A stretch of DNA of 64,000 bases, from assembly GCA_028690215.1 (NCBI GenBank), contig JAQVBQ010000002.1, positions 1 through 64,000 on the forward strand. Reading direction: 5' to 3'. Source of the stretch: Bacteroidales bacterium (GTDB lineage: Bacteria; Bacteroidota; Bacteroidia; Bacteroidales; UBA932). Under the pieces are notes generated by a model that was given only the letters and a program-made list of their open reading frames with translations, ran no database searches and had not been told where the DNA came from. This document shows, one piece after another, positions 1-64,000 of this stretch; positions within the stretch are counted from its first letter, which is position 1; the number at the start of each line of letters is the position of its first letter. The position numbers were made by a program, and so were the translations under genes.

Positions 1-138
1 GTCTGGATTATATTCAGACTGCAAAGATGGAGAATCAATTCAAATCGACACGCGCTGTTTTTGCTTATAACTAATTGTATAACTACGTATTACAAAGAAC
101 TAATTTATTTTTCTTTGGACACTAGTGGCTTAACTTAT

Positions 139-954
139 TCAATTCACAACCTGAAACGTAATGTCTGATAAAGTCAATTTAATCTTGGAGTTATCTTTAT
201 ACATTTCGTTGTTAAATTCAATTTTAGTAGGAACTGTCAGTGTTATTCGTCTTGTCCGTTTTTTGAATTTTCCATTCTGGCAAACTGCAGATAAGAATGG
301 TTCGGGATTCTTAGAACTGCTTTGGATTTTTTGAGGAACATCAAATTCAACTGTTTCGATTTCATGGCTATCTTTATTTACAGAAAACAAAACTTGATAA
401 CTGAAAGAATTCTTATTTCCATCGGTATATACTATCCTAAAAAAATCACAGTTATCATTCTGACCCAGATATGTCACTTTGGAATATTTGGAGTTAGCAA
501 TATGTTCTCCATGAATTCGTGAAATGGTCTGACACGCTACACTAATAGATTTGCTTATTGCTGATCTCGCTTTATTCACACCAACAGTATCCTGCATTAA
601 TGTTGTAATTTCTGGTAGTGCTGTAAAATAGTATTTAAAAAACTCTTCCAGAGTAACCTTACGCGGTAATATATTCTTAAGCTCAAAAGACCCCTCAATA
701 TTATGAGGAAAACTCTCTTGAGGTAATTGGACTTTCGCCCGGAATTTTCCTTTAACAATACAATTCGTGTAAATAAATGAATTGTGGGCTTTTACGTTTT
801 TATGAAAAAATTTCCAGTCATCATCAGCAATTGCCTTCACAACAACAGGATCAAGCTCATATGCAAAATTATTATCAAGAGTAATAGTACATTTTGATAT
901 CCGCTGTATTTGCTTATGATGTTGCATTAGCACAATACAGGTGTAAAGCAACAT
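139..954 (-). CDS. Hypothetical protein, 271 aa, no recognised family
   Basis: I do not recognise this protein. It is a soluble-looking, lysine- and asparagine-rich chain with no clear signal peptide, membrane span or catalytic motif. The middle (about residues 90-150) looks helical and the C-terminal half has beta-rich alternating segments (about residues 160-271). It starts 29 bases after the stop of the fic gene on the same strand and has no promoter of its own that I can see, so it is probably the second gene of a fic operon. ATG codons at 954 and 927 are both possible starts; the first nine residues may not be translated. Its AT-rich codon use resembles accessory DNA. A role linked to the Fic enzyme is only an inference from position. 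Confidence 0.6.
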   Translation of the reverse strand: MLLYTCIVLMQHHKQIQRISKCTITLDNNFAYELDPVVVKAIADDDWKFFHKNVKAHNSFIYTNCIVKGKFRAKVQLPQESFPHNIEGSFELKNILPRKVTLEEFFKYYFTALPEITTLMQDTVGVNKARSAISKSISVACQTISRIHGEHIANSKYSKVTYLGQNDNCDFFRIVYTDGNKNSFSYQVLFSVNKDSHEIETVEFDVPQKIQSSSKNPEPFLSAVCQNGKFKKRTRRITLTVPTKIEFNNEMYKDNSKIKLTLSDITFQVVN

Positions 955-983
955 TGTAGCTTTTGTAAAATTTTTTCGAGTAT

Positions 984-2111
984 TTAGTTTTCTTTTGGTG
1001 CGACTTCGTAATCCTTCAAAAGATAGTTGGCACTTCTTCCTCCATCTTCGGCAGCGACAAGTATTCCTTTAGCTATTAGATCGGTTATATCTCGAAGAGC
1101 TGTTGCCTTTGAGGTCTTGGTCATCTTTGCCCATTTTGAAGTGGTCAACTTACCTTCAAATCCATCCCAAAGTCTGTTTATAACCTTGACTTGTCTTTCA
1201 TTCATAGAGACCTCCCTATGCACCTGCCAAAAAGAAGCCTTCCGCATAACCCTATGCACAGTAGTCTCTGCATGAAATATTGCAGACTTCATTGTCCGCA
1301 GGAACCACTCTAGCCATGCTGTTATATCAGTAGAACCTTTTGTTGTCTTCTCTAATATATCGTAATACCCCTTCCTCTCCTTCAATATTTCGGCAGACAT
1401 ACTGTAAAATCTATGAGGCATACCATCAGCCTTTGTCAGCATCATATCTGTGATTGTTCTTGTCAAACGACCATTGCCATCATCAAAAGGATGGATTGCA
1501 ACAAACCAGAGATGTGCGACTGCAGCCTTCAGCACAGGATCAACTCCATTATCCGCATTTAACCATGATAAAAAATCATTCATCATGGCAGGTACATCTT
1601 CAGATGCAGGAGCCTCATAATGAAGCTTCTCCCTGCCAATAGCACCGGAGACCACTTGCATAGGTTCTACTCCTGTTCTATATGCTCCAACTGTTATCCT
1701 ATAAATACCACTACGCCCTGTTGGGAATAGAGCAGAATGCCAATTAAACAGTCTTTCATCAGTCAGTGCCTTGTCTTTACCTCTGACAGCATCAAGCATT
1801 ACCTGCACAACACCTTCCGTATAATGATCCGGTTCCGGCAAACCCTCAACCGCGATTCCGAGATGCCTCGCTATTGAAGAGCGCACCCTGTCAGCATTGA
1901 GCATTTCTCCCTCTATCTCACTAGAACGGAGCACATCTTCGGTCATCACATCAAGCGATGTCCTGTTCTGGATTTCAAAACCCAAGCTACTCATCAATCC
2001 TTGTATCTTTCCCTCAAGATTACGCACCTCTGACAAAAGATTTATCAAATGAGAGTCATCCCATGTAAACTCTGGCCAAGTCGGATATTGCCATATATAT
2101 ATCGGTCTCAT
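984..2111 (-). CDS. Fic family protein (predicted AMP/nucleotide transferase), 375 aa
   Basis: Fic enzymes transfer AMP or another phosphate-containing group from a nucleotide to a hydroxyl side chain of a target protein. The catalytic motif HPFDDGNGR is complete, with the active His at about residue 207. An N-terminal DUF4172-like segment starts IYIWQYPTWPEFTW. The sequence SSEIEG (residues 63-68) fits the inhibitory motif [S/T]xxxE[G/N] of class II Fic proteins, so the enzyme is probably autoinhibited by Glu67. A winged-helix domain lies at the C-terminus (about 310-370). I chose ATG 2111 over the upstream ATG 2159 because the family begins here and a perfect promoter sits at 2130-2160, between the two. 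The target is unknown. It could belong to a toxin-type module with the following ORF. Confidence 0.9.
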   Translation of the reverse strand: MRPIYIWQYPTWPEFTWDDSHLINLLSEVRNLEGKIQGLMSSLGFEIQNRTSLDVMTEDVLRSSEIEGEMLNADRVRSSIARHLGIAVEGLPEPDHYTEGVVQVMLDAVRGKDKALTDERLFNWHSALFPTGRSGIYRITVGAYRTGVEPMQVVSGAIGREKLHYEAPASEDVPAMMNDFLSWLNADNGVDPVLKAAVAHLWFVAIHPFDDGNGRLTRTITDMMLTKADGMPHRFYSMSAEILKERKGYYDILEKTTKGSTDITAWLEWFLRTMKSAIFHAETTVHRVMRKASFWQVHREVSMNERQVKVINRLWDGFEGKLTTSKWAKMTKTSKATALRDITDLIAKGILVAAEDGGRSANYLLKDYEVAPKEN

Positions 2112-2129
2112 AACTATAAGATTATGATA

Positions 2130-2160
2130 CAAATATAATTCTTTAAAGTGAAAAAACAAA
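2130..2160 (-). promoter_or_regulatory. Bacteroidota-type promoter of fic
   Basis: On the minus strand a -33 box TTTG (2157-2160) and a -7 box TATATTTG (2130-2137) are separated by exactly 19 bp, matching the known Bacteroidota sigma-ABfr consensus TTTG-N19-TAnnTTTG. Transcription would start near 2124, giving a leader of only about a dozen bases before ATG 2111. Confidence 0.75.
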
Positions 2161-2350
2161 TTATTCGCATCATATTTTGACGAGAATAGAAGGAGTATTC
2201 ACATCATATAACTTTATCTTACTGTTATTGTGCGTATTACTTGTGTTTGACTAAGATGATCTCAGACCTTCAATGGGGCACTGTTCCGTGAAAGCTCGGG
2301 GTTTTGATTTACTGTTTCTGACATACCTATCAATTTTTATCAGGATTAAA

Positions 2351-3310
2351 TCAGTGTTGAATTTTGTTTGTGATTTCTGAAAATATCTTAGCTACTTTAC
2401 TATCTTCAGGTATTTCAGAAAATGCCAATTGAGAAAGTTCCGTGTTGTAAGTATCTTTCAGTTTTGCCCAAAGAACAGGGAAATCAGACATCAATGGTGA
2501 TTGATCTATTGTTTTACCTACCCAGTTTGTCGGTTCGGCAAACATTTCCTGATCGTGGACGTATAACTCGTTGAAGTCTTTTTTAAAATCGGGTGAGCTG
2601 ATGTACTGCGCACAATCGGGATTGTTTGCCAGAAAATATAAATCGTAGAAATGGCGGATTTTGGAAGCTATCGCCACTACAGGATTTTCTGAAAAGGAAA
2701 AACGGATTAATGATACAAGTTTTTCGATCATTGTACGTCGTTTATCCAGGACATTGACTTCGAAGGATTGTAAGTTGTGTTCCGTAATCAGATCGTGGTT
2801 TCCTGTTTTATTCAGGAATACTTCAATGAACGAAGTGATCGTTTTGGCTTCGTATGGATATGGGTTGGCAAAAGAATTTACTTCCACCAATAAATTTCCG
2901 GAACTGATAGCCGTTTTGGTTTTCTTTTTCAGCATATCGGGGTAAGCATATACTGCTTTATAAAATCGGGAGCCTTTACTGGTTACTCCATCTACCTGAA
3001 CTTCTTCCAAATCGGTGGTCATTTCTTTAGCTACTTTCTTAATCAATGTCTTCAACTGATTTCCGTTTAATGAGTTTGCATCAATGACAGCAATATCAAT
3101 ATCCTCGGAAAAGCGATTGACCAGATTGTAAGCTTTGGACAATGAAGTTCCACCTTTGAACACCACTTTGTTTGCATTGGGATTCTGAGACAACCGACGT
3201 AGCATGTTGGTAATCCAGTAATCTTTCTCGATATAGGCGGGAGATATATGGAAGTATTCGGCTGTAGCGAGTACAGTATCTTTAAAGAGTTTCGGGTCGT
3301 TATGCAACAT
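2351..3310 (-). CDS. AbiEii-like nucleotidyltransferase toxin, about 319 aa
   Basis: Member of the AbiEii/AbiGii toxin family, nucleotidyltransferase-fold toxins of type IV toxin-antitoxin systems that act in abortive phage infection. The conserved FKGGTSLSK motif (about residues 51-59) and the SEDIDI acidic motif (about 68-73) form the nucleotide- and metal-binding core. The gene directly follows its AbiEi partner: ATG 3310 overlaps the partner's stop as TAATG, which favours this start over ATG 3325. An intact reading frame and intact motifs suggest it is functional. Known family members block growth by modifying tRNA; that activity here is inferred from homology. Confidence 0.88.
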   Translation of the reverse strand: MLHNDPKLFKDTVLATAEYFHISPAYIEKDYWITNMLRRLSQNPNANKVVFKGGTSLSKAYNLVNRFSEDIDIAVIDANSLNGNQLKTLIKKVAKEMTTDLEEVQVDGVTSKGSRFYKAVYAYPDMLKKKTKTAISSGNLLVEVNSFANPYPYEAKTITSFIEVFLNKTGNHDLITEHNLQSFEVNVLDKRRTMIEKLVSLIRFSFSENPVVAIASKIRHFYDLYFLANNPDCAQYISSPDFKKDFNELYVHDQEMFAEPTNWVGKTIDQSPLMSDFPVLWAKLKDTYNTELSQLAFSEIPEDSKVAKIFSEITNKIQH

Positions 3311-4038
3311 TATTTGATCCTCCATTTTTTCTTGTTTGGCAATATTGATTCTGAAACCGGCATATTGTATTCAGTCACCGGATTCAAGGAGGCTGCTATT
3401 TTATCAGTAAATGACTTGTCGACTCCGATATTTTCGAGTAAAGCTCCACAAAGTGCCTGCACAGCAGGGTTGTATTTTAATACCAGAGAAGCTAATGTTT
3501 TTACTTTTTCGGTCGAGAGTTGTGATAGAATTATCATCAACCGCTGGCAAGCTTCGTCCGGAGTAGTGGCTGGAATTTCCCGGATAAAACGAATGGCATC
3601 GAGAATGCGAAGTAGTTCGATATTTGTTTTTGTTATCTTATTGGGCTGAACAATGAATGAGATTTTATACATTCCTCTTGTAATAGCTCTCCGATACTTG
3701 TTGGTACCAATTTGGAGCGTAGCAGGGATCTGGGTTGTCAATCCCATTTCGTTGTAAGCGTTGTAACCGGTAATGTATCCAACTATTTCGCCATCCTGTT
3801 CCAATAAGTCTTTTGCAATCTGATATGCGGAGGGCTGTAACGCTCCAAACCGGGACTGACGAGGTTTGTAAAATTTTCCTTTTGATAGCTTTGTTATCTT
3901 CCCCGCTGCTACCATTCTATTCAGGGCTTTCACCACCGCATCCTTTCTATCTACAGCTATATTGAAATCAGTATAGGTGAAGATATAGTCTGTCGGTAGC
4001 CTATCTATGGTATTTGCAACGATATCAGATATTTTCAT
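3310..4038 (-). CDS. AbiEi-like antitoxin (DUF6088 family), 242 aa
   Basis: Antitoxin and probable autorepressor of the AbiE pair. The first 65 or so residues form a winged helix (KALNRMVAAGKITKLSKGKFY), as in AbiEi proteins; the rest is the DUF6088-type C-terminal domain thought to carry antitoxicity. It is the first gene of a two-gene operon and its stop overlaps the toxin start. AbiEi proteins bind inverted repeats in their own promoter. A matching inverted repeat lies just upstream (4069-4096), so negative autoregulation is likely. Confidence 0.85.
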   Translation of the reverse strand: MKISDIVANTIDRLPTDYIFTYTDFNIAVDRKDAVVKALNRMVAAGKITKLSKGKFYKPRQSRFGALQPSAYQIAKDLLEQDGEIVGYITGYNAYNEMGLTTQIPATLQIGTNKYRRAITRGMYKISFIVQPNKITKTNIELLRILDAIRFIREIPATTPDEACQRLMIILSQLSTEKVKTLASLVLKYNPAVQALCGALLENIGVDKSFTDKIAASLNPVTEYNMPVSESILPNKKKWRIK

Positions 4039-4052
4039 GAAATATTTTTGTG

Positions 4053-4096
4053 TAAATATAAACTATTTGTCCCGTTTATTGCGTAAAAAACAGGAC
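4053..4096 (-). promoter_or_regulatory. Candidate AbiE promoter and operator
   Basis: On the minus strand TATATTTA (4053-4060) is one base off the -7 consensus. Just upstream is an imperfect inverted repeat with 9-bp arms, GTCCCGTTT (4069-4077) and AAACAGGAC (4088-4096), with one mismatch and a 10-bp centre. It lies where the -33 region would be, so a bound AbiEi dimer could block RNA polymerase. The promoter part is weak because no TTTG is seen at the expected distance. Confidence 0.5.
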
Positions 4097-4356
4097 ATTT
4101 TTATACATTATTTTCTTTCCCTGCATAGAATGCTGAAATTATTAGTGTTGTGATTTCTTGATTGATGACAACGGGTGCTTTTAAGACATTTGAATGTCAA
4201 GTAAACGGCGCAAAATACTTGATATTCTTTATTAAATTCCGAGTTTTGAAGTGTTCCAAACTTGGCAATACCTTGTATTTTTAATGACCCCCGCCCTCCC
4301 ATTACTTCTTCGCATGGCGTATTCCCCAAAATCTACCCGTGCCTGTTTGCCAAAGG

Positions 4357-4599
4357 CTAACTCCTGAACGGTAAAATATTCCCTGTTGGTCTTTGATACA
4401 AATGGAATAAGGGCTCATATGATGAGAGCAATTTATTCCGCTTGCATTGGCGTGAACTAATGCCCAGTGTTTCTGCCAACTCCTTTGCAGAGATGCGATT
4501 GTTCTGGCGCACTAATAATAAAAGCTTGCTGTTTATTCCGACATTTATTCCGACAGCCTCTTTTTGTGTCGGAATAAAACCTTGTTTTATGAATTGCAC
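4357..4599 (-). pseudogene. Remnant of a winged-helix C-terminus of an ATP-binding (AlbA_2/RecG-like) protein
   Basis: The 80-residue frame contains VGINVGIN followed by a typical helix-turn-helix (ISAKELAETLGISSRQ). That combination is found near the C-terminus of large AAA_4/AlbA_2 ATP-binding regulators, several hundred residues long, in Bacteroidota. The usual N-terminal ATP-binding part is missing upstream, and after ISSRQ the sequence no longer follows the family, so the gene is broken at both ends. A perfect 12-bp inverted repeat (4544-4555 and 4567-4578) lies inside it. I read it as decayed accessory DNA rather than a working gene, although a short regulator cannot be excluded. Confidence 0.5.
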
Positions 4600-4633
4600 C
4601 TGAAAAGATAAACCGACATCTCGCCAACGAAGT

Positions 4634-4662
4634 TCGAGGTTTCAGGTTCTTTTAGAAAAGAG
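4634..4662 (+). repeat. Direct repeat copy 1 (29 bp)
   Basis: Matches 4807-4835 at 24 of 29 positions, both starting TCGAGGTTT and ending GAAAAGAG. The two copies lie just outside the inverted-repeat segment 4672-4800, in the same orientation. Confidence 0.55.
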
Positions 4663-4671
4663 CATGGAAGG

Positions 4672-4800
4672 CACTTTGGCGCAGTTTGAGGTGAGCGGCT
4701 GACATTATGTACATTAAAAATCAGTAACTTTTAAAATTTAAAAGAAGCCAAAATTTAAACAACTAACATTTATGCATTTACCTCAAACTGCGCCAAAGTG
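4672..4800. repeat. Perfect 21-bp inverted repeat bounding a 129-bp AT-rich segment
   Basis: Bases 4672-4692 (starting CACTTTGGCGCAG) are the exact reverse complement of 4780-4800. The 87 bases between are AT-rich and noncoding. The ends resemble the terminal inverted repeats of a small non-autonomous element, but I cannot see an obvious target duplication directly at the ends. Confidence 0.6.
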
Positions 4801-4806
4801 TCAAGC

Positions 4807-4835
4807 TCGAGGTTTTTGGTTTGTTTTGAAAAGAG
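4807..4835 (+). repeat. Direct repeat copy 2 (29 bp)
   Basis: Partner of 4634-4662, in the same orientation, on the other side of the inverted-repeat segment. Divergence of 5 in 29 bases suggests an old duplication rather than a fresh target-site duplication. Confidence 0.55.
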
Positions 4836-4942
4836 AATTTTTGACGGTGAATGAGAGGGATGTCCTCCCTACTGTCGGTGATCCCTGGTGGGGTGGCTTT
4901 AACAGTAGAAAAGCCGCCACTGTGTGGCTATTTTTTATTTAC

Positions 4943-4975
4943 ACGGCTGCTTTCAAGCGAGCTTGATGCAGCCGT
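4943..4975. other. Strong hairpin
   Basis: ACGGCTGC (4943-4950) pairs with GCAGCCGT (4968-4975), and inner bases CAAGC/GCTTG extend the stem. No T-run follows it on either strand, so it is not a classical terminator. It may stabilise a 3' end or be part of the neighbouring repeat tract. Confidence 0.45.
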
Positions 4976-4983
4976 ATAAATAA

Positions 4984-5013
4984 AAAAGCCTGACTTTTAA
5001 AAGTCAGGCTTTT
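4984..5013 (-). terminator. Terminator of tRNA-Ser
   Basis: A perfect 30-bp palindrome whose arm is GCCTGACTTTT. It lies 11 bases past the tRNA 3' end and is flanked by A-runs and T-runs, so it can act as a rho-independent terminator for the minus-strand tRNA and possibly in both directions. Confidence 0.8.
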
Positions 5014-5024
5014 CTCTTTGTTAG

Positions 5025-5109
5025 CGGAGAGGGAGGGATTCGAACCCCCGGAACCTCGCAGTTCAACGGTTTTCAAGACCGCCGCAATCGACCACTCTGC
5101 CACCTCTCC
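5025..5109 (-). tRNA. tRNA-Ser (anticodon TGA)
   Basis: An 85-nt class II tRNA with a long variable arm. The acceptor stem GGAGAGG (5109-5103) pairs with CCTCTCC near the 3' end, the anticodon loop CTTGAAA carries TGA, and the T-arm contains GGTTCGAATCC. No CCA is encoded. It has its own promoter and terminator. The accessory block at 1-5 kb abuts its 3' side, the usual side for integrated elements. Confidence 0.95.
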
Positions 5110-5130
5110 TTTCCTATTCGGAATGGGCTG

Positions 5131-5161
5131 CAAATATATGGCTTTTTTTATTTCTGCCAAA
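5131..5161 (-). promoter_or_regulatory. Promoter of tRNA-Ser
   Basis: On the minus strand TTTG (5158-5161) and TATATTTG (5131-5138) are separated by exactly 19 bp, a perfect Bacteroidota promoter about 20 bases upstream of the mature tRNA 5' end. Confidence 0.75.
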
Positions 5162-5180
5162 AAAAAAGAGTGAAAAGAGA

Positions 5181-5215
5181 TACAATATTTCATTGTGTTC
5201 TTGGTACAATATTTG
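5181..5215 (+). promoter_or_regulatory. Tandem repeat and -7-like box upstream of the sigma-factor gene
   Basis: TACAATATTT occurs exactly twice, at 5181-5190 and 5205-5214, 24 bp apart. The second copy overlaps AATATTTG (5208-5215), one base off the -7 consensus. This could be a promoter with a duplicated regulator site. No good -33 box is seen. Confidence 0.35.
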
Positions 5216-5249
5216 CAGATGGAAAATAATTACTAAAACAAACGACTAT

Positions 5250-5735
5250 ATGAAGACAAAATTCGAGAAAGAGATACTGGAGCTTGAGGGAAATCTATCA
5301 AGATATGCATATAGCCTCACTTCAAACAGGGATGACGCAAAAGATCTTGTACAGGAGACTTTCTTCAAGGCTTTGAACAATCAGGAGAAATTCAACGAGC
5401 ATACTAATATAAAGGCCTGGGTCTATACGATAATGAAGAATACTTTTATCAATGACTACCGCAGGCGGACAAAAAGGCAGACTCTGTTCAGCAGTGATGT
5501 GCATGAATTCGTTATAAACAACAGGCCGGCTGATCAGAATCCGGAGAGTGAGTTTGGGTACAGGGAGCTGACAAAGGTGGTTAATTCACTTGAGCCGGAG
5601 TTCAGGGTTCCGTTTCAGATGCACGATAGTGGGTATAAATATCAGGAGATTGCGGATGAGCTTGGGCTACATCTGGGAACTGTCAAGAGCCGGATTCACT
5701 TTTCTCGCCAGAAGTTGATGGAGAAGTTGAGATAA
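5250..5735 (+). CDS. RNA polymerase sigma factor, ECF type, 161 aa
   Basis: Extracytoplasmic-function sigma factor of the sigma-70 family. Region 2 lies at about residues 10-75 (RDDAKDLVQETFFKAL and the core-binding NIKAWVYTIMKNTFINDYRR). Region 4 is at the C-terminus, with the helix-turn-helix YQEIADELGLHLGTVKSRIHFSRQKL. I chose ATG 5250 (MKTKFEKEI); the longer frame from 5193 adds residues unlike the family. No anti-sigma gene adjoins it, so its control is unclear. A repeated TACAATATTT in front could be a regulatory site. The last 53 bases overlap the 3' end of lspA on the other strand. Confidence 0.92.
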   Translation: MKTKFEKEILELEGNLSRYAYSLTSNRDDAKDLVQETFFKALNNQEKFNEHTNIKAWVYTIMKNTFINDYRRRTKRQTLFSSDVHEFVINNRPADQNPESEFGYRELTKVVNSLEPEFRVPFQMHDSGYKYQEIADELGLHLGTVKSRIHFSRQKLMEKLR

Positions 5736-6333
5736 AGAATTTTCTCTGGAATAGCAGCATGTATATCACTCCAATGGTTATGCATGAGTCTGCTATGTTA
5801 AAAATAGGCCTGAAAAAGAGGAATTCTTCACCTCCGAATACCGGCACCCAGTCAGGGAGTGTGGTATCAATCAAAGGGAAATAGAGCATGTCTACAACCT
5901 TTCCGAAAAGGAATGGTGCGTAGCCTCCGCCGTCAGGGAACAGTGTTGCAACCTGGGTCGGTGTTGATTCGCTGAAGATAAGGCCGAAAAAGAGGCTGTC
6001 AAATATATTTCCTATTGCACCTACTAGTATAAGAGCAACTCCTACGAGTATTCCCGTAGGAGCTTTCTGCTCTATAAGCTTTTTAATATAGTATATGATA
6101 AATCCGGCAAGCGCGATTCTGAAGAGGCTCAATATAAGTTTTCCGATTGTTCCGCCGAATTGCATGCCGAAGGCCATTCCGTTGTTCTCAACGAATAGTA
6201 TCTGGAACCAGTTGAAAACATGAATGCTTTCTCCGATTGTCATGTGTGTCTTGATCAGGATCTTTACGATCTGATCTATCATGAGTATCAGGATGACAAG
6301 GATTGATATTTTCTTTCCTTTTGAGAGGTGCAT
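5683..6333 (-). CDS. lspA: Lipoprotein signal peptidase
   Basis: Inner-membrane aspartyl protease that cleaves the signal peptide from lipidated prolipoproteins. It has four hydrophobic spans. The catalytic aspartates are in the conserved motifs GKVVDMLYFP and FNIADSCITIG, and the family signature VENNGMAFG is present. At 216 aa it is longer than proteobacterial LspA (about 165 aa) because of the loop insert common in Bacteroidota. It is the last gene of the ileS-guaD-traR/dksA-lspA operon, 3 bases after the previous stop. Its Ser-rich C-terminal tail is encoded antisense to the end of the sigma-factor gene. Confidence 0.95.
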   Translation of the reverse strand: MHLSKGKKISILVILILMIDQIVKILIKTHMTIGESIHVFNWFQILFVENNGMAFGMQFGGTIGKLILSLFRIALAGFIIYYIKKLIEQKAPTGILVGVALILVGAIGNIFDSLFFGLIFSESTPTQVATLFPDGGGYAPFLFGKVVDMLYFPLIDTTLPDWVPVFGGEEFLFFRPIFNIADSCITIGVIYMLLFQRKFFISTSPSTSGEKSESGS

Positions 6334-6336
6334 TGA

Positions 6337-6744
6337 TTAGTCGCGCTTGTTTTTTGCCTCTACGCTCAATGTAGCATGGGGTACCAGCAGTAGTCTCTCT
6401 TTTGGGATCAACTTGCCTGTCTCCCTGCAGATTCCATAGGTTTTATTCTCTATACGAATAAGAGCTGCCTCAAGGGATTGTATGAATTTAAACTGTCTCT
6501 GAGCCAATTGACCTGCCTCTTCTTTTGAAAGTGCTGATGCACCCTCTTCAAGAACTTTGAATGTAGGTGATGTATCTTCGGTATCATTACTTGAGCTATG
6601 TGTTACAGCCTGTTTCAGCTGCTGATACTCTACTTTCGCAGCTTCCAGCTTCTCGGTAATGAGCTCTTTGAACATCTGAAGCTCTTCATCGCTGTAGCGT
6701 ACTTTTTCCAAATGTCCTGTCTCTGTTTTCCCTTTCTTTGTCAT
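6337..6744 (-). CDS. TraR/DksA-family regulator, 135 aa
   Basis: A small RNA-polymerase-binding regulator of the DksA/TraR superfamily. A coiled-coil hairpin (about residues 20-95) leads into the C-terminal module YGICRETGKLIPKERL, which aligns with the DksA zinc finger. Only one of the four zinc cysteines is kept, a pattern I recall as usual for Bacteroidota members, so zinc binding is probably lost. It lies between guaD and lspA, a gene order common in the phylum. A role in tuning transcription during starvation is inferred from the family. Confidence 0.88.
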   Translation of the reverse strand: MTKKGKTETGHLEKVRYSDEELQMFKELITEKLEAAKVEYQQLKQAVTHSSSNDTEDTSPTFKVLEEGASALSKEEAGQLAQRQFKFIQSLEAALIRIENKTYGICRETGKLIPKERLLLVPHATLSVEAKNKRD

Positions 6745-6776
6745 ATCTCTTACTGTTAAAAAAACAAATATAATAA

Positions 6777-7247
6777 TTAATATGGAATCTTATCGTCACT
6801 TCCTCTCCATAATTCAAAAGGCTCTTTACCCTCCTCACCCAGCACTCTCTCTGTGTGTAACGACCTCTCGCTGTATGGCAGCGGAATCTCATCATATATG
6901 AAGGCATCGCTGAATCCGGCTTCCTTTGCATCTATCTTATCTGCTGCAAAAAATATCCTGTCCACTTTTGCCCAGTATGCTGCGGACAGACACATCGGAC
7001 ATGGTTCACAACTTGTGTAGAGGGTACAACCGTGAAGGTCGAAACTACCAAGTTTGGCACAAGCCTCCCTTATTGCATTCACCTCAGCATGTGCGGTAGG
7101 GTCATTGTCTGTTGTGACTGTGTTGACTCCGGTACCTACTATCGTGCCATCCTTTACTATTACCGCGCCGAACGGTCCTCCGTTCTTCTCTTTTACATTA
7201 TCCATCGCCAAGGAGATTGCTCTCCTCATATAATCTTCTCTTCTCAT
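6777..7247 (-). CDS. guaD: Guanine deaminase (cytidine deaminase-like fold), 156 aa
   Basis: Zinc-dependent nucleoside/base deaminase, best matching the bacterial guanine deaminase that converts guanine to xanthine. The zinc and proton-shuttle motifs HAEVNAIR and CEPCPMC are intact. The N-terminus MRREDYMRRAISLA and the total of 156 aa equal the length of B. subtilis GuaD, so I start at ATG 7247 rather than at 7304, which lies inside ileS. It starts 19 bases after ileS. A tRNA adenosine deaminase is less likely because of the C-terminal half (DKIDAKEAGFSD and after). Confidence 0.85.
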   Translation of the reverse strand: MRREDYMRRAISLAMDNVKEKNGGPFGAVIVKDGTIVGTGVNTVTTDNDPTAHAEVNAIREACAKLGSFDLHGCTLYTSCEPCPMCLSAAYWAKVDRIFFAADKIDAKEAGFSDAFIYDEIPLPYSERSLHTERVLGEEGKEPFELWRGSDDKIPY

Positions 7248-7266
7248 CTGGACACTATTCTTAATT

Positions 7267-10200
7267 CTACACTCTAGCCACTTTGATCTTAAGTGTGCTT
7301 TCATCCCACTCTATTTCAGTCCCCTCCACTTTGTCATCAAGTACTATATCTTTTGCAAGGGTCTGGTTGCAAATATACTCCTTGTAGTTCTGCAGCGCTT
7401 CAGCTATCTCTTCGAGTGGTTGCACTGTGACTATAACCTTGTCTGTCACCTCAAATTTGCTCTCTTTTCTGAGATTCTGAATCCTGTTTACAAGTTCTCT
7501 TGCTGTCCCCTCTCTCCTGAGCTCGTCACTGACTGTTATATCAAGGGCAATTGTGAGCTTTCCGTCTACGGCTACCAACCATCCCGGCATATCTTCCGAT
7601 GTGATGTCGACATCTTCCGGAGTGAGTGTAACCTGGCCTGTCGGAAGCATGAAACTGTACTCTGCGCTTGACTCGATTTCAGTTATCTGCTCTTGCGTAA
7701 AGTTAGCAAATTCATTTGAAATTTCCTTCATCTGTTTGCCGTATTTCTTGCCCAATGTCTTGAAGTTCGGCTTGATTCTTTTTGTGATTAATCCCTTGGT
7801 ATCGAATATGTATTCGACCTCTTTCACATTAACCTCGTTGAGGACAAGTTGTCTTACAAGTTCAAACTGTTCTCTGATGCTCTCGTCGAGTATTGGGATC
7901 ATTATTTTTGCCAGTGGCTGACGCACTTTGATGTTCACCTTGCGCCTGAGTGCCAGGATCATCGAGGATGCTCTCTGTGCAAGCTCCATTCTCTCTTCAA
8001 GGGCTTTGTCTATTGTTTTTTCGTCCGTTTCCGGCATATGTACTAGGTGGACGGTATTTTCGCTGAATCTTCCGGTAACTGCATTCAGGTCGCAGAAGAG
8101 CCTGTCCATGAAGAATGGTGCTATTGGTGCCGAGAGTATTGAGATTGTCTCGAGGCAGCTGTAGAGTGTCTGGTATGCCGAGAGTTTGTCTGCATCCATC
8201 TCTCCTCCCCAAAAACGTTTTCTGTTGAGGCGCACGTACCAGTTGCTGAGATTGTCTCCGACAAAGTCCTGAATCTTTCTTCCGGCTGATGTCACGTCCC
8301 AGTTCTCGTATGACTCTTTTACCTCTTTTACCAGTGTATTGAGCAGAGATATGATCCATCTGTCTATCTCCGGCCTCTCTGACAGTGGTATCTGGGGCTC
8401 TGAGTTTGTGAAGTTGTCCACATTTGCATACAGTGCAAAGAAGGAGTATGTGTTGTAAAGTGTTCCGAAGAATTTACGTCTCACCTCGTCTACACCGTTT
8501 ACGTCAAATTTAAGGTTATCCCATGGCTGTGCATTTGTCAGCATATACCATCTCAGTGGGTCGGCACCATACTCGTTGAGTGTCACAAATGGATCTACGG
8601 CATTTCCGAGGCGCTTGCTCATCTTGTTGCCATCTTTGTCGAGTACGAGTCCGTTTGAGATTACATTCTTGTATGCAACTTTGTCACTTACCATTGTCGA
8701 TATTGCGTGCAGGGTGAAGAACCAGCCTCTTGTCTGGTCTACCCCTTCGGCTATAAAGTCTGCTGTATGGCCGAACTCCTGTGAGCCAAGCTTCTCAAGG
8801 CCCATCTGTGCATATGGCATTGCTCCAGAATCAAACCAAACGTCGATCAGGTCGCTCTCTCTCATCATCTTCTCACCTTTAGGCGACACTAGTATAAAAT
8901 TATCGACATATGGCCTGTGAAGGTCTATTTTTTCATAGTTCTCCTTACTGAAATCACCCGGAACATATCCTTTATCCTTCAAAGGATTTGAAGGCATGAA
9001 ACCTGCCTTTACCGATTTCTCAAGTTCATTGTATAGTTCGTTTGCCGATGAGATGATCATCTCCTCTTTTCCATCCTCGGTTCTCCAGATTGGAAGTGGG
9101 GTACCCCAATAACGGCTTCTTGAGAGGTTCCAGTCCTGTAGATTTTCGAGCCATTTTCCGAACCTTCCGCTTCCGGTTGCCTCCGGCTTCCAGTTTATGG
9201 TCTTGTTGAGCTCGATCATTCTATCCTGTACGGCTGTGGTCCTGATAAACCATGAGTCGAGCGGGTAGTAGAGCACAGGTTTGTCTGTACGCCAGCAGTG
9301 TGGGTATGAGTGGACATGCTTCTCAATCTTGAAGGCAAGGCCTTGTTGTTTGAGCATTACTGCCAAATCCACATCCAGTGTGGTGTCGTTCTCCCCGAGT
9401 GTCGGGTCATAGGCATTCTTTACAAACCTTCCGGCATACTCTTTATAAAGTTCTGCGTTTACAGATGATGATACAAATGAAGGGTCGAGATCCTCTATCT
9501 TGTAGAATTTACCGCTCCTGTCAACCATTGCCTGTTTGAGACCCTCTGAATCTGTCACCATCAGTGGCGGAACTCCGTTCTGTCTTCCTACTTTATCGTC
9601 ATCGGCACCAAATGTAGGTGCAATGTGAACAATACCGGTACCGTCCGATGTGGTTACAAAATCTCCCGGAATGACTCTGAATGCTCCCTCTCCCGGATTT
9701 ACCCATGGTATGAGCTGCTCGTATCTTATGCCGCAAAGGTTCTTTCCCTTTGTTGCGACTCCTGTCTCTCTGTATGGGACAAGCTTATCACCGCTTTTGT
9801 ACTCTTCAAGCTCTATTCCCTCTGCCTTCTGATTGAAGTGAGCTGAGAGAAGATCCTGTGCAAGTATGTAGATTGTAGGTTTTCCTGAGTAAGGGTTGAA
9901 TGATAAGACTCTGATATAGTTTATATTTGGTCCTACGCAGAGTGCTGTGTTTGAAGGAAGTGTCCATGGGGTTGTGGTCCAGGCAAGGAAGTGTGCATCC
10001 AGCGGTTCTCCGTTGAATGTCAACGCTTTCCCGTTCTCATCATTGAATATCCACTCTGAAGAGCTATCCTTGATAATGCGGAACTGTGCCACACATGTTG
10101 TATCCTTGACATCTCTGTAGCATCCAGGCTGATTTAGCTCGTGGGTGCTGAGACCTGTTCCTGCAGCAGGTGAAAATGGCTGGATCGAATAGCCTTTGTA

Positions 10201-10716
10201 GAGCATCCCTTTTTTGTAGATCTGAGCCAGCAGATGCCACAAAGTCTCTATATAACGGTTGTCATAGGTTATATAGGGATTCTGCATATCCACCCAATAT
10301 CCCATCTGCTCTGTAAGTGCCTCCCACTCTTTGGTGTACTTCATCACCTCCTTGCGACAGGCAGAGTTGTACTCCTCAACTGTTATGCTTTTGCCTATAT
10401 CCTCCTTGGTTATGCCGAGCATCTTCTCTACTCCGAGCTCCACAGGGAGTCCGTGAGTGTCCCATCCCGCCTTTCGCTCAACGAGATAGCCCATCTGTGT
10501 CTTGTATCTGCAGAATACATCCTTAATAGATCTTGCCATGACGTGGTGAATACCAGGCATGCCGTTAGCTGAAGGCGGTCCTTCAAAGAAAATAAACTTT
10601 TCTGCCCCCTCCCTCTCTGTCAGAGTTTTGGAAAATGAGTGCTCTCTATTCCATTTTTCAAGAACGGAACGGTTAATGTTAACAAGATCAAGATTTTTGT
10701 ATTCGGCAAACCTCAT
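7267..10716 (-). CDS. ileS: Isoleucyl-tRNA synthetase
   Basis: Class I aminoacyl-tRNA synthetase that charges tRNA-Ile. The HIGH-type motif appears as GIHH in PPSANGMPGIHH (about residues 47-58) and the KMSKS loop as NKMSKRLGN. An editing (CP1) domain lies between them. The C-terminal region has DUF5915-like sequence typical of the long, eukaryote-like IleS type; 1149 aa fits that type and not the 940-aa zinc-ribbon type. It heads a leftward operon and shares a short divergent promoter region with cvpA. Confidence 0.97.
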   Translation of the reverse strand: MRFAEYKNLDLVNINRSVLEKWNREHSFSKTLTEREGAEKFIFFEGPPSANGMPGIHHVMARSIKDVFCRYKTQMGYLVERKAGWDTHGLPVELGVEKMLGITKEDIGKSITVEEYNSACRKEVMKYTKEWEALTEQMGYWVDMQNPYITYDNRYIETLWHLLAQIYKKGMLYKGYSIQPFSPAAGTGLSTHELNQPGCYRDVKDTTCVAQFRIIKDSSSEWIFNDENGKALTFNGEPLDAHFLAWTTTPWTLPSNTALCVGPNINYIRVLSFNPYSGKPTIYILAQDLLSAHFNQKAEGIELEEYKSGDKLVPYRETGVATKGKNLCGIRYEQLIPWVNPGEGAFRVIPGDFVTTSDGTGIVHIAPTFGADDDKVGRQNGVPPLMVTDSEGLKQAMVDRSGKFYKIEDLDPSFVSSSVNAELYKEYAGRFVKNAYDPTLGENDTTLDVDLAVMLKQQGLAFKIEKHVHSYPHCWRTDKPVLYYPLDSWFIRTTAVQDRMIELNKTINWKPEATGSGRFGKWLENLQDWNLSRSRYWGTPLPIWRTEDGKEEMIISSANELYNELEKSVKAGFMPSNPLKDKGYVPGDFSKENYEKIDLHRPYVDNFILVSPKGEKMMRESDLIDVWFDSGAMPYAQMGLEKLGSQEFGHTADFIAEGVDQTRGWFFTLHAISTMVSDKVAYKNVISNGLVLDKDGNKMSKRLGNAVDPFVTLNEYGADPLRWYMLTNAQPWDNLKFDVNGVDEVRRKFFGTLYNTYSFFALYANVDNFTNSEPQIPLSERPEIDRWIISLLNTLVKEVKESYENWDVTSAGRKIQDFVGDNLSNWYVRLNRKRFWGGEMDADKLSAYQTLYSCLETISILSAPIAPFFMDRLFCDLNAVTGRFSENTVHLVHMPETDEKTIDKALEERMELAQRASSMILALRRKVNIKVRQPLAKIMIPILDESIREQFELVRQLVLNEVNVKEVEYIFDTKGLITKRIKPNFKTLGKKYGKQMKEISNEFANFTQEQITEIESSAEYSFMLPTGQVTLTPEDVDITSEDMPGWLVAVDGKLTIALDITVSDELRREGTARELVNRIQNLRKESKFEVTDKVIVTVQPLEEIAEALQNYKEYICNQTLAKDIVLDDKVEGTEIEWDESTLKIKVARV

Positions 10717-10733
10717 ATTATTTTAGTTTTGAA

Positions 10734-10764
10734 TTTGCAAAGATACGATTATTCACTACTTTTG
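10734..10764 (+). promoter_or_regulatory. Promoter of cvpA
   Basis: TTTG (10734-10737), a 19-bp spacer and TACTTTTG (10757-10764) match the Bacteroidota consensus exactly. Transcription should start near 10770, only a few bases before ATG 10778. Confidence 0.75.
10738..10745 (-). promoter_or_regulatory. -7 box of the divergent ileS promoter
   Basis: The minus strand reads TATCTTTG, a perfect -7 box, 22 bases upstream of the ileS ATG. It directly abuts the -33 box of the opposite cvpA promoter (10734-10737). The -33 position on this strand is only a T-run. Confidence 0.55.
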
Positions 10765-10777
10765 AAAAAAATTGATT

Positions 10778-11320
10778 ATGGGCGCTTCGCTGACAATTCT
10801 GGACTATTGCATGATTGCACTTTTCATCCCCGCAATCATCTCAGGATTGATAAAAGGATTCATAGAACAGGCTGCATCTCTGCTGGCAGTTTTAGTCGGT
10901 GTATGGGCTGCATACAGCTTTTCTGACATCCTCTCCCCATATCTCAAGGATTGGTTTGGCACAGAGAGTTCTTTGGTCAACCTTCTCTCATTCATAGTAA
11001 TTTTTGTTGCAGTTCTGATATTGGGACGTCTTGCAGGCAAGCTGGCATCAAAACTGATGGAGATTGCAATGCTCGGGTGGATAGACAAAATACTCGGCGT
11101 CGTATTTGCAATACTCAAAACAGCTCTCATCCTTAGCGTTCTAATATATATCCTCAACGCACTGGACAGCTATCTAGACTTTCTTCCGAAATGGACGATA
11201 TCCCAGTCAAAGTTCTACCTGTTCCTGCAGGATATAGCACCGAGGATTTTCCCTTACTTCCGGGATCTGCCGGGTTTGGAAGAGATTGTCTCTGCCCCTG
11301 CCAAGACAATGAATATCTGA
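10778..11320 (+). CDS. cvpA: CvpA family membrane protein, 180 aa
   Basis: Inner-membrane protein of the CvpA family, first linked to colicin V production and later to envelope stress and peptidoglycan-related functions. Four hydrophobic segments are visible (about residues 5-25, 30-45, 65-85 and 100-125), with the conserved FIPAIISGLIKGFIEQ near the N-terminus. A possible extended start lies at 10772. It is transcribed alone, away from ileS, and is followed by the RNA gene and the peptide-export genes. Whether it helps their export is open; CvpA is also common in genomes without bacteriocins. Confidence 0.85.
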   Translation: MGASLTILDYCMIALFIPAIISGLIKGFIEQAASLLAVLVGVWAAYSFSDILSPYLKDWFGTESSLVNLLSFIVIFVAVLILGRLAGKLASKLMEIAMLGWIDKILGVVFAILKTALILSVLIYILNALDSYLDFLPKWTISQSKFYLFLQDIAPRIFPYFRDLPGLEEIVSAPAKTMNI

Positions 11321-11424
11321 TTCCAGAATCGTCTTTGATAAATCCAGAAACGCACTCCATAAAAACCAGAAAAAGAAAATAGCTTACTCATTCAACAAGA
11401 GTCTCAGATTTATTCTTTTTGGCA

Positions 11425-11454
11425 TTTGAGATTCTTGACCTTATCATACTTTTG
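11425..11454 (+). promoter_or_regulatory. Promoter of the 11.46-kb small RNA
   Basis: TTTG (11425-11428), an 18-bp spacer and TACTTTTG (11447-11454). The expected transcription start falls at about 11459-11461, right at the base of the long RNA stem. Confidence 0.7.
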
Positions 11455-11459
11455 CCTCT

Positions 11460-11566
11460 GAAGGGGGCCACAATGTGCGGGAGAATGGTCTTTTGAGGGT
11501 GAGACCTGTGGGGTTCGGTTTTTTCATAGTCTTTAAGTTATAGATGTCTAAGGCCCCCTTTTTTTA
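11460..11566 (+). ncRNA. Structured small RNA, candidate 6S (6S-Flavo type) RNA
   Basis: About 107 nt between a consensus promoter and a T-run. The 5' end AAGGGGGCC (11461-11469) pairs perfectly with GGCCCCCTT (11552-11560), so the closing stem is also the terminator stem. Inside, GGTCT and AGACC form a hairpin extended by GAAT/GTTC and opened by asymmetric loops, while the 3' side (about 11526-11551) would be largely unpaired. A closed terminal stem, a central bubble and an apical hairpin are the layout of 6S RNA, which binds RNA polymerase by mimicking an open promoter. The size suits the Bacteroidota 6S-Flavo class. No long ORF is present. I could not run a covariance search, so the class is a proposal; an uncharacterised sRNA is the alternative. 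Confidence 0.6.
11552..11566 (+). terminator. 3' arm and T-run of the small RNA
   Basis: GGCCCCC followed by seven T residues. The other arm of the stem lies about 90 bases upstream at the RNA 5' end, so the terminator forms only when the whole RNA folds back on itself. Confidence 0.6.
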
Positions 11567-11619
11567 CAATTTTTAGCCGGATAATTAGGAAGGATCATAT
11601 AAGATGAGGGGGAGAAATT

Positions 11620-13680
11620 ATGAGGAGGTCGGTAAAGATAAGACAACAGGATATCAGTGATTGCGGAGCTGCATCTCTGGCATCTGTCGCTGCCTTTCAC
11701 GGGCTGATATTTCCTGTTGCAAGACTGAGGATATACAGTGGGACCAATACTGAGGGTACCACAATAGCAGGTATCATAAGTGCTGCAGAAATCATCGGAT
11801 TGTCAGCCAAAGGGTACAAAGGTAAAATCAGCTCTTTGTACAAAATTCCCAAGCCTGCCATACTCCATTTTAAAAAGCCTGACGGCTCCCTCCATTTTGT
11901 TGTATTATATCGGATAAGCCGGAGGGGGGCACATATCATGGATCCGGCAGAGGGGCGGATAAAACGGATTAAGATTGATGAGCTTGGTCAATTGTGGACC
12001 GGTTATCTTATAGTGGTCACGCCTGACAGCTCATTCACCAAGGGGCGCATTGGGACTCCGCCTCTGAAAAGGATCTGGAAGTTGTTCCGGAGTAAAATTC
12101 CGCTATACTTCAAAGCTCTCATTTCGTCTATACTCTTTGTTCTGGTTTCAATCAGCATCTCTTTTATGATTAAGTATCTCATAGACACGGCCATTCCTGC
12201 CGGAGACAACGCTCTTGTCACCAGGACGGCTGTCACAATGCTTGGTCTTACACTGCTCTCTTTTTTGCTCTATACACACAGATCGAGGATTCTTCTGAAA
12301 CTTAATGTTATAACCAATAATGACCTTATCAACTCATTTGTCTCAAAGTTGTTCTCGCTCCCTCACTCCTACATTGAGAGCAGACGGACAGGTGAGGTTA
12401 CTTCGAGGGTTGATGATGCCTTCAAGGTTGGCGGAATGATCTCAGAGGTGATGATAAACCTCTCTATGAATGTTCTGACGCTGCTCTTTTCTCTGGCAGC
12501 CCTACTCTGGATCGATTGGAAAATATCACTGCTGATAGTTGCGTTTATTCCGGTCTATGCAATCTTGTACTATATCTGTGACCGTTTTAACAAAGAGATC
12601 CGAAGCAGGATAATGGAAAATGGGGCAAAGTTTGAAAGCACCCTCATTGAGGGAATCAAAGGGACCCTGACTATCAAATATTTTGGAATCGAGCAGGAGA
12701 CTTCGGCAAAAATCAGGGAGCATCTCTCTGAGCTGAACAACTCAATCATAAAGGCGGGAAAGTGGGGCATAGTACTATCCGGAGCAACAGATATCAATTC
12801 GAAATTCATGTCACTGGCAACTCTGTGGGCGGGGAGTTTTTTCATACTCTCAGGTACACTTACCCTGGGTGAACTGATACTTTTCTATACCATGACGGCT
12901 CTTTTCTCCTCCCCCATCGCCGGCCTTCTGGGGTTAAACACCACATACAGGGAGGGTCTGGCGGCGGCCGAGAGGTTGTTCGAGGCGATGGATCTGGAGA
13001 GTGAACCCTACAATGAGGGAATAACTCCAGACATGACAATGGAAGAGCTTAGGGTTGAGAATCTGAAATTCGGTTATCCAGGCAGAAAGGAGATATTTGA
13101 AAATTTCAGTATGACTCTTAAAGCCGGCAAGATTACAGCGCTATGCGGAGAGAGCGGCTGCGGTAAGAGTACAATAGCCTCCCTGTTGATGAGGATTTTG
13201 AAAGCTGAACCGGGAGCCATATCTGTAAATGGAATTGACATAAATAATATAAACCTTCAGCTCTGGAGAGAGTGGATTACAATCGTACCTCAGAACCCCT
13301 CCCTCCTCTCGGGGAGTATCTGCCGCAACATTGCACCGGGAGAGGAGGAGCCCGATATGGATACAATTCTGGAGTTATGTCGTGAACTGGGGTTGATGGA
13401 GTTCATCCGGAAGTTGCCCTCAGGCTTCGACACTATACTTGGCGAGGATGGATCCCGGCTCTCAAGAGGCCAGCAACAGCGAATTGCCTTTGCCAGGGCA
13501 CTTTACCGTCATCCTCGTATTCTTCTGCTGGACGAGGTGACATCCTCATGTGACAGTGAATCTGGAAGTTTGATTAAAAAGGCTATAGTGAAAGAGAGAG
13601 ACAAAGGGTGTATGATTCTACTTATCTCTCACAGCAAAGAGGAGTTGGAAATTGCGGACGAAACAGTGAAAATCAGATAA
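11620..13680 (+). CDS. Peptidase-containing ABC transporter (C39 family), 686 aa
   Basis: Exporter that cuts double-glycine leader peptides and pumps the mature peptide across the inner membrane. The C39 cysteine-protease domain (residues 1-140) has its catalytic Cys15 in QQDISDCGAAS, His92 in LHFVVLY and Asp108 in IMDPAEG. A six-span transmembrane domain covers about 155-430. The ATPase has Walker A GESGCGKST (about 510-518), signature LSRGQQQR (about 614), Walker B ILLLDEVTSS and the H-loop ISH. All parts are intact. Two small ORFs with GG leaders follow at once and are the obvious substrates; TolC and an adaptor come next. It is therefore the core of a bacteriocin-type export cassette. ATG 11620 follows the small RNA by 54 bases. 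Confidence 0.95.
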   Translation: MRRSVKIRQQDISDCGAASLASVAAFHGLIFPVARLRIYSGTNTEGTTIAGIISAAEIIGLSAKGYKGKISSLYKIPKPAILHFKKPDGSLHFVVLYRISRRGAHIMDPAEGRIKRIKIDELGQLWTGYLIVVTPDSSFTKGRIGTPPLKRIWKLFRSKIPLYFKALISSILFVLVSISISFMIKYLIDTAIPAGDNALVTRTAVTMLGLTLLSFLLYTHRSRILLKLNVITNNDLINSFVSKLFSLPHSYIESRRTGEVTSRVDDAFKVGGMISEVMINLSMNVLTLLFSLAALLWIDWKISLLIVAFIPVYAILYYICDRFNKEIRSRIMENGAKFESTLIEGIKGTLTIKYFGIEQETSAKIREHLSELNNSIIKAGKWGIVLSGATDINSKFMSLATLWAGSFFILSGTLTLGELILFYTMTALFSSPIAGLLGLNTTYREGLAAAERLFEAMDLESEPYNEGITPDMTMEELRVENLKFGYPGRKEIFENFSMTLKAGKITALCGESGCGKSTIASLLMRILKAEPGAISVNGIDINNINLQLWREWITIVPQNPSLLSGSICRNIAPGEEEPDMDTILELCRELGLMEFIRKLPSGFDTILGEDGSRLSRGQQQRIAFARALYRHPRILLLDEVTSSCDSESGSLIKKAIVKERDKGCMILLISHSKEELEIADETVKIR

Positions 13681-13704
13681 GGAGGGTGCACACTCCGGGT
13701 GAAA

Positions 13705-13726
13705 CCCGCTCACCATTTTCAGCGGG
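13705..13726 (+). other. Hairpin between the transporter and peptide genes
   Basis: CCCGCT (13705-13710) and AGCGGG (13721-13726) form a perfect 6-bp stem with a 10-nt loop and no following T-run. It could be a processing or stability element that raises peptide mRNA over transporter mRNA. It is short enough to be chance. Confidence 0.3.
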
Positions 13727-13745
13727 AAATCAAAAATTTTATGCC

Positions 13746-13934
13746 ATGAAAGAGTTTGTAGAAAGAGAGTGGGGAGTTGAGACTCTTGATGATGAATCTC
13801 TGCAGTTACAGGGTGGCCTGACTTACAGAGAGTTTATGAATCTGATGGAAAAGGCTGCTGCTTTGGCTAAAGAACTGGAAAAATACTGGCCTCGATTCCG
13901 TAGAGGATTCGTAGCCGGATGGAGGGCTGCATGA
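13746..13934 (+). CDS. Double-glycine leader peptide 1 (putative two-peptide bacteriocin subunit), 62 aa
   Basis: A small ORF 65 bases after the C39 transporter. Its first 24 residues end in LDDESLQLQGG, a double-glycine leader with Glu at -8 and Leu at -4 and -6. Cleavage after GG would release a 38-residue peptide beginning LTYREFMNLMEK. The mature part counts to about net +4, is likely an amphipathic helix in its first half, and has a Trp/Arg-rich end containing a GxxxG motif (GFVAG). The stop TGA overlaps the start of the next peptide gene as ATGA, so the two are translationally coupled. It matches no family I can name. A signalling peptide is the main alternative to a bacteriocin. Confidence 0.75.
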   Translation: MKEFVEREWGVETLDDESLQLQGGLTYREFMNLMEKAAALAKELEKYWPRFRRGFVAGWRAA

Positions 13935-14152
13935 TGGAAGCATTTGTCTTTGAAAGTGATTCAATCATTCTTCTGAACAATGAGGAGAATATTGCTGTTA
14001 TCGGTGGTGCCGAACAAGGGTGGGACTACGATCTGGCCGAGTATATAGGCAAAGGGGTCGGATATAGTGCAAAGAAGTTGTGGAAACTGATCAAATTAAT
14101 GAGTGCCAACATCTACTCTATGAGTTCCAATCCTAAGCTGCTTTATCAATAA
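13931..14152 (+). CDS. Double-glycine leader peptide 2 (putative two-peptide bacteriocin subunit), 73 aa
   Basis: Overlaps peptide 1 by four bases (ATGA). The 26-residue leader ends LNNEENIAVIGG, a very good double-glycine leader (Leu -12, Glu -8, Val -4). The predicted mature peptide is 47 residues, starts AEQGWDYDLAEY, and contains GKGVG (a GxxxG motif) followed by a cationic Lys/Trp/Leu helix (KKLWKLIKL); net charge is about +2. Paired GG-leader peptides with GxxxG motifs in one operon define class IIb bacteriocins, whose two helices pack through those motifs in the target membrane. ATG 13934 is an alternative start. No homologue is known to me. Confidence 0.78.
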   Translation: MMEAFVFESDSIILLNNEENIAVIGGAEQGWDYDLAEYIGKGVGYSAKKLWKLIKLMSANIYSMSSNPKLLYQ

Positions 14153-14201
14153 CTGATGCAACTTAAAGTATCTAACCGGGTGTTTGTTAAGGAAAAAGTA
14201 A

Positions 14202-14209
14202 TATATTTG
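14202..14209 (+). promoter_or_regulatory. -7 box just before tolC
   Basis: TATATTTG matches TAnnTTTG exactly and ends 6 bases before ATG 14216. The nearest TTTG (14183-14186) leaves only 15 bp, short of the usual 19, so this is a possible internal promoter that would give a nearly leaderless tolC mRNA. Confidence 0.4.
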
Positions 14210-14215
14210 TCGATT

Positions 14216-15535
14216 ATGAAAATTTTCTACAAACTCCCGGTTTTGTTCCTCCTTATTATCCCGGTCTCCCTCTCTGCACAGAAGAGCTGGAGTCTGGAGG
14301 AGTGCATCAAATATGCATGGGATAACAATCTGACTGTCAAACAGAAAGAGATATCCGTCTACCAAAGCAAGAACAATGTGCTGCAGTCCAAAATGGATTA
14401 CATTCCATCGGTGAATGCTTCACTCTCTCACAGTATGAACTGGGGGCGTTCGGTGAATATGCAGGATCTTGAGATTATCGAAAACAAGCTATCTCAGAGC
14501 ACAAGTGCCTCTTTGAATGCTTCGATCAACCTTTTCGAGGGGTTCCAGAAAACAAATACACTAAAGAGTAAGAAGGTCATTCAGGAGATGTCCGAGCTGG
14601 AGGTAACCAGAATAAAGAATCAATTGGCATTGCAGATTTCCAAAGGTTATCTGGAGGTTATGCTGGCAAAGGAGATATTGCAGACTGCAAAGCAAAACCT
14701 TGCAAGCATCGAGGAACAGGTTGCGAGAACCGGCAAACTGGTTGATGCCGGAAGTGTTGCATACAGTTCGCTTTTGGAGATGAAATCACAACTTGCAGCA
14801 GAGAGGGTTCAGATGGTCTCGGCACAGAATCAGGTAAGATCTGCACTGCTCAATCTAAAGCAACTTCTTGACCTGTCAAACGATACAAATTTCGAGATTG
14901 AGACACCGGATCTTGGTGTTATGGTATCTGAATTCCATGGAGAGCCTGTCGATAATCTATACAATAGGTCTAAAAATCTTCCCGAAATAAAGAGTGCTGC
15001 ACTCAATTTCAAAAATTCACAGCTTCAACTCTCAATTGCAAAGGGTGCCAGCTACCCTTCTATCAGTTTTTCTGCAGGCTACGGGACATATTACAGTGAC
15101 CAGAGAGAGGAGCTGATTATGGACCAGTTCAATGACAACAGAAACCCATCTATCACATTCGGTCTGAGAATCCCTATTTTCAACAACTGGCAGACTAACA
15201 CATCCATAAGGAACGCCCGTCTTGGCGTCAGGAGTGCGGAAATTGATGTCAGGACTGCCGAACAGACACTTTACAAAGAGATTCAGCAGGCGAACAACGA
15301 TGCTCTCGCCTATTTTGAGAAATATAAGGCCGGAATTGACAATGTCAAGTCAATGGAGGAGTCGTTCAGATATGTACAGCAGAAGTTTGAGATAGGAATT
15401 CTCAATGCAACTGATTATACAGTGGCAAAGACCAATCTTTTCAAAGCTATGTCAGAACTCTCACAGGCTAAATACCAGTTCGTATTTCAGCTTAAGGTGC
15501 TAGATTATTATAAAGGACTGCCAATCACTCTCTAA
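14216..15535 (+). CDS. TolC family outer-membrane efflux protein, 439 aa
   Basis: Outer-membrane channel subunit of a tripartite exporter. A signal peptide (about residues 1-20, ending SLSAQ) precedes KSWSLEECIKYAWDNN, the typical TolC-family start, and two long alpha-helical repeats follow (about 25-215 and 235-439). I start at ATG 14216 because the signal peptide begins there; the frame continues upstream to 14156 without family similarity. It lies 63 bases after peptide 2 and 12 before the adaptor gene. Together with the C39 transporter it would complete a path to the cell exterior, though TolC-adaptor pairs also serve drug efflux. Confidence 0.93.
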   Translation: MKIFYKLPVLFLLIIPVSLSAQKSWSLEECIKYAWDNNLTVKQKEISVYQSKNNVLQSKMDYIPSVNASLSHSMNWGRSVNMQDLEIIENKLSQSTSASLNASINLFEGFQKTNTLKSKKVIQEMSELEVTRIKNQLALQISKGYLEVMLAKEILQTAKQNLASIEEQVARTGKLVDAGSVAYSSLLEMKSQLAAERVQMVSAQNQVRSALLNLKQLLDLSNDTNFEIETPDLGVMVSEFHGEPVDNLYNRSKNLPEIKSAALNFKNSQLQLSIAKGASYPSISFSAGYGTYYSDQREELIMDQFNDNRNPSITFGLRIPIFNNWQTNTSIRNARLGVRSAEIDVRTAEQTLYKEIQQANNDALAYFEKYKAGIDNVKSMEESFRYVQQKFEIGILNATDYTVAKTNLFKAMSELSQAKYQFVFQLKVLDYYKGLPITL

Positions 15536-15547
15536 TATACAAATGTG

Positions 15548-16789
15548 ATGAAGAACAAGAAGAAAACATGGATAATAATTATCGCGGTTGTGGTTATCAT
15601 TATCCTCATAATTGCAGGAATAACAGGTAAAAAAGACAGCACACCGGTAACTGCAGAGAAGATTAAACTGAACAACATAACCGAGGTGATTCCTGCCAAT
15701 GGAAAGATCCAGCCTGTGATTGAGGTGAAGATCAGCCCCGATGTCTCTGGAGAGATTGTCGAGCTGAATTTCAAAGAGGGCGATAAGGTGAAGAGAGGTG
15801 ATCTGATTATTAAAATCAAGCAGGATGTCTATATTTCGGTAAAGGAGAGGGCTGAGGCATCTCTCAATGCCACAAAGGCTCAGCTTGACCAGCAGCTGGC
15901 ACAATTCACCCAGACTGAGGCAAATTTCGAGCGTAATAAGAAGCTCTACGAGCAGAAGGCAATTTCCGAAAAAGAGTATGAGGATGCTCTCTCTCAATAT
16001 GAGGTTGCAAAGGAGCAGATTAAGGCCGCCAGATTCAATGTCCGCAGCTATGATGCTGCTCTTAAGGAGGCAAATGAGAATCTGTACAAAACAAACATAT
16101 ATGCCCCTATGGATGGCATTATTTCCAAACTGAGCGTTGAAAAGGGTGAAAGGGTTGTCGGCACAAGTCAGATGGCAGGTACCGAGATGCTGAGAATTGC
16201 CAACTTCAACGAGATGGAGGTGCTTGTCGATGTCAATGAGAATGATATTATCCGCATAAAGGACAACGATACTGCAATTATTGAGGTTGATGCCTACCCT
16301 AACAGGAAATTCACAGGGGTTGTCACTCAGATAGCCAACTCAGCAAAGAATATTGGCGCTACTACTGATCAGGTGACAAATTTCGAGGTTAAAGTCCTTG
16401 TCCTGCCTGAGTCATACGCAGACCTCATGAACGAAGGGAAAAATCCTTTCAGGCCCGGTATGTCTGCATCTGTTTCAATTCAGACTGCAACTAGAAATAG
16501 TGTTCTTACAGTGCCTATCCAATCGATTACAACCAGAAGTGACCTTCTCTCCGACTCTGTGAAAAAGAGTCTGACCGTGAATGAGTCTGTTGAGAATGTA
16601 TTTGTAGTCACAGGGGATACTCTACAGGTAAGAAAAATCACTACTGGCATCCAGGATCTTAACAATATTGAGGTTCTTACAGGACTTAAAGAGGGTGAGA
16701 TGGTTGTTACAGGTCCGTTTTCAGGGATAAGTAAGACACTGAAGAGCGGCACAAAAGTAACAGTAGAAGATCCTAAAAAGAAAAAATAA
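15548..16789 (+). CDS. HlyD/MacA-type periplasmic adaptor, 413 aa
   Basis: Membrane-fusion protein joining an inner-membrane pump to TolC. An N-terminal membrane anchor (about residues 7-25) is followed by a lipoyl/barrel-sandwich half (VSGEIVELNFKEGDKVKRGD), a coiled-coil hairpin (about 95-185), the second lipoyl half (IYAPMDGIISKLSVEKGERV) and beta-barrel domains with a Lys-rich end. It resembles MacA-like adaptors, yet no MacB-type transporter gene lies beside it, so the C39 transporter upstream may be its pump. A GTG three bases earlier is an alternative start. The tsaB gene follows 9 bases later, so it is probably cotranscribed. Confidence 0.92.
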   Translation: MKNKKKTWIIIIAVVVIIILIIAGITGKKDSTPVTAEKIKLNNITEVIPANGKIQPVIEVKISPDVSGEIVELNFKEGDKVKRGDLIIKIKQDVYISVKERAEASLNATKAQLDQQLAQFTQTEANFERNKKLYEQKAISEKEYEDALSQYEVAKEQIKAARFNVRSYDAALKEANENLYKTNIYAPMDGIISKLSVEKGERVVGTSQMAGTEMLRIANFNEMEVLVDVNENDIIRIKDNDTAIIEVDAYPNRKFTGVVTQIANSAKNIGATTDQVTNFEVKVLVLPESYADLMNEGKNPFRPGMSASVSIQTATRNSVLTVPIQSITTRSDLLSDSVKKSLTVNESVENVFVVTGDTLQVRKITTGIQDLNNIEVLTGLKEGEMVVTGPFSGISKTLKSGTKVTVEDPKKKK

Positions 16790-16798
16790 ATTCTCATT

Positions 16799-17509
16799 AT
16801 GTTTCCACAGCTCCTGTTTATTGAGACCAGTACCGAAGTATGCTCAGTAGCCCTTTCAAGAGGCAATCAAATTATTTGTTCCCGTACCGTAAAGGAACCT
16901 AAATCTCACGCAAGGATCATAGCTCCTCTCATTCAGGAGATTTTGACGGAGTGCTCCACATCCATCGGAGAGTGCAGTGCCGTCGTAGTTAGTGAGGGGC
17001 CTGGTTCTTACACTGGGTTGAGGGTGGGTGCCTCTATTGCAAAGGGTCTCTGCTATGGTGCATCAATTCCTCTAATTGCCGTCAGTTCTCTGGAGCTTCT
17101 TGCAAGGATTGTTTTTGCCGAAGCAGGTCAGTTTCCCTCTTCCACTATTCTGGTGCCTATGATTGATGCCAGAAGGATGGAGGTCTATACAGCAAAGTAC
17201 AACATGGAGTGCGAGGCTTTATCTCAGACCGAGGCTGTTGTTGTAACTCCCGAGAGCTTTTCTGAAGAGCTATCAAAAGGCATAGTGGTCTTTACAGGTG
17301 ATGGTGCCCCGAAATGCAGGGATATAATCACACATCCCAACGCCCGCTTTATTGAAGGGGAGGCTAATGCAACAGGTATGCTAATTCCGGCACTGAAAAA
17401 ATTCAATGCCGGGGAGTTTGTTGACGTAGCCTATTTCGAACCTTTTTATCTGAAAGATTTCGTCGCCGGCGTCTCTAAAAAGAGTTTCTTTAAAATTCCC
17501 GGAGCCTGA
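16799..17509 (+). CDS. tsaB: tRNA threonylcarbamoyladenosine biosynthesis protein TsaB
   Basis: Scaffold partner of TsaD in making t6A at position 37 of ANN-decoding tRNAs. The ASKHA-fold N-terminal domain begins LLFIETSTEVCSVAL and has the signature SEGPGSYTGLRVG (about residues 63-75). At 236 aa it is full length. It ends 2 bases from the convergent end of the TlpA-like gene. Confidence 0.95.
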   Translation: MFPQLLFIETSTEVCSVALSRGNQIICSRTVKEPKSHARIIAPLIQEILTECSTSIGECSAVVVSEGPGSYTGLRVGASIAKGLCYGASIPLIAVSSLELLARIVFAEAGQFPSSTILVPMIDARRMEVYTAKYNMECEALSQTEAVVVTPESFSEELSKGIVVFTGDGAPKCRDIITHPNARFIEGEANATGMLIPALKKFNAGEFVDVAYFEPFYLKDFVAGVSKKSFFKIPGA

Positions 17510-17511
17510 TT

Positions 17512-18651
17512 CTACAATAGACCGGATACTACGCTTTCGAGTCTTGATCCGAAAATATCTCTGGCAACTACATTTCCATCTTTGGCAATTACGAAGATTG
17601 CAGGGACTTTGGTTACATTGTAGGAGATAACTCCGATTGAACTTGCTCCCAGTCCGTCACAAACACTTATCCAAGGCAGACTTTGGTCTGCAACAGCTCT
17701 TGCCCAGAGTGTCTTGTCAGTATCGACTGATACCTGGTATATTTCAAGCCCTCTGCCGTTGTATTTCTGATATATTTGCAGAAGGTCATGGTTGAGCATT
17801 TTCTGATTAACATCCTGAGAACTCCAGAAAGAGAGTATGACAACTTTTCCTGCCAAATCAGACAAACTTCTCTGCTTCGCATTGACATCAGGCATTGTAA
17901 TCTCCGGATGGCCGGCGATGTTTGCCCCCTCTATCCTGTCGTTGAGTTCCATATATCTCTCCTGTTTCTCAACCTCTTCTTTAAGATTGGTGACATACGG
18001 CGATGTAGGATATTTTACTATCAGTGAATCACAGACTCTTCTGAAGAGCAGTATATCTCTTGCATCGGCAAAGAGAGGCAACTCATTCGGGAATGTCTGA
18101 TAGAGAAGCGGTATGTTTGTAATTGAATAAGGATTTGTATAGAGGTGTTTTATCGCTTTCTGTTTCTGTTTAACATAAAGGGAGCCGAGCTGATAGCCAA
18201 GGTTTCTGCTCAATGCAGTATCTCCCGACATGTCAGACAATTGTTTTGCGTTAACAAGTGAGTCATATCTCATGGCTACAATATTTGCATCCTTCTCTAT
18301 CTCCTGCATAAGCAAAGTCTCTTCAGAACCTTCAGAAATTATTTTTTTACCGAGGGTGTCAGTGGAGAATTTTATGGATTCACCCGGCAATACTACAAAT
18401 GAGGCTATTTTATTATCCTTGTAGTAGAGGTAATAGAACTCGGGAGAATCACTCTTTGTTTTAAATTTGTAAGAGACCTTCCCCTCTTCCGCTATAAGGG
18501 TGTCAACGACCTCCTGACTGTTATAGGCAAGATGCTTGAGTATAATCTCACCCTTTTCCAATCCCTCGATTGAACCTTTGATGCTTGACCTGTCTGAGGA
18601 GCACGATACAGCTATTAATACTGCAATTAGTATTGAAATATGTTTTCTCAT
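17512..18651 (-). CDS. TlpA/thioredoxin-like lipoprotein without CxxC, 379 aa
   Basis: Envelope lipoprotein: signal peptide with lipobox ending AVSC (Cys17). A DUF4369-like beta domain (about residues 22-120) and a helical linker lead to a C-terminal thioredoxin-fold domain (about 245-379) that keeps the LAGKVVILSFW strand and the cis-Pro region (VTKVPAIFVI). The redox motif that should follow LSFW is replaced by SSQDVNQK, with no cysteine, so it cannot act as a disulfide oxidoreductase by the normal mechanism. Similar proteins with intact CxxC are common in Bacteroidota. A binding or scaffolding role is possible. It is the last gene in the leftward run from greA. Confidence 0.82.
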   Translation of the reverse strand: MRKHISILIAVLIAVSCSSDRSSIKGSIEGLEKGEIILKHLAYNSQEVVDTLIAEEGKVSYKFKTKSDSPEFYYLYYKDNKIASFVVLPGESIKFSTDTLGKKIISEGSEETLLMQEIEKDANIVAMRYDSLVNAKQLSDMSGDTALSRNLGYQLGSLYVKQKQKAIKHLYTNPYSITNIPLLYQTFPNELPLFADARDILLFRRVCDSLIVKYPTSPYVTNLKEEVEKQERYMELNDRIEGANIAGHPEITMPDVNAKQRSLSDLAGKVVILSFWSSQDVNQKMLNHDLLQIYQKYNGRGLEIYQVSVDTDKTLWARAVADQSLPWISVCDGLGASSIGVISYNVTKVPAIFVIAKDGNVVARDIFGSRLESVVSGLL

Positions 18652-18674
18652 TGTTTATGTTTTTCGGTATAGGG

Positions 18675-19070
18675 TTACTTTATTCCGGCTGATATCGAGG
18701 CCGCGATTGAGGCCATCTCTTCGCCCTCAAGTTTGAGCTTGGGCTTTCTGAAATCCATATCACTCTCACTGTTGATAGGAATAAGGTGTATATGTGCATG
18801 AGGAACCTCAAGGCCTAAAACAGCCACACCTACCCTATTGCAAGGTATTGCACCCTTTATGCCTTTTGCTACCTTTTGTGCAAATACAACCATATCGGAG
18901 AGCTCCTTGCTCTCCATGTCGAAGATATAATCTGTCTCACTCTTTGGAATAACAAGAGTGTGTCCCTTTGAAACGGGATTTATATCGAGAAATGCGTAGA
19001 ATCTGTCACTCTCCGCCACCTTGTATGAAGGTATCTCTCCCTTTACAATTTTTGTGAAAATTGTTGACAT
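18675..19070 (-). CDS. HIT family protein, 131 aa
   Basis: Histidine-triad nucleotide-binding hydrolase. The N-terminus STIFTKIVKGEIPSYKVAE and the active-site motif HAHIHLIP match the bacterial HinT-like branch, which hydrolyses AMP-linked amines. I start at ATG 19070 because it lies 1 base after the greA stop and fits the family start; ATG 19088 would overlap greA. It is probably cotranscribed with greA, an arrangement frequent in Bacteroidales. Confidence 0.93.
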   Translation of the reverse strand: MSTIFTKIVKGEIPSYKVAESDRFYAFLDINPVSKGHTLVIPKSETDYIFDMESKELSDMVVFAQKVAKGIKGAIPCNRVGVAVLGLEVPHAHIHLIPINSESDMDFRKPKLKLEGEEMASIAASISAGIK

Positions 19071-19071
19071 T

Positions 19072-19545
19072 TTATAGTGAAATTTCAATTATTTCGAATT
19101 TCAAAACTCCTGAAGGCACCTTAACCTCTACAACATCACCCTTTGTCTTGCCGATAAGAGCCTTACCGATAGGTGTAGCTGCAGCCAGCTTGCCCTCCTT
19201 CAGGTTAGCCTCGCTCTCCGCAACCAAAGTATATTCAACAGTTGAGTTGTTGTTGAGGTTTTTGAGTTTAACCTTGTTCAACATCTGAACATGTGTAGTG
19301 TTGATTTTTGACTTGTCTATGATGCGTGCGTTGGCAATCATGTCCTCAAGCTTTGCTATCCTTAGCTCGAGGAGGCCTTGTGCCTCTTTGGCGGCATCAT
19401 ACTCTGCGTTTTCAGAAAGGTCGCCCTTATCTCTGGCTTCTGCGATAGCCATAGTAATTGCAGGTCTTTCTACACTGACCAAGTGACGATGTTCTTCTTT
19501 GAGCTTGTCAAGTCCCTCCGAAGTTAAGTAGTGAATCTTTGACAT
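19072..19545 (-). CDS. greA: Transcription elongation factor GreA
   Basis: Rescues backtracked RNA polymerase by stimulating transcript cleavage. A coiled-coil N-terminal domain (about residues 1-75) has the acidic tip GDLSENAEY that reaches the active site. The FKBP-like C-terminal domain has the usual ATPIGKALIGKTKGD. At 157 aa it is full length. A -7 box lies at 19594-19601. Confidence 0.95.
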   Translation of the reverse strand: MSKIHYLTSEGLDKLKEEHRHLVSVERPAITMAIAEARDKGDLSENAEYDAAKEAQGLLELRIAKLEDMIANARIIDKSKINTTHVQMLNKVKLKNLNNNSTVEYTLVAESEANLKEGKLAAATPIGKALIGKTKGDVVEVKVPSGVLKFEIIEISL

Positions 19546-19593
19546 AAATAAAAAAATTAAAAAGAATCCTGCGGTTTACAGGACTCTTTGTTG

Positions 19594-19601
19594 CAAAGAT
19601 A
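19594..19601 (-). promoter_or_regulatory. -7 box upstream of greA
   Basis: The minus strand reads TATCTTTG, a perfect -7 box, about 48 bases before the greA ATG. A TTTG (rc of 19616-19619) is present but only 14 bp away. Confidence 0.4.
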
Positions 19602-19621
19602 ATAAATTTTCTTTACAAATG

Positions 19622-20008
19622 TTATTGTTCTTGATATTTCGGTTTCATGATTTCAGAGAAGATAACCAATTGCCTTGGATCTACGATAAATGGCTTTTCA
19701 GTTGTCTCTTCTACATCTTTTATCTCACCCGAAGAGATATTGTCTTGCTCAGGTATGACAACATCAACCGGCTTAAAATCAGCGCTTCGCGGAGTATCCA
19801 GGATATCCTCATAAACATCTCTTACAGGCTCTTGCTCCGGTTCATGCTCCGGCTCAGGTTCGCTTGTAAAAAAGAATGGTCCATTACTAAATGGTTCATT
19901 ACTGATAATGTTCTTTTTAGTTTTGGCAGCCTCTTTCTTTTTCTTCTCGGAATATCCTTGAAAGAGCAGAAGTGCCAAACCCAGCAGTATTGTAAGCCAG
20001 CTTTCCAT
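19622..20008 (-). CDS. Small membrane-anchored protein of unknown function, 128 aa
   Basis: One N-terminal hydrophobic segment (about residues 4-17) is followed by a Lys-rich stretch, a Glu/Pro-rich low-complexity linker (SEPEPEHEPEQEP), and a conserved-looking C-terminal segment IVDPRQLVIFSEIMKPKY. That tail recurs, as I recall, in small Bacteroidales proteins of this layout, but no function is known. It lies 1 base after ribF and is likely cotranscribed with it. Confidence 0.75.
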   Translation of the reverse strand: MESWLTILLGLALLLFQGYSEKKKKEAAKTKKNIISNEPFSNGPFFFTSEPEPEHEPEQEPVRDVYEDILDTPRSADFKPVDVVIPEQDNISSGEIKDVEETTEKPFIVDPRQLVIFSEIMKPKYQEQ

Positions 20009-20009
20009 A

Positions 20010-20924
20010 TTACCTGAGATTTACATTAATGTCCGGAATGATTTTGTAACAGCTCTCCTTGTCCTTTCCTATCTGCTCCTTAAGCTGTTCAAGCGACTCG
20101 AAACGTCTTTCGCTTCTGAGTCTCGAAACGAATTCGATTTTTATTGAAAGACCATAGATATCTTCATCGAAATCCAGCAAATGTGTCTCGATTGTCCTCT
20201 CATTGCCATTGCCAATAGTAGGTCTGGTGCCTATGTTTGTAATGCCCCTGTATGTCTTTCCCGCATACTCAACCCAAACGATGTAGACACCGTCGTCAGG
20301 CACAAGCTTTAGAGGTTCGTAAAGTCTGATATTAGCTGTCGGGAAGCCCATAGTTCGTCCGATTCTTCTTCCCTCAACCACAGCGCCTTCTAAACCGTAT
20401 CTATAGCCTAAAAGTATATTGGCCTCCTCAACCCTTCCCCTCTCAATGAAATCTCTTATCCTTGTAGAGCTGATCTTTGAATCCACCTCATTCGTGGTGC
20501 ACTCCTCTACTCGTATAGGTGTGATACCGCACATTCTTGCTATCCGGAACATCTCCTCCTGAGTCTGATTCACATCGCTGCCGACATGGTGATCGTAACC
20601 GACAACCAAAGTCTCAATTCCGAGCATCTCAACCAGATATTTCTCAAAAAACTCCTCGGTAGTCTGGCTGGCAAAATCCTTATTGAATGGCAGAACCACA
20701 ACCTCGTCTATACCATAGCTTCTAATGAGATTCCGTTTTTCATCAAGAGTGGTGAGCAGTCTGAATTTTGCTGCATCCTGCTGCAAAACGGCACGTGGGT
20801 GCGGCCAGAATGTAACTACCACACTCCTTCCCCTGCACTCTTTGGCAAGAGAACATACACTATTTATAACTGAGAGGTGACCTCTGTGGACTCCGTCAAA
20901 AAAACCTGTCGTACCTATAACCAT
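20010..20924 (-). CDS. ribF: Bifunctional riboflavin kinase/FAD synthetase
   Basis: Makes FMN and FAD from riboflavin. The N-terminal FAD-synthetase (nucleotidyltransferase) domain has GFFDGVHRGH (about residues 7-16) and SSTRIRDFIERG. The C-terminal riboflavin-kinase domain has GRTMGFPTANI (about 190-200) and ITNIGTRPTIG. At 304 aa it is full length. It overlaps the end of the glycogen synthase/phosphorylase gene by 10 bases. Confidence 0.95.
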   Translation of the reverse strand: MVIGTTGFFDGVHRGHLSVINSVCSLAKECRGRSVVVTFWPHPRAVLQQDAAKFRLLTTLDEKRNLIRSYGIDEVVVLPFNKDFASQTTEEFFEKYLVEMLGIETLVVGYDHHVGSDVNQTQEEMFRIARMCGITPIRVEECTTNEVDSKISSTRIRDFIERGRVEEANILLGYRYGLEGAVVEGRRIGRTMGFPTANIRLYEPLKLVPDDGVYIVWVEYAGKTYRGITNIGTRPTIGNGNERTIETHLLDFDEDIYGLSIKIEFVSRLRSERRFESLEQLKEQIGKDKESCYKIIPDINVNLR

Positions 20925-23900
20925 CTTACTAAATCAAAATCCTGCCTGTGAGGCAACTCTGGATGTTTTGCATATACGCGCCCTGCAAAGTTATAAACTC
21001 CTGCTGTTTCTGGCATCATCTGACATCTGTATTTTGCAATTCCATCCTTAAAGCTCACAAAATCAAAACTATATATTTTCAACAATTTCATTTTGTTATC
21101 CTTGCCCTTTGTGGCAAAAACCATCTCAACACCTATATCGTCAGGAGACAGGTCACCTATCATGAGTTCAACCTCAGCATAGTATTCATTACCCGGTGAG
21201 ATCTCCTCCTTGGAATTCTCGGGCTTAATATAGTTTTTAACCTCTATAAGCGGCCACTCCCGTTTTACCATCTTCTTCCAGTATGATATCTCCCTGGCTA
21301 ATGCATAGTCATTGCTGACCAGTCTCTCGTTCCGCTGATTGAGAGGATTGTAGAATTGTTGCTGATAGTCCTCCATCATCCTGTGGGTTGTGAAATTAGA
21401 CGCTACCTGTGCAATTGTATTCTTAATGTACTTTATCCACTCCAGAGGTAATCCATTTTTCTTATCCAGATTATAGAACAGCGGGGCGATATCGGTCTCA
21501 ATCATGTTGTAAATTGTTGCTGCATCGAGCTCATCCTGAGAGGCGGGATCATTATATGTGACCTCCTTAGGCAGTGCCCATCCTGCACCCTCTTTGTACC
21601 CTTCGACCCACCAGCCGTCTAGTACTGAAAAGTGCATTACACCATTCATCGCAGCCTTCTCTCCGCTGGTACCTGAGGCCTCAAGTGGTCTTGTAGGTGT
21701 GTTCATCCAGACATCCACCCCTTGTACAAGTATCTTGGCAACTCCCATATCATATCCAGGGATGAATATTATCTTTCCAATAAATTGCGGCATCAGCGAA
21801 ACCTCTACAATCCTTTTAATAAGATCCTGTCCGGCTTTGTCTGCAGGGTGTGCCTTTCCCGCAAATACAAACTGTACCGGATGCTCCTTGTTGTTGACGA
21901 TTGATGCGAGACGTTCCAGATCCCTGAACAGAAGTGAGGCTCGTTTGTAGGTTGCAAATCTTCGGGCAAATCCAATTGTGAGGACATCGCATCTTAAAGC
22001 CTCCTTGATGGCTACAATCTGATGCGGCCGGTAATGTGCTGTTGTAACAGGTTCTGAAAGAGAGTGCTTTATAAATGTCATTAATCTCTCTCTCAATCTG
22101 TTCCTGATCTCCCACACCTTTTGATCGGCCACTTTGTATATGCCCTCGAAACAACTTTTGTCGTATATGTGTTCGGAAAAACCGGCCCCGAATGCCTTTT
22201 CGAAAATGGTCTTCCAGTCTCCGGCTGTCCAGGTAGGGTAATGGACACCGTTTGTAACATAGCTTACATGCAGCTCTTCCGGAAGATATCCCGGCCATAA
22301 CGGAGAGAGAATCTCGCGGCTTACCTCTCCGTGAAGCATACTTACACCGTTGATCTCTTGTGAAAGATTAGATGCCAGGTTGCTCATCGAGAACTTCTCG
22401 TTAGGATCTGCAGGATCTATCTTACCGAGTGACATCATGGTCTCCCAGGATATCTTCAGACGGTCTGCAAAATGTGGAATATACTCCCTCAACAGATCTT
22501 CCGAGAATGAGTCGTGTCCTGCAGGAACAGGTGTATGTGTCGTGAAGAGTGAGGATGATCGTACAACCTCCACAGCCTCATTGAAGGAGAGGTTCTCATC
22601 CTGAATATACTCCCTGAGTCTTTCGAGGCCAATAAAGGCTGCATGACCCTCGTTACAGTGATATATGTCAATCTTTTTATCCAATGCTCTCAGAGCAAGA
22701 ATACCACCTATTCCGAGTAACAACTCCTGTTTGAGCCTGTTCTCCCAATCTCCGCCATAGAGGTAATATGTGACAGGCCTGTCTTCAGGAAGGTTTTCCT
22801 CAAAGTCTGTGTCCATGAGTATCAACTCAGTCCTCCCTATATCAGCACGCCAGAGTCTCGCATGAAGGGTCCTGCCCGGGAGGGCTATACCGATAGTGGT
22901 CCAGTTACCCTTATCGTCACGGATAGGTGTTACCGGTATCTTCATGAAATTCTGCGGATCGTAGAGAGCGATCTGATCGCCCTGGGCAGAGAGTCTCTGT
23001 GTAAAATATCCGTACTTGTAGAGCAGCCCCACACCGGTAATTGGCACCATCTTGTCGCTGGACTCCTTCAGGTAGTCACCTGCCAGTATTCCAAGCCCTC
23101 CGGAGTATATCTTGAGAGATGAGTCCAATCCGTATTCCATGCTGAAGTATGCAACAGAAGGTCCTTTCATCTCTCCTTTGACCGAGATGTATTTGTTGAA
23201 AACTTCATAAACATGATCCATCCTCTCCAAAAAATCTGCATTTTTCTCAAGAGCAGCATATTTGCCTGACGGAATATTGTCCATCATGTTCAGCGGGTTT
23301 CTGTAACTGCTTCTCCACAGATCGATATCGATGGATTTGAAGAGATTCTTTGCCTCCTCATTCCAGCTCCACCAGAGATTCTTTGCAATTATCTCCAGTG
23401 GTTTAAGCCGTTCAGGAAGCACTTTATTGACCAGCATTGTGCTCCAGCTTGGTTTGTTTGCTGTACTGACTTTAAAGGTGATGTTATCTTTATCTTCAGA
23501 GAAAACAGGGAACTCTCCGTTTTTGAGAACAATTTTCTCCAAAGCTTCAGAGTATGCCTTTTTGTAATACTGTATCTGATTTTCCCACAACGCCACCTCA
23601 GAAACATCCTTTGCATTGTGTCTGTACTCTGTCAGCCTCTGTTTGCTCAGCTTTGAGATCTCTATGACTTTTGACTCAAGAGCAGAAATCACCTCATCGT
23701 AGTTTGTATCTGTACGTTCGACAATTTCAATACCGGGGTGTGCTTTTCTGTAGTGCTCCTTCACCCACAGTCCGAAGCCTGCCAGTGAGGTTGTGACTGT
23801 AGGGACACTGAATGCCAGACTCTCAAGAGGTGTATATCCCCATGGTTCATAATATGACGGGAAAAGGGTCAAATCAAGACCTGCCAATAGCTGATAGTAT

Positions 23901-25153
23901 GTCTTGTCAAACACTCCGTCATTGCCGTTGAGATATGCAGGGACAAACAAAACCTTGACCTTATCACTGCACTTGTTCTGCAGGTGCAACTCCCTTATTC
24001 TCCTTACTACCGGATCCCATTCGGGGTCATTGAGCATGTGGGTACAGTTTGTGGTATAGCTGGAGAATGTGGTTATCTTATTTACCAACTCCTTATTGGG
24101 GCCGTTATTCCCGGACGGCACAAATATCCATGCAACCAGACCTTTGTTCAATTTCGGGTCGCGGTTGAGCCTGGCTAAAGTATCCAAAAAGAGGTCAATG
24201 CCTTTGTTCTTATATTCATATCGTCCGCTTATGGCAATCATTAAAGTATCATCCTGCAGCTGACAACCGGTCATGAGTGTTGCAATCTCATTCAGGGTAA
24301 TCCTTGCATTTTTGTGATAGGCTTTGTACTCTTCGGAAGTTGGTGTAAAGGAGTTCTCAAATCCGTTAGGTGTTACCAGATCTACGTTTTTGCCCAGAAA
24401 TGCCTTACACTCTCTGGCCGTTACCTCACTTACTGTGGTAAAGATATCTGCAACATGAGCTGCAGTCTTTTCCAATGAGTGTTTTGCCATTACATTGAAC
24501 TCCCTTGCCTTGTCATCTGCCACATAACTCTCAAGAGATCCGTACAAAGGAAGGTTGTTTCCTGAGATACAGCGTCCTACAACCGTGGCGTGAGTGGTAA
24601 AAACAGTTGCCACAGGTATATTTGCAAGGTTGAGATAGAGTACCCCGGCTCCTGTCATCCATTCATGAAACTGAGCCACCACTTTGTGATGCGGAGAGAG
24701 GTTGAATCGTACATAGCTCTCTATCACCTTACCGCATGCATATCCGAAGAGAGCCGACTCAATATAATCCCACTGGCCTGTTATTGAATCAAGTTTGTAT
24801 GTTGTCCAGAACACGGTAAGTATCTCATCCTTTTTGGCAATGTAGGAGCTGAAATCTACCAGTATGGCAATAGGGCGACCGGCGACATTCCATCGCCCGA
24901 CCCTAATCCTGAGACCCTCCTCTGCAGCCTTGACCCGCCAAGCTCTCAACAGATTGTTATCTTCGTTGAATTCAGGGTTCTTGTGGGTTTCTCTCCAGAC
25001 ATCCGGGCCTATTAAAATGTGTCTGTTTTGTAACTCTTTGGAGAGGTTGAGGGCCTTGGTAGCAATAACCGTGTGGATTCCGCCTACTTTATTGCAGACC
25101 TCCCAGCTAACTTCAAAGAGATAGTCGGGTGATAATATTGATTTGTCTGACAT
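20915..25153 (-). CDS. Fusion: GT3-type glycogen synthase plus GT35 alpha-glucan phosphorylase, 1412 aa
   Basis: A two-enzyme fusion in glycogen metabolism. Residues 1 to about 550 resemble family-3 glycogen synthase, the fungal/animal type, with FEVSWEVCNKVGGIHTVI near the start and LFPSYYEPWGYTPLES in the donor-binding half. Residues about 565-1412 are an alpha-glucan phosphorylase of the short GT35 type: a DUF3417-like start (LKPLEIIAKNLWWSWNEEA), the core YFSMEYGLDSSLKIYSGGLG, and EASGTSGEKAAMNG, whose Lys (about residue 1165) should hold pyridoxal phosphate. The synthetic and degradative activities in one chain suggest tight coupling. It sits in a glycogen operon. Similar fusions occur in other Bacteroidota. 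Confidence 0.92.
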   Translation of the reverse strand: MSDKSILSPDYLFEVSWEVCNKVGGIHTVIATKALNLSKELQNRHILIGPDVWRETHKNPEFNEDNNLLRAWRVKAAEEGLRIRVGRWNVAGRPIAILVDFSSYIAKKDEILTVFWTTYKLDSITGQWDYIESALFGYACGKVIESYVRFNLSPHHKVVAQFHEWMTGAGVLYLNLANIPVATVFTTHATVVGRCISGNNLPLYGSLESYVADDKAREFNVMAKHSLEKTAAHVADIFTTVSEVTARECKAFLGKNVDLVTPNGFENSFTPTSEEYKAYHKNARITLNEIATLMTGCQLQDDTLMIAISGRYEYKNKGIDLFLDTLARLNRDPKLNKGLVAWIFVPSGNNGPNKELVNKITTFSSYTTNCTHMLNDPEWDPVVRRIRELHLQNKCSDKVKVLFVPAYLNGNDGVFDKTYYQLLAGLDLTLFPSYYEPWGYTPLESLAFSVPTVTTSLAGFGLWVKEHYRKAHPGIEIVERTDTNYDEVISALESKVIEISKLSKQRLTEYRHNAKDVSEVALWENQIQYYKKAYSEALEKIVLKNGEFPVFSEDKDNITFKVSTANKPSWSTMLVNKVLPERLKPLEIIAKNLWWSWNEEAKNLFKSIDIDLWRSSYRNPLNMMDNIPSGKYAALEKNADFLERMDHVYEVFNKYISVKGEMKGPSVAYFSMEYGLDSSLKIYSGGLGILAGDYLKESSDKMVPITGVGLLYKYGYFTQRLSAQGDQIALYDPQNFMKIPVTPIRDDKGNWTTIGIALPGRTLHARLWRADIGRTELILMDTDFEENLPEDRPVTYYLYGGDWENRLKQELLLGIGGILALRALDKKIDIYHCNEGHAAFIGLERLREYIQDENLSFNEAVEVVRSSSLFTTHTPVPAGHDSFSEDLLREYIPHFADRLKISWETMMSLGKIDPADPNEKFSMSNLASNLSQEINGVSMLHGEVSREILSPLWPGYLPEELHVSYVTNGVHYPTWTAGDWKTIFEKAFGAGFSEHIYDKSCFEGIYKVADQKVWEIRNRLRERLMTFIKHSLSEPVTTAHYRPHQIVAIKEALRCDVLTIGFARRFATYKRASLLFRDLERLASIVNNKEHPVQFVFAGKAHPADKAGQDLIKRIVEVSLMPQFIGKIIFIPGYDMGVAKILVQGVDVWMNTPTRPLEASGTSGEKAAMNGVMHFSVLDGWWVEGYKEGAGWALPKEVTYNDPASQDELDAATIYNMIETDIAPLFYNLDKKNGLPLEWIKYIKNTIAQVASNFTTHRMMEDYQQQFYNPLNQRNERLVSNDYALAREISYWKKMVKREWPLIEVKNYIKPENSKEEISPGNEYYAEVELMIGDLSPDDIGVEMVFATKGKDNKMKLLKIYSFDFVSFKDGIAKYRCQMMPETAGVYNFAGRVYAKHPELPHRQDFDLVRWL

Positions 25154-25155
25154 CT

Positions 25156-26367
25156 TTAATCTTGTTTATTCCTGGGACTGTTAATCCTCTCTACACGTAT
25201 GAGAAAGTCACTCAGGATGTTCATATAATTGATGAATGCCTCATAAGGTGTCTCATAAGGGTTGAAATAGCCGTGCACTACTCCGTCGGAGAAAAATTTA
25301 GTGCACATATAATAGAAGTGGTCACTCTCCTGCAACTTCCTGAAGTCCTCTGTAAGTTGTGGATTTTTCAGCTTGTGAATGCGTTTCTCAACAGAGTATA
25401 ACTTGCTGAATGCCTCATTCTGTAACTCGTTACCCAGCCATGCGGTAGTATCTCTCTCCTCATCTGCCCATGAGATCGGGAAGGGTACGTTGAGAGGGGC
25501 TATAGGCTGATGTCTCTTGCAGACCTCCGAAGGTGTACAGAATTTAAAACTCGTCTGCGACAATACTGCAGCAGGTAGATATCTCATAAACTGGAAGATA
25601 CCGGTAGATGCATGCTGATGCTCTCCGAATGTCTCATAATCCATAAAAAGATTGACCACTTCATCTTTTGAGAGGGCGTTTGATATCCAAGTGACATATT
25701 TGTCTGAGGTGAGAGGCCAGTTTGACCAGCCCCTATCGGAGAATCTGAAGGCAATGTCATCGCTGAGATTGAAGTTTCTCAACAACAGCTTCAGTCTTGG
25801 ATTTATTGCGTTTGTATATACATAGTTGGGACTTTTCCATCCGAGAATGTGCCTTGCCCCCTCTGTAAGCATTGCACTGAATTTCATATCTGCAACCATG
25901 GCCCCTATCTCGTCGGAATAGATCATCTCTGTATTTCTGAATACGACAGGTTTCTTTCCGAACAAAGCCTCAATCCTCTTTGAGTGCATTGTCACCTGCG
26001 CTTTGAATTCTTCGGGTGAAACCAGAGATGCCAGAGTGTGATAGTATGTCTCAGCCAGAAACTCCACACAACCTGTTGCAGCAAGCTCCTTGAAGCTATC
26101 TATCACCTCCGGAGTGTATTTTTCTAATTGATCGATAAGAGAACCGGATATGGAAAAGGCTATTTTAAAAGCTCCCTTACACTCCCGGATAAGATCCAGC
26201 ATAAGCTGGTTTGCCGGCAGGTAACAAAGATCGGAAACCCTCCTGAGAATTGTCCTATTGACAAAATCATCATAGTAATAAGACTCCTTTCCAATATCAA
26301 AAAACCGGTATTGTCTGAGCCTGTCCGGTTGATGTACCTGAAAATACAAACATATACTCTTTTCCAT
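25156..26367 (-). CDS. Glycoside hydrolase family 57 (alpha-amylase type), 403 aa
   Basis: Retaining alpha-glucan hydrolase or transferase of family GH57. The start ICLYFQVHQPDRLRQYRFF contains the conserved HQP motif. The nucleophile Glu147 lies in FRNTEMIYSDEIG and the acid/base Asp243 in MDYETFGEHQ. I start at ATG 26367 (MEKSICLYF) because it fits the family and lies 8 bases after the preceding glycosyltransferase stop. It stands two bases ahead of the synthase/phosphorylase fusion. The exact reaction (alpha-amylase, 4-alpha-glucanotransferase or branching) cannot be fixed from sequence. It is probably cytoplasmic, as no signal peptide is seen. Confidence 0.9.
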   Translation of the reverse strand: MEKSICLYFQVHQPDRLRQYRFFDIGKESYYYDDFVNRTILRRVSDLCYLPANQLMLDLIRECKGAFKIAFSISGSLIDQLEKYTPEVIDSFKELAATGCVEFLAETYYHTLASLVSPEEFKAQVTMHSKRIEALFGKKPVVFRNTEMIYSDEIGAMVADMKFSAMLTEGARHILGWKSPNYVYTNAINPRLKLLLRNFNLSDDIAFRFSDRGWSNWPLTSDKYVTWISNALSKDEVVNLFMDYETFGEHQHASTGIFQFMRYLPAAVLSQTSFKFCTPSEVCKRHQPIAPLNVPFPISWADEERDTTAWLGNELQNEAFSKLYSVEKRIHKLKNPQLTEDFRKLQESDHFYYMCTKFFSDGVVHGYFNPYETPYEAFINYMNILSDFLIRVERINSPRNKQD

Positions 26368-26375
26368 CTCTTTTG

Positions 26376-27659
26376 TTATTTTCTTATTAATCTTGTATAT
26401 ACATCCTTTACCATTGCGGCTGCATTGTCCCATTTGAGAGAATTCACCTCATCAAGCCCATTTTTCACTGCAAAATCTGAAAGTGCCGGATAAGCAAGCA
26501 GCCCGTGAATTGCATCGGCCATTGCATCTATATCCCAGAAATTTACCTTGATTGCATGGTTCAGGACCTCCGCCACACCGGATTGTTTTGAAATAATTGT
26601 AGGGACATTTGCCCGCATCGCCTCAAGCGGTGATATTCCGAATGGCTCCGACACAGAAGGCATGACATATACATCAGAATATGCAAACATTCTATTCACG
26701 TCAGCCCCCTTCAGGAAACCTGTAAAATGGAACTTTGTAGCTATTCCAAGTTTAGCCACCCGCCTGATAGAGCGATTCAGGAGATCTCCGTTTCCGGCCA
26801 TCACAAAACGAACATTGGGATATTGTTTGAGAACCTTTGCTGCTGCCTCAATGAAGTACTCGGGTCCCTTCTGGAATGTAATCCTGCCAAGGAATGTGAC
26901 TATTTTCTCTGACACACCTCTCTCTCCCTCCATCTCTTTAAAGTTTTCAAAATCAACAGCATTATGGACTGTAACCACCTTATCGGGGCTAATACCATAT
27001 TTACCTATCACTATGTTTCTTGTCAGGTTGCTGACTGAAATCACCATGTCTGCCTCCTTCATGCCAAGCTTCTCAAGATCGTAGACCTGTGTATTGACAT
27101 TCTGTCCGCTCCTGTCAAATTCGGTGGCATGAATGTGAACCACAAGCGGCTTTCCTGTAAGTCTCTTAGCTACGACACCGGCCATATAGGTGAGCCAGTC
27201 ATGTGCATGAATCACGTCAAAGTCATATTTAAGGGCAATCTCACCGGCTACCAGGGCATATCTTGCAACCTCCTCCATAAGGTTTTCACCATACTTGCCG
27301 GAAAATTGATACTTCTCACCTAGAGTTATCTTGTAATCCTCTATCTGGCTCTCTTTCTGTGACCCCACAAGGGTGGAGAAGCGGACGGGATCAACATAGG
27401 GAACCATGTTGGAACCTATTCTGAGGAACTGTACTTTTTCAAGAAAATTATCTATGTTCCTGACAGACTCTGTAACTGCAATATCGCTGGCATTGATAAT
27501 GCTGACGGCACTTTGATCCTCCTTTCCGGAGGCCGACGGCATTACAAAAAGTACTTCGACTCCATGATTTGCCAGACCCTTTGTCAAACCATAGCAAGCT
27601 GTTCCTAAACCTCCGGATATGTACGGGGGAAATTCCCACCCAAACATCAGTACTCTCAT
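26376..27659 (-). CDS. GT4-type glycosyltransferase, 427 aa
   Basis: A GT-B fold glycosyltransferase. It begins VLMFGWEFPPYISGGLGTACYG, with the donor/acceptor glycine loop, then HAHDWLTYMAG, and has the EX7E-type motif EPFGISPLE near residue 345. Its place among glycogen genes suggests it elongates or primes alpha-glucan, possibly using ADP- or UDP-glucose; substrate is inferred from context only. It overlaps the debranching enzyme stop/start as ATGA (4 bases). Confidence 0.88.
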   Translation of the reverse strand: MRVLMFGWEFPPYISGGLGTACYGLTKGLANHGVEVLFVMPSASGKEDQSAVSIINASDIAVTESVRNIDNFLEKVQFLRIGSNMVPYVDPVRFSTLVGSQKESQIEDYKITLGEKYQFSGKYGENLMEEVARYALVAGEIALKYDFDVIHAHDWLTYMAGVVAKRLTGKPLVVHIHATEFDRSGQNVNTQVYDLEKLGMKEADMVISVSNLTRNIVIGKYGISPDKVVTVHNAVDFENFKEMEGERGVSEKIVTFLGRITFQKGPEYFIEAAAKVLKQYPNVRFVMAGNGDLLNRSIRRVAKLGIATKFHFTGFLKGADVNRMFAYSDVYVMPSVSEPFGISPLEAMRANVPTIISKQSGVAEVLNHAIKVNFWDIDAMADAIHGLLAYPALSDFAVKNGLDEVNSLKWDNAAAMVKDVYTRLIRK

Positions 27660-29587
27660 TGCTCAATGTTTTTATATTGTTCTATGAGACTAATTGAACG
27701 CAACAAGGCTGCTACCGAGGCAGAATAAGAGGTGCATCCGTGGGGCTGGTGAGGAGGATCGCCATCGTAAACTTCTGATATTGACCCTATACAATGAACG
27801 CTCAGATCCTCTTCGAATGCATAGACAATCTCATTCGCTCTCTTAAGAAACGATGTGCCTAGAATTTTGAAACAGGCCTCTATGTAGAACTGAAGTAGCC
27901 AGACTCTTGTAGTACCCTGAAAATATGCCATGCTCCTTGAATACTCATCCCCGTCATATTCTCCCTTGTATCTTGAATTTTTTGGAGAGAGGGTTCGTAT
28001 TCCCCGAGTCGTCAGCAACTCTTTTTTCACACTGTTTATAACCATTGCCCTGACACCATCATCCAGCGGAGAGTAGTCAAAAGCACAGGTAAAAAGCTGA
28101 TTCGGTCTCACATATTTATTTTGCCCCTCCGGTCCGACATAGTCTGCCAGGTAGTCTCTTCCCTCAACCCAGAATGCCTTCATAAAGTTATGTTCGACAC
28201 GCAATTTTATATCCTTGCATTTTTTGATAAATGCGCTCTCTTTAACTTTTGGGGCTATTTCCAAAGCAAAGCAGAGTGCATTGTACCACAATGAATTAAG
28301 CTCAATCTGATAACCGGCTCTTTCAATCAGGGGGATACCATTGATCACCGTATCCATCCAGCTTGTCGGTCTTCCCTTCTTTTCCGCCCATAGGAGCCCC
28401 GTCTCGTGCATAAATACTGATTCCCGCTTTTGGTCAATATATGATTCTACTATCCTCTTCATAAGCTCTCCGTACTCCTTCCACAAAGATGTTTTACTAT
28501 CCTTTACTTTGAGATATTGCTGGAGTGTCCAGAAAAGCCAAAGTGGTATATCGGGATCGCAGCCGGGAGCAAAGAGACAGATCTCTTCCTGCTTGATAAA
28601 AGTCTTTAAAATAGTGTTGAACAGATCTGTATTCTTATTGGATGACAAAGTCAAACCGGGCAGGGATATCAATGTATTTCTGTTCCTTTTTCCCAACCAG
28701 GGATATCCGGTATAGATAAAAGCATCTCCACCATCATGTACAATGAATTGTTTTGCTGCTAACTGCAAGCACTGCTCAAAACTATCCCTCAATCCTCTCT
28801 TGCTTTCGTTTCTTGTAAATTCGGCCGCTAGTCCGGACGGATTCTCCACGTTAGTAGATGCAGAGAATATAATCTGCTGCCCTTTTTTTATTGGCATTTC
28901 AAAGAATCCTGGAACAAATAGGTCTTCAGAAGAGTCGTAGGCTCTCCTCCGCTCCTCTTTGTACTCTATGTTGTAGTACCAATCGGGTGAGGATATGAAA
29001 TCGCCCTTGACACTTAGTTGCATGTTGAGATTGGGAAATCCGTCATACATTCTAAATGCCACTCCTTTGTCAATTACGTCGTAGCGTCTGTTTACATCAT
29101 TATTCTCCTTGGAGAGTGCATGGAAGTTTCTGAACGCCAGGAAGGGTCTTAACCGCAAAATTGTCGGTGAGTGAGCTTCAAGCAGAGTATAGCGTATGAG
29201 AATCTGCTCCTTTTTGTGAGGAAACATGATATCCTTGCGCAGTAGGACACCTCCAACCCTATATGTGATGGAGACGACCTTCTCTATTTCAAAATTCTTG
29301 ATGTATTTATGCCCTTTCGGCTCATAAATATCCCCGTATCTGTGTATGCCCAGATTAAACTCTTTGTCATGCTGTATGACAGTCTCATCCAAAGAGGAGA
29401 GTAAAACAAACTTATCATCCCCGAAATCCTTAACAGGGACAACCAGCAGACCATGATACTTCCTGGTATTGCAACAGACAATAGTGGTATTCATATAGCC
29501 TCCGGCATGGTTTGTCGACAAAACCTCCCTCTTGAGTGAATACTCCAGGTTTACAAGTTCATCCTTATTGAATTGTAGATATGACAT
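27656..29587 (-). CDS. Glycogen debranching enzyme (amylo-alpha-1,6-glucosidase), 643 aa
   Basis: Removes alpha-1,6-linked glucose from glycogen branch points. The N-terminal beta domain of bacterial debranching enzymes (REVLSTNHAGGYMNTTI and RKYHGLLVVPV, about residues 19-55) precedes a GH133-type (alpha/alpha)6 barrel with GLLWAEKKGRPTSWMDTVI and a C-terminal ARVW-like helix region. The length of 643 aa is normal. It lies 18 bases after glgB and overlaps the next gene. Confidence 0.92.
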   Translation of the reverse strand: MSYLQFNKDELVNLEYSLKREVLSTNHAGGYMNTTIVCCNTRKYHGLLVVPVKDFGDDKFVLLSSLDETVIQHDKEFNLGIHRYGDIYEPKGHKYIKNFEIEKVVSITYRVGGVLLRKDIMFPHKKEQILIRYTLLEAHSPTILRLRPFLAFRNFHALSKENNDVNRRYDVIDKGVAFRMYDGFPNLNMQLSVKGDFISSPDWYYNIEYKEERRRAYDSSEDLFVPGFFEMPIKKGQQIIFSASTNVENPSGLAAEFTRNESKRGLRDSFEQCLQLAAKQFIVHDGGDAFIYTGYPWLGKRNRNTLISLPGLTLSSNKNTDLFNTILKTFIKQEEICLFAPGCDPDIPLWLFWTLQQYLKVKDSKTSLWKEYGELMKRIVESYIDQKRESVFMHETGLLWAEKKGRPTSWMDTVINGIPLIERAGYQIELNSLWYNALCFALEIAPKVKESAFIKKCKDIKLRVEHNFMKAFWVEGRDYLADYVGPEGQNKYVRPNQLFTCAFDYSPLDDGVRAMVINSVKKELLTTRGIRTLSPKNSRYKGEYDGDEYSRSMAYFQGTTRVWLLQFYIEACFKILGTSFLKRANEIVYAFEEDLSVHCIGSISEVYDGDPPHQPHGCTSYSASVAALLRSISLIEQYKNIEQ

Positions 29588-29605
29588 GACAATTATATTA
29601 GCCCT

Positions 29606-31594
29606 TTAAAGATAAGAAATTTCCCTTAAAATAACAGCACTCCTTGACGGAAGATAAACCGACAGAGTATCTCTCCCGTTTTCTCTTGCAGTGACATACT
29701 TCATCTCCTGATCAATCCTGCCGAATCCTCCAAATTCAGGGTCATCAGTGTTGAGTATTATCTCATACTCTCCTGCCGGTATGTTAAATCTGTAATCTGG
29801 ATACGAGAGTGACGGATTAAAATTAAAAGCCATTATCAGTCCTGATCTTGAGAAGATCAATATCTGCCTCTCATTATCCTCATATATTGAAACAGGCGGT
29901 TGCCCGAAAAGTTCTCTCTCTTTGGCCAATTTGATTAAAGCCTTGTCAAAACCGAGAAGAAAATGGTATTTTAAGTTTTTGTCATCTGCCAGAGACCACT
30001 GCCTTCTGGCATAGTGATATGACCATGAGTTTCCCTCCCTCGGAAAATCTATCCACTCAGGATGACCGAACTCGTTTCCCATAAAGTTGAGGTATCCGTC
30101 TCCGGCTGTCGTAAGTGTGAGCAGACGTATCATTTTATGCAAGGCTATTCCTCTGTCTACATTGAGATTAGGAATCTTCTTGCTCATGTATTGATACATA
30201 TCCTTATCCATCAACCTGAATATGATAGTCTTGTCTCCGACAAGAGCCTGGTCATGGCATTCGGAATAGTTTACCGTTTTCTCGTCAGCCCTCTTACGTG
30301 TCAATTCATGAAATATATTGCTCATATTCCAATCTTCGTCCCTCAATTCCTTAATCCATTTGATCCAGTGATCTGGTACACCCATGCTCATTCTGAAGTC
30401 GAAACCATTACCTCCGTCTGTAAAAGGGGATGCCAATCCCGGCATTCCGCTCATCTCCTCTGCAACTGTAATTGCATATGGGTTTATCTCCTTTATCAAA
30501 ATATTGGCAAGAGTGAGGTATACAAGTGCATCCTCATCCTGATTGCCGTCGAAATAGCAGGAATAATCAGTGAAATCCCTTCCAAGACCATGGTCAAGAT
30601 ATATCATGCTTGTGATGCCGTCAAAACGGAATCCGTCCAGATTGTACTCTTCAAGCCAGAACTTGCAGTTTGAGAGAAGAAAGTGCAGGACCTCATCCTT
30701 TCCGTAGTTAAAACACTTCGATCCCCAGGCAGGATGGTCTCCTCTTGCCCCTTCGTGAAAATAGAGAGCAGGGTTTCCGTCAATCAGAGAGAGTCCCTCC
30801 AATACATTGCTTACAGCATGTGAGTGGATAAGGTCAATTATAACCGCTATCCCGTAACCGTGTGCTGCATCAACAAGCTTTTTAAAATCTTCAGGTGTGC
30901 CGAATCTCGAGCTTACTGCAAAGAAAGAGGAGACCTGGTATCCGAATGATCCGTAATAAGGGTGCTCCTGAATTGCCATTATCTGCAATGTGTTGTAACC
31001 AAGATCTGCAATTCTCGGAAGCACACTCTCCCTGAAGTAGTCAAAAGTTGCAACTTCGGGTTTTTCAGAGCTCATACCCACATGGGCCTCATATATCAGG
31101 GGTGTGATTTTTTTCGCAATACGCCGGTTAGTCCATTTATAATCCGTCTCATTCCATATCTGGGCAGAGAAGATCTTGCTTTTTTCATCCTGGAAGCATC
31201 TGGTTGCATAGGCAGGCATCCTCTCTCCCTCTCCCCCGTTCCAGTATATATACCACTTGAAAAGATCCCCGTGTCGGACACTCTCTGCCGGAAGCTCCAG
31301 CTCCCAGTCTCCGTTTCCTTTGGAATGAAGGGCGTACTTTTTCTCGATTTTCCAGTTGTTGAATGTACCAATCAGGTAGATAGCCGTTGCACCGGGAGCC
31401 CACTCCCTGAAAAACCAGGATTTACCTGTACGGTGTACTCCGTAGTAGAGATGAGAGTTTACCGATTTGTATAAAGGGTTGCCGTATCCGGCCAACTCCT
31501 GTCTTTTGGTAACCGCCTTCTGATACCTTCTGAGAATATCCCGTCTGTAGGGTACCAACCAAGGGTCATCTTCTATCAGCTTCAACTCTTCCAT
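29606..31594 (-). CDS. glgB: 1,4-alpha-glucan branching enzyme, eukaryote-like (GH13_8)
   Basis: Introduces alpha-1,6 branches in glycogen. A CBM48 domain (about residues 45-150) is followed by the GH13 barrel: nucleophile Asp325 in GFRFDGIT, acid/base Glu379 in VAEEMSGMPG, and stabiliser Asp in NYSECHDQ. The motifs HGLGRDFTDYSCYF and GNEFGHPEWIDFPREGN are those of eukaryotic branching enzymes, not E. coli GlgB, so this is the GH13_8 type known in Bacteroidota. It is the first gene of the glycogen set, downstream of xseA-xseB. Confidence 0.94.
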   Translation of the reverse strand: MEELKLIEDDPWLVPYRRDILRRYQKAVTKRQELAGYGNPLYKSVNSHLYYGVHRTGKSWFFREWAPGATAIYLIGTFNNWKIEKKYALHSKGNGDWELELPAESVRHGDLFKWYIYWNGGEGERMPAYATRCFQDEKSKIFSAQIWNETDYKWTNRRIAKKITPLIYEAHVGMSSEKPEVATFDYFRESVLPRIADLGYNTLQIMAIQEHPYYGSFGYQVSSFFAVSSRFGTPEDFKKLVDAAHGYGIAVIIDLIHSHAVSNVLEGLSLIDGNPALYFHEGARGDHPAWGSKCFNYGKDEVLHFLLSNCKFWLEEYNLDGFRFDGITSMIYLDHGLGRDFTDYSCYFDGNQDEDALVYLTLANILIKEINPYAITVAEEMSGMPGLASPFTDGGNGFDFRMSMGVPDHWIKWIKELRDEDWNMSNIFHELTRKRADEKTVNYSECHDQALVGDKTIIFRLMDKDMYQYMSKKIPNLNVDRGIALHKMIRLLTLTTAGDGYLNFMGNEFGHPEWIDFPREGNSWSYHYARRQWSLADDKNLKYHFLLGFDKALIKLAKERELFGQPPVSIYEDNERQILIFSRSGLIMAFNFNPSLSYPDYRFNIPAGEYEIILNTDDPEFGGFGRIDQEMKYVTARENGRDTLSVYLPSRSAVILREISYL

Positions 31595-31604
31595 AATTTT
31601 ATGA

Positions 31605-31793
31605 TTATGTTATTTCTGGTATGTCATTTTCAATTGCACGGAGCTGCTCCTGGCATTGTTTTACAAGCTCTGAGGCTCTTTTTACATACTTTGATATCTC
31701 CTGAAGATCAGTATCAGGATTTTCTATCTTTTCCACGATTTTCTGGAGCTCTTCAAGTGACTCCTTATAATTTTTCTTAATCTTTTTCATCAC
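31605..31793 (-). CDS. xseB: Exodeoxyribonuclease VII small subunit
   Basis: 62-aa helical subunit that coats the large subunit of ExoVII, which degrades single-stranded DNA to oligonucleotides. The sequence YKESLEELQKIVEKIENPDTDLQE fits in spirit, shown here only by its start YKESLEELQKIV. It lies 3 bases after xseA, its partner. Confidence 0.93.
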   Translation of the reverse strand: MMKKIKKNYKESLEELQKIVEKIENPDTDLQEISKYVKRASELVKQCQEQLRAIENDIPEIT

Positions 31794-31796
31794 TTT

Positions 31797-32930
31797 TTAA
31801 CTTTTCACTTGTTCCTCACTTTTCACTTTTACAACACACTCTATCTGTCCGCCGTTGAGTATGACCCCAATCTTATCCTCCACATTTACATCATTGATAT
31901 TTTTAATACGTCTGCCCTCCTTATGAATAAGGGCATAGCCCTTTTCCAGAAGTTTAAATGGATTTCCTGAGATAATCCGTTGCTCCAGCAGCTGGATCCG
32001 GTTCTTCTCGCTCATAATCCTGTTTTGCAGCGCCATTGAGAGCCTTCTTGAGAGATAGAGTATCTGCTGCTCCTCCGCAGCAAAAATATCGATTATAAAG
32101 TCAGCCAGTGCTGTCGGTGTTTTTACCGATGTGTGAGCCACCATATCTGCTATGTGATAGTCGTGATCATGTCCGACACCGACCACAACCGGTATTGGGA
32201 ACTGTGCAATGTTTGCCGCGAGGTTGTAATCATCAAAGCAAGCCAGATCGTGCGAAGCCCCGCCACCTCTGAGGATTAGCAAAAGGTCGAACTCGCCACC
32301 TCTTGCAGCAACTTCATCCATTGCCTCTATTATACCCTCGGGTGCTGTAACCCCTTGCATCGGAGCCGCGAAAAGCTCTGTATAAAAATTGAAGCCGAAT
32401 TCATTTTCATTAAGTTGCTTCATAAAATCCCTATATCCGGCGGCCTGCTCGGATGATATAACAGCAAGCCGTCTTGGTAAAGGGGGGAAATCAAGAGTAG
32501 AGTTCATCTCAAACATTCCCTCCATCTTGAGCCGGTTGATGGTTTCCTGACGGAGAAGCTCCTGCTCACCGACTGTGAATGCCGGATCTATATCTGTTAT
32601 AACGAGGCTGAGTCCGTATAGCGATGAAAATTGAACCTGAACATAGACCAGAATATGCATTCCCTTTGAGAGGGGTGAACCTGTCGTTGTCTCAAAAAAG
32701 GGCCTCAGCATACGGTAATTATTTGCCCAGATTATTGCCTGTGCTTTAGCGGAAACAGCATCTTCCCCGGGATTCTTGTCAATAAGGTCGAGATAGCAAT
32801 GGCCTGAATAATGGTTCTTTATCTCACTGATCTCTGCTGTTATCCAGTATTTTCCCGTAAATCTCTGCTCTATTGATTCTCTCACCTGCTCCTGTAAATC
32901 AGAGAGTCTCATATTCTCCTCTTTTCCCAT
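31797..32930 (-). CDS. xseA: Exodeoxyribonuclease VII large subunit
   Basis: Catalytic subunit of ExoVII. An N-terminal OB-fold (ISEIKNHYSGHCYLDLID, about residues 35-52) is followed by the nuclease domain with VISSEQAAGYRDF and the GGGASHDLACFDD/VGHDHD catalytic region. At 377 aa it is shorter than the E. coli enzyme (456 aa), as in many Bacteroidota, with a reduced coiled-coil tail. ATG 32930 and ATG 32912 are both possible; the second (MRLSDLQEQV) fits the family start better. Confidence 0.93.
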   Translation of the reverse strand: MGKEENMRLSDLQEQVRESIEQRFTGKYWITAEISEIKNHYSGHCYLDLIDKNPGEDAVSAKAQAIIWANNYRMLRPFFETTTGSPLSKGMHILVYVQVQFSSLYGLSLVITDIDPAFTVGEQELLRQETINRLKMEGMFEMNSTLDFPPLPRRLAVISSEQAAGYRDFMKQLNENEFGFNFYTELFAAPMQGVTAPEGIIEAMDEVAARGGEFDLLLILRGGGASHDLACFDDYNLAANIAQFPIPVVVGVGHDHDYHIADMVAHTSVKTPTALADFIIDIFAAEEQQILYLSRRLSMALQNRIMSEKNRIQLLEQRIISGNPFKLLEKGYALIHKEGRRIKNINDVNVEDKIGVILNGGQIECVVKVKSEEQVKS

Positions 32931-32956
32931 TTATTTTTTTTTAAACTCCATTCATA

Positions 32957-32964
32957 CAAATATA
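32957..32964 (-). promoter_or_regulatory. -7 box of the xseA promoter
   Basis: The minus strand reads TATATTTG, a perfect -7 box, 26 bases before ATG 32930. No TTTG is seen at the -33 distance. It is divergent from the engB -7 box at 32978-32985. Confidence 0.45.
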
Positions 32965-32977
32965 AGTAATATTGTTG

Positions 32978-32985
32978 TACCTTTG
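32978..32985 (+). promoter_or_regulatory. -7 box of the engB promoter
   Basis: TACCTTTG, a perfect -7 box, 17 bases before ATG 33003. No clear -33 box. Confidence 0.45.
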
Positions 32986-33002
32986 CAGCGCATTTTTCTC
33001 TT

Positions 33003-33590
33003 ATGAAGATCACAAAAGCCATATTTTCTGGTAGTAGCAGAGTCGCAACCGATAGGCCTCAACCAAGACTCCCTGAGTTTGCATTTATCGGCAGGTCAAA
33101 TGTGGGCAAGTCCTCTTTGATCAACATGTTGTGCAACAACGGCTCACTTGCGCACACATCTTCAAAACCAGGAAAAACACAGCTAATAAATCATTTTCAG
33201 ATAAACGAGAAGTGGTATCTTGTTGACCTGCCCGGCTATGGTTATGCCAAACTTTCAAAGAAGATAAGGGCTGAGCTGGATGACATAATAAGAGGCTATA
33301 TAAATGGCTCTGCCGAGTTGGTAAATCTCTTTGTTTTACTGGATTCAAGACACGACATCCAGCCGATAGACCTTCGTTTTATGATGGAGCTCGGTGAGGC
33401 TGAGGTGCCTTTCTCAATCATATACACAAAAGGCGACAAACTCAGTGCAACATCCCTGAGCAAACAAATTAAGAATAACAACGAGACTCTTATGGAGTAT
33501 TGGGAAGAGCTGCCTCCTTTTTTTGTCAGCTCCTCTGTGAAGGGAACGGGAAGAGAAGAGATACTCAATTATATTGAAACCCTATTATAA
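33003..33590 (+). CDS. engB: Ribosome biogenesis GTPase EngB/YsxC (YihA)
   Basis: Essential GTPase in assembly of the large ribosomal subunit. G1 GRSNVGKSS (about residues 30-38), G3 DLPGYG, G4 TKGD and G5-type SS near VSSSVKG are all present. At 195 aa it is full length. It heads a rightward run engB-prs-nadE-ORF-der. Confidence 0.95.
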   Translation: MKITKAIFSGSSRVATDRPQPRLPEFAFIGRSNVGKSSLINMLCNNGSLAHTSSKPGKTQLINHFQINEKWYLVDLPGYGYAKLSKKIRAELDDIIRGYINGSAELVNLFVLLDSRHDIQPIDLRFMMELGEAEVPFSIIYTKGDKLSATSLSKQIKNNNETLMEYWEELPPFFVSSSVKGTGREEILNYIETLL

Positions 33591-33608
33591 ACATATAAAA
33601 TCAAAATC

Positions 33609-34559
33609 ATGGACCATAGTCATAAGATTCAGATCTTCACATGCCGCAGTTCCAGATATCTGGCAGAGAAAATTGCAGCATCCCTCAATCTGGAGCTTGG
33701 TAAATCAAATGTATTAGTGTTTAGTGACGGTGAGTTTCAACCCGCTTTCGAAGAGAGTGTGCGCGGAGCCACAGTTTTTATTGTACAGTCCACATTCCCC
33801 CCAGTGGAGAATATGTTTGAACTTCTACTGATGATTGATGCAGCAAGAAGAGCATCGGCATACAAGGTTATTGCAGTTATTCCGTATTTCGGATGGGCAA
33901 GACAGGACAGAAAGGACAGACCTAGAGTTCCTATAGGAGCCAAACTTGTTGCAAATCTTCTCGCAGCAGCCGGATGCGACAGAGTGATGACTGCTGACCT
34001 GCACGCAGACCAAATCCAGGGTTTCTTTGATTTTCCTGTTGACCATATCTATGCAAGTTCAATCTTCCTTCCCTATCTGCGCGAACTGAATCTGGAAAAT
34101 ATGTCTATTGCTGCTCCTGATATGGGTGGGGCAAAAAGGGCAAATGCATACTCACGTATATTGGGTTGCCCGTTGATTATCTGCCACAAGTCAAGAGAAA
34201 AAGCCAATGTTGTCGGTTCAATGACAGCAATCGGTGATGTTGAGGGAAGAAATATTGTGATAATTGACGACATGATTGACACAGCCGGAACTATTACAAA
34301 GGCTGCAGACATGCTTATGGAAAAGGGAGCTCTGAGTGTAAGGGCACTTGCCACACATGCTGTTATGTCCGGTCCTGCATATGAGAGAATTGCTAAATCG
34401 AAACTTACTGAAGTTATCCTTTCAGATACAATTCCTCTCACAACAGATCCAAATGTAGACAAGACAAAAATCAAGGTACTTACAGTCTCTGAAATTTTTG
34501 CCGATGTCATTGACAAGGTATACAATTACAAATCAATAAGCACAAGCTTCGTATTCTAG
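33609..34559 (+). CDS. prs: Ribose-phosphate pyrophosphokinase
   Basis: Makes PRPP from ribose 5-phosphate and ATP for nucleotide, His and NAD synthesis. The ATP/effector loop YFGWARQDRKDRPR and the PRPP-binding loop NIVIIDDMIDTAGT are intact. At 316 aa it has standard length. The next gene, nadE, starts 1 base after its stop. Confidence 0.96.
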   Translation: MDHSHKIQIFTCRSSRYLAEKIAASLNLELGKSNVLVFSDGEFQPAFEESVRGATVFIVQSTFPPVENMFELLLMIDAARRASAYKVIAVIPYFGWARQDRKDRPRVPIGAKLVANLLAAAGCDRVMTADLHADQIQGFFDFPVDHIYASSIFLPYLRELNLENMSIAAPDMGGAKRANAYSRILGCPLIICHKSREKANVVGSMTAIGDVEGRNIVIIDDMIDTAGTITKAADMLMEKGALSVRALATHAVMSGPAYERIAKSKLTEVILSDTIPLTTDPNVDKTKIKVLTVSEIFADVIDKVYNYKSISTSFVF

Positions 34560-34560
34560 C

Positions 34561-35403
34561 ATGCTGACCAACACCACTCCGGACATACTCCATGACAAAA
34601 TAGTCATGACTCTCAGACACTTTATGAAAAGTGCCGGGAGAGATAAGGTTGTAATAGGGCTATCCGGCGGTATTGACTCAGCCGTTGTTGCCACTATAGC
34701 TGTAAATGCCCTGGGTGCGGAATCAGTTTCAGGAATACTCATGCCATCGCCATTCTCCACTCTTCATTCGGTGACTGATGCAGTAGAGCTGGCAGATAAT
34801 CTGCAGATCAGATACAACACTGTGCCAATTGAGGCAATTTTTCACAAGTATATGAGAGAACTCACAGACCTCTTCGGCGAGGAGCCGGGGAGGCTTACTG
34901 TGGAGAATCTCCAGGCAAGAATACGCAGCACAATATTGATGGCATACTCGAACCAAACCGGCGCTTTATTGTTGAATACATCAAACAAGAGCGAGATGTC
35001 TATGGGTTACGGCACACTTTACGGAGATCTGAGCGGAGCAGTTATGGTCATAGCAGACATTTACAAACTTGATGTATACGAACTGGCCCGTTATATGAAT
35101 TCGCTCAAAAGGAGCATTCCTGACTCAACAATGACAAAGGAACCATCTGCAGAGCTGAGTGTAGGACAGAAAGACTCAGATTCTTTACCGCCTTATGATG
35201 TGCTTGATCCAATATTGTACTCTCTTAATGAGGGTGGTAAGACTCCGGAGGAGATAGTTGCCTCGGGTGTAGATAAGAAAATAGTAGACCGGATAATCTA
35301 TCTTAGAAATTCGGCCTCTTTCAAGGGCGCTCAGCTTCCACCCATGATACAAGTCGGAGAGCACCCTCTCCTGCCTGCAAATAAATGTATAAGCTGTAAA
35401 TAA
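34561..35403 (+). CDS. nadE: NAD(+) synthase (ammonia-type length)
   Basis: Amidates nicotinate adenine dinucleotide to NAD. The ATP-pyrophosphatase P-loop GLSGGIDSAVV (about residues 37-47) and the NTSNKSEMSMGYGTLYGD region are intact. It has 280 aa and no N-terminal glutaminase domain, so it should use free ammonia. It ends with an unusual short tail CISCK, where two cysteines could be chance. Confidence 0.94.
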   Translation: MLTNTTPDILHDKIVMTLRHFMKSAGRDKVVIGLSGGIDSAVVATIAVNALGAESVSGILMPSPFSTLHSVTDAVELADNLQIRYNTVPIEAIFHKYMRELTDLFGEEPGRLTVENLQARIRSTILMAYSNQTGALLLNTSNKSEMSMGYGTLYGDLSGAVMVIADIYKLDVYELARYMNSLKRSIPDSTMTKEPSAELSVGQKDSDSLPPYDVLDPILYSLNEGGKTPEEIVASGVDKKIVDRIIYLRNSASFKGAQLPPMIQVGEHPLLPANKCISCK

Positions 35404-35416
35404 CAAAGGAAACGAT

Positions 35417-35686
35417 ATGTCACTGTTTTTATTTTCAATAGCCCTGGTAGCACTTTGTGTATTCCTGCTATGTTTTAACATTATTTTCCGCAAGGACGGC
35501 AAATTTCCCGATAAGGAGATTGGCCACAACAAAGAGTTAAGGAAACTCGGTCTGAAATGTGCCAAAGCCGAAGAGAAGGAGATGTGGGGCATCAATGGCT
35601 CCATGAAAAAGAAAAAAGGGCTTTCATACTCACCGGCAGAAGGTTGTTCTTCTTGTACCGGTTCAAGCTGTGAGGGTTGTTGCTAA
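35417..35686 (+). CDS. Small membrane protein with a Cys-rich tail, 89 aa
   Basis: An N-terminal transmembrane helix (about residues 3-23) is followed by a basic cytoplasmic-looking segment ([21 protein letters not shown]) and a tail with six cysteines, [13 protein letters not shown]. The CxxC pairs suggest metal or Fe-S binding, or a redox role; this is inference. Its stop and the der start overlap as TAATG, so it is translationally coupled to der. I recall similar short proteins in other Bacteroidales but no assigned function. Confidence 0.75.
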
Positions 35687-36993
35687 TGGGAATAGTTGCT
35701 ATAGTAGGACGCCCGAATGTGGGTAAATCCACCCTCTTCAATAGGATGGTGGGTATGAGAAAAGCCATTGTAGACGAGATGGCCGGAGTAACACGTGACA
35801 GACATTACGGTACCTGTGAGTGGTGCGGAAGGGAGTTTTCCGTGATTGACACAGGTGGTTACACATTAAATTCCGAGGATGTTTTCGAGGAGGAGATACG
35901 TAAACAGGTCCTCCTTGCGATAGAGGAGGCAGATGTTATTCTCTTCCTTTGCGAGGTAGGGACAGGTATTACAGACTATGACTCCCAAATTGCCGATATT
36001 CTGAGAAGAAGCAAGAAGCCGGTTTTGCTGGCTGCAAACAAGGTTGATACAGGAGAGAAGATGTATGACACACATGTTTTCTATGGACTCGGTCTTGGGG
36101 CACCTTTTGCGATTGCTTCAGCAAACGGAAGCGGAACCGGAGATCTGATGGACAAGATTGTGGAGCTGTTGCCTGTTGAAGAGAAAGTTGAAGAGAGAAA
36201 AGAGATTCCACACATTGCTATAGTCGGAAGGCCGAATGTGGGAAAATCATCTTTGACCAATGCCCTTCTCGGAGAAGACAGAAACATTGTCACACCGGTT
36301 GCCGGCACTACACGCGATTCAATCTCCTCATACTACAACAAATTCGGACATGAGTTCATGCTGGTGGACACAGCCGGACTGAGAAAGAAAAACAAGGTCA
36401 AGGAGGATCTTGAATTCTACTCTGTTATGAGATCTGTACGGGCTGTTGAAAATGCCGATGTCTGTGTCATGATGATTGATGCTGCCACCGGAATTGAATC
36501 CCAGGATATGTCAATCTTTAACCTGATTATCAAAAACAGGAAAGGGTGTGTGATTGTTGTCAATAAATGGGACACAGTCGGTGACAAGGATGCAAACACC
36601 ATGAAGAAGATGAAAGAGGAGGTAATGGGGAAAATTGCTCCTTTCAATGATATTCCTATCATCTTCACATCGGTTACCAACAAGCAGAGAATCCTTGACG
36701 TACTTGATGCAGTGGCAAAAGTGTACGAAAACAGGTCAAGAAAGATATCTACATCCAAGCTGAATGAGGTGATGCTTGAGGAGATAGAGAACTATCCGCC
36801 TCCTGCAATCAAGGGCAAGTATGTCAAGATAAAATATATCACACAGTTGCCAACACCTGCACCTTCATTCGCATTCTTCTGCAATCTTCCTCAGTATGTA
36901 AGGGAAGATTATAAGAGGTTTCTTGAGAATAAACTGAGAAAACATTTTGATTTTTCAGGTGCTCCTATACAGATATTCCTTCGCCAGAAATAG
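35686..36993 (+). CDS. der: Ribosome-assembly GTPase Der (EngA)
   Basis: GTPase with two tandem G domains acting in 50S assembly. G1 boxes are GRPNVGKST (about residues 8-16) and GRPNVGKSS (about 181-189), with DTGG and DTAG G3 boxes, NKVD and NKWD G4 boxes, and a C-terminal KH-like domain. I start at ATG 35686 (MGIVAIVG), overlapping the previous stop. The last 29 bases overlap the end of the histidine kinase on the other strand. Confidence 0.96.
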
Positions 36994-39900
36994 GAAGTTT
37001 CATACTAAACTTTGCTCCTCCCAGGAGTTCTGATTTCGAATATGAAATCTCTCCCTGGCTTTGTTCAATAATGCTTCTGCATATGGCAAGGCCTAACCCT
37101 GTACCACCGCTCTTTGTGGTGAAGTTCGGTTTGAAGAGTCTGTGTGTGAGGTTTTCAGGAACGCCCGGACCGCTATCTTCAACAGATATCTCGTAAAAAT
37201 CATTCTCTTTGCGGAGTGATACACAGATCTTTCCGCTCTCTTGGTGAGTCATTGCCTGTATTGCGTTTGAGAGAAGATTAACCAGCACTCTGGTGAGCTG
37301 TGTCTTACGTGCAATTATCTCTGCCCTCTCCTGATCAGAATCAAACTTTATCTGAATATTATCCCTCGTATTGAACAGAAGTATCTGTTCACGTATGAGT
37401 GTGTTAAGCTCAACAGGTCTCAACTCCTCTGAATAGAATCTTGAATAGCTTGAAAACTCTCCTGCTGTCTCAGAGAGAATATCTATCTGTTCAATCAGTG
37501 AGTTTGCCAGAGCATCGAACTTGTTAGGCCAATCAGGAACTCCCTGGCTTTTCATCCGAACAAGATGCTGTATGCTTAATCTCATAGGAGTAAGCGGATT
37601 CTTGATTTCGTGGGCAATCTGTCTGGCCATCTCCCTCCATGCCTGTTCCCGCTCTCCCGCAGTAAGCCTCTTGGTACTCTCCTCAAGATCATCAACCATC
37701 TTATTGTATGCTGAGACAAGAATTCCAAGCTCATCTTTATTTGTGTAATCGATATGCTCCGGTTTCTGTGATATATCGAGCAGCTCCATCTTTTTGCTGA
37801 TTTCCGCCAATGGTTTGGCAAGTGAATTGGAAAGGGCAATTCCGCCAAAGACTGCTGCCAGAAGAAGCAGTATGTATATATTGATAATTGTGGCTATGAT
37901 ATTGGATACATCGCTCCTCATGCCCGTCCACTGAGAAAAGTACGGGATGTTGATAATCGCTATAAGGACACCGTCCTGATTGTATAATGGTGCATATAGC
38001 GAATTGTATTCGACTCCGGCAATCTTCTCCTTGTGAACGAACTCCTTCTTGTTGTTCTTTACCATTTCAATGAAGGCCTTGTCGTTCATCCTCTTTCCCA
38101 CTATAAAGCGATTGAAGATTTCAGGCTGAGTCGTTCTCAGAAGAAAACCGGCTGAACTGTATAGATTCACGTCAATCCTCGCATTGTTTGAAACACGGTT
38201 CATCGCCTGTTGCAACTGCATGTTGTTGAATCTAGGATCGTTATACATTCCCACATTCTGACTGTAAAAAGAGAGTGTGGATTGTACGGAAGCCATCTTC
38301 TCCTGAAGCTGTGATTTCGTATTTTCGTTAAAATAATTAATTGAAAACCAAACACTTCCCGTACCCATAAATACCAAGGCAATTACAAGTGAGGAGAGAA
38401 GGAGTATGGAGATCTTCCATCTGAATGAGTTTCTCGGCATGGTTGCCAGCGAACCTTTTGATCCTCGTCCGATAAGTCCGAATATTATGAGGAAGTAGAA
38501 GAGCATTGTGTACGACAGTGATACAAAATATGGGAAGACGCTCCTTTCAGGACGGCTGAGGACAATTGTTGTCTCCGGCGTTACCCTGCTTATGAAATGA
38601 AGATAACCATCACTCTTGTTTGTATAATACCCGATCTTGTCATACTTCTTCGCAACTATCGGATAGCTGTAATCACCACTTGACAAGACAAGTCTTTCAT
38701 TTATATACTTACCATAGGAGTATATATATGGTATTGTAAAGTTATCCATCTGAATATGGTTCAGAAGTTCTGCAGGATAACCAATAGTCTCATTGATGAA
38801 CTTTGAATCCAGCTCTATATAGAGTCTTATAGGTCCCCCACTCATTCCAATAGGAGGATATGTAAAGATTCCAAGATATCTGACTCTTCCGTTGAAATTG
38901 TTCATAAAGAAGAATCTTGAACTCTCGTATAACTGAGAACCGTATATTGCTACTTCATTTTCAAAAGAGCTGTTGCAATGTATCAGTGGTGAGTCAGGGT
39001 CAACCTGCAATAGTGAGGACTCATTACAGATCTTGATATTCATATCGTAGCGCTGGAGAATATTCCAGAAATAACTCTCTGAGAGCTGACTGTGAACCAT
39101 ATCATCTCCCCCAGGTGCATTTACAAGTATGGTGAGTTTAGGATCTGACTCTATCTGCTTCTCAATTGTTTTCAACTGGAGTTCGATATTGAGATCTCTC
39201 TCTGTAGACAGCTTATTTGCCCATACACGATTTCTGTTGTCCTCCTTCATGAAACCGTAAAAACTCACCACACCCAGCGTATAGAAAGAGATGAAGATTA
39301 TATAAATGGCAAGGTTACGTGTTTTGAGAAACGAGAATCTTTCCAGATGTGCCGATACCGGTCTCAGCAACTGCAGTGAAAAGAGTAAGGCTATAAAGAG
39401 AAGGGCGTATGAAAGATAGACCAACAGTGAGTATACAGTTATCCCATCTACTCTGTAGAGTTCCAGAATCACGCTGGAGTTAAGGATTACAGATCTCAGG
39501 CTTATATGAATGTATGGAAGTAAAAGTAGTGGTATAATGACAAATACAGCTTTAAGGAGAGTTTTTCTACCCCCTTTTGACTTTATGATTATTAGGGCCA
39601 GAGTCTTCCTCAATATGAAAAGTGCTGTTATAATGAGAGTTATGACCAGGTTAATTATCAAAAGGTCTGCCAGAGAGCTGAATAACTCAAAATCGGCATA
39701 AAGTGTAGGAGAAAAGAGGGCAAGCTCTCCCTGCATCTGAGATGACATATAGAGGGCGAAAAAGCTTACGGCAATCAATCCTCCGGCAAGATAGAAGAAG
39801 TCCTTTATCTTCCTTGAATTTTTCAACCTGGCAAAAAGGGCAAATACTATGAATACAATAGCAATAAGCCTCAAAAGTGAACCGGATTGCTCCCCTTTTG

Positions 39901-40573
39901 ATGGCAAATCCTTCAAGACAGAAAAGAGTACACCTCCGTCTTTTCCGTGAATGACATAAGACTCGTCATAGGTGACAGGCACGATGGAGAGCCTCTTCTT
40001 GGGGGAGAGATTGGGGTTAATCTGATTCTTGAGCATTGAATTCTCAGTAGGGTAGTCAGTCTGAACGAGTAATGCTGTTATTATCAGCATATCGTCCTTC
40101 ATGTACATTTTTACTATATACCATCCTGAACCAAGGCTCAGATATTGCTCCTCCTCCGGATTCTCATTTGTAAGGGCAGAGTAGTATGCATAAGCCAGCG
40201 GTGTGCTGCTGACACTCCCGCTGTTTACATGCTGCAATCTGTAACCGAGAGTAAAGTATACATCATCGTCATTTGTTATTGGTAGTCGGTTAACCCAAGA
40301 CTGCAGGGTATCTTCGTAATACCGGTATATCACCATGTCCTCAGGGAAATCCTTGAATGAGAGAAAGACGGAGTCAGGAGTCTCCTGGGCTATTTTTGCA
40401 TAATCCTCAAGAATCTGTTGTCTCTTATGGATTCGCTCCTGGAGGTCCTTTACCGCATGGTCTACTGAATTGCCAGGCGAATATCTTATAAATGAAGAGA
40501 TTGCACAAATAAAGGCAATTATCCAATATATGGCTATTCTCCTATTTGTCAGCTTTATGAAAAAATCCTTCAT
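36965..40573 (-). CDS. NtrY-like membrane sensor histidine kinase, 1202 aa
   Basis: Large sensor kinase. An N-terminal membrane span is followed by a periplasmic part (about residues 30-225), a cluster of about six to eight spans (about 230-430), another large extracytoplasmic region, a last span before a HAMP domain (about 890-960), a HisKA domain with His988 in [18 protein letters not shown], and a HATPase domain ([10 protein letters not shown], then [12 protein letters not shown] near 1156). The HEIKNPLTP box is the NtrY/AtoS type, whose partners are NtrC-like regulators; one lies 1 kb away at 41557-42720. It overlaps rlmH by one base (TAATG). The ligand is unknown. Confidence 0.9.
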
Positions 40574-41046
40574 TATTTGTGGTGATAGGGTTCTCCCTTA
40601 ATTATTGTATGTGCCCTGTATAGTTGCTCCAGAAAAACAAGCCTTACCATCTGATGAGGAAAGGTCATACGGGAGAGTGATATCATATCATCAGCCCTTT
40701 GATATACCTTTTCAGAGAAACCGTAAGCACCCCCGATAACAAATATTATATTTCTTGTTCCTGAAACACTATGTTTTTCAATATAACGGGCAAACTCCTC
40801 TGATGTTCGCAATGTCCCCCTTTCGTCCAACAAGACGAGAGTGTCGGATACCTTTACATTTTTGAGTATTGCCTCTCCCTCCTTATCTTTTATCTGCTGC
40901 TGGGACATTCCGGAGACACTCTTCAACTCAGGCAGCTCAACCCTTTTATAATCCGCATAATGGCCGAGCCTCTCCTCATATGTCTCAACTGCACTTCTGA
41001 GCCATGAGGTGTCATTCTTTCCTACAAGAAGTAATATAATCTTCAT
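40573..41046 (-). CDS. rlmH: 23S rRNA pseudouridine-1915 N3-methyltransferase RlmH
   Basis: SPOUT-class methyltransferase acting on the helix 69 pseudouridine of 23S rRNA. The deep-knot motifs LDERGTLRTSEEFA and IIFVIGGAYGFSEKV and the C-terminal FLEQLYRAHTIIKGEPYHHK end are typical. At 157 aa it is full length. A perfect -7 box (41052-41059) ends only 5 bases before its ATG. Confidence 0.96.
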   Translation of the reverse strand: MKIILLLVGKNDTSWLRSAVETYEERLGHYADYKRVELPELKSVSGMSQQQIKDKEGEAILKNVKVSDTLVLLDERGTLRTSEEFARYIEKHSVSGTRNIIFVIGGAYGFSEKVYQRADDMISLSRMTFPHQMVRLVFLEQLYRAHTIIKGEPYHHK

Positions 41047-41051
41047 TGAGA

Positions 41052-41059
41052 CAAATGTA
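41052..41059 (-). promoter_or_regulatory. -7 box just before rlmH
   Basis: The minus strand reads TACATTTG, a perfect -7 box, ending 5 bases from the ATG. It predicts a nearly leaderless mRNA. The nearest TTTG is only 12 bp away. Confidence 0.4.
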
Positions 41060-41137
41060 AGACTTTATTCTCAAAATATATACCAGAGTCATGGCTTGAT
41101 TTTTGCTTACAGATTTAATGTTGTTTATAAAAACATT

Positions 41138-41536
41138 ATGAGCACTCTATTAATAACTTTTTTTTCGATTCTCTTAAGTTTCACTTCAGCTTCTGCCCAA
41201 CAAGTTCAGGAGCAGGATGTTTTTGTGCCGATTGCAAAATATATTCAATCAGGCGATTCAGAAAAGCTCTCTGCTTGGTTTGCACCTAATCTGGAGATGG
41301 ATATTCTGGGTACAGTCAATGTATGCAGCAAAACACAGGCAAAACAGATTATAAAAGAGTTCTTCACCAACAACTCTCCAAAGAGCTTCCAGATTGAGCA
41401 CAGGAGTGGAAAGGCTCCTCTCAAATACGCAATCGGATCGCTGAGCGCAGGAGGAAGCAAATTCAGAGTCACACTCTTTGTCAAGACTCAAGAGAACGGG
41501 AACTTCATCCAGCAGATTCGCATAGAGATGGAGTAA
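41138..41536 (+). CDS. DUF4783 family secreted protein, 132 aa
   Basis: A signal peptide (about residues 1-20, ending SASAQ) precedes a small NTF2/lumazine-binding-like domain: PIAKYIQSGDSEKLSAWFA, then the C-terminal beta strands ending RIEME. DUF4783 proteins are common in Bacteroidota and have no known function. I start at ATG 41138, where the signal peptide begins; the frame runs open upstream to 41009 without family signal. Confidence 0.85.
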   Translation: MSTLLITFFSILLSFTSASAQQVQEQDVFVPIAKYIQSGDSEKLSAWFAPNLEMDILGTVNVCSKTQAKQIIKEFFTNNSPKSFQIEHRSGKAPLKYAIGSLSAGGSKFRVTLFVKTQENGNFIQQIRIEME

Positions 41537-41556
41537 CGGGAGTTTAATCTTTATTC

Positions 41557-42720
41557 CTATTTGAAGACAGGACGGGCGTAATTCAATACGTCCTCTTTTG
41601 TTATTGTATTGTTGCTGAGAATCAGAAGCCTCTCAGTAACATTTCTCAGCTCTCTGATATTGCCGGTCCATCTGTATGAGGCCAGTTCGTTCAGAGCATC
41701 ATCCTCGATCTTTCTATGCGGCATGCCGCTCTCTTCGCATATCTGGTCTATAAAGTATCGTGTAAGGATTGGTATATCCTCGATCCTCTCACAAAGAGGC
41801 GGAACATGAATAATGATCACACTCAGGCGATGGTAAAGGTCCTCTCTGAAATTACCCTTCTGAATCTCTTCCTGAAGATCCTTGTTTGTTGCAGCTATCA
41901 CTCTAACCCTGACATTTATGTCTTTATCACTCCCCACCCTGCTCAACTTGTTTTCCTGAAGTACTCTGAGCACTTTGGCCTGAGCTGCGAGGCTCATATC
42001 TCCTATCTCATCCATAAAAAGTGTACCACCGTCAGCCTGCTCGAATTTTCCCTTATGCTGCCTTACAGCTGATGTAAAAGCACCCTTCTCATGTCCAAAC
42101 AACTCGCTCTCTATCAGCTCACTAGGTATAGCTGCACAGTTCACCTCTATGAAAGGCATATTGTTTCTTCCGCTCTTCTCATGCAGCCACCTTGCAACAA
42201 GCTCCTTTCCTGTACCATTGGAACCTGTAATCAAGACACGTGCATCGGTAGGTGCAACCCTGTCTATCATATTCTTAATCTTGGTTATTGCAGGTGAAAC
42301 ACCAACAATCTCCTGAATCTTTGCAACCTTTTTCTTGAGAATTTTGGTCTCCTTGACAAGGTCTCCCTTTTCAGTGGCATTCTTCAATGTTATAAGGATT
42401 CTGTTCAGATCCAAAGGTTTCTGAATGAAATCATACGCACCCTTTTTGATACACTCCACGGCTGTATCGATGGAACCGTGTCCGGAGATCATGATTACAG
42501 GGGACTCGACTCCTGCATCAAAAGCTTTGTCCAGAAACTCCAGCCCGTCCATATTGGGCATCTTGATGTCGGAGAAGATTGCGTCAAAACTGTTTGAGGT
42601 GGCGGCAGTAAGGCCTTCCGCCCCGTCAGCAGCCAGAGTTATTTCATGTCCCTCAAATTCAAGTATCTCTTTCAGGGTGTTCCTGATACTCTTCTCGTCA
42701 TCAATAATCAATATCTTCAT
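41557..42720 (-). CDS. NtrC-like sigma-54 response regulator lacking a DNA-binding domain, 387 aa
   Basis: Receiver domain (residues 1-120) with phospho-acceptor Asp51 in SDIKMPNMDG, then a sigma-54 AAA+ domain (about 140-375) with Walker A GSNGTGKE, the sigma-54 contact loop GAFTSA (normally GAFTGA), Walker B TLFMDEIGD and the R-finger region NFREDLYHRL. The chain ends at NYARPVFK straight after the AAA+ lid, with no Fis-type helix-turn-helix, so it cannot bind enhancers in the usual way. It lies 6 bases after ppx/gppA. The NtrY-like kinase 1 kb away is its likely partner. Confidence 0.9.
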   Translation of the reverse strand: MKILIIDDEKSIRNTLKEILEFEGHEITLAADGAEGLTAATSNSFDAIFSDIKMPNMDGLEFLDKAFDAGVESPVIMISGHGSIDTAVECIKKGAYDFIQKPLDLNRILITLKNATEKGDLVKETKILKKKVAKIQEIVGVSPAITKIKNMIDRVAPTDARVLITGSNGTGKELVARWLHEKSGRNNMPFIEVNCAAIPSELIESELFGHEKGAFTSAVRQHKGKFEQADGGTLFMDEIGDMSLAAQAKVLRVLQENKLSRVGSDKDINVRVRVIAATNKDLQEEIQKGNFREDLYHRLSVIIIHVPPLCERIEDIPILTRYFIDQICEESGMPHRKIEDDALNELASYRWTGNIRELRNVTERLLILSNNTITKEDVLNYARPVFK

Positions 42721-42726
42721 TTCAAT

Positions 42727-43656
42727 CTATTTTTTCTGATTCCTCAGTTGAGCAGCCATTTCTGCCATATAACCCTCTTTGAGGGAATACGATGACTGGT
42801 ACAACTCCTTAATATTACAACTCTTCAATACTAACTGAACAAAAATGCTCCCGAGTACCATATAATCAACCCTTATCGGGGACATTCCCGGCATTTGCAA
42901 CCGCTCCTCCCTGGTTGAGAGAACAAGCCTCCGATGTAGATCCTCAAGCCTCGCAATATCAAGCTCTTTTGCAGGCAAGCTTCCGTCATCATCGTCATAA
43001 AGAAGCTCTCTCAGAGTGTCAAAGGAGCCTGAAGAGCCTATCATCAATCCCGGAGAGTAATCCCTGCAGGCATCAAAAAGAGTCTGCAGCTCCTTTTCAA
43101 GATAGTTTACAATCTCCTCTATCTCCTGCTCTTTGATTGGATCACTCGGCATAAATTGCTCACGAAGCCTGAGCATTCCCAGATTAAAGCTTCTCTTCCA
43201 ATATATTCTCTCCCTGTCTGCTATTATAAGTTCATTGCTTCCTCCACCTATATCACACATCAGAACCTTTTCATCCCAAATCAGCAGGGACTCTCTTATA
43301 CCTTTGCATATCAGGTCAGCCTCCCTCTCCCCGGAAATAATCTCAATATCGAATCCGAACTGATCGCGAATGGTCATTGCAAATTCCGAACCATTTTCTG
43401 CATCTCTGAATGCAGAAGTGGCAAAACCCTTAACTAAAGTCATCTCTCCCTCACTGTCAATTATATCTTTAATCTTCCTCAAAGCCTTTAAAGACTCACT
43501 CATGGCATCGTCTCCCAAGCGTCCGGCCCGGAACCCTCCGGTACCGATAAACGAAGGCATCTTGACAACCTTAACAATTTTGCATGATTCTTGTTCTATC
43601 TCAGTAATAAGCAGGTTGAAAACATTGGTTCCCAGGTCAAGTATGGCAACTTTCAT
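42727..43656 (-). CDS. Exopolyphosphatase/guanosine pentaphosphate phosphohydrolase family protein, 309 aa
   Basis: Ppx/GppA family, ASKHA fold; hydrolyses polyphosphate or pppGpp. The phosphate-1 motif LDLGTNVFNLLI (about residues 5-16) and the phosphate-2 motif MCDIGGGSNELI (about 135-146) are present, as is the GFATSAFRDAENG loop. The short form (309 aa, no HD domain) is usual in Bacteroidota. It is followed by the NtrC-like regulator and is divergent from cmk. Confidence 0.92.
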   Translation of the reverse strand: MKVAILDLGTNVFNLLITEIEQESCKIVKVVKMPSFIGTGGFRAGRLGDDAMSESLKALRKIKDIIDSEGEMTLVKGFATSAFRDAENGSEFAMTIRDQFGFDIEIISGEREADLICKGIRESLLIWDEKVLMCDIGGGSNELIIADRERIYWKRSFNLGMLRLREQFMPSDPIKEQEIEEIVNYLEKELQTLFDACRDYSPGLMIGSSGSFDTLRELLYDDDDGSLPAKELDIARLEDLHRRLVLSTREERLQMPGMSPIRVDYMVLGSIFVQLVLKSCNIKELYQSSYSLKEGYMAEMAAQLRNQKK

Positions 43657-43666
43657 TGATTAATTT

Positions 43667-43697
43667 TTTACAAAGATAATCCTTTTTCGTATGTTTG
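43667..43697 (+). promoter_or_regulatory. Promoter of cmk
   Basis: TTTA (43667-43670, one base off TTTG), a 19-bp spacer, and TATGTTTG (43690-43697), a perfect -7 box. The box ends 6 bases before ATG 43704, so the transcript is either leaderless or uses ATG 43713. Confidence 0.5.
43671..43678 (-). promoter_or_regulatory. -7 box of the ppx/gppA promoter
   Basis: The minus strand reads TATCTTTG, a perfect -7 box, 14 bases before the ATG at 43656. No -33 box is evident. Confidence 0.45.
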
Positions 43698-43703
43698 CTT
43701 TTT

Positions 43704-44408
43704 ATGAATGACATGAACATTTCAAGGATAATTATAGCAGTGGACGGCCACTCCTCTACGGGGAAAAGCACATTTGCCAAAGCCATTGCACAGAAGTACG
43801 GTTTGCTCTATGTCGATACAGGTGCGCTCTACAGGGGTGTGACACTTTTTGCAATCGAAAACTCACTGATAAATCAGGATAACATTATAGACTCAGTCAA
43901 ACTTGAATCCAAGCTCCAATCACTCCGACCGGAATTCAGGAACACTGGAGAGAATGGCAAAAGCGAACTATATCTGAATGACAGATTGGTTGAGAAAGAG
44001 ATACGGAGCCTCTCTGTGTCATCAAGGGTAAGTTACATAGCTGCTCTTCCTCTTGTGAGGAATTATGTGGACAAAATATTGAGGTTATACGGAGAGAGAA
44101 GAGGTGTGGTTATGGATGGCCGGGATATCGGAACTGCAGTATTCCCCGATGCCGAACTTAAGATATTTATGACCGCTGAGGCGAAAGTCAGGGCAGAGAG
44201 GCGATACAATGAGATGATTGCCAAAGGCGAGGAGGCAGATTTTCAAAAGATACTGGAGAATATAATAGAGCGTGATTATATAGACGAACATCGGGACACT
44301 GCTCCTCTCAGGATGGCTCCTGATGCAATCCTCCTGGACAACAGCCATATGTCTCCTGAAGAACAGATGGAGTGGATTTCGCAAAAAATCTCTCAGAAAT
44401 GGAACTGA
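43704..44408 (+). CDS. cmk: Cytidylate kinase
   Basis: Phosphorylates CMP and dCMP. The P-loop VDGHSSTGKST (about residues 11-21) and the conserved VDTGALYRGVT and VMDGRDIGTAVFPDAELK segments are present. At 234 aa it is the long bacterial type. ATG 43713 is an alternative start. It overlaps the ispH part of the next gene by 10 bases; cmk next to ispH is a familiar pairing in bacteria. Confidence 0.95.
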   Translation: MNDMNISRIIIAVDGHSSTGKSTFAKAIAQKYGLLYVDTGALYRGVTLFAIENSLINQDNIIDSVKLESKLQSLRPEFRNTGENGKSELYLNDRLVEKEIRSLSVSSRVSYIAALPLVRNYVDKILRLYGERRGVVMDGRDIGTAVFPDAELKIFMTAEAKVRAERRYNEMIAKGEEADFQKILENIIERDYIDEHRDTAPLRMAPDAILLDNSHMSPEEQMEWISQKISQKWN

Positions 44409-47269
44409 AGGTCGAGGTCGATACCATGTCCGGATTCTGTTACGGGGTGGTAAGAGCCATAGAGGAGGCAGAAAATTTTCTGGACAAGAACAGGAAATTG
44501 TACTCCCTGGGCTCGATAGTCCATAACAACACCGAACTGGACAGGCTGCGCAAGAAGGGGATGGAGGTTGTAAACCACGATGACATGAAGGAGTTGAAAG
44601 ACTCTGTTCTTTTCATCCGGGCTCACGGCGAACCACCGTCAAGCTACGAGACAGCCCGAGAAAACAATCTCAGGCTGATTGACTGTACATGCCCGGTTGT
44701 GCTCAAACTTCAGAAAAGGATTAAGGAGCACTACGAAGAAGTCAGGAAGATTAACGGACAGCTGCTTATATTCGGGAAAAAAGGTCATGCCGAAGTCAAC
44801 GGTCTTGTTGGACAGACAGGTGGTAATGCAATAGTGATAGAGCGTGCTGCCGATCTTGAATCAGTAGACTACTCAAGACCTGTCGTAATCTTCTCTCAGA
44901 CCACTAAGGACCTGGATGAGTACCGTGAAATATGCAGGATTATTCAGCAAAGAATTGAAAGCGCTGGTGCACCTGTCGGGAATTTCAAATCTTTCAACAC
45001 AATATGCGGGCAAGTCTCTTCAAGGCATCCACATCTGAAAGAGTTCGCCGCAAAACATTCTGTTATCATATTTGTATCAGGAAAAGAGAGTTCAAACGGC
45101 AAAATCCTTTTTGAAAGCTGCAAATCGGTCAATCCATCCTCATATAAGATAGAGAGGATTGACGAGATAAAAAGGGAGTGGTTCAAAGAGGGAGACTCTG
45201 TCGGAGTATGTGGTGCAACCTCGACTCCAAAATGGTTGCTTGAAGAGGTTGCCGGATACATTAAGGGAGAGATGTTCGTCAATGTCATTCTTCCGCTTAA
45301 GTTCAGGGATGATGTGACTTACCGGGTTCCTGAACAGTTTCATGACACCATCGAGATAGGGTCTGTTGTAAGGGTCAACTTTGCCAACAAGGAGTACAAC
45401 GCGGCAGTAAGTGCAATTTCTCACGCTCCCGGAAAGTACAAAGGAAAGGTCAAGGAGATTATCGATCTAAGGTCTGAATATAAGATAACCGAGACAGAGC
45501 TCAAACTCTGGGATTGGATGGCAAAATACTATCTGTGCACTCAGGGTGAGGTATATAAAGCTGCATATCCCTCAGGAATTTCTGTCACAGAGAGTAAGAG
45601 AAAAAGACGGAAGCCTGTCAGAGAGGAGAGCGAGGGTTTACCGGAACTCTCTTCAGCTCAAAAAGATGCTTTTTTGTCAATCAAAGAGGCTTTCGAGGCC
45701 GGCAAGGTTGCTCTGCTAAATGGCATCACAGGTTCAGGCAAGACTGAGATATATATTCGTCTGGCTTCAGAGATTATCGGGAAGGGTGAGAATGTGCTTC
45801 TGATGGTTCCTGAAATTGCCATGGGCAGACAGCTCAGTTCAAGACTCGAAAAGGTCTTCGGGGAATCTCTGCTAGTCTATCACTCAAAACAGACACGTAA
45901 CGAGAGAGAGAGAGTACGGCGACTACTTCAGGACAACCGGGAGAGCTACCTGATTCTGGGTACAAGGTCATCGCTTTTCCTCCCTTTCAACAAACTCGGA
46001 TTGGTCATAGTAGACGAGGAACACGACCAGTCATACAAACAGGCCGATCCGGCACCAAGATACAATGGCAGAGACACAGCTCTAATACTTTCAGGTCTTC
46101 ACTCTGCCTATACATTGCTGGGCTCTGCAACCCCTTCCCTGGAGACACAGTACAATACAAACAACGGGAAATATGCCCTTGTGAGGCTGAATGAACGCTA
46201 TTACGGCACAGAATCACCTGACATAGAGATTGTAGACACCGTAAGGGAAAGGAAATTCGGAAGAATGGAGGGGGAGTTCTCAAGGAAAATCCTGGATGCA
46301 ATCAAGGAGAAAATTGATGCGAATGAACAGGTGATGGTTTTCAGGAACAGGCGATCATACTCTCCGATGGTGCAGTGCATGTATTGTGAAGAGATACCGG
46401 TCTGTCCCCACTGCAATGTCTCTCTTAGCTATCACAAGAACAGGAACGAGCTCAGATGTCACTACTGCAACTACCACATACGGTTCAATACTATCTGCAC
46501 CAAATGCGGGAATCCGGGGCTGCGAGAGAGGGGAATAGGCACCGAGAAGGTTGAGGAGAGGCTCAGGGAATTTTTTCCTTCGGCAAAAATCGAACGTTTC
46601 GATTTCGAGACGACACGGAGCACTGTCAATGAGAAGAAGATCATTAAAGAATTTTCCCAGTGTAAGACAGACATACTGGTAGGCACTCAGATGATTAGCA
46701 AAGGTTTTGATTTTGAACATCTCTCACTTATCTGCGTTCTCAACTCGGAGAGTATGCTCTCTGTTCAGGATTTCAGAGCAGAAGAGAGAGCTTTTCAGAT
46801 GTTGCGTCAACTTGCTGGAAGAGCCGGAAGAAAGCACTCTAAAGGCAAGATAATGATACAGACATCCAGGGCAGAACATCCGATATACCAGCATCTGTTG
46901 AGCAATTCGGAAGAGCAAGAAGGCACAATTATTGCGATTCAGCAGCTCAATGAGCGTGAGGAATACGGATTCCCGCCGTTTGTGCGGCTTATAAAAATCA
47001 CACTGAAAAGCACCAATAAAGAGAAGTTGCAGGAGGCAGCCTCTATGGTTTCAGAGAAAGCTCCTTCATGGGGTGCACGTGAATGGAACGGTCCGTTCAC
47101 TCCTCCCTTGGAAAAACTAATGGACGAACATCAGTTGCAATTCTGGATAAAACTCTCGAGAAACAATTTATTATTTGAGATCAAATCTGTGATTGCTGCT
47201 GAAATTGAAGAGATAGAAAAGAAAACACGCGGTTCGGTCAAGATAATAATTGATGTAGACCCCAATTAA
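44399..47269 (+). CDS. Fusion: IspH (HMBPP reductase) plus PriA (primosomal helicase), 956 aa
   Basis: Residues 1 to about 289 are a complete IspH, the [4Fe-4S] enzyme ending the MEP isoprenoid pathway, with cluster ligands Cys14 (SGFCYGV), Cys98 (DCTCPVV) and Cys203 (NTICGQV), plus the HGE and GHAEVNG motifs. Residues 292-956 are PriA, the replication-restart helicase: DNA-binding start MFVNVILPLKF, Walker A GITGSGKTEIY, DEEH box, eight zinc cysteines (CMYCEEIPVCPHC, then two more CxxC pairs) and the GTQMISKGFDF helicase motif. The two are in frame without a linker. The junction reads like a former stop, RBS and ATG, so a one-base indel or an assembly error may have joined them. I start at ATG 44399, overlapping cmk by 10 bases. 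Confidence 0.85.
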   Translation: MELKVEVDTMSGFCYGVVRAIEEAENFLDKNRKLYSLGSIVHNNTELDRLRKKGMEVVNHDDMKELKDSVLFIRAHGEPPSSYETARENNLRLIDCTCPVVLKLQKRIKEHYEEVRKINGQLLIFGKKGHAEVNGLVGQTGGNAIVIERAADLESVDYSRPVVIFSQTTKDLDEYREICRIIQQRIESAGAPVGNFKSFNTICGQVSSRHPHLKEFAAKHSVIIFVSGKESSNGKILFESCKSVNPSSYKIERIDEIKREWFKEGDSVGVCGATSTPKWLLEEVAGYIKGEMFVNVILPLKFRDDVTYRVPEQFHDTIEIGSVVRVNFANKEYNAAVSAISHAPGKYKGKVKEIIDLRSEYKITETELKLWDWMAKYYLCTQGEVYKAAYPSGISVTESKRKRRKPVREESEGLPELSSAQKDAFLSIKEAFEAGKVALLNGITGSGKTEIYIRLASEIIGKGENVLLMVPEIAMGRQLSSRLEKVFGESLLVYHSKQTRNERERVRRLLQDNRESYLILGTRSSLFLPFNKLGLVIVDEEHDQSYKQADPAPRYNGRDTALILSGLHSAYTLLGSATPSLETQYNTNNGKYALVRLNERYYGTESPDIEIVDTVRERKFGRMEGEFSRKILDAIKEKIDANEQVMVFRNRRSYSPMVQCMYCEEIPVCPHCNVSLSYHKNRNELRCHYCNYHIRFNTICTKCGNPGLRERGIGTEKVEERLREFFPSAKIERFDFETTRSTVNEKKIIKEFSQCKTDILVGTQMISKGFDFEHLSLICVLNSESMLSVQDFRAEERAFQMLRQLAGRAGRKHSKGKIMIQTSRAEHPIYQHLLSNSEEQEGTIIAIQQLNEREEYGFPPFVRLIKITLKSTNKEKLQEAASMVSEKAPSWGAREWNGPFTPPLEKLMDEHQLQFWIKLSRNNLLFEIKSVIAAEIEEIEKKTRGSVKIIIDVDPN

Positions 47270-47294
47270 ATGCGTAAGCAAAAAAAGAATTTTG

Positions 47295-47302
47295 TAATTT
47301 TG
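47295..47302 (+). promoter_or_regulatory. -7 box upstream of parA
   Basis: TAATTTTG, a perfect -7 box, 37 bases before ATG 47340. No TTTG at the expected -33 position. Confidence 0.4.
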
Positions 47303-47339
47303 TCCGATTGACTACATATCAAACGAACTATATAAATAT

Positions 47340-48107
47340 ATGGGAAAAGTAATTGCTATAGCAAACCAGAAGGGCGGAGTCGGTAAAACAACAACAGCAA
47401 TCAATCTGGCTGCCTCACTTGCCGTCATGGAAAAGAAGGTCTTAATTGTAGATGCGGATCCACAGGCGAACTCCACATCGGGATTTAATTTCGACCCTGA
47501 CTCCAACTCAAAACTTACCATATATGAAGTAATGATAGGGAAGGTGAAGATTCAGGATATACTTCTTGATACAGAGATCAAAGGACTTAAGCTTGCCCCT
47601 TCTCATATAAACCTTGTCGGCGCTGAGTTTGAGATGCTCAACATCCCTGAGAGAGAGATGGTTATGAAAAAAGCACTCGAAACTATCAGGAATGAATTCG
47701 ATTTTATAATAATTGACTGTTCTCCTTCTCTTGGAATAATTACCATCAACTCCCTGACTGCAGCAGATTCTGTACTTATACCGGTACAATGCGAATACTT
47801 TGCACTGGAGGGTCTCGGCAAACTGCTCAACACAATAAAGCTTGTCCAGAACAGACTCAACACATCACTTCAGATTGAAGGATTTCTGCTTACAATGTTT
47901 GATGCAAGGCTTAGACATGCAAACCTTGTTGTGGACGAAGTCAGAAGCCACTTCAACGAGATGGTGTTTAATACTGTAATACAGAGAAATGTAAGACTGA
48001 GCGAAGCTCCGTCATTCGGAAAACCGGTAATCCTGCACGATGCAGTATCTGCCGGCACAAATAATTATTTAAATCTTGCCAAAGAGGTTTTAAAAAAGAA
48101 TTCATAG
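47340..48107 (+). CDS. parA: Chromosome-partitioning ATPase ParA (Soj)
   Basis: Walker-type ATPase that moves the origin region with ParB. The deviant Walker [10 protein letters not shown] (about residues 11-19), Walker [10 protein letters not shown] and the DNA-binding Arg-rich C-terminus are present. At 255 aa it is the small chromosomal type. parB follows 1 base after the stop. Confidence 0.96.
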
Positions 48108-48108
48108 G

Positions 48109-49020
48109 ATGAAGAAGTCAGCTTTAGGAAGAGGGCTTGGTGCCCTCATCTCGGACGTAGATAATATGTCCTTCAACAACAGACCTCTTGTTGCCGAAAG
48201 CCAGGCAACTTCGGCCTCAATTTCAGAGATACCGGTTGACAAGGTGGAGGCTAACCCGTATCAACCGAGAAACACTTTCGATGAGGAGGCTCTTGCAGAA
48301 CTTGCAGACTCAATTAAGACACTTGGTGTTATCCAGCCGATTACCGTCAGGATGACAGAAAATGGCAAATATCAGATAATAAGCGGCGAACGCAGGTTCA
48401 GGGCAGCTACTTTAGCAGGGTTAAGCGCAATTCCGGCCTATATCCGTAAGGCAGACGACCAGGGTATGCTTGAGATGGCAATTGTGGAGAATATTCAAAG
48501 GGAGAATCTGGATGCCATAGAGATTGCACAAAGTTTTCAAAGACTTATTGAAGAGTGCCGCCTCACTCAGGAGGAGATGGCCGGCAGGGTAGGTAAAAAG
48601 AGGGCTACTGTTACAAATTACCTCAGGTTGTTGAGGCTCCCGCCTGAAATTCAACTGGCAATAAGGGCTAAAGCCATATCAATGGGCCATGCAAGGGCTC
48701 TTCTGGCAATAGAGGATCCAAAAAAACAGATAAAGCTGTGTAATCAGATAATTGAAAACGACCTTTCAGTAAGACAGATAGAAGATAAAATACGCAAATT
48801 TTCAGACGAGGAGCAACCGAAACATGTTCAGGAAGAGCTCCCGGAAAATCCTCAGCTTGAAGAGGCCTTTATACGTCTTCTCGAGATATTCGGAAAGTAT
48901 TTTGACAATAATATCAGCCTGAAAAGGGGCGAAAAAGGGACAGGCTCTCTCACTATCCATTTCAATGGAGATAATGAGATATATCAATTTCTAAAAGCTC
49001 TTGAGCAAACAAACATTTAA
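48109..49020 (+). CDS. parB: Chromosome-partitioning protein ParB (Spo0J)
   Basis: CTP-dependent clamp that loads at parS. The N-terminal CTPase domain has NPYQPRNTFDEEAL and GERRFRAA (about residues 48-95), then an HTH domain (TQEEMAGRVGKKRATVTNYLR) and a C-terminal dimer domain. At 303 aa it is full length. I did not find a parS-like 16-mer in the window by eye. Confidence 0.96.
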   Translation: MKKSALGRGLGALISDVDNMSFNNRPLVAESQATSASISEIPVDKVEANPYQPRNTFDEEALAELADSIKTLGVIQPITVRMTENGKYQIISGERRFRAATLAGLSAIPAYIRKADDQGMLEMAIVENIQRENLDAIEIAQSFQRLIEECRLTQEEMAGRVGKKRATVTNYLRLLRLPPEIQLAIRAKAISMGHARALLAIEDPKKQIKLCNQIIENDLSVRQIEDKIRKFSDEEQPKHVQEELPENPQLEEAFIRLLEIFGKYFDNNISLKRGEKGTGSLTIHFNGDNEIYQFLKALEQTNI

Positions 49021-49026
49021 AGCTCG

Positions 49027-49971
49027 ATGGCCAGAAAGATCCTCATAATTGTCACCTTGTTCCTGATAACACTCTCTGCGAGTGGACAGGTCAGATCAAG
49101 AACAAATATTGCGGGAGCTCCCGGAGCTTCGATGTTTCAACAAAACACCACCAACAACAATAACACAAGAGATACTACCAGTTACAGCGATACCTCTACA
49201 GTTCCCCGTTATACAATAAAGAGATATTTTAAAAGTCTGGCACATCGGGATTCAATGAGGATCAACCATATGTGGATGGGTTCGCTTATACTCCCCGGAA
49301 CAGCCCAGATATACAATAGACAATACTGGAAATTACCTGTCGTTTACGGAGGAATGGCCGCCCTTATATATCAAGGCTACAGCAATGGAGCCAAATTCAA
49401 GGACAACGGAGATGTGAAGTACAGGAACAACCGTGATTACTATTATATTGGTGCTGCTATGTTGCACTATGCGACAATCATGGATGGAATAGTTTCATAT
49501 AAATCTGAAAAGACAATACTTCCTGCCAGAGCATCACTTTACTCCGCAATGCTTCCTGGTTTGGGACAGGCCTATACCGGAAACTATTGGAAGATTCCCA
49601 TAATATACGGAGGTTTGATAACCTGCGGCTATTTCATAAATTTCAACAACCTGCAGTTCCAGAAATACAAGGAGCTCTATATCGAGGCTTCCAATAATCC
49701 TCAGGGAGATGTAGCAACTAAATACAGCCTGGAGACTCTTGACTATTTCAAGACTGCTTACCGAAGATACAGGGACTACTCAATTTTGGCTGGAGCCCTT
49801 GTGTATGCACTGAACATCATTGACGCAAATGTATTTGCACACTTCAGCGAATTTGATGTCAGCGACGATCTTTCTGCCTCAATTGAACCGGTCGTCATTC
49901 AACCTTTAAACAACCAATTTGCCAACAGTCTCTCTCCTGCTTTTGGATTGAAGATGAACTTAAATTTTTAA
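49027..49971 (+). CDS. DUF5683 family membrane protein, 314 aa
   Basis: A signal peptide (about residues 1-20, ending ASGQ) precedes an Asn/Thr-rich linker and a domain with repeated small hydrophobic helices: a GSLILPGTAQIYNRQYWKLP-type segment is repeated later as AMLPGLGQAYTGNYWKIP. The internal duplication (about residues 80-130 and 170-210) is typical of DUF5683. Function unknown. It lies between parB and mltD, an order conserved in Bacteroidota, which hints at an envelope role linked to growth or division. Confidence 0.88.
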   Translation: MARKILIIVTLFLITLSASGQVRSRTNIAGAPGASMFQQNTTNNNNTRDTTSYSDTSTVPRYTIKRYFKSLAHRDSMRINHMWMGSLILPGTAQIYNRQYWKLPVVYGGMAALIYQGYSNGAKFKDNGDVKYRNNRDYYYIGAAMLHYATIMDGIVSYKSEKTILPARASLYSAMLPGLGQAYTGNYWKIPIIYGGLITCGYFINFNNLQFQKYKELYIEASNNPQGDVATKYSLETLDYFKTAYRRYRDYSILAGALVYALNIIDANVFAHFSEFDVSDDLSASIEPVVIQPLNNQFANSLSPAFGLKMNLNF

Positions 49972-49972
49972 A

Positions 49973-51598
49973 ATGAAGATCAGAACATTATTTTTTGTAT
50001 TGCTAGCAGTTGTTTCCACCACAGAATTATCATACGGACAACTTTTAACAAAAAAACCGACAAAAAAGGAACTTCTTACTGAGATAGAGATGCTCAGAAA
50101 GACAATAGACTCATTGAAAAATGAACTCAGTGGAGCAGCCATAGAGCTTTCAGACACTGTAAGTACAAATGATACAATTAATCCCGGAGGAATCAACTTC
50201 TTTGAGGGAGAAGACCTTATTGAGAGCAAACTCTCTACTGACAGTCTGCTGAGCCTCTATTACGTTCAAAAGAAGTTTTCGATGGTAGATAATCTCTATG
50301 TTGATCTTGACAGTGCAAAACTCACATCAGATATTCCTGACTCTGTGTTTGTTTCCCGTCTGAGAGCAATGAACTCTTTCATCCCGCTTCCATACAACGA
50401 CATTATTAAAAACCATATCGTTTTCTACACCCAGAAGATTCCTAACAAGATTGACCTGATACTCGGTATGTCTGCCTACTATCTCCCGATATTTGAAGAG
50501 ATAATAGATCAATACGACCTGCCTAAAGAGTTAAAAATAATGGCAGTTATAGAATCAGCGCTCAATCCCAATGCATGTTCGAGAGTTAAGGCAAGAGGAC
50601 TATGGCAATTTATGTACAGGACAGCTCTTCAGTACAACCTCAAGATCAATTCATATGTAGATGAGAGACTCGACCCGATTGCATCTACTCATGCTGCATG
50701 CAAATATCTGAAAGATTCATACACTATTTTTGGTGACTGGGCTCTTGCTATCGCATCATATAACTGCGGAACAGGCAATGTAAACAAGGCAATAAGAAGA
50801 GCCGGTTCAAGGGATTTCTGGAAAATCTACCCATATCTCCCTAGAGAGACACGCGGGTATGTACCGTCATTCGTAGCTGCTTTGTACACACTTAACTACT
50901 ATAAAGAACACAAGATTGTGCCTAGAGCCATTTCAATGCCGGCTCATATTGACACATTTCTGATACACAAGCCTTTGCACTTTGGACAAATTTCTGAGGT
51001 TGTCGGAGTTTCTGTTGAAGAGCTTCAAAACCTTAATCCTCAATATATAAAACAGATAATCCCGGGATCTCCTGAGGGTATGGTGCTCAATCTTCCATAT
51101 CAGTATACCACTACATTTGTCAGCAGTGAAGATTCAATTTACACATACAAGGATTCTCTCTTTTTCAACCCTATCATCTTTAAAGAGACAAAGGGAAGCA
51201 ACCTTGCCTCCTCTACATCCGGAAGTGAAGGAAGTACATCATTTACACACAAAGTAAGAAAAGGGGAGACTCTGGGTGGTATAGCAATGAAGTATGGTGT
51301 TAAACTCTCTGATTTGCAGAGATGGAATCATACCAAATCAAAAATAAGCATTGGACAGAAAATTGTAATACACGGAAAACGCTCATCATCTTCAGGTGAT
51401 GAATCTTCATACGCATCCGCTCCACAAACCAAAAAGAGTGGAGGATATATATACTATACAGTAAGAAGGGGTGACACACTCTGGGGTATTTCAAGAAAAT
51501 TCGAAGGAGTCTCTCTCAATGACATTCTTGAACTCAATGGTCTCACCAAAAACAGCAAGATTGCTCCGGGCAAGAAATTAAAGATTAAGAGAGCATAA
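49973..51598 (+). CDS. Membrane-bound lytic transglycosylase D-like, with two LysM domains, 541 aa
   Basis: Cleaves peptidoglycan glycan strands. A signal peptide (about 1-22) is followed by the SLT domain (about 140-290) with the catalytic Glu in AVIESALNPNA and the motif ARGLWQFM. Two LysM peptidoglycan-binding repeats lie near the C-terminus (HKVRKGETLGGIAMKYG and YTVRRGDTLWGISRKF). It is the last gene of the parA-parB-DUF5683-mltD run and ends 1 base from the convergent HhH protein gene. Confidence 0.94.
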   Translation: MKIRTLFFVLLAVVSTTELSYGQLLTKKPTKKELLTEIEMLRKTIDSLKNELSGAAIELSDTVSTNDTINPGGINFFEGEDLIESKLSTDSLLSLYYVQKKFSMVDNLYVDLDSAKLTSDIPDSVFVSRLRAMNSFIPLPYNDIIKNHIVFYTQKIPNKIDLILGMSAYYLPIFEEIIDQYDLPKELKIMAVIESALNPNACSRVKARGLWQFMYRTALQYNLKINSYVDERLDPIASTHAACKYLKDSYTIFGDWALAIASYNCGTGNVNKAIRRAGSRDFWKIYPYLPRETRGYVPSFVAALYTLNYYKEHKIVPRAISMPAHIDTFLIHKPLHFGQISEVVGVSVEELQNLNPQYIKQIIPGSPEGMVLNLPYQYTTTFVSSEDSIYTYKDSLFFNPIIFKETKGSNLASSTSGSEGSTSFTHKVRKGETLGGIAMKYGVKLSDLQRWNHTKSKISIGQKIVIHGKRSSSSGDESSYASAPQTKKSGGYIYYTVRRGDTLWGISRKFEGVSLNDILELNGLTKNSKIAPGKKLKIKRA

Positions 51599-51599
51599 G

Positions 51600-53552
51600 T
51601 CAAAGGCGGAATCTCAGCTGTATTTTTGCTTCGCTTTTTAAGGGGCCGGATATCAATCCGGTCCCTTCGCTTATTTTATCCCTGTCCAGATACCTGGTTG
51701 CAGCTATTCTGAACCAGATATCGCATCTTTTAACAGGAATGATGTGAAGATTAAGATAGCATCGTACTCCCTCACCGTAGTAAACCGGCACAGAGAAGTT
51801 ATATAGCATGTCACGTTCATAAACGTATATGCGGCTATCCCAAAGAGCTGCATTGAAATAAGCCAGCCTTAGAGATGTTTCAAACTTGCCTGCAGGTGCC
51901 TTGAAAATGGTCTCGGCAGAGAGATGATAACCGTATTTGAGACCACCATCATCTATAAAGTTCAGATCGCCTCTCCCCGCTATCCTGAACAACGAAGAGA
52001 GTCTGAATGTGTGGTTATACCTGAGAGAGTGTCTCTTATCACTTAATGAATACTTGAGGAAAACCTGACTTTTAGCTTTTTCTGAAGATGACGCAGAAAA
52101 TGTAAGATAATACTTATCGTTGCAGAACTCTGCATCAGCGGTTGTTTTCCAATATTTGCCCAACAACAGCTTTGCTGCAATTCTTACAGATCTCTCCCCT
52201 CCTATCGAAGATTTTCTGGAGATCGGAGATGCAAAAGGAGCTCTGTACTGCCCGGCGAAATCTCTCAACAAGAGGGCTGTCTCCAGTTTACTCGTCGGTG
52301 AGTATAGAAGACCACCTATGAAGGCATATGAACCAGTATGATCAGCTGCCAGCTCTCCGAAAATCCTGAATTTGCGAAAGACCCGGTATCCATCTATTGA
52401 GAAGTTTGCCTGATATCCTCCCATCTGCCGATTATGTCTGATCTTAACAGAGTCTCTTCCCCCGTATGGTAGCGAATACCAATATAGAGCAGTGGTTTGT
52501 GATATTCTAGAACTGTTACCCGACCATGAGATATTGCTCCCTATGAGTGTCCCATCCAGAGACCCTTTTCTCTCAAGTGTGGTTTTTGTATTATGCAAAC
52601 CGGTTGTAAGAAGTGATGTATACTTTCCGTCAACAACTCTTGCGTCATATCTTCTGTGTGATGCAAGAATGGTGAACCTCCAATCATCTTTTTCCAGTGT
52701 GGCAGAGATACCCCTTAACGCTCGGTTTTCATCCGTTGAGTTGTAAGGGGCCAGCCCTGCAGGATGTTTTGACAATGATCCGACATCTGTATATGAGTCC
52801 ATTGCAAATGAGTTCCAGAGAACAAGACCCTGTCCGAAACGGGCAGAAAAGTCTCCTGCCACCAATCTGTTCAAGATACCGATTTTTGAGATAGATATAT
52901 TGAGCGATTTGTAATCCACCCCCCTCTCACCGGGATCTCTCTCTAGGGTAATTGCTGCTTTGATATGCTCTGTCGACTCATACTTAAGCTGAGAATAGAA
53001 CGATCCTCTCGGACCAAGATATCTACTGTCAGGTTTTTTGTCAAAATCTTCCTTTTTAATCGGGAAGAATCCCAGCTCCTTCTCGATGACATATCTGCTC
53101 TTTAAAAGTAGTTCGGCTCTGGAATCCCTCAGCATTGACTTTGGAGAGAATCTAAAATTTTCATCCTTTGTACCTACCGTCAAAAAAGGAATTAACAAAG
53201 AGACAATATCTGACTTAAAACCGGGGATATTATAGAGTTCATTCAAAGAGAGCAGTTGTCCGTATTCCTCTCTGTAAGATATGATTGCGCTGACCTGCCA
53301 GTCAGAGAGTATGTCAAGCGTCTCCAGATCCTCTCTATCCGCCGTATTGATATTCAAAGGTGAAAGCAGCATCTGCCTGTAATATTCCAGCAACTCTTCC
53401 ATCCGGTCCTCTTCCGGTATGTTGCCACCCTCCTCTGCAGCCTTTGTTATCAACTCAATAATCCTTTCCGGAATCTCTTGTCCCTCTGCCCTATTGACAA
53501 AGAGAACCCCGCTGCCTGAAAAAAGCAGCGTTAGTAAAATCACTCGCCTCAT
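51600..53552 (-). CDS. Helix-hairpin-helix domain protein with predicted outer-membrane barrel, 650 aa
   Basis: A signal peptide (about residues 1-24, ending AEGQ) precedes a ComEA-like helix-hairpin-helix pair (INTADREDLETL and LNELYNIPGF, about 65-125). The remaining 500 residues are alternating aromatic/hydrophobic strands ending in FRL, like an outer-membrane beta-barrel. This domain pairing occurs in Bacteroidota. DNA binding at the surface, perhaps in uptake, is an attractive but unproven idea; HhH folds can also bind protein. It is a single-gene unit. Confidence 0.82.
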   Translation of the reverse strand: MRRVILLTLLFSGSGVLFVNRAEGQEIPERIIELITKAAEEGGNIPEEDRMEELLEYYRQMLLSPLNINTADREDLETLDILSDWQVSAIISYREEYGQLLSLNELYNIPGFKSDIVSLLIPFLTVGTKDENFRFSPKSMLRDSRAELLLKSRYVIEKELGFFPIKKEDFDKKPDSRYLGPRGSFYSQLKYESTEHIKAAITLERDPGERGVDYKSLNISISKIGILNRLVAGDFSARFGQGLVLWNSFAMDSYTDVGSLSKHPAGLAPYNSTDENRALRGISATLEKDDWRFTILASHRRYDARVVDGKYTSLLTTGLHNTKTTLERKGSLDGTLIGSNISWSGNSSRISQTTALYWYSLPYGGRDSVKIRHNRQMGGYQANFSIDGYRVFRKFRIFGELAADHTGSYAFIGGLLYSPTSKLETALLLRDFAGQYRAPFASPISRKSSIGGERSVRIAAKLLLGKYWKTTADAEFCNDKYYLTFSASSSEKAKSQVFLKYSLSDKRHSLRYNHTFRLSSLFRIAGRGDLNFIDDGGLKYGYHLSAETIFKAPAGKFETSLRLAYFNAALWDSRIYVYERDMLYNFSVPVYYGEGVRCYLNLHIIPVKRCDIWFRIAATRYLDRDKISEGTGLISGPLKSEAKIQLRFRL

Positions 53553-53585
53553 AAATCCCTCCCCTCATAAAAAAGTAAATGTTAT

Positions 53586-54098
53586 TTATCCAACCTTGTA
53601 CCTGTACTCAACCTTTTTTAATTCTTCATTTGCCTTTGAAATCTTTGCAGCAAGCTCACTCTTAAAGACAGAGAGCTTATTCATAAGCTGCTCATCACCG
53701 GTGGCCAGCATCTGTACAGCTAATATTGCTGCATTTTTAGCTCCGTCAAGAGCCACTGTCGCAACCGGTATCCCTGCCGGCATTTGTAAGATTGAAAGTA
53801 CTGAATCCCAACCGTCAATTGAGTTTGACGATTTAATAGGAACACCGATTACAGGAATCGGAGTGAACGCCGCAATAATCCCGGGAAGATGTGCTGCTCC
53901 CCCGGCACCGGCAATTATCACCCTCACCCCCCTGCCATAGGCACTCTTTGCAAATTGAGCCACCATCTCTGGCACTCTGTGTGCAGAAAGGGCATTGATC
54001 TCAAATGGTATCTCCATCTCATCCAGAAACTCTGCAGCCTGCTTCATCACCGATAGGTCGGAGGTACTGCCCATAATAATGCTAACTCTTGGATTCAT
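53586..54098 (-). CDS. purE: N5-carboxyaminoimidazole ribonucleotide mutase
   Basis: Purine-pathway mutase converting N5-CAIR to CAIR. MGSTSDLSVMKQAA (about residues 9-22), SAHRVPE and GAGGAAHLPG are the substrate-binding motifs. At 170 aa it is the class I, bacterial type. It is divergent from hpt. Its purK partner is not in the window. Confidence 0.95.
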   Translation of the reverse strand: MNPRVSIIMGSTSDLSVMKQAAEFLDEMEIPFEINALSAHRVPEMVAQFAKSAYGRGVRVIIAGAGGAAHLPGIIAAFTPIPVIGVPIKSSNSIDGWDSVLSILQMPAGIPVATVALDGAKNAAILAVQMLATGDEQLMNKLSVFKSELAAKISKANEELKKVEYRYKVG

Positions 54099-54166
54099 TG
54101 GTGTTTCAGTTAAATTGGTTTAAGACAAAATTAATACTTAATTTCGCGAGCACAAAATCAATTTAT

Positions 54167-54706
54167 ATGGAAAAGATCACCCTGCACGACAAGCGTTTCC
54201 GCATATGCATACCCAATGAACAGATTGAGGATAGTATCAGGAAAGTAGCAGAACAGATAAACACAGACTATAAAGATGTTGAATGTCCGTTATTCCTTGC
54301 AGTACTGAACGGTTCATTCATGTTTGCCGCCTCCCTTCTGAAGCATATAAATTTTAAATGTGAGATATCTTTTGTCCGCCTCTCTTCATACTGCGGCACC
54401 TCATCAACAGGCGAGGTGAAGCAAATCCTCGGATTCAACAAATCGCTCGAGGGAAGGAGTGTAATTGTAGTCGAAGATATCGTTGACAGTGGAGAGACGA
54501 TGGTTGAGATGAACAAGACCCTGCTGTCAGCTAATGTAAAAGATGCAAAGATCTGCACCCTTCTCTTCAAACCAAATGCATACAAAAAAGATCTTAAGAT
54601 TGACTATGTTGCAATGAGCATACCTAATGATTTTATTGTAGGATTCGGTCTGGATTACGACGAGCTGGGGAGACAGTATAAGGACATATATGTATTGGAT
54701 GAGTAA
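54167..54706 (+). CDS. hpt: Hypoxanthine phosphoribosyltransferase
   Basis: Salvages hypoxanthine and guanine to nucleotides. The PRPP loop VVEDIVDSGETM (about residues 100-111), the flexible loop RLSSYCGTSSTGEV and VGFGLDYDELGR are typical. I start at ATG 54167 (MEKITLHDKRF), which fits the family; the frame runs upstream across the purE start. 11 bases separate it from adk, a conserved pair. Confidence 0.94.
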   Translation: MEKITLHDKRFRICIPNEQIEDSIRKVAEQINTDYKDVECPLFLAVLNGSFMFAASLLKHINFKCEISFVRLSSYCGTSSTGEVKQILGFNKSLEGRSVIVVEDIVDSGETMVEMNKTLLSANVKDAKICTLLFKPNAYKKDLKIDYVAMSIPNDFIVGFGLDYDELGRQYKDIYVLDE

Positions 54707-54717
54707 GTTATTATAAT

Positions 54718-55296
54718 ATGAAGTATTACATAATTTTCGGCCCTCCGGGTGCCGGTAAGGGGACACAATCTGTGCTTCTTGCAGAGAAATACTCCCTTAC
54801 CCATATATCAACAGGAGAGCTTCTTAGAAAGGAGATAGAGAGTAAAAGTGAACTTGGTCTAAAAGTAAAGGCTATAATAGAAAATGGCAAACTTGTTGAC
54901 GATGAGACAATTTTAGAATTGATTAACAATGTTGTATCCGGATCACAAAACGGTAACAAAGGATACATCTTGGACGGTTACCCCAGAACTATACCTCAGG
55001 CAGAGGCTCTTGACAGGATTCTTGAGGCAAAGGGACAGAAGGTTTCTGCAGTAATTTCGCTTGAGATTGACGAAGAGGTTATCTTCCAACGAATAGCTAT
55101 GAGAGCACAGATGGAAGAGCGTAAGGATGATATGGACAGGGCAACGATAGAGAACAGGATAGTTCAATATCACAAGAAAACCGAGCCTCTGATCACTTAT
55201 TACAAAGAGAGTGGCAGATATTTCCAGGTTGACGGAAATAAGAGTATAGATAACAACTTCAGGGATATCTGTGATATCATTGACAAAATAAAATAA
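54718..55296 (+). CDS. adk: Adenylate kinase
   Basis: Interconverts ATP+AMP and 2 ADP. P-loop [10 protein letters not shown] (about residues 7-16), AMP-binding STGELLR and LDGYPRT are intact. At 192 aa it has the short LID common in this phylum. It sits between hpt and obgE, 7 bases before the latter. Confidence 0.96.
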
Positions 55297-55303
55297 TTCA
55301 AGA

Positions 55304-56296
55304 ATGGGTAATTCCAACTTTGTAGATTACGTCAGGCTTCTTTGCCAATCAGGTAACGGAGGAAAAGGTTCCATGCACCTCCGCAGGGAAAAATTCGTGG
55401 CAAAAGGCGGTCCGGACGGAGGAGACGGTGGCCGTGGCGGCCACATTATCCTTAGGGGGAATGCCCAGACATGGACACTTATACATCTTAAATACAGAAA
55501 ACATATCCGTGCAGAGCATGGTGAGGCCGGAGGCGGTCAGTTAAGGCATGGTGCGGACGGAAAGGATATTATACTGGATGTACCGCTGGGAACTGTTGCC
55601 AAGTTGGCTGAGACCGGAGAGGTACTTTTTGAGATTACTGCAGACGGAGAGGAGAAGATTCTTGCAAAAGGGGGCAGAGGAGGACTCGGAAACGATTTTT
55701 TCAAAAGCGCAACTAACCAGACACCCAGATTCGCACAACCTGGTGAACCCGGAACCGAGAACTGGTATATTCTGGAGTTGAAGATTCTTGCCGATGTTGG
55801 TCTTGTCGGTTTTCCAAATGCCGGTAAATCCACCCTTTTGTCGACCATATCGGCTGCAAGACCGAAAATTGCAGACTACGCGTTCACGACACTCGAACCG
55901 AGCATCGGAATCGTGGAGTATTATGACAATAAGTCTTTTGTAATGGCCGACATACCAGGGATTATTGAGGGGGCACACGAAGGCAGGGGCCTTGGTCTGA
56001 GATTCCTGAAACATATTGAGAGGAATTCAATGTTGCTTTTCATGATACCTGCAGACAGCAAGGATATTGCTACTGAATACAAGATACTTTTGAACGAGCT
56101 CAAACAATATAATCCTGAATTGCTGGACAAAGAGAGGCTTCTTGCAATCACCAAGTCCGACATGCTGGATGATGAACTTGAAAAAGAGATGAAGAAACAC
56201 CTGCCCCGTAAGGTCAAGCATATTTTCATATCCTCCATAACCGGTAAGAATATTCCGAAATTAAAGGATATGATCTGGGAATCATTAAACATATAA
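55304..56296 (+). CDS. obgE: Obg family GTPase
   Basis: Ribosome-associated GTPase for 50S maturation and stress response. The glycine-rich Obg fold ([22 protein letters not shown] region) covers about residues 1-158. The G domain has [17 protein letters not shown] and TKSD. At 330 aa it lacks the extra C-terminal domain of some homologues. Confidence 0.96.
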
Positions 56297-56299
56297 CAG

Positions 56300-56914
56300 A
56301 TGTTTGAGAGGATAATTGATTTTGACAAATCACTGTTTCTTGTTCTGAATCATGCTACAACTCCCTTTTTTGACGGAGTAATGGTTTTTGCTTCTGAAAA
56401 ATTCACATGGGCTCCTCTCTACTTTGCAATTATCTTCTTTATATTTTTTAAAATTGAAAACCACCGGCTTGTCATAAGGCCCGTAAAGCCCGCTTTTCTG
56501 GCTCTTGCTGGCATTCTTGTGACATTTGCACTCACAGACATGGTTTCGGCCAGTGTAATCAAGGATTCCGTCCAAAGACTGAGACCCGGACATGACCCTG
56601 AACTTGAAGGGCTGGTACGAATGCTTGACGGAAAAGGTGGTTTGTACGGTTTTGTCTCCAGCCATGCTGCCAATGTCTTCGGACTGGCACTCTTTACCGC
56701 ATTCACATTCAGGAAGAGCTGGTATTCGGTAATTATCTTTTTATGGGCTTCACTGGTCAGTTACAGCAGGATATATGTGGGGAGGCACTTCCCTATGGAT
56801 GTTATATGCGGAGCCATTCTTGGCATTCTTATAGGCTGGATTGTCTATAAAATCATCAGCCCTGACGGCTGGCGTATTCACTTTAAAAAGAAACCTCATG
56901 ATATACATAATTGA
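56300..56914 (+). CDS. PAP2 family phosphatase, 204 aa
   Basis: Integral-membrane lipid phosphatase. The three PAP2 motifs are KDSVQRLRP, SSHAAN (in place of PSGH) and SRIYVGRHFPMDV. Five or six spans are visible. Likely substrates are undecaprenyl pyrophosphate or lipid A phosphates; the sequence does not decide. It lies 3 bases after obgE and overlaps lplA by 17 bases. Confidence 0.92.
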   Translation: MFERIIDFDKSLFLVLNHATTPFFDGVMVFASEKFTWAPLYFAIIFFIFFKIENHRLVIRPVKPAFLALAGILVTFALTDMVSASVIKDSVQRLRPGHDPELEGLVRMLDGKGGLYGFVSSHAANVFGLALFTAFTFRKSWYSVIIFLWASLVSYSRIYVGRHFPMDVICGAILGILIGWIVYKIISPDGWRIHFKKKPHDIHN

Positions 56915-57884
56915 CAACAATACTGATCCATATTGGAATCTGGCTGCCGAGGAGTACCTCTTCAAAAATATGACTCAACCTGTCTTCAGGTTGTGGCAGA
57001 ACGACAACGCAATTATCATAGGCATGCATCAGAATGCCCTTGCAGAGATAAATATAGAGTATGTAAGAAATAACGGTATAAAGGTTGTGAGAAGGGTTTC
57101 CGGAGGCGGTGCCGTATACCATGATATGGGAAATCTCAATTTCACCTTTATAGACAACAGAAGTGAGACAGAGGAGAGTTCTGCAATGTTTGCCAGATTT
57201 ACCAAGCCGATTGTAGACGCATTGAAGAAGTTGAATGTTGACGCATACCTTGAAGGGAGAAATGACCTTTTAATAGAGGGAAGGAAGTTTTCCGGCAATG
57301 CTGTTGCCGTATATAAGGAGAGAATCCTTCAGCATGGCACCTTGCTTTTCTCCTCCTCTATGAAAGATCTCTCCCAAGCCCTCGCAGGAAGGCCCGAGAA
57401 ATTTGTAAGCAAATCGGTAAAGTCAAACCGTGCAAGGGTTACCAACATAAGTGAACATCTCAAAGAGAGCATGACAATAGAGCAGTTTATCTCTTTTCTG
57501 GAGTTGGAGATAGCAGTTGACGGGAATTATAAGAGATACCATTACACTCCTCAGGATATGGAGGCAATTAATAAGTTGAGAGATACAAAATACAGTCAGG
57601 ATTGGTGGAATCTGGGCTCGGCTCCTGCTTATAAATTCTCTAAGGTTTGCCAGTTCCCCGGTGGGCTCGTTGAGCTCTATATGGAGGTTTCAAAAGGCAT
57701 TATCAAGGAGATTCGCATTTTTGGAAGCTATTTCTTCACAAAGGAGACTTCAGATGTTGAGAAGTTGCTTACCGGGTGCAGCCACACCAGAGAAGAAATT
57801 GAGAAAAGGCTGGAAACAATAAACCTCTCTCATTACTTCAACAATATAACGAGAGAGGAGTTTATTACACTATTCTGGAATTAA
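56898..57884 (+). CDS. lplA: Lipoate-protein ligase A, 328 aa
   Basis: Attaches lipoate to E2 and GcvH proteins through lipoyl-AMP. The motif RRVSGGGAVYHDMGNLNF and the catalytic Lys in GRKFSGNA lie in the catalytic domain (about 1-245), and the C-terminal domain (about 255-328) is the accessory domain of the complete LplA type. I start at ATG 56898 (MIYIIDNN), 17 bases inside the PAP2 gene. It ends 9 bases from the convergent hpf. Confidence 0.93.
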   Translation: MIYIIDNNTDPYWNLAAEEYLFKNMTQPVFRLWQNDNAIIIGMHQNALAEINIEYVRNNGIKVVRRVSGGGAVYHDMGNLNFTFIDNRSETEESSAMFARFTKPIVDALKKLNVDAYLEGRNDLLIEGRKFSGNAVAVYKERILQHGTLLFSSSMKDLSQALAGRPEKFVSKSVKSNRARVTNISEHLKESMTIEQFISFLELEIAVDGNYKRYHYTPQDMEAINKLRDTKYSQDWWNLGSAPAYKFSKVCQFPGGLVELYMEVSKGIIKEIRIFGSYFFTKETSDVEKLLTGCSHTREEIEKRLETINLSHYFNNITREEFITLFWN

Positions 57885-57893
57885 CCGGAAATC

Positions 57894-58187
57894 TTATCTT
57901 CTTTCTTTTTTCTCTTTATGTTTTATTAAAATATCCTTAAGCACGTCGACACAATCTACCAGTGCATCCTCAAATTTCATTGAGTGACGCTCTACTACAA
58001 CCTCATCACCCGGTACCTTAATAATCAACTTTACATTTTTGTTATCATACTCGGGAAGCAGGCTAAGCACAACGTCAATACCCTGTATACCCTCATAGAA
58101 ACGAGGAAGTTTGCCAAGTTTCTTCTCAATAAAGTCGATCAGCTTCTGATCTGCATCAAACTTGAGAGATTGAATTCTAATGTCCAT
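57894..58187 (-). CDS. hpf: Ribosome hibernation-promoting factor, short form
   Basis: 97-aa HPF/YfiA/RaiA-family protein that occupies the decoding centre of idle ribosomes. The beta-alpha fold starts DIRIQSLKFDADQKLIDFIE and has VVERHSMKFEDALVDCVDVL. No long C-terminal dimerisation domain. It follows xerC/D by 2 bases in the rpsU-xer-hpf order common in Bacteroidota. Confidence 0.94.
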   Translation of the reverse strand: MDIRIQSLKFDADQKLIDFIEKKLGKLPRFYEGIQGIDVVLSLLPEYDNKNVKLIIKVPGDEVVVERHSMKFEDALVDCVDVLKDILIKHKEKKERR

Positions 58188-58189
58188 AA

Positions 58190-59083
58190 TTATCCTCCTT
58201 TTTTTGCTCTTGGATGAGCGGTTAAATATACTTTTTTCAGTTGTTCAAAAGAATTGTGCGTGTACACCTGCGTAGCGGCAAGTGACGAATGCCCAAGGAC
58301 CTCCTTTATGCTATTCAGGTCTGCCCCATTGTTAAGCAGATGTGTTGCAATGCTGTGCCTAAGCAGGTGCGGTGATCTCTTACCTGAAAATCCCTCCACT
58401 CCGGCAAGCTCTCTCTTTACTGTATTGTTAACAAAGGAGAGATATAATGGTTTACCAGAATTTGTAACGAATAACGGGGAGGCAGGTGAAATTGGGAAAA
58501 TTTCAGAATAGGTGTTCAGATAACTCTCCAACTCACCTTTCAGAGAATCGGTAACCGGAATCTCTCTCTGTTTATCCCCTTTACCTGTAACACGGAACAG
58601 GGCACGTCCCCTGTCCCAGTCAGAAATTTTAAGAGCTGCAAGCTCTGCACGGCGCATTCCGGTGTTGTATAGTGTTGCCACAATTGTCCTATCCCGCAAC
58701 GACCCGAAATCATCATCGACTTCACGCGAGAAATAATTATCAACAGCACGCTCTGTGTAAAACTGGGGTAATCTTTTTGACTGTTTTGGACGGTGTATTC
58801 TCTTGACCGGATTTGTATCAATCTCTCCGTTTCTTACAAGATAATCTGAAAAACTGCTTAGAGCAGAAAGTTTTAGATTCATAGTTCTGGGAGAGATTCC
58901 AGATTCAAGTCCGGATGCAACAAAACCCCGTATGAGATTTGGAAGAAGCACTCCGGTACTCTGTTCATCCGGATTACCCGATGCAAATGCAAAGAACTCC
59001 TTTATATAACCCTCGTAAAGAGTCAATGTCCTCGGAGAGTATCTTTTCTGAACCTTGAGATATTCGATAAACCCTTCAACCAT
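58190..59083 (-). CDS. Tyrosine recombinase, XerC/XerD type
   Basis: Site-specific recombinase resolving chromosome dimers at dif. The N-terminal SAM-like core-binding domain (about residues 1-85) is followed by the catalytic domain with Arg in NTGMRRAELA, HLLRHSIATHLL and GHSSLAATQVYTH with the Tyr nucleophile; the R-K-H-R-H-Y set looks complete. At 297 aa it is typical. Given its housekeeping neighbours (rpsU, hpf), a mobile-element integrase is unlikely. XerC versus XerD is not decided here. Confidence 0.94.
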   Translation of the reverse strand: MVEGFIEYLKVQKRYSPRTLTLYEGYIKEFFAFASGNPDEQSTGVLLPNLIRGFVASGLESGISPRTMNLKLSALSSFSDYLVRNGEIDTNPVKRIHRPKQSKRLPQFYTERAVDNYFSREVDDDFGSLRDRTIVATLYNTGMRRAELAALKISDWDRGRALFRVTGKGDKQREIPVTDSLKGELESYLNTYSEIFPISPASPLFVTNSGKPLYLSFVNNTVKRELAGVEGFSGKRSPHLLRHSIATHLLNNGADLNSIKEVLGHSSLAATQVYTHNSFEQLKKVYLTAHPRAKKGG

Positions 59084-59111
59084 ACTCCGTGTTTCTTCTT
59101 GACACTAATAT

Positions 59112-59148
59112 ACAAAAAAAAACCGGTACTCCGAAAAAACGGAGTACC
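59112..59148 (-). terminator. Terminator between rpsU and the recombinase
   Basis: On the minus strand GGTACTCCG (rc of 59140-59148) and CGGAGTACC (rc of 59125-59133) form a perfect 9-bp stem with a 6-T loop, followed by a long T-run. It should end most rpsU transcripts and reduce read-through into xerC/D-hpf. Confidence 0.85.
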
Positions 59149-59173
59149 AATTTTCAATATTTTATGTCGGACA

Positions 59174-59365
59174 TTACTCCTCGTTCAAACGAAGAGATTG
59201 TACATAAATTGCTTTCTTAATTTCATCGCGTCTCTTGACAGATGGCTTTACAAAAGTCTTTCTGCCTCTGAGCTCGCGGACAATGCCGGTCTTCTCAAAT
59301 TTACGTTTGAATTTCTTCAACGCTCTTTCAATATTTTCACCCTCTTTGATAGGTACTATAATCAT
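59174..59365 (-). CDS. rpsU: 30S ribosomal protein bS21
   Basis: 63-aa basic protein starting MIIVPIKEGENIERAL with the conserved RELRGRKTFVKPSVKRR body. I start at ATG 59365, since it is preceded at ideal spacing (8 bases) by a full Shine-Dalgarno. In Bacteroidota, bS21 with bS18 and bS6 hides the anti-SD of 16S rRNA, and rpsU is one of the few genes keeping a strong SD, through which it can be autoregulated. Confidence 0.95.
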   Translation of the reverse strand: MIIVPIKEGENIERALKKFKRKFEKTGIVRELRGRKTFVKPSVKRRDEIKKAIYVQSLRLNEE

Positions 59366-59373
59366 ACGGCAAA

Positions 59374-59383
59374 CACCTCCTTT
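59374..59383 (-). promoter_or_regulatory. Strong Shine-Dalgarno site of rpsU
   Basis: The minus strand reads AAAGGAGGTG, fully complementary to the usual 16S 3' end (CCUCCUUU), 8 bases from the ATG. No comparably complete, well-spaced site stood out before the other genes I checked by eye. Confidence 0.85.
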
Positions 59384-59394
59384 TTTTAGGACTG

Positions 59395-59426
59395 CAAAAG
59401 TATGGATTATTTTGATAAAAGACAAC
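59395..59426 (-). promoter_or_regulatory. Promoter of rpsU
   Basis: The minus strand has TACTTTTG (59395-59402), a perfect -7 box, and GTTG (59423-59426), one base off TTTG, with a 20-bp spacer. The start would fall near 59390, just before the SD. Confidence 0.55.
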
Positions 59427-59470
59427 TTACCGGAAATAATTTTAGTAATTTCGTATAAAATTAAATAAAA

Positions 59471-61504
59471 ATGAACTTAGTGGACTTTAGAAAATCAATA
59501 GTGCAAGGCATCCCCGACACTCTCCCTGAAATCAGGCAATATGAGACAGAAATCAACCATGCTCCTAAGAGAAAGGATATTCTTACATCAAAGGAAAAGG
59601 AGCTTGCACTAAGAAATGCATTAAGATACTTCCCGCAAAAACATCACAAGATACTTGCCCCTGAATTTGCAAAGGAACTTCAGGATTATGGAAGGATTTA
59701 CATGTACCGTTTCCGTCCGGATTATAAAATGGCAGCCCGCCACATAGATGATTACCCTTATAAATCACGCCAGGCTGCCGCAATAATGATGATGATAAAC
59801 AACAATCTGGACTATGCGGTTGCCCAACACCCTCACGAGCTGATCACATACGGGGGAAATGGAGCCGTTTTCCAGAATTGGGCACAATATCTTCTTACCA
59901 TGCAGTATCTCTCTCAGATGACTGATGAGCAGACACTTGTCCTATATTCCGGCCACCCGCTGGGACTTTTTCCTTCACACAAAGGGGCACCAAGGGTGAT
60001 TGTGACAAACGGGATGGTTATTCCCAACTACTCCTCAAAGGACCATTGGGAGAAGTTCAATGCTCTTGGAGTATCACAATACGGTCAGATGACAGCAGGC
60101 TCTTTTATGTATATCGGCCCTCAGGGAATAGTCCACGGGACAACCATTACAGTACTCAACGCAGCCAGAATGAGATCGGAAAAGGGGGAAAGCAATTTCG
60201 GAGGTAAAGTCTTTGTTAGCTCCGGACTTGGAGGAATGTCGGGAGCTCAGCCAAAAGCGGCAGTGATAGCAGGTGTGATAGGAGTTGTTGCAGAAATCAA
60301 TCCGAAAGCTGTTCAGACAAGATATTCACAAGGATGGGTTGATGAGGTCTTCACCGATCTGGACCTGCTCATGGAGAGGGTAATCTCTGCAAAGAAGAAA
60401 AAAGAATCTGTGTCAATTGCATATCAGGGCAATATTGTTGATCTCTGGGAAAAATTCATTGAGGCCGGAGTCGATGTGGACCTGGGAAGCGATCAGACTT
60501 CACTGCACAATCCATGGTCAGGCGGATATTATCCTGCAGGTATCACATTTGAGGAATCAAACCGTTTGATGGCTGAAGAGCCTGAGGAGTTCAGACGCCT
60601 TGTCCAGGAGTCTCTCAGAAGGCAGGTTGCTGCAATTAACAAGCTTACAAAAAGAGGCATGTACTTCTTCGATTACGGTAATGCCTTTCTGCTCGAAGCA
60701 TCAAGGGCAGGTGCAGATATAATGTCACCCGACGGAACATTCAAATACCCTTCATACGTTCAGGATATCATGGGTCCACTCTTCTTTGATTACGGATTCG
60801 GGCCTTTCAGATGGGTATGCACCTCTTGCAAGCCGGAAGACCTTCAGGTTACAGACGAAATTGCAGCCGATGTCCTTGAAAAGATCATGAAGTCAGCACC
60901 TGATGAGATCAAAAGCCAGCTTGCCGATAATATCCACTGGATAAAGGAGGCAGCGAAGAATAGACTTGTGGTCGGTTCACAGGCGCGTATATTATATGCA
61001 GATTCAGAAGGAAGGATTGAGATTGCCCTTGCAATGAACAGGGCAATTGCTGAGGGGAGGATCTCCGCTCCTGTAGTACTCGGAAGGGATCATCATGATG
61101 TCTCCGGCACAGACTCTCCATTCAGAGAGACCTCAAATATTTACGACGGTTCCGGATTTACCGCAGACATGGCTGTACAGAATGTTATCGGTGACTCATT
61201 CCGGGGAGCTACATGGGTATCCATACACAATGGTGGTGGTGTCGGCTGGGGAGAGGTTATCAATGGCGGGTTCGGAATGGTTATAGACGGAACAGCTGAG
61301 TCTGAAAGGAAAATCAGGGAGATGCTGCTCTGGGATGTTAATAACGGAATTTCACGTAGAGCCTGGGCAAGAAACACCGGGGCAATATCTGCAATCAAGA
61401 GGGAGATGGAGAGAACTCCTCTTCTGAAAGTTACTCTACCGAATATAGCTGATGATAAATTAATAAGCGAGACTGCGGAACATCATTTTGACAGGAAAGC
61501 CTAG
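59471..61504 (+). CDS. hutU: Urocanate hydratase
   Basis: Second step of histidine breakdown: urocanate to imidazolonepropionate, with tightly bound NAD. The NAD-binding core includes YGGNGAVFQNW (about residues 118-128), YSGHPLGLFP, GGMSGAQPKAA and the GGVGWGEVINGGFG C-terminal segment. At 677 aa it belongs to the longer type seen in Bacteroidota, not the 555-aa type. The other hut genes are not next to it. Its last 45 bases overlap the end of the lipocalin gene. Confidence 0.94.
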   Translation: MNLVDFRKSIVQGIPDTLPEIRQYETEINHAPKRKDILTSKEKELALRNALRYFPQKHHKILAPEFAKELQDYGRIYMYRFRPDYKMAARHIDDYPYKSRQAAAIMMMINNNLDYAVAQHPHELITYGGNGAVFQNWAQYLLTMQYLSQMTDEQTLVLYSGHPLGLFPSHKGAPRVIVTNGMVIPNYSSKDHWEKFNALGVSQYGQMTAGSFMYIGPQGIVHGTTITVLNAARMRSEKGESNFGGKVFVSSGLGGMSGAQPKAAVIAGVIGVVAEINPKAVQTRYSQGWVDEVFTDLDLLMERVISAKKKKESVSIAYQGNIVDLWEKFIEAGVDVDLGSDQTSLHNPWSGGYYPAGITFEESNRLMAEEPEEFRRLVQESLRRQVAAINKLTKRGMYFFDYGNAFLLEASRAGADIMSPDGTFKYPSYVQDIMGPLFFDYGFGPFRWVCTSCKPEDLQVTDEIAADVLEKIMKSAPDEIKSQLADNIHWIKEAAKNRLVVGSQARILYADSEGRIEIALAMNRAIAEGRISAPVVLGRDHHDVSGTDSPFRETSNIYDGSGFTADMAVQNVIGDSFRGATWVSIHNGGGVGWGEVINGGFGMVIDGTAESERKIREMLLWDVNNGISRRAWARNTGAISAIKREMERTPLLKVTLPNIADDKLISETAEHHFDRKA

Positions 61505-61975
61505 CTTGGCCGCGTAATCTTTCATTTCAAGGATTACGCGGGCATCCAGGTCCTTGTCCCTGGCAATAATCCATAAAACATCTCCTTCAGGAGATCCAAC
61601 CAATGCCACAGTGTAATCCGGATCAACCCTGAAAACCCAGTAGTCTTCCGAAAATGGCCAGTTGAAAGAGACCTTCATTTTGGAAGGGTTTACCTTATCG
61701 GGAACCCAGCCCTTTCCTTTCCACTGTTTTATTCTTGTGCGGTCACTAATCAGGCGTCCCTCATTAACAATTGTGAAAGATCCGTCCTCCATCAATGTAA
61801 ACAGGGATGTACACTCTTCAAGTCCATCCTGAATCTTGTTTGGAAGGCGCTCAATCTCATACCATCTTCCCATATACTTTTCTGTTTCGAAGGGCTTAAC
61901 AGTCTCAGAGACAATGTATACAGACGAACAAGATGATACAGTTATTAAAAGAATTGCAGAAATCAAATACTTCAT
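61460..61975 (-). CDS. Lipocalin family lipoprotein (Blc-like), 171 aa
   Basis: Signal peptide with lipobox ending TVSSC (Cys16), then the lipocalin signature GRWYEIERLPNKIQ and strands ending in IIARDKDLDARVILEM. This is the Blc type: an envelope lipoprotein that binds fatty acids or lysophospholipids. It is a single gene convergent with hutU. Confidence 0.92.
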   Translation of the reverse strand: MKYLISAILLITVSSCSSVYIVSETVKPFETEKYMGRWYEIERLPNKIQDGLEECTSLFTLMEDGSFTIVNEGRLISDRTRIKQWKGKGWVPDKVNPSKMKVSFNWPFSEDYWVFRVDPDYTVALVGSPEGDVLWIIARDKDLDARVILEMKDYAAKLGFPVKMMFRSLAY

Positions 61976-62061
61976 TTATAATCTTGATTAGTGTAGGATT
62001 TTATTCCTCAAATTCTGTACCAAGTGTACCATATATTACACATCATTTGTATAAAGAGGGA

Positions 62062-62069
62062 TATTTTTG
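62062..62069 (+). promoter_or_regulatory. -7 box upstream of the ferredoxin gene
   Basis: TATTTTTG, a perfect -7 box, 17 bases before ATG 62087. A TTTG (62046-62049) is only 12 bp away. Confidence 0.4.
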
Positions 62070-62086
62070 TGGAAAATAATGAAAAC

Positions 62087-62935
62087 ATGAAAAGAAGTGT
62101 TATTAAAATAGACGAGGCTCTTTGCAACGGTTGCGGAAGTTGCGTAAGCGGATGCCATGAAGGAGCCCTTCAACTTATCAACGGCAAGGCTGTAATGATA
62201 AGCGACCTTTATTGTGACGGACTTGGTGCCTGCATTGGAGAGTGCCCGACAGGCGCGATTGAACTGATTGAAAAAGAGACAGAGCCATATAATGAGATTG
62301 CAGTAATGGAGAGAATATCTGTCAAGGGAGAAGATGTGATAATAGCTCACCTCAAACATCTGAAGAATCACAATGAGATTGAGTGGTTCAACCAGGGAAT
62401 AAAGTGGTGCGAAGAGAACAATGTTAAAATAAATCTCTCCAGGCTGGAGGATGAAAAACCAAAAATGGCATGTGGCTGTCCTGGTTCAATGGAGAGGGAT
62501 TTCAAACATGTTGCCCCTGCATCAAATAACACTGTGACAGGCCCAGCTCCCGCTACTGAATTACGTCAATGGCCGGTTCAGCTGCATCTGTTAAATCCAC
62601 AGGCATCATTTTTTAAAGAGGCTGATGTGCTTCTTGCTTCAGACTGCTCAGCCTATTCGTTCGGCAATTTTCACGGCAAGTTCTTAAAAAACAAAGCTCT
62701 TGCAATTGCATGTCCTAAACTGGACAACAATCTGCAGAGCTACGTAGATAAGCTTTCAGAGATGATACGAATGTCAAGAATCAATACACTTACCGTTCTT
62801 ATAATGGAAGTTCCATGTTGTGGAGGTTTGCTTCAAATTGCAAAAAATGCAAGAGAAAAATCGGGAATAAATATCCCGATCAAGTGTATTGTCCTCTCAG
62901 TTCAGGGAGAAATTATTTCTGAGAACTGGGTTTAA
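62087..62935 (+). CDS. 4Fe-4S dicluster ferredoxin-domain protein, 282 aa
   Basis: Two Fe-S motifs near the N-terminus: CNGCGSCVSGC (about residues 13-23) and CDGLGACIGECP (about 43-54). A middle CGCPG motif lies near residue 129, and the C-terminal part has ASDCSAYSFGNFH and EVPCCGG, likely further ligands. Proteins of this layout are typically next to hydroxylamine reductase (hcp) and Crp-type regulators in anaerobes; none is seen here. I start at ATG 62087 (MKRSVIKIDEALC). Likely a cytoplasmic electron carrier in an anaerobe. Its end overlaps doxX by 23 bases. Confidence 0.87.
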   Translation: MKRSVIKIDEALCNGCGSCVSGCHEGALQLINGKAVMISDLYCDGLGACIGECPTGAIELIEKETEPYNEIAVMERISVKGEDVIIAHLKHLKNHNEIEWFNQGIKWCEENNVKINLSRLEDEKPKMACGCPGSMERDFKHVAPASNNTVTGPAPATELRQWPVQLHLLNPQASFFKEADVLLASDCSAYSFGNFHGKFLKNKALAIACPKLDNNLQSYVDKLSEMIRMSRINTLTVLIMEVPCCGGLLQIAKNAREKSGINIPIKCIVLSVQGEIISENWV

Positions 62936-63341
62936 AAAGAAGATTGTCTACAGAGAATCTGCCCGGACCTGCTATAAAGAGGATTACCAAGGCCACCATA
63001 TAGACAAAAGCAAGTTCCTTAACCTGGAATGGGTCTGCTGCATGGGTAACAAAGAAGGCAACAGCCATTGTGAAAGCCATAGGTATCAACGCCAATCTTG
63101 TAAGAAACCCGGCGATTACAAATAATCCTGCTACAAATTCAGCAGAAATGGCAAGTGTCAGTGAAATCTGCGAACCTAGTCCTATAGGATCAGGGAACAC
63201 AGATGAGAGCATCGAGTAATTCTGTATCTTCTGCCAGCCATGAAGCATTAAAAGTATTGCAAATGCGACCCTGAAAACAAGCAGGGTTGCAGATTGTGCA
63301 TTCTCCTTAAGAGGGGCACTATATAATATAAAATTTTTCAT
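62913..63341 (-). CDS. DoxX family membrane protein, 142 aa
   Basis: Small inner-membrane protein with four spans (about residues 20-38, 55-75, 82-100 and 110-130) and the DoxX-typical LHGWQKIQNYS and GLFVIAGFLTRLALIPM segments. DoxX-like proteins are often linked to thiol or oxidative stress; function here is inferred. It lies 4 bases after the marR-type gene, so it is probably in that regulator's operon. Confidence 0.88.
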   Translation of the reverse strand: MKNFILYSAPLKENAQSATLLVFRVAFAILLMLHGWQKIQNYSMLSSVFPDPIGLGSQISLTLAISAEFVAGLFVIAGFLTRLALIPMAFTMAVAFFVTHAADPFQVKELAFVYMVALVILFIAGPGRFSVDNLLFKPSSQK

Positions 63342-63345
63342 TTTT

Positions 63346-63714
63346 TCATTGATTGTTATTAATCTGATTTTGTACGAATGATAGAAGGGGCTCCGGCAAA
63401 TCTATCTCATCCTTGAGAATTATCTCCAGAGTTGCCTTCCCATCTTTTGTGAGTGTAAAATACATCTGCCTCTTATCAACCTTTCCGAGCGTTCTTGTAA
63501 TAAAACCCTTCTCCTCTACCGCTCTTATAAGTTTAGATGTATTTGAACAACTAAGGCTTAGCTTTTCCGCAATTTCTCCCGAAGAGAGTTGCCCCTCCTT
63601 AAGAGAACACAGTAACATTCCCTCATTAAGGCATATTCCATATTGATCGTGAAAACTCTCTTCATATGAACATATTGCCCTATATATATCCCTTATAGCA
63701 CAAAGCCTTTCCAT
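63346..63714 (-). CDS. MarR family transcriptional regulator, 122 aa
   Basis: Winged-helix repressor. The recognition helix region is SSGEIAEKLSLSCSNTSKLIRAVE (shown by its core IAEKLSLSCSNTSKL) and the wing is GFITRTLGKVDKRQMYFTLT. It is short for the family (usually 140 aa) with a trimmed C-terminus. Cysteines in the N-terminal half (YEESFHDQYGICLNE) and in the helix might sense redox state. It probably controls itself and doxX through the palindrome at 63744-63760. Confidence 0.9.
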   Translation of the reverse strand: MERLCAIRDIYRAICSYEESFHDQYGICLNEGMLLCSLKEGQLSSGEIAEKLSLSCSNTSKLIRAVEEKGFITRTLGKVDKRQMYFTLTKDGKATLEIILKDEIDLPEPLLSFVQNQINNNQ

Positions 63715-63740
63715 TTTTCTTGATTTTTTTTATTTTTTTA

Positions 63741-63760
63741 CAAAAATAATGTAATTATTT
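63741..63760 (-). promoter_or_regulatory. marR -7 box with overlapping palindrome
   Basis: The minus strand reads TATTTTTG (63741-63748), a perfect -7 box. A perfect palindrome with 7-bp arms, AAATAAT-GTA-ATTATTT (63744-63760), overlaps it. MarR proteins bind such sites to repress their own operon. The AT-rich arms make a chance match possible. Confidence 0.5.
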
Positions 63761-64000
63761 ACTTCTTAAGCAGAACCTCTTCTATTGCCTGCTTAAGATT
63801 TGCTTTTGGAAGAGCACCCTGTGCAATCTGAGGATTTCCTTTCATTGGTGCAAAAAGGAGTGTAGGGATGCTTCTTATTCCGAAAGCTGCTGCCAGCTCC
63901 TGTTCTGCCTCAGTATCTACCTTATATATATAGATCTCGCCTTCATACTCAGCTGCAAGCTCTTCCAAAATCGGAGCTATTGTCTTACACGGACCGCACC
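63759..64000 (-). CDS. Thioredoxin, 5' end cut by the window edge
   Basis: Reading back from the window edge gives CGPCKTIAPILEELAAEYEG, the thioredoxin active site CGPC, followed by the cis-Pro motif SIPTLLF. The protein is open to the edge, so its N-terminus (about 30 residues including the Trp before CGPC) lies outside the window. A TTG at 63968 is not the true start. It is upstream of marR-doxX on the same strand, with 44 bases between. Confidence 0.92.
   Translation of the reverse strand, partial: CGPCKTIAPILEELAAEYEGEIYIYKVDTEAEQELAAAFGIRSIPTLLFAPMKGNPQIAQGALPKANLKQAIEEVLLKK

Follow-up and report, generated by a model that had tools for sequence, protein, structure and literature searches.

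A cassette in a Bacteroidales genome, in which a C39-peptidase ABC exporter gene is followed by two adjacent genes for small peptides with double-glycine (GG) leaders, constitutes, in our judgement at slightly better than even chances, a new Gram-negative, class IIb-like two-peptide secretion and antagonism system whose products would act jointly on a target membrane. The DNA analysed here, referred to as the window, comprises bases 1-64000 (64,000 nucleotides) of a 127.9-kb contig from a Bacteroidales assembly with a size of 2.65 Mb. The cassette and its adjoining export genes are arranged as follows:

11620..13680, forward strand: C39-peptidase ABC exporter, 686 aa; Pfam Peptidase_C39, ABC_membrane and ABC_tran all above cut-off
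13746..13934, forward strand: pep1, 62 aa; 24-aa GG leader, 38-aa mature part, GxxxG at residues 54-58
13931..14152, forward strand: pep2, 73 aa; GG leader, 47-aa mature part, GxxxG at residues 40-44
14156..15535, forward strand: TolC-type outer-membrane channel; Pfam OEP 165.6 bits, above cut-off; identical slot across the genus
15545..16789, forward strand: periplasmic adaptor, RND/MacA type, assigned from NCBIfam RND_mfp (181.4 bits against a cut-off of 94.9), Pfam HlyD_D23 and synteny

The exporter, which a previous sequence-only reading had called an intact C39 transporter by virtue of Cys15, His92 and Asp108, is indeed intact: besides its three Pfam domains above cut-off, residues Q9, C15, H92 and D108 as well as the Walker A (G/G/G-K-S-T), LS-x-G, Walker B D-E and H-loop His positions are identical in 28 of 28 aligned orthologues. 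The two tiny reading frames described close behind it are likewise in place, with the pep1 start 65 bases past the ABC stop, and so are the reported details of the peptides, i.e. leaders ending in LQGG (pep1) and VIGG (pep2) that carry Glu at -8 and, at -4, Leu/Val, mature parts of 38 and 47 residues, and the motifs GFVAG (pep1) and GKGVG (pep2). Neither mature window peptide contains Cys. Judged from leaders and exporter, GG cutting and export of the peptides are very likely. Two further statements hold for the window but do not generalise. The net cationic character applies to the window pair (K+R-D-E of +4 and +2) but not to pep1 as a family trait, the family mean pep1 charge being +0.4 (51 non-redundant pairs). 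The ATGA overlap is present in the window, and an overlap of 1 or 4 bases is seen in 25 of 25 genus-level pairs, window counted; however, since the overlap is absent in L082 (another genus) and in many other family loci, the proposed fixed-ratio coupling is not a general feature.

When 60 relatives, counting the window's own genome, were searched for pep2, every same-genus genome (24 of 24) had it, at E 8e-39 to 2e-8, and one (G035) of 11 genomes from other family genera gave a convincing match. Both peptide genes lie between the ABC and tolC genes in 24 of 24 same-genus genomes, and the pooled pN/pS amounts to 0.20 for pep1 and 0.21 for pep2 over 18 pairs hand-chosen among close relatives. 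Pep1 and pep2 are under purifying selection, and because both are also kept in all same-genus genomes searched, they are real genes. The sequence-only reading had named unconserved frames or GG leaders, or a non-coding substitution pattern, as findings that would speak against it; both frames and the GG leaders proved to be conserved, with pN/pS of about 0.2, so that this check left the reading unrefuted. The named members amount to 23 loci, which include the closed genome of Bacteroidales bacterium CF (CP006772; pep1 95% identical) and MAGs whose titles read Bacteroidales, Bacteroidetes, Bacteroidia or Rikenellaceae.

The gene order in the genus is ileS (reverse strand), cvpA, ABC, pep1, pep2, tolC, mfp, tsaB and tlpA (reverse strand), part of which is concealed by contig ends in four assemblies. 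The window cassette is accordingly neighboured by cvpA, tolC, mfp and tsaB, plus a gene across the strand that we provisionally name tlpA; these named neighbours include nothing recognisable as a kinase, regulator or receptor gene. The adjoining tolC and adaptor genes, like the RNA pseudoknot described below, did not figure in the sequence-only reading. In five loci of the genus g38, tolC and mfp are absent beside the pair, and L073, L076, L083, L092 and L093 carry a related ABC gene at another place, without the pep1/pep2 pair.

To describe the wider distribution, 249 family genomes, a sample of the larger family, were considered, in 151 of which an ABC homologue reaches E 1e-100 or below. 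Downstream regions were inspected for 60 of these ABC matches (L128, L166 and L171 among them being shortened by contig ends): the pair is present in 48, and the remaining 12 either represent other C39 loci or are of insufficient length. Hereby, 47 of the 48 pairs precede tolC or tsaB, and the L128 pair reaches the contig end. Five further family loci (L074, L080, L084, L085 and L089) and also L082 have the pair; in all, adjacent small-peptide genes occur in 24 of 24 genus genomes and at 53 further family loci. In other genera the mature peptides are strongly diverged and the same slot is retained. Among 295 genomes of 183 genera sampled from the larger order, both peptides were found together in three genomes only, all of the same family, at a profile threshold of 0.001 that may overlook distant pairs; A6 matches in G039, G368 and G370 lie inside frames of more than 330 residues and were discarded as not being small peptides. 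The cassette is a core locus that is vertically kept, rather than a patchy weapon.

What is preserved within the diverged peptides are the glycines. After thinning of 76 pairs to 51 non-redundant ones at 75% similarity (L147, L149 and L156 left out), GxxxG is present in 51 of 51 pep1 sequences compared to 11.8 expected from residue shuffles, and for pep2 the strict motif is found in 42 of 51 (12.6 expected) and [GA]xxxG in 51 of 51 (24.5 expected). In alignments of 44 diverged pairs, a chosen subset, invariance is confined to G24, G54 and G58 in pep1 and to G25, G26 and G44 in pep2, which are the cut-site and GxxxG-motif glycines. When the window pair is aligned with those of 24 genus members and of L082 (26 pairs in all), the GG of pep1 is invariant, as is the second G of pep2, the first being kept in at least 90%; two pep2 leaders of the genus g45 (L147, L149) end in AG instead of GG. 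AlphaFold models of the single chains, of low confidence (pLDDT 65 and 63), place the motifs inside helices comprising residues 27-47 and 51-61 of pep1 and 31-65 of pep2. Joint action of the peptides via GxxxG, as predicted from these sequences, is well supported by evolution.

In the sister genus g45, a gene for a protein of 235-246 aa is inserted between pep2 and tolC in 6 of 6 loci examined, which were drawn from 12 g45 genomes among the ABC matches listed. All six proteins match PF02517 (Rce1-like/CPBP) above cut-off (2e-13 to 4e-16) and hold the EExx[FY]R motif. At L167 (g41), another C39 locus, two GG reading frames, each with GxxxG, are likewise followed by a PF02517 protein (1.6e-6). 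According to one account, the CAAX/Abi proteins encoded in class II bacteriocin loci probably confer immunity, and for one of them protection was shown (PMC10059821). In the window's genus, inspection of the neighbourhoods revealed no dedicated immunity gene next to pep1 and pep2; PF02517 is encoded twice in the window's genome, both times away from this contig, and is common, being present in 11 of 14 control genomes. The cvpA gene was ruled out as immunity partner, as L084 and L085 keep cvpA with ileS, away from the ABC gene. Since bacteroidetocin producers are described to inhibit themselves (PMC6671954), the missing immunity gene is still compatible with an antibacterial role.

The proposal of a new two-component antibacterial pair is thus sustained as far as the pair is concerned, which has conserved GG and GxxxG motifs, a C39 exporter, no library family and, in g45, a CPBP/Abi neighbour. 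As worded, it is not sustained with respect to the antibacterial activity, as killing is something we infer from the class IIb likeness and the CPBP partner, the window operon has no immunity gene and the locus is core. On the best reading, the two-peptide family is probably antagonistic. Pep1 and pep2 would be made with GG leaders that are cut by the C39 domain during ABC export, and, as family knowledge and synteny suggest, they would cross the envelope via the adjacent adaptor and the TolC-type channel. Outside, by analogy to class IIb, the two short helices may associate by their GxxxG/AxxxG faces and act together on the target membrane. Self-protection would be conferred by the CPBP/Abi protein where the operon encodes it, i.e. 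in one genus, and in the genus of the window it may be encoded elsewhere, be provided by the outer membrane, or be lacking altogether.

Several observations count against a plain bacteriocin. The locus is core, vertically inherited and conserved, whereas a weapon would be expected to be patchy and to diversify under selection, the window operon lacks an immunity gene, and CPBP proteins can have other roles. Moreover, there is no significant similarity to bacteriocin families, the mean pep1 charge is near zero, the adaptor is RND/MacA-like and not of the HlyD type, and tolC and mfp are gone from the five g38 loci. The main rival, which we consider rather unlikely, is that the pair represents a conserved signal or structural product, such as a pheromone or matrix/biofilm peptides like EbfG1-4, and not a weapon. 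Core inheritance and purifying selection keep this explanation alive, the lack of an immunity gene in the window operon fits it, and a precedent is described for GG/C39 proteins that serve biofilm formation (PMC4997328); however, the named neighbours include no recognised kinase, regulator or receptor, and the paired GxxxG motifs along with the g45 CPBP neighbour point to class IIb biology. It is quite improbable that the peptides serve the producer's own envelope, staying with the cell, either inserted in the export or efflux machinery of the producer or bound to it. Their position between ABC and tolC-mfp in a fixed operon would suit such a role, and GxxxG motifs mediate helix packing within membrane proteins too; yet the GG leaders and the intact C39 domain predict cleavage and export, and the five g38 loci retain the pair without adjoining tolC and mfp. 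Finally, that pep1 and pep2 are chance open frames, as which they might pass for being short and matching no curated family, has practically no probability and is ruled out by protein conservation in 24 of 24 genus genomes, synteny, pN/pS of about 0.2 and motifs invariant across the family.

A GG/C39 core version in a large Bacteroidales family would mean widespread antagonism, or else peptide communication, in anaerobic communities, and the many diverged pairs provide material on how GxxxG partners recognise each other.

Comparison with libraries yielded no Pfam match for either window peptide, a best NCBIfam match at chance level (pep1, E 0.16), and chance matches only in PDB profile searches with the peptides. 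With 26 members of each peptide, all matches are far below the cut-offs. The best ones in NCBIfam are lactococcin G-beta for 2 of 26 pep1 (E 0.017 and 0.065) and lactococcin G-alpha for 1 of 26 pep2 (E 0.082), with unrelated families scoring alike. Significant homology to lactococcin G is not supported by these matches, as the pep1 match covers residues 14-42, which are partly leader, and unrelated families do equally well; the likeness is at most a hint. None of the literature titles and abstracts listed, with subscription journals and preprints outside the scope, describes a two-peptide GG cassette in Bacteroidales. In their accessible text, PMC10352776, PMC7616364 and PMC4573289 deal with Bacteroidales/Bacteroidetes GG/C39 clusters of another kind, or merely name bacteroidetocins and CdzCD. 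A rumen survey predicts 21 unmodified two-component clusters by a similar rule, i.e. two reading frames of <100 aa with AxxxA, GxxxG or SxxxS; it names Streptococcus and Lactiplantibacillus hosts in a list that is partial, so that a member of the present family may be included (PMC13289728).

With class IIb two-peptide bacteriocins (lactococcin G, plantaricin EF and JK), for which the GxxxG rule is stated in PMC8538875, the cassette shares the adjacent small GG-leader reading frames, the neighbouring C39 exporter, the presence in both peptides of GxxxG or a similar motif inside the helices of the low-confidence models and, in one genus (g45), a CPBP/Abi protein adjoining the pair. It differs from them in its Gram-negative host, its tolC and adaptor genes and its core-genome position, and it is known here from sequence alone. 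The cassette would operate in the class IIb manner; as the window's genus has no linked immunity gene, homology stays below the cut-offs without significant sequence similarity, and the activity, which in class IIb requires both peptides in roughly equal amounts, is presumed, we keep the cassette outside class IIb proper. The GxxxG two-peptide bacteriocins in the portions of the literature consulted are Gram-positive, except for Cdz of Caulobacter crescentus. As described in PMC5380434, CdzC and CdzD are likewise two small glycine-zipper proteins of a Gram-negative with type I export, both of them required for killing; in contrast to the present cassette, which combines GG leaders throughout with a C39 exporter and, in each window peptide, a single GxxxG stretch, Cdz has RTX-like export signals, extended glycine zippers and the immunity protein CdzI. 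The bacteroidetocins are also GG-leader peptides of Bacteroidales with a double-glycine peptidase ABC exporter (PMC6671954), but are described as single peptides with at least two Cys, encoded with a TM protein and mostly a thiol oxidoreductase, and patchy. Membership in that group was rejected in view of the two peptides and the lack of Cys in the mature window peptides. EbfG1-4/PteB of Synechococcus elongatus resemble the cassette as small GG-motif proteins with C39 protein export in a Gram-negative, but comprise four proteins with a biofilm role, and the available description does not include paired GxxxG (PMC4997328).

Between the exporter and pep1 the DNA encodes a structured RNA element with two parts:

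13681..13696, forward strand: short hairpin GGAG/CTCC, its core palindromic; it opens the RNA element immediately past the ABC stop
13698..13726, forward strand: H-type pseudoknot, S1 pairing 13698-13702 with 13710-13714 and S2 pairing 13705-13709 with 13722-13726

The hairpin exceeds shuffles only slightly, being present in 25 of 56 loci, with a perfect palindrome in 20 of the 56. For the pseudoknot, the 67 bases upstream of pep1 were searched in 76 loci, with a mean score of -19.4, where dinucleotide shuffles reach -1.8 and two control stretches -1.8 and -3.1; all 30 shuffles are beaten in 59 of 76 loci, and 11 of 76 are without any pseudoknot. It lies at the expected place in 63 of 76 loci (65 matches minus L159 and L085, which have theirs elsewhere in the stretch), with 44 different S2 helices, and the distance from the S2 end to the pep1 ATG is 12-29 nt. 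In the 41-sequence alignment A3, the structure pairs 79.5% of cells, compared to 33-46% for slid versions, and double changes number 69 versus 20 in shuffles, counted over related sequences that are not independent. S1 is 67% paired, an undercount since some rows sit one column off, and two of the five A3 measures are less striking (pair types 22 vs 19.6; double-change pairs 8 vs 4.9). A covariance model gives one strong match per genome, at the cassette operon, in 25 of 25 genus genomes, partly by construction as many of these loci are inside the model; under strict filters it finds no convincing second copy in these 25 genomes. The R1 match in G047 (E 0.005) is a chance match in a coding region of another family where the operon is absent. 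Rfam has nothing at the RNA element at E 5, nothing for 14 loci at gathering score, and only tRNA over the whole window at gathering score. Hence, the pseudoknot is a family-wide, covarying RNA without an Rfam record.

Because of its location between the exporter stop and the peptide genes, a role in differential expression or mRNA processing would be likeliest for the pseudoknot, which probably uncouples peptide expression from exporter expression; as a putative compact regulatory RNA it is testable. The most complete picture, a family-wide core Gram-negative class IIb-like system that brings its own genes for outer-membrane export, is controlled at the RNA level by the pseudoknot and has a self-protection that differs by genus (CPBP in one, whereas the window's genus lacks a linked immunity gene), is put forward tentatively, at somewhat below even chances.

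Ahead of the exporter, two further candidate elements were noted:

11447..11454, forward strand: promoter-like TAnnTTTG box (TACTTTTG), from sequence, ahead of the leader
11461..11566, forward strand: putative leader or attenuator with a T-run and an outer stem of 9 bp; its end lies 53 bases upstream of the ABC start

The candidate leader (11461-11566) has no match in Rfam. A strict stem plus T-run criterion is satisfied by 8 of 23 loci compared to 0.5 expected from mononucleotide shuffles, which suggests attenuation ahead of the ABC gene. The TAnnTTTG sequence resembles the Bacteroidales promoter box, and similar TAnnTTTG-type boxes are visible by eye in L058 and L059.

Upstream of the ABC gene for the C39 exporter, the window carries a structured leader (11461-11566) whose outer stem resembles a terminator and is followed by a T-run. 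The leader is preceded by a TAnnTTTG-like box, and comparable stems are also found upstream of the ABC gene in relatives; it is a candidate attenuator or small RNA.

In five loci of g38, another genus of the same family (L117-L120 and L122), tsaB follows directly after ABC, pep1 and pep2, with tolC and mfp absent between them. The outer-membrane parts of these systems must be located elsewhere or have been lost. Outside the family, a pep1-like stretch (FIxxFIHGFREGYKAG) closes a 133-codon frame at locus L199 (genome G045, of a different family), with AGG ahead of the stretch; no exporter was recognised there among the long frames.

In the window's own genome, the exporter's C39 region has additional matches on contigs C18 (1295-2983) and C131 (4624-4980). 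Genome G090 encodes three related C39 exporters (contigs C65, C89 and C129), only one of which (L176) is accompanied by the pep1-pep2 pair.

A different type of C39 exporter has a protein of ~110-120 aa encoded directly after its ABC stop (L160, L161, L162, L166 and L172), which combines a helix-turn-helix-like N-terminus with a GG-containing tail. The L162 protein matches several HTH models, every one below cut-off, while in the other four the N-terminus was judged by eye. Could this protein be an exported peptide fused to a regulator?

At other C39 loci of the family, GG-type peptide ORFs are followed by a CPBP protein (a membrane protein type known from bacteriocin immunity):

GG-type peptide ORFs and CPBP protein (oriented coordinates)
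L167, 790-1736: CPBP protein identified by a PF02517 match
L172, from 1222: CPBP protein judged by eye
L175, from 1061: CPBP protein judged by eye
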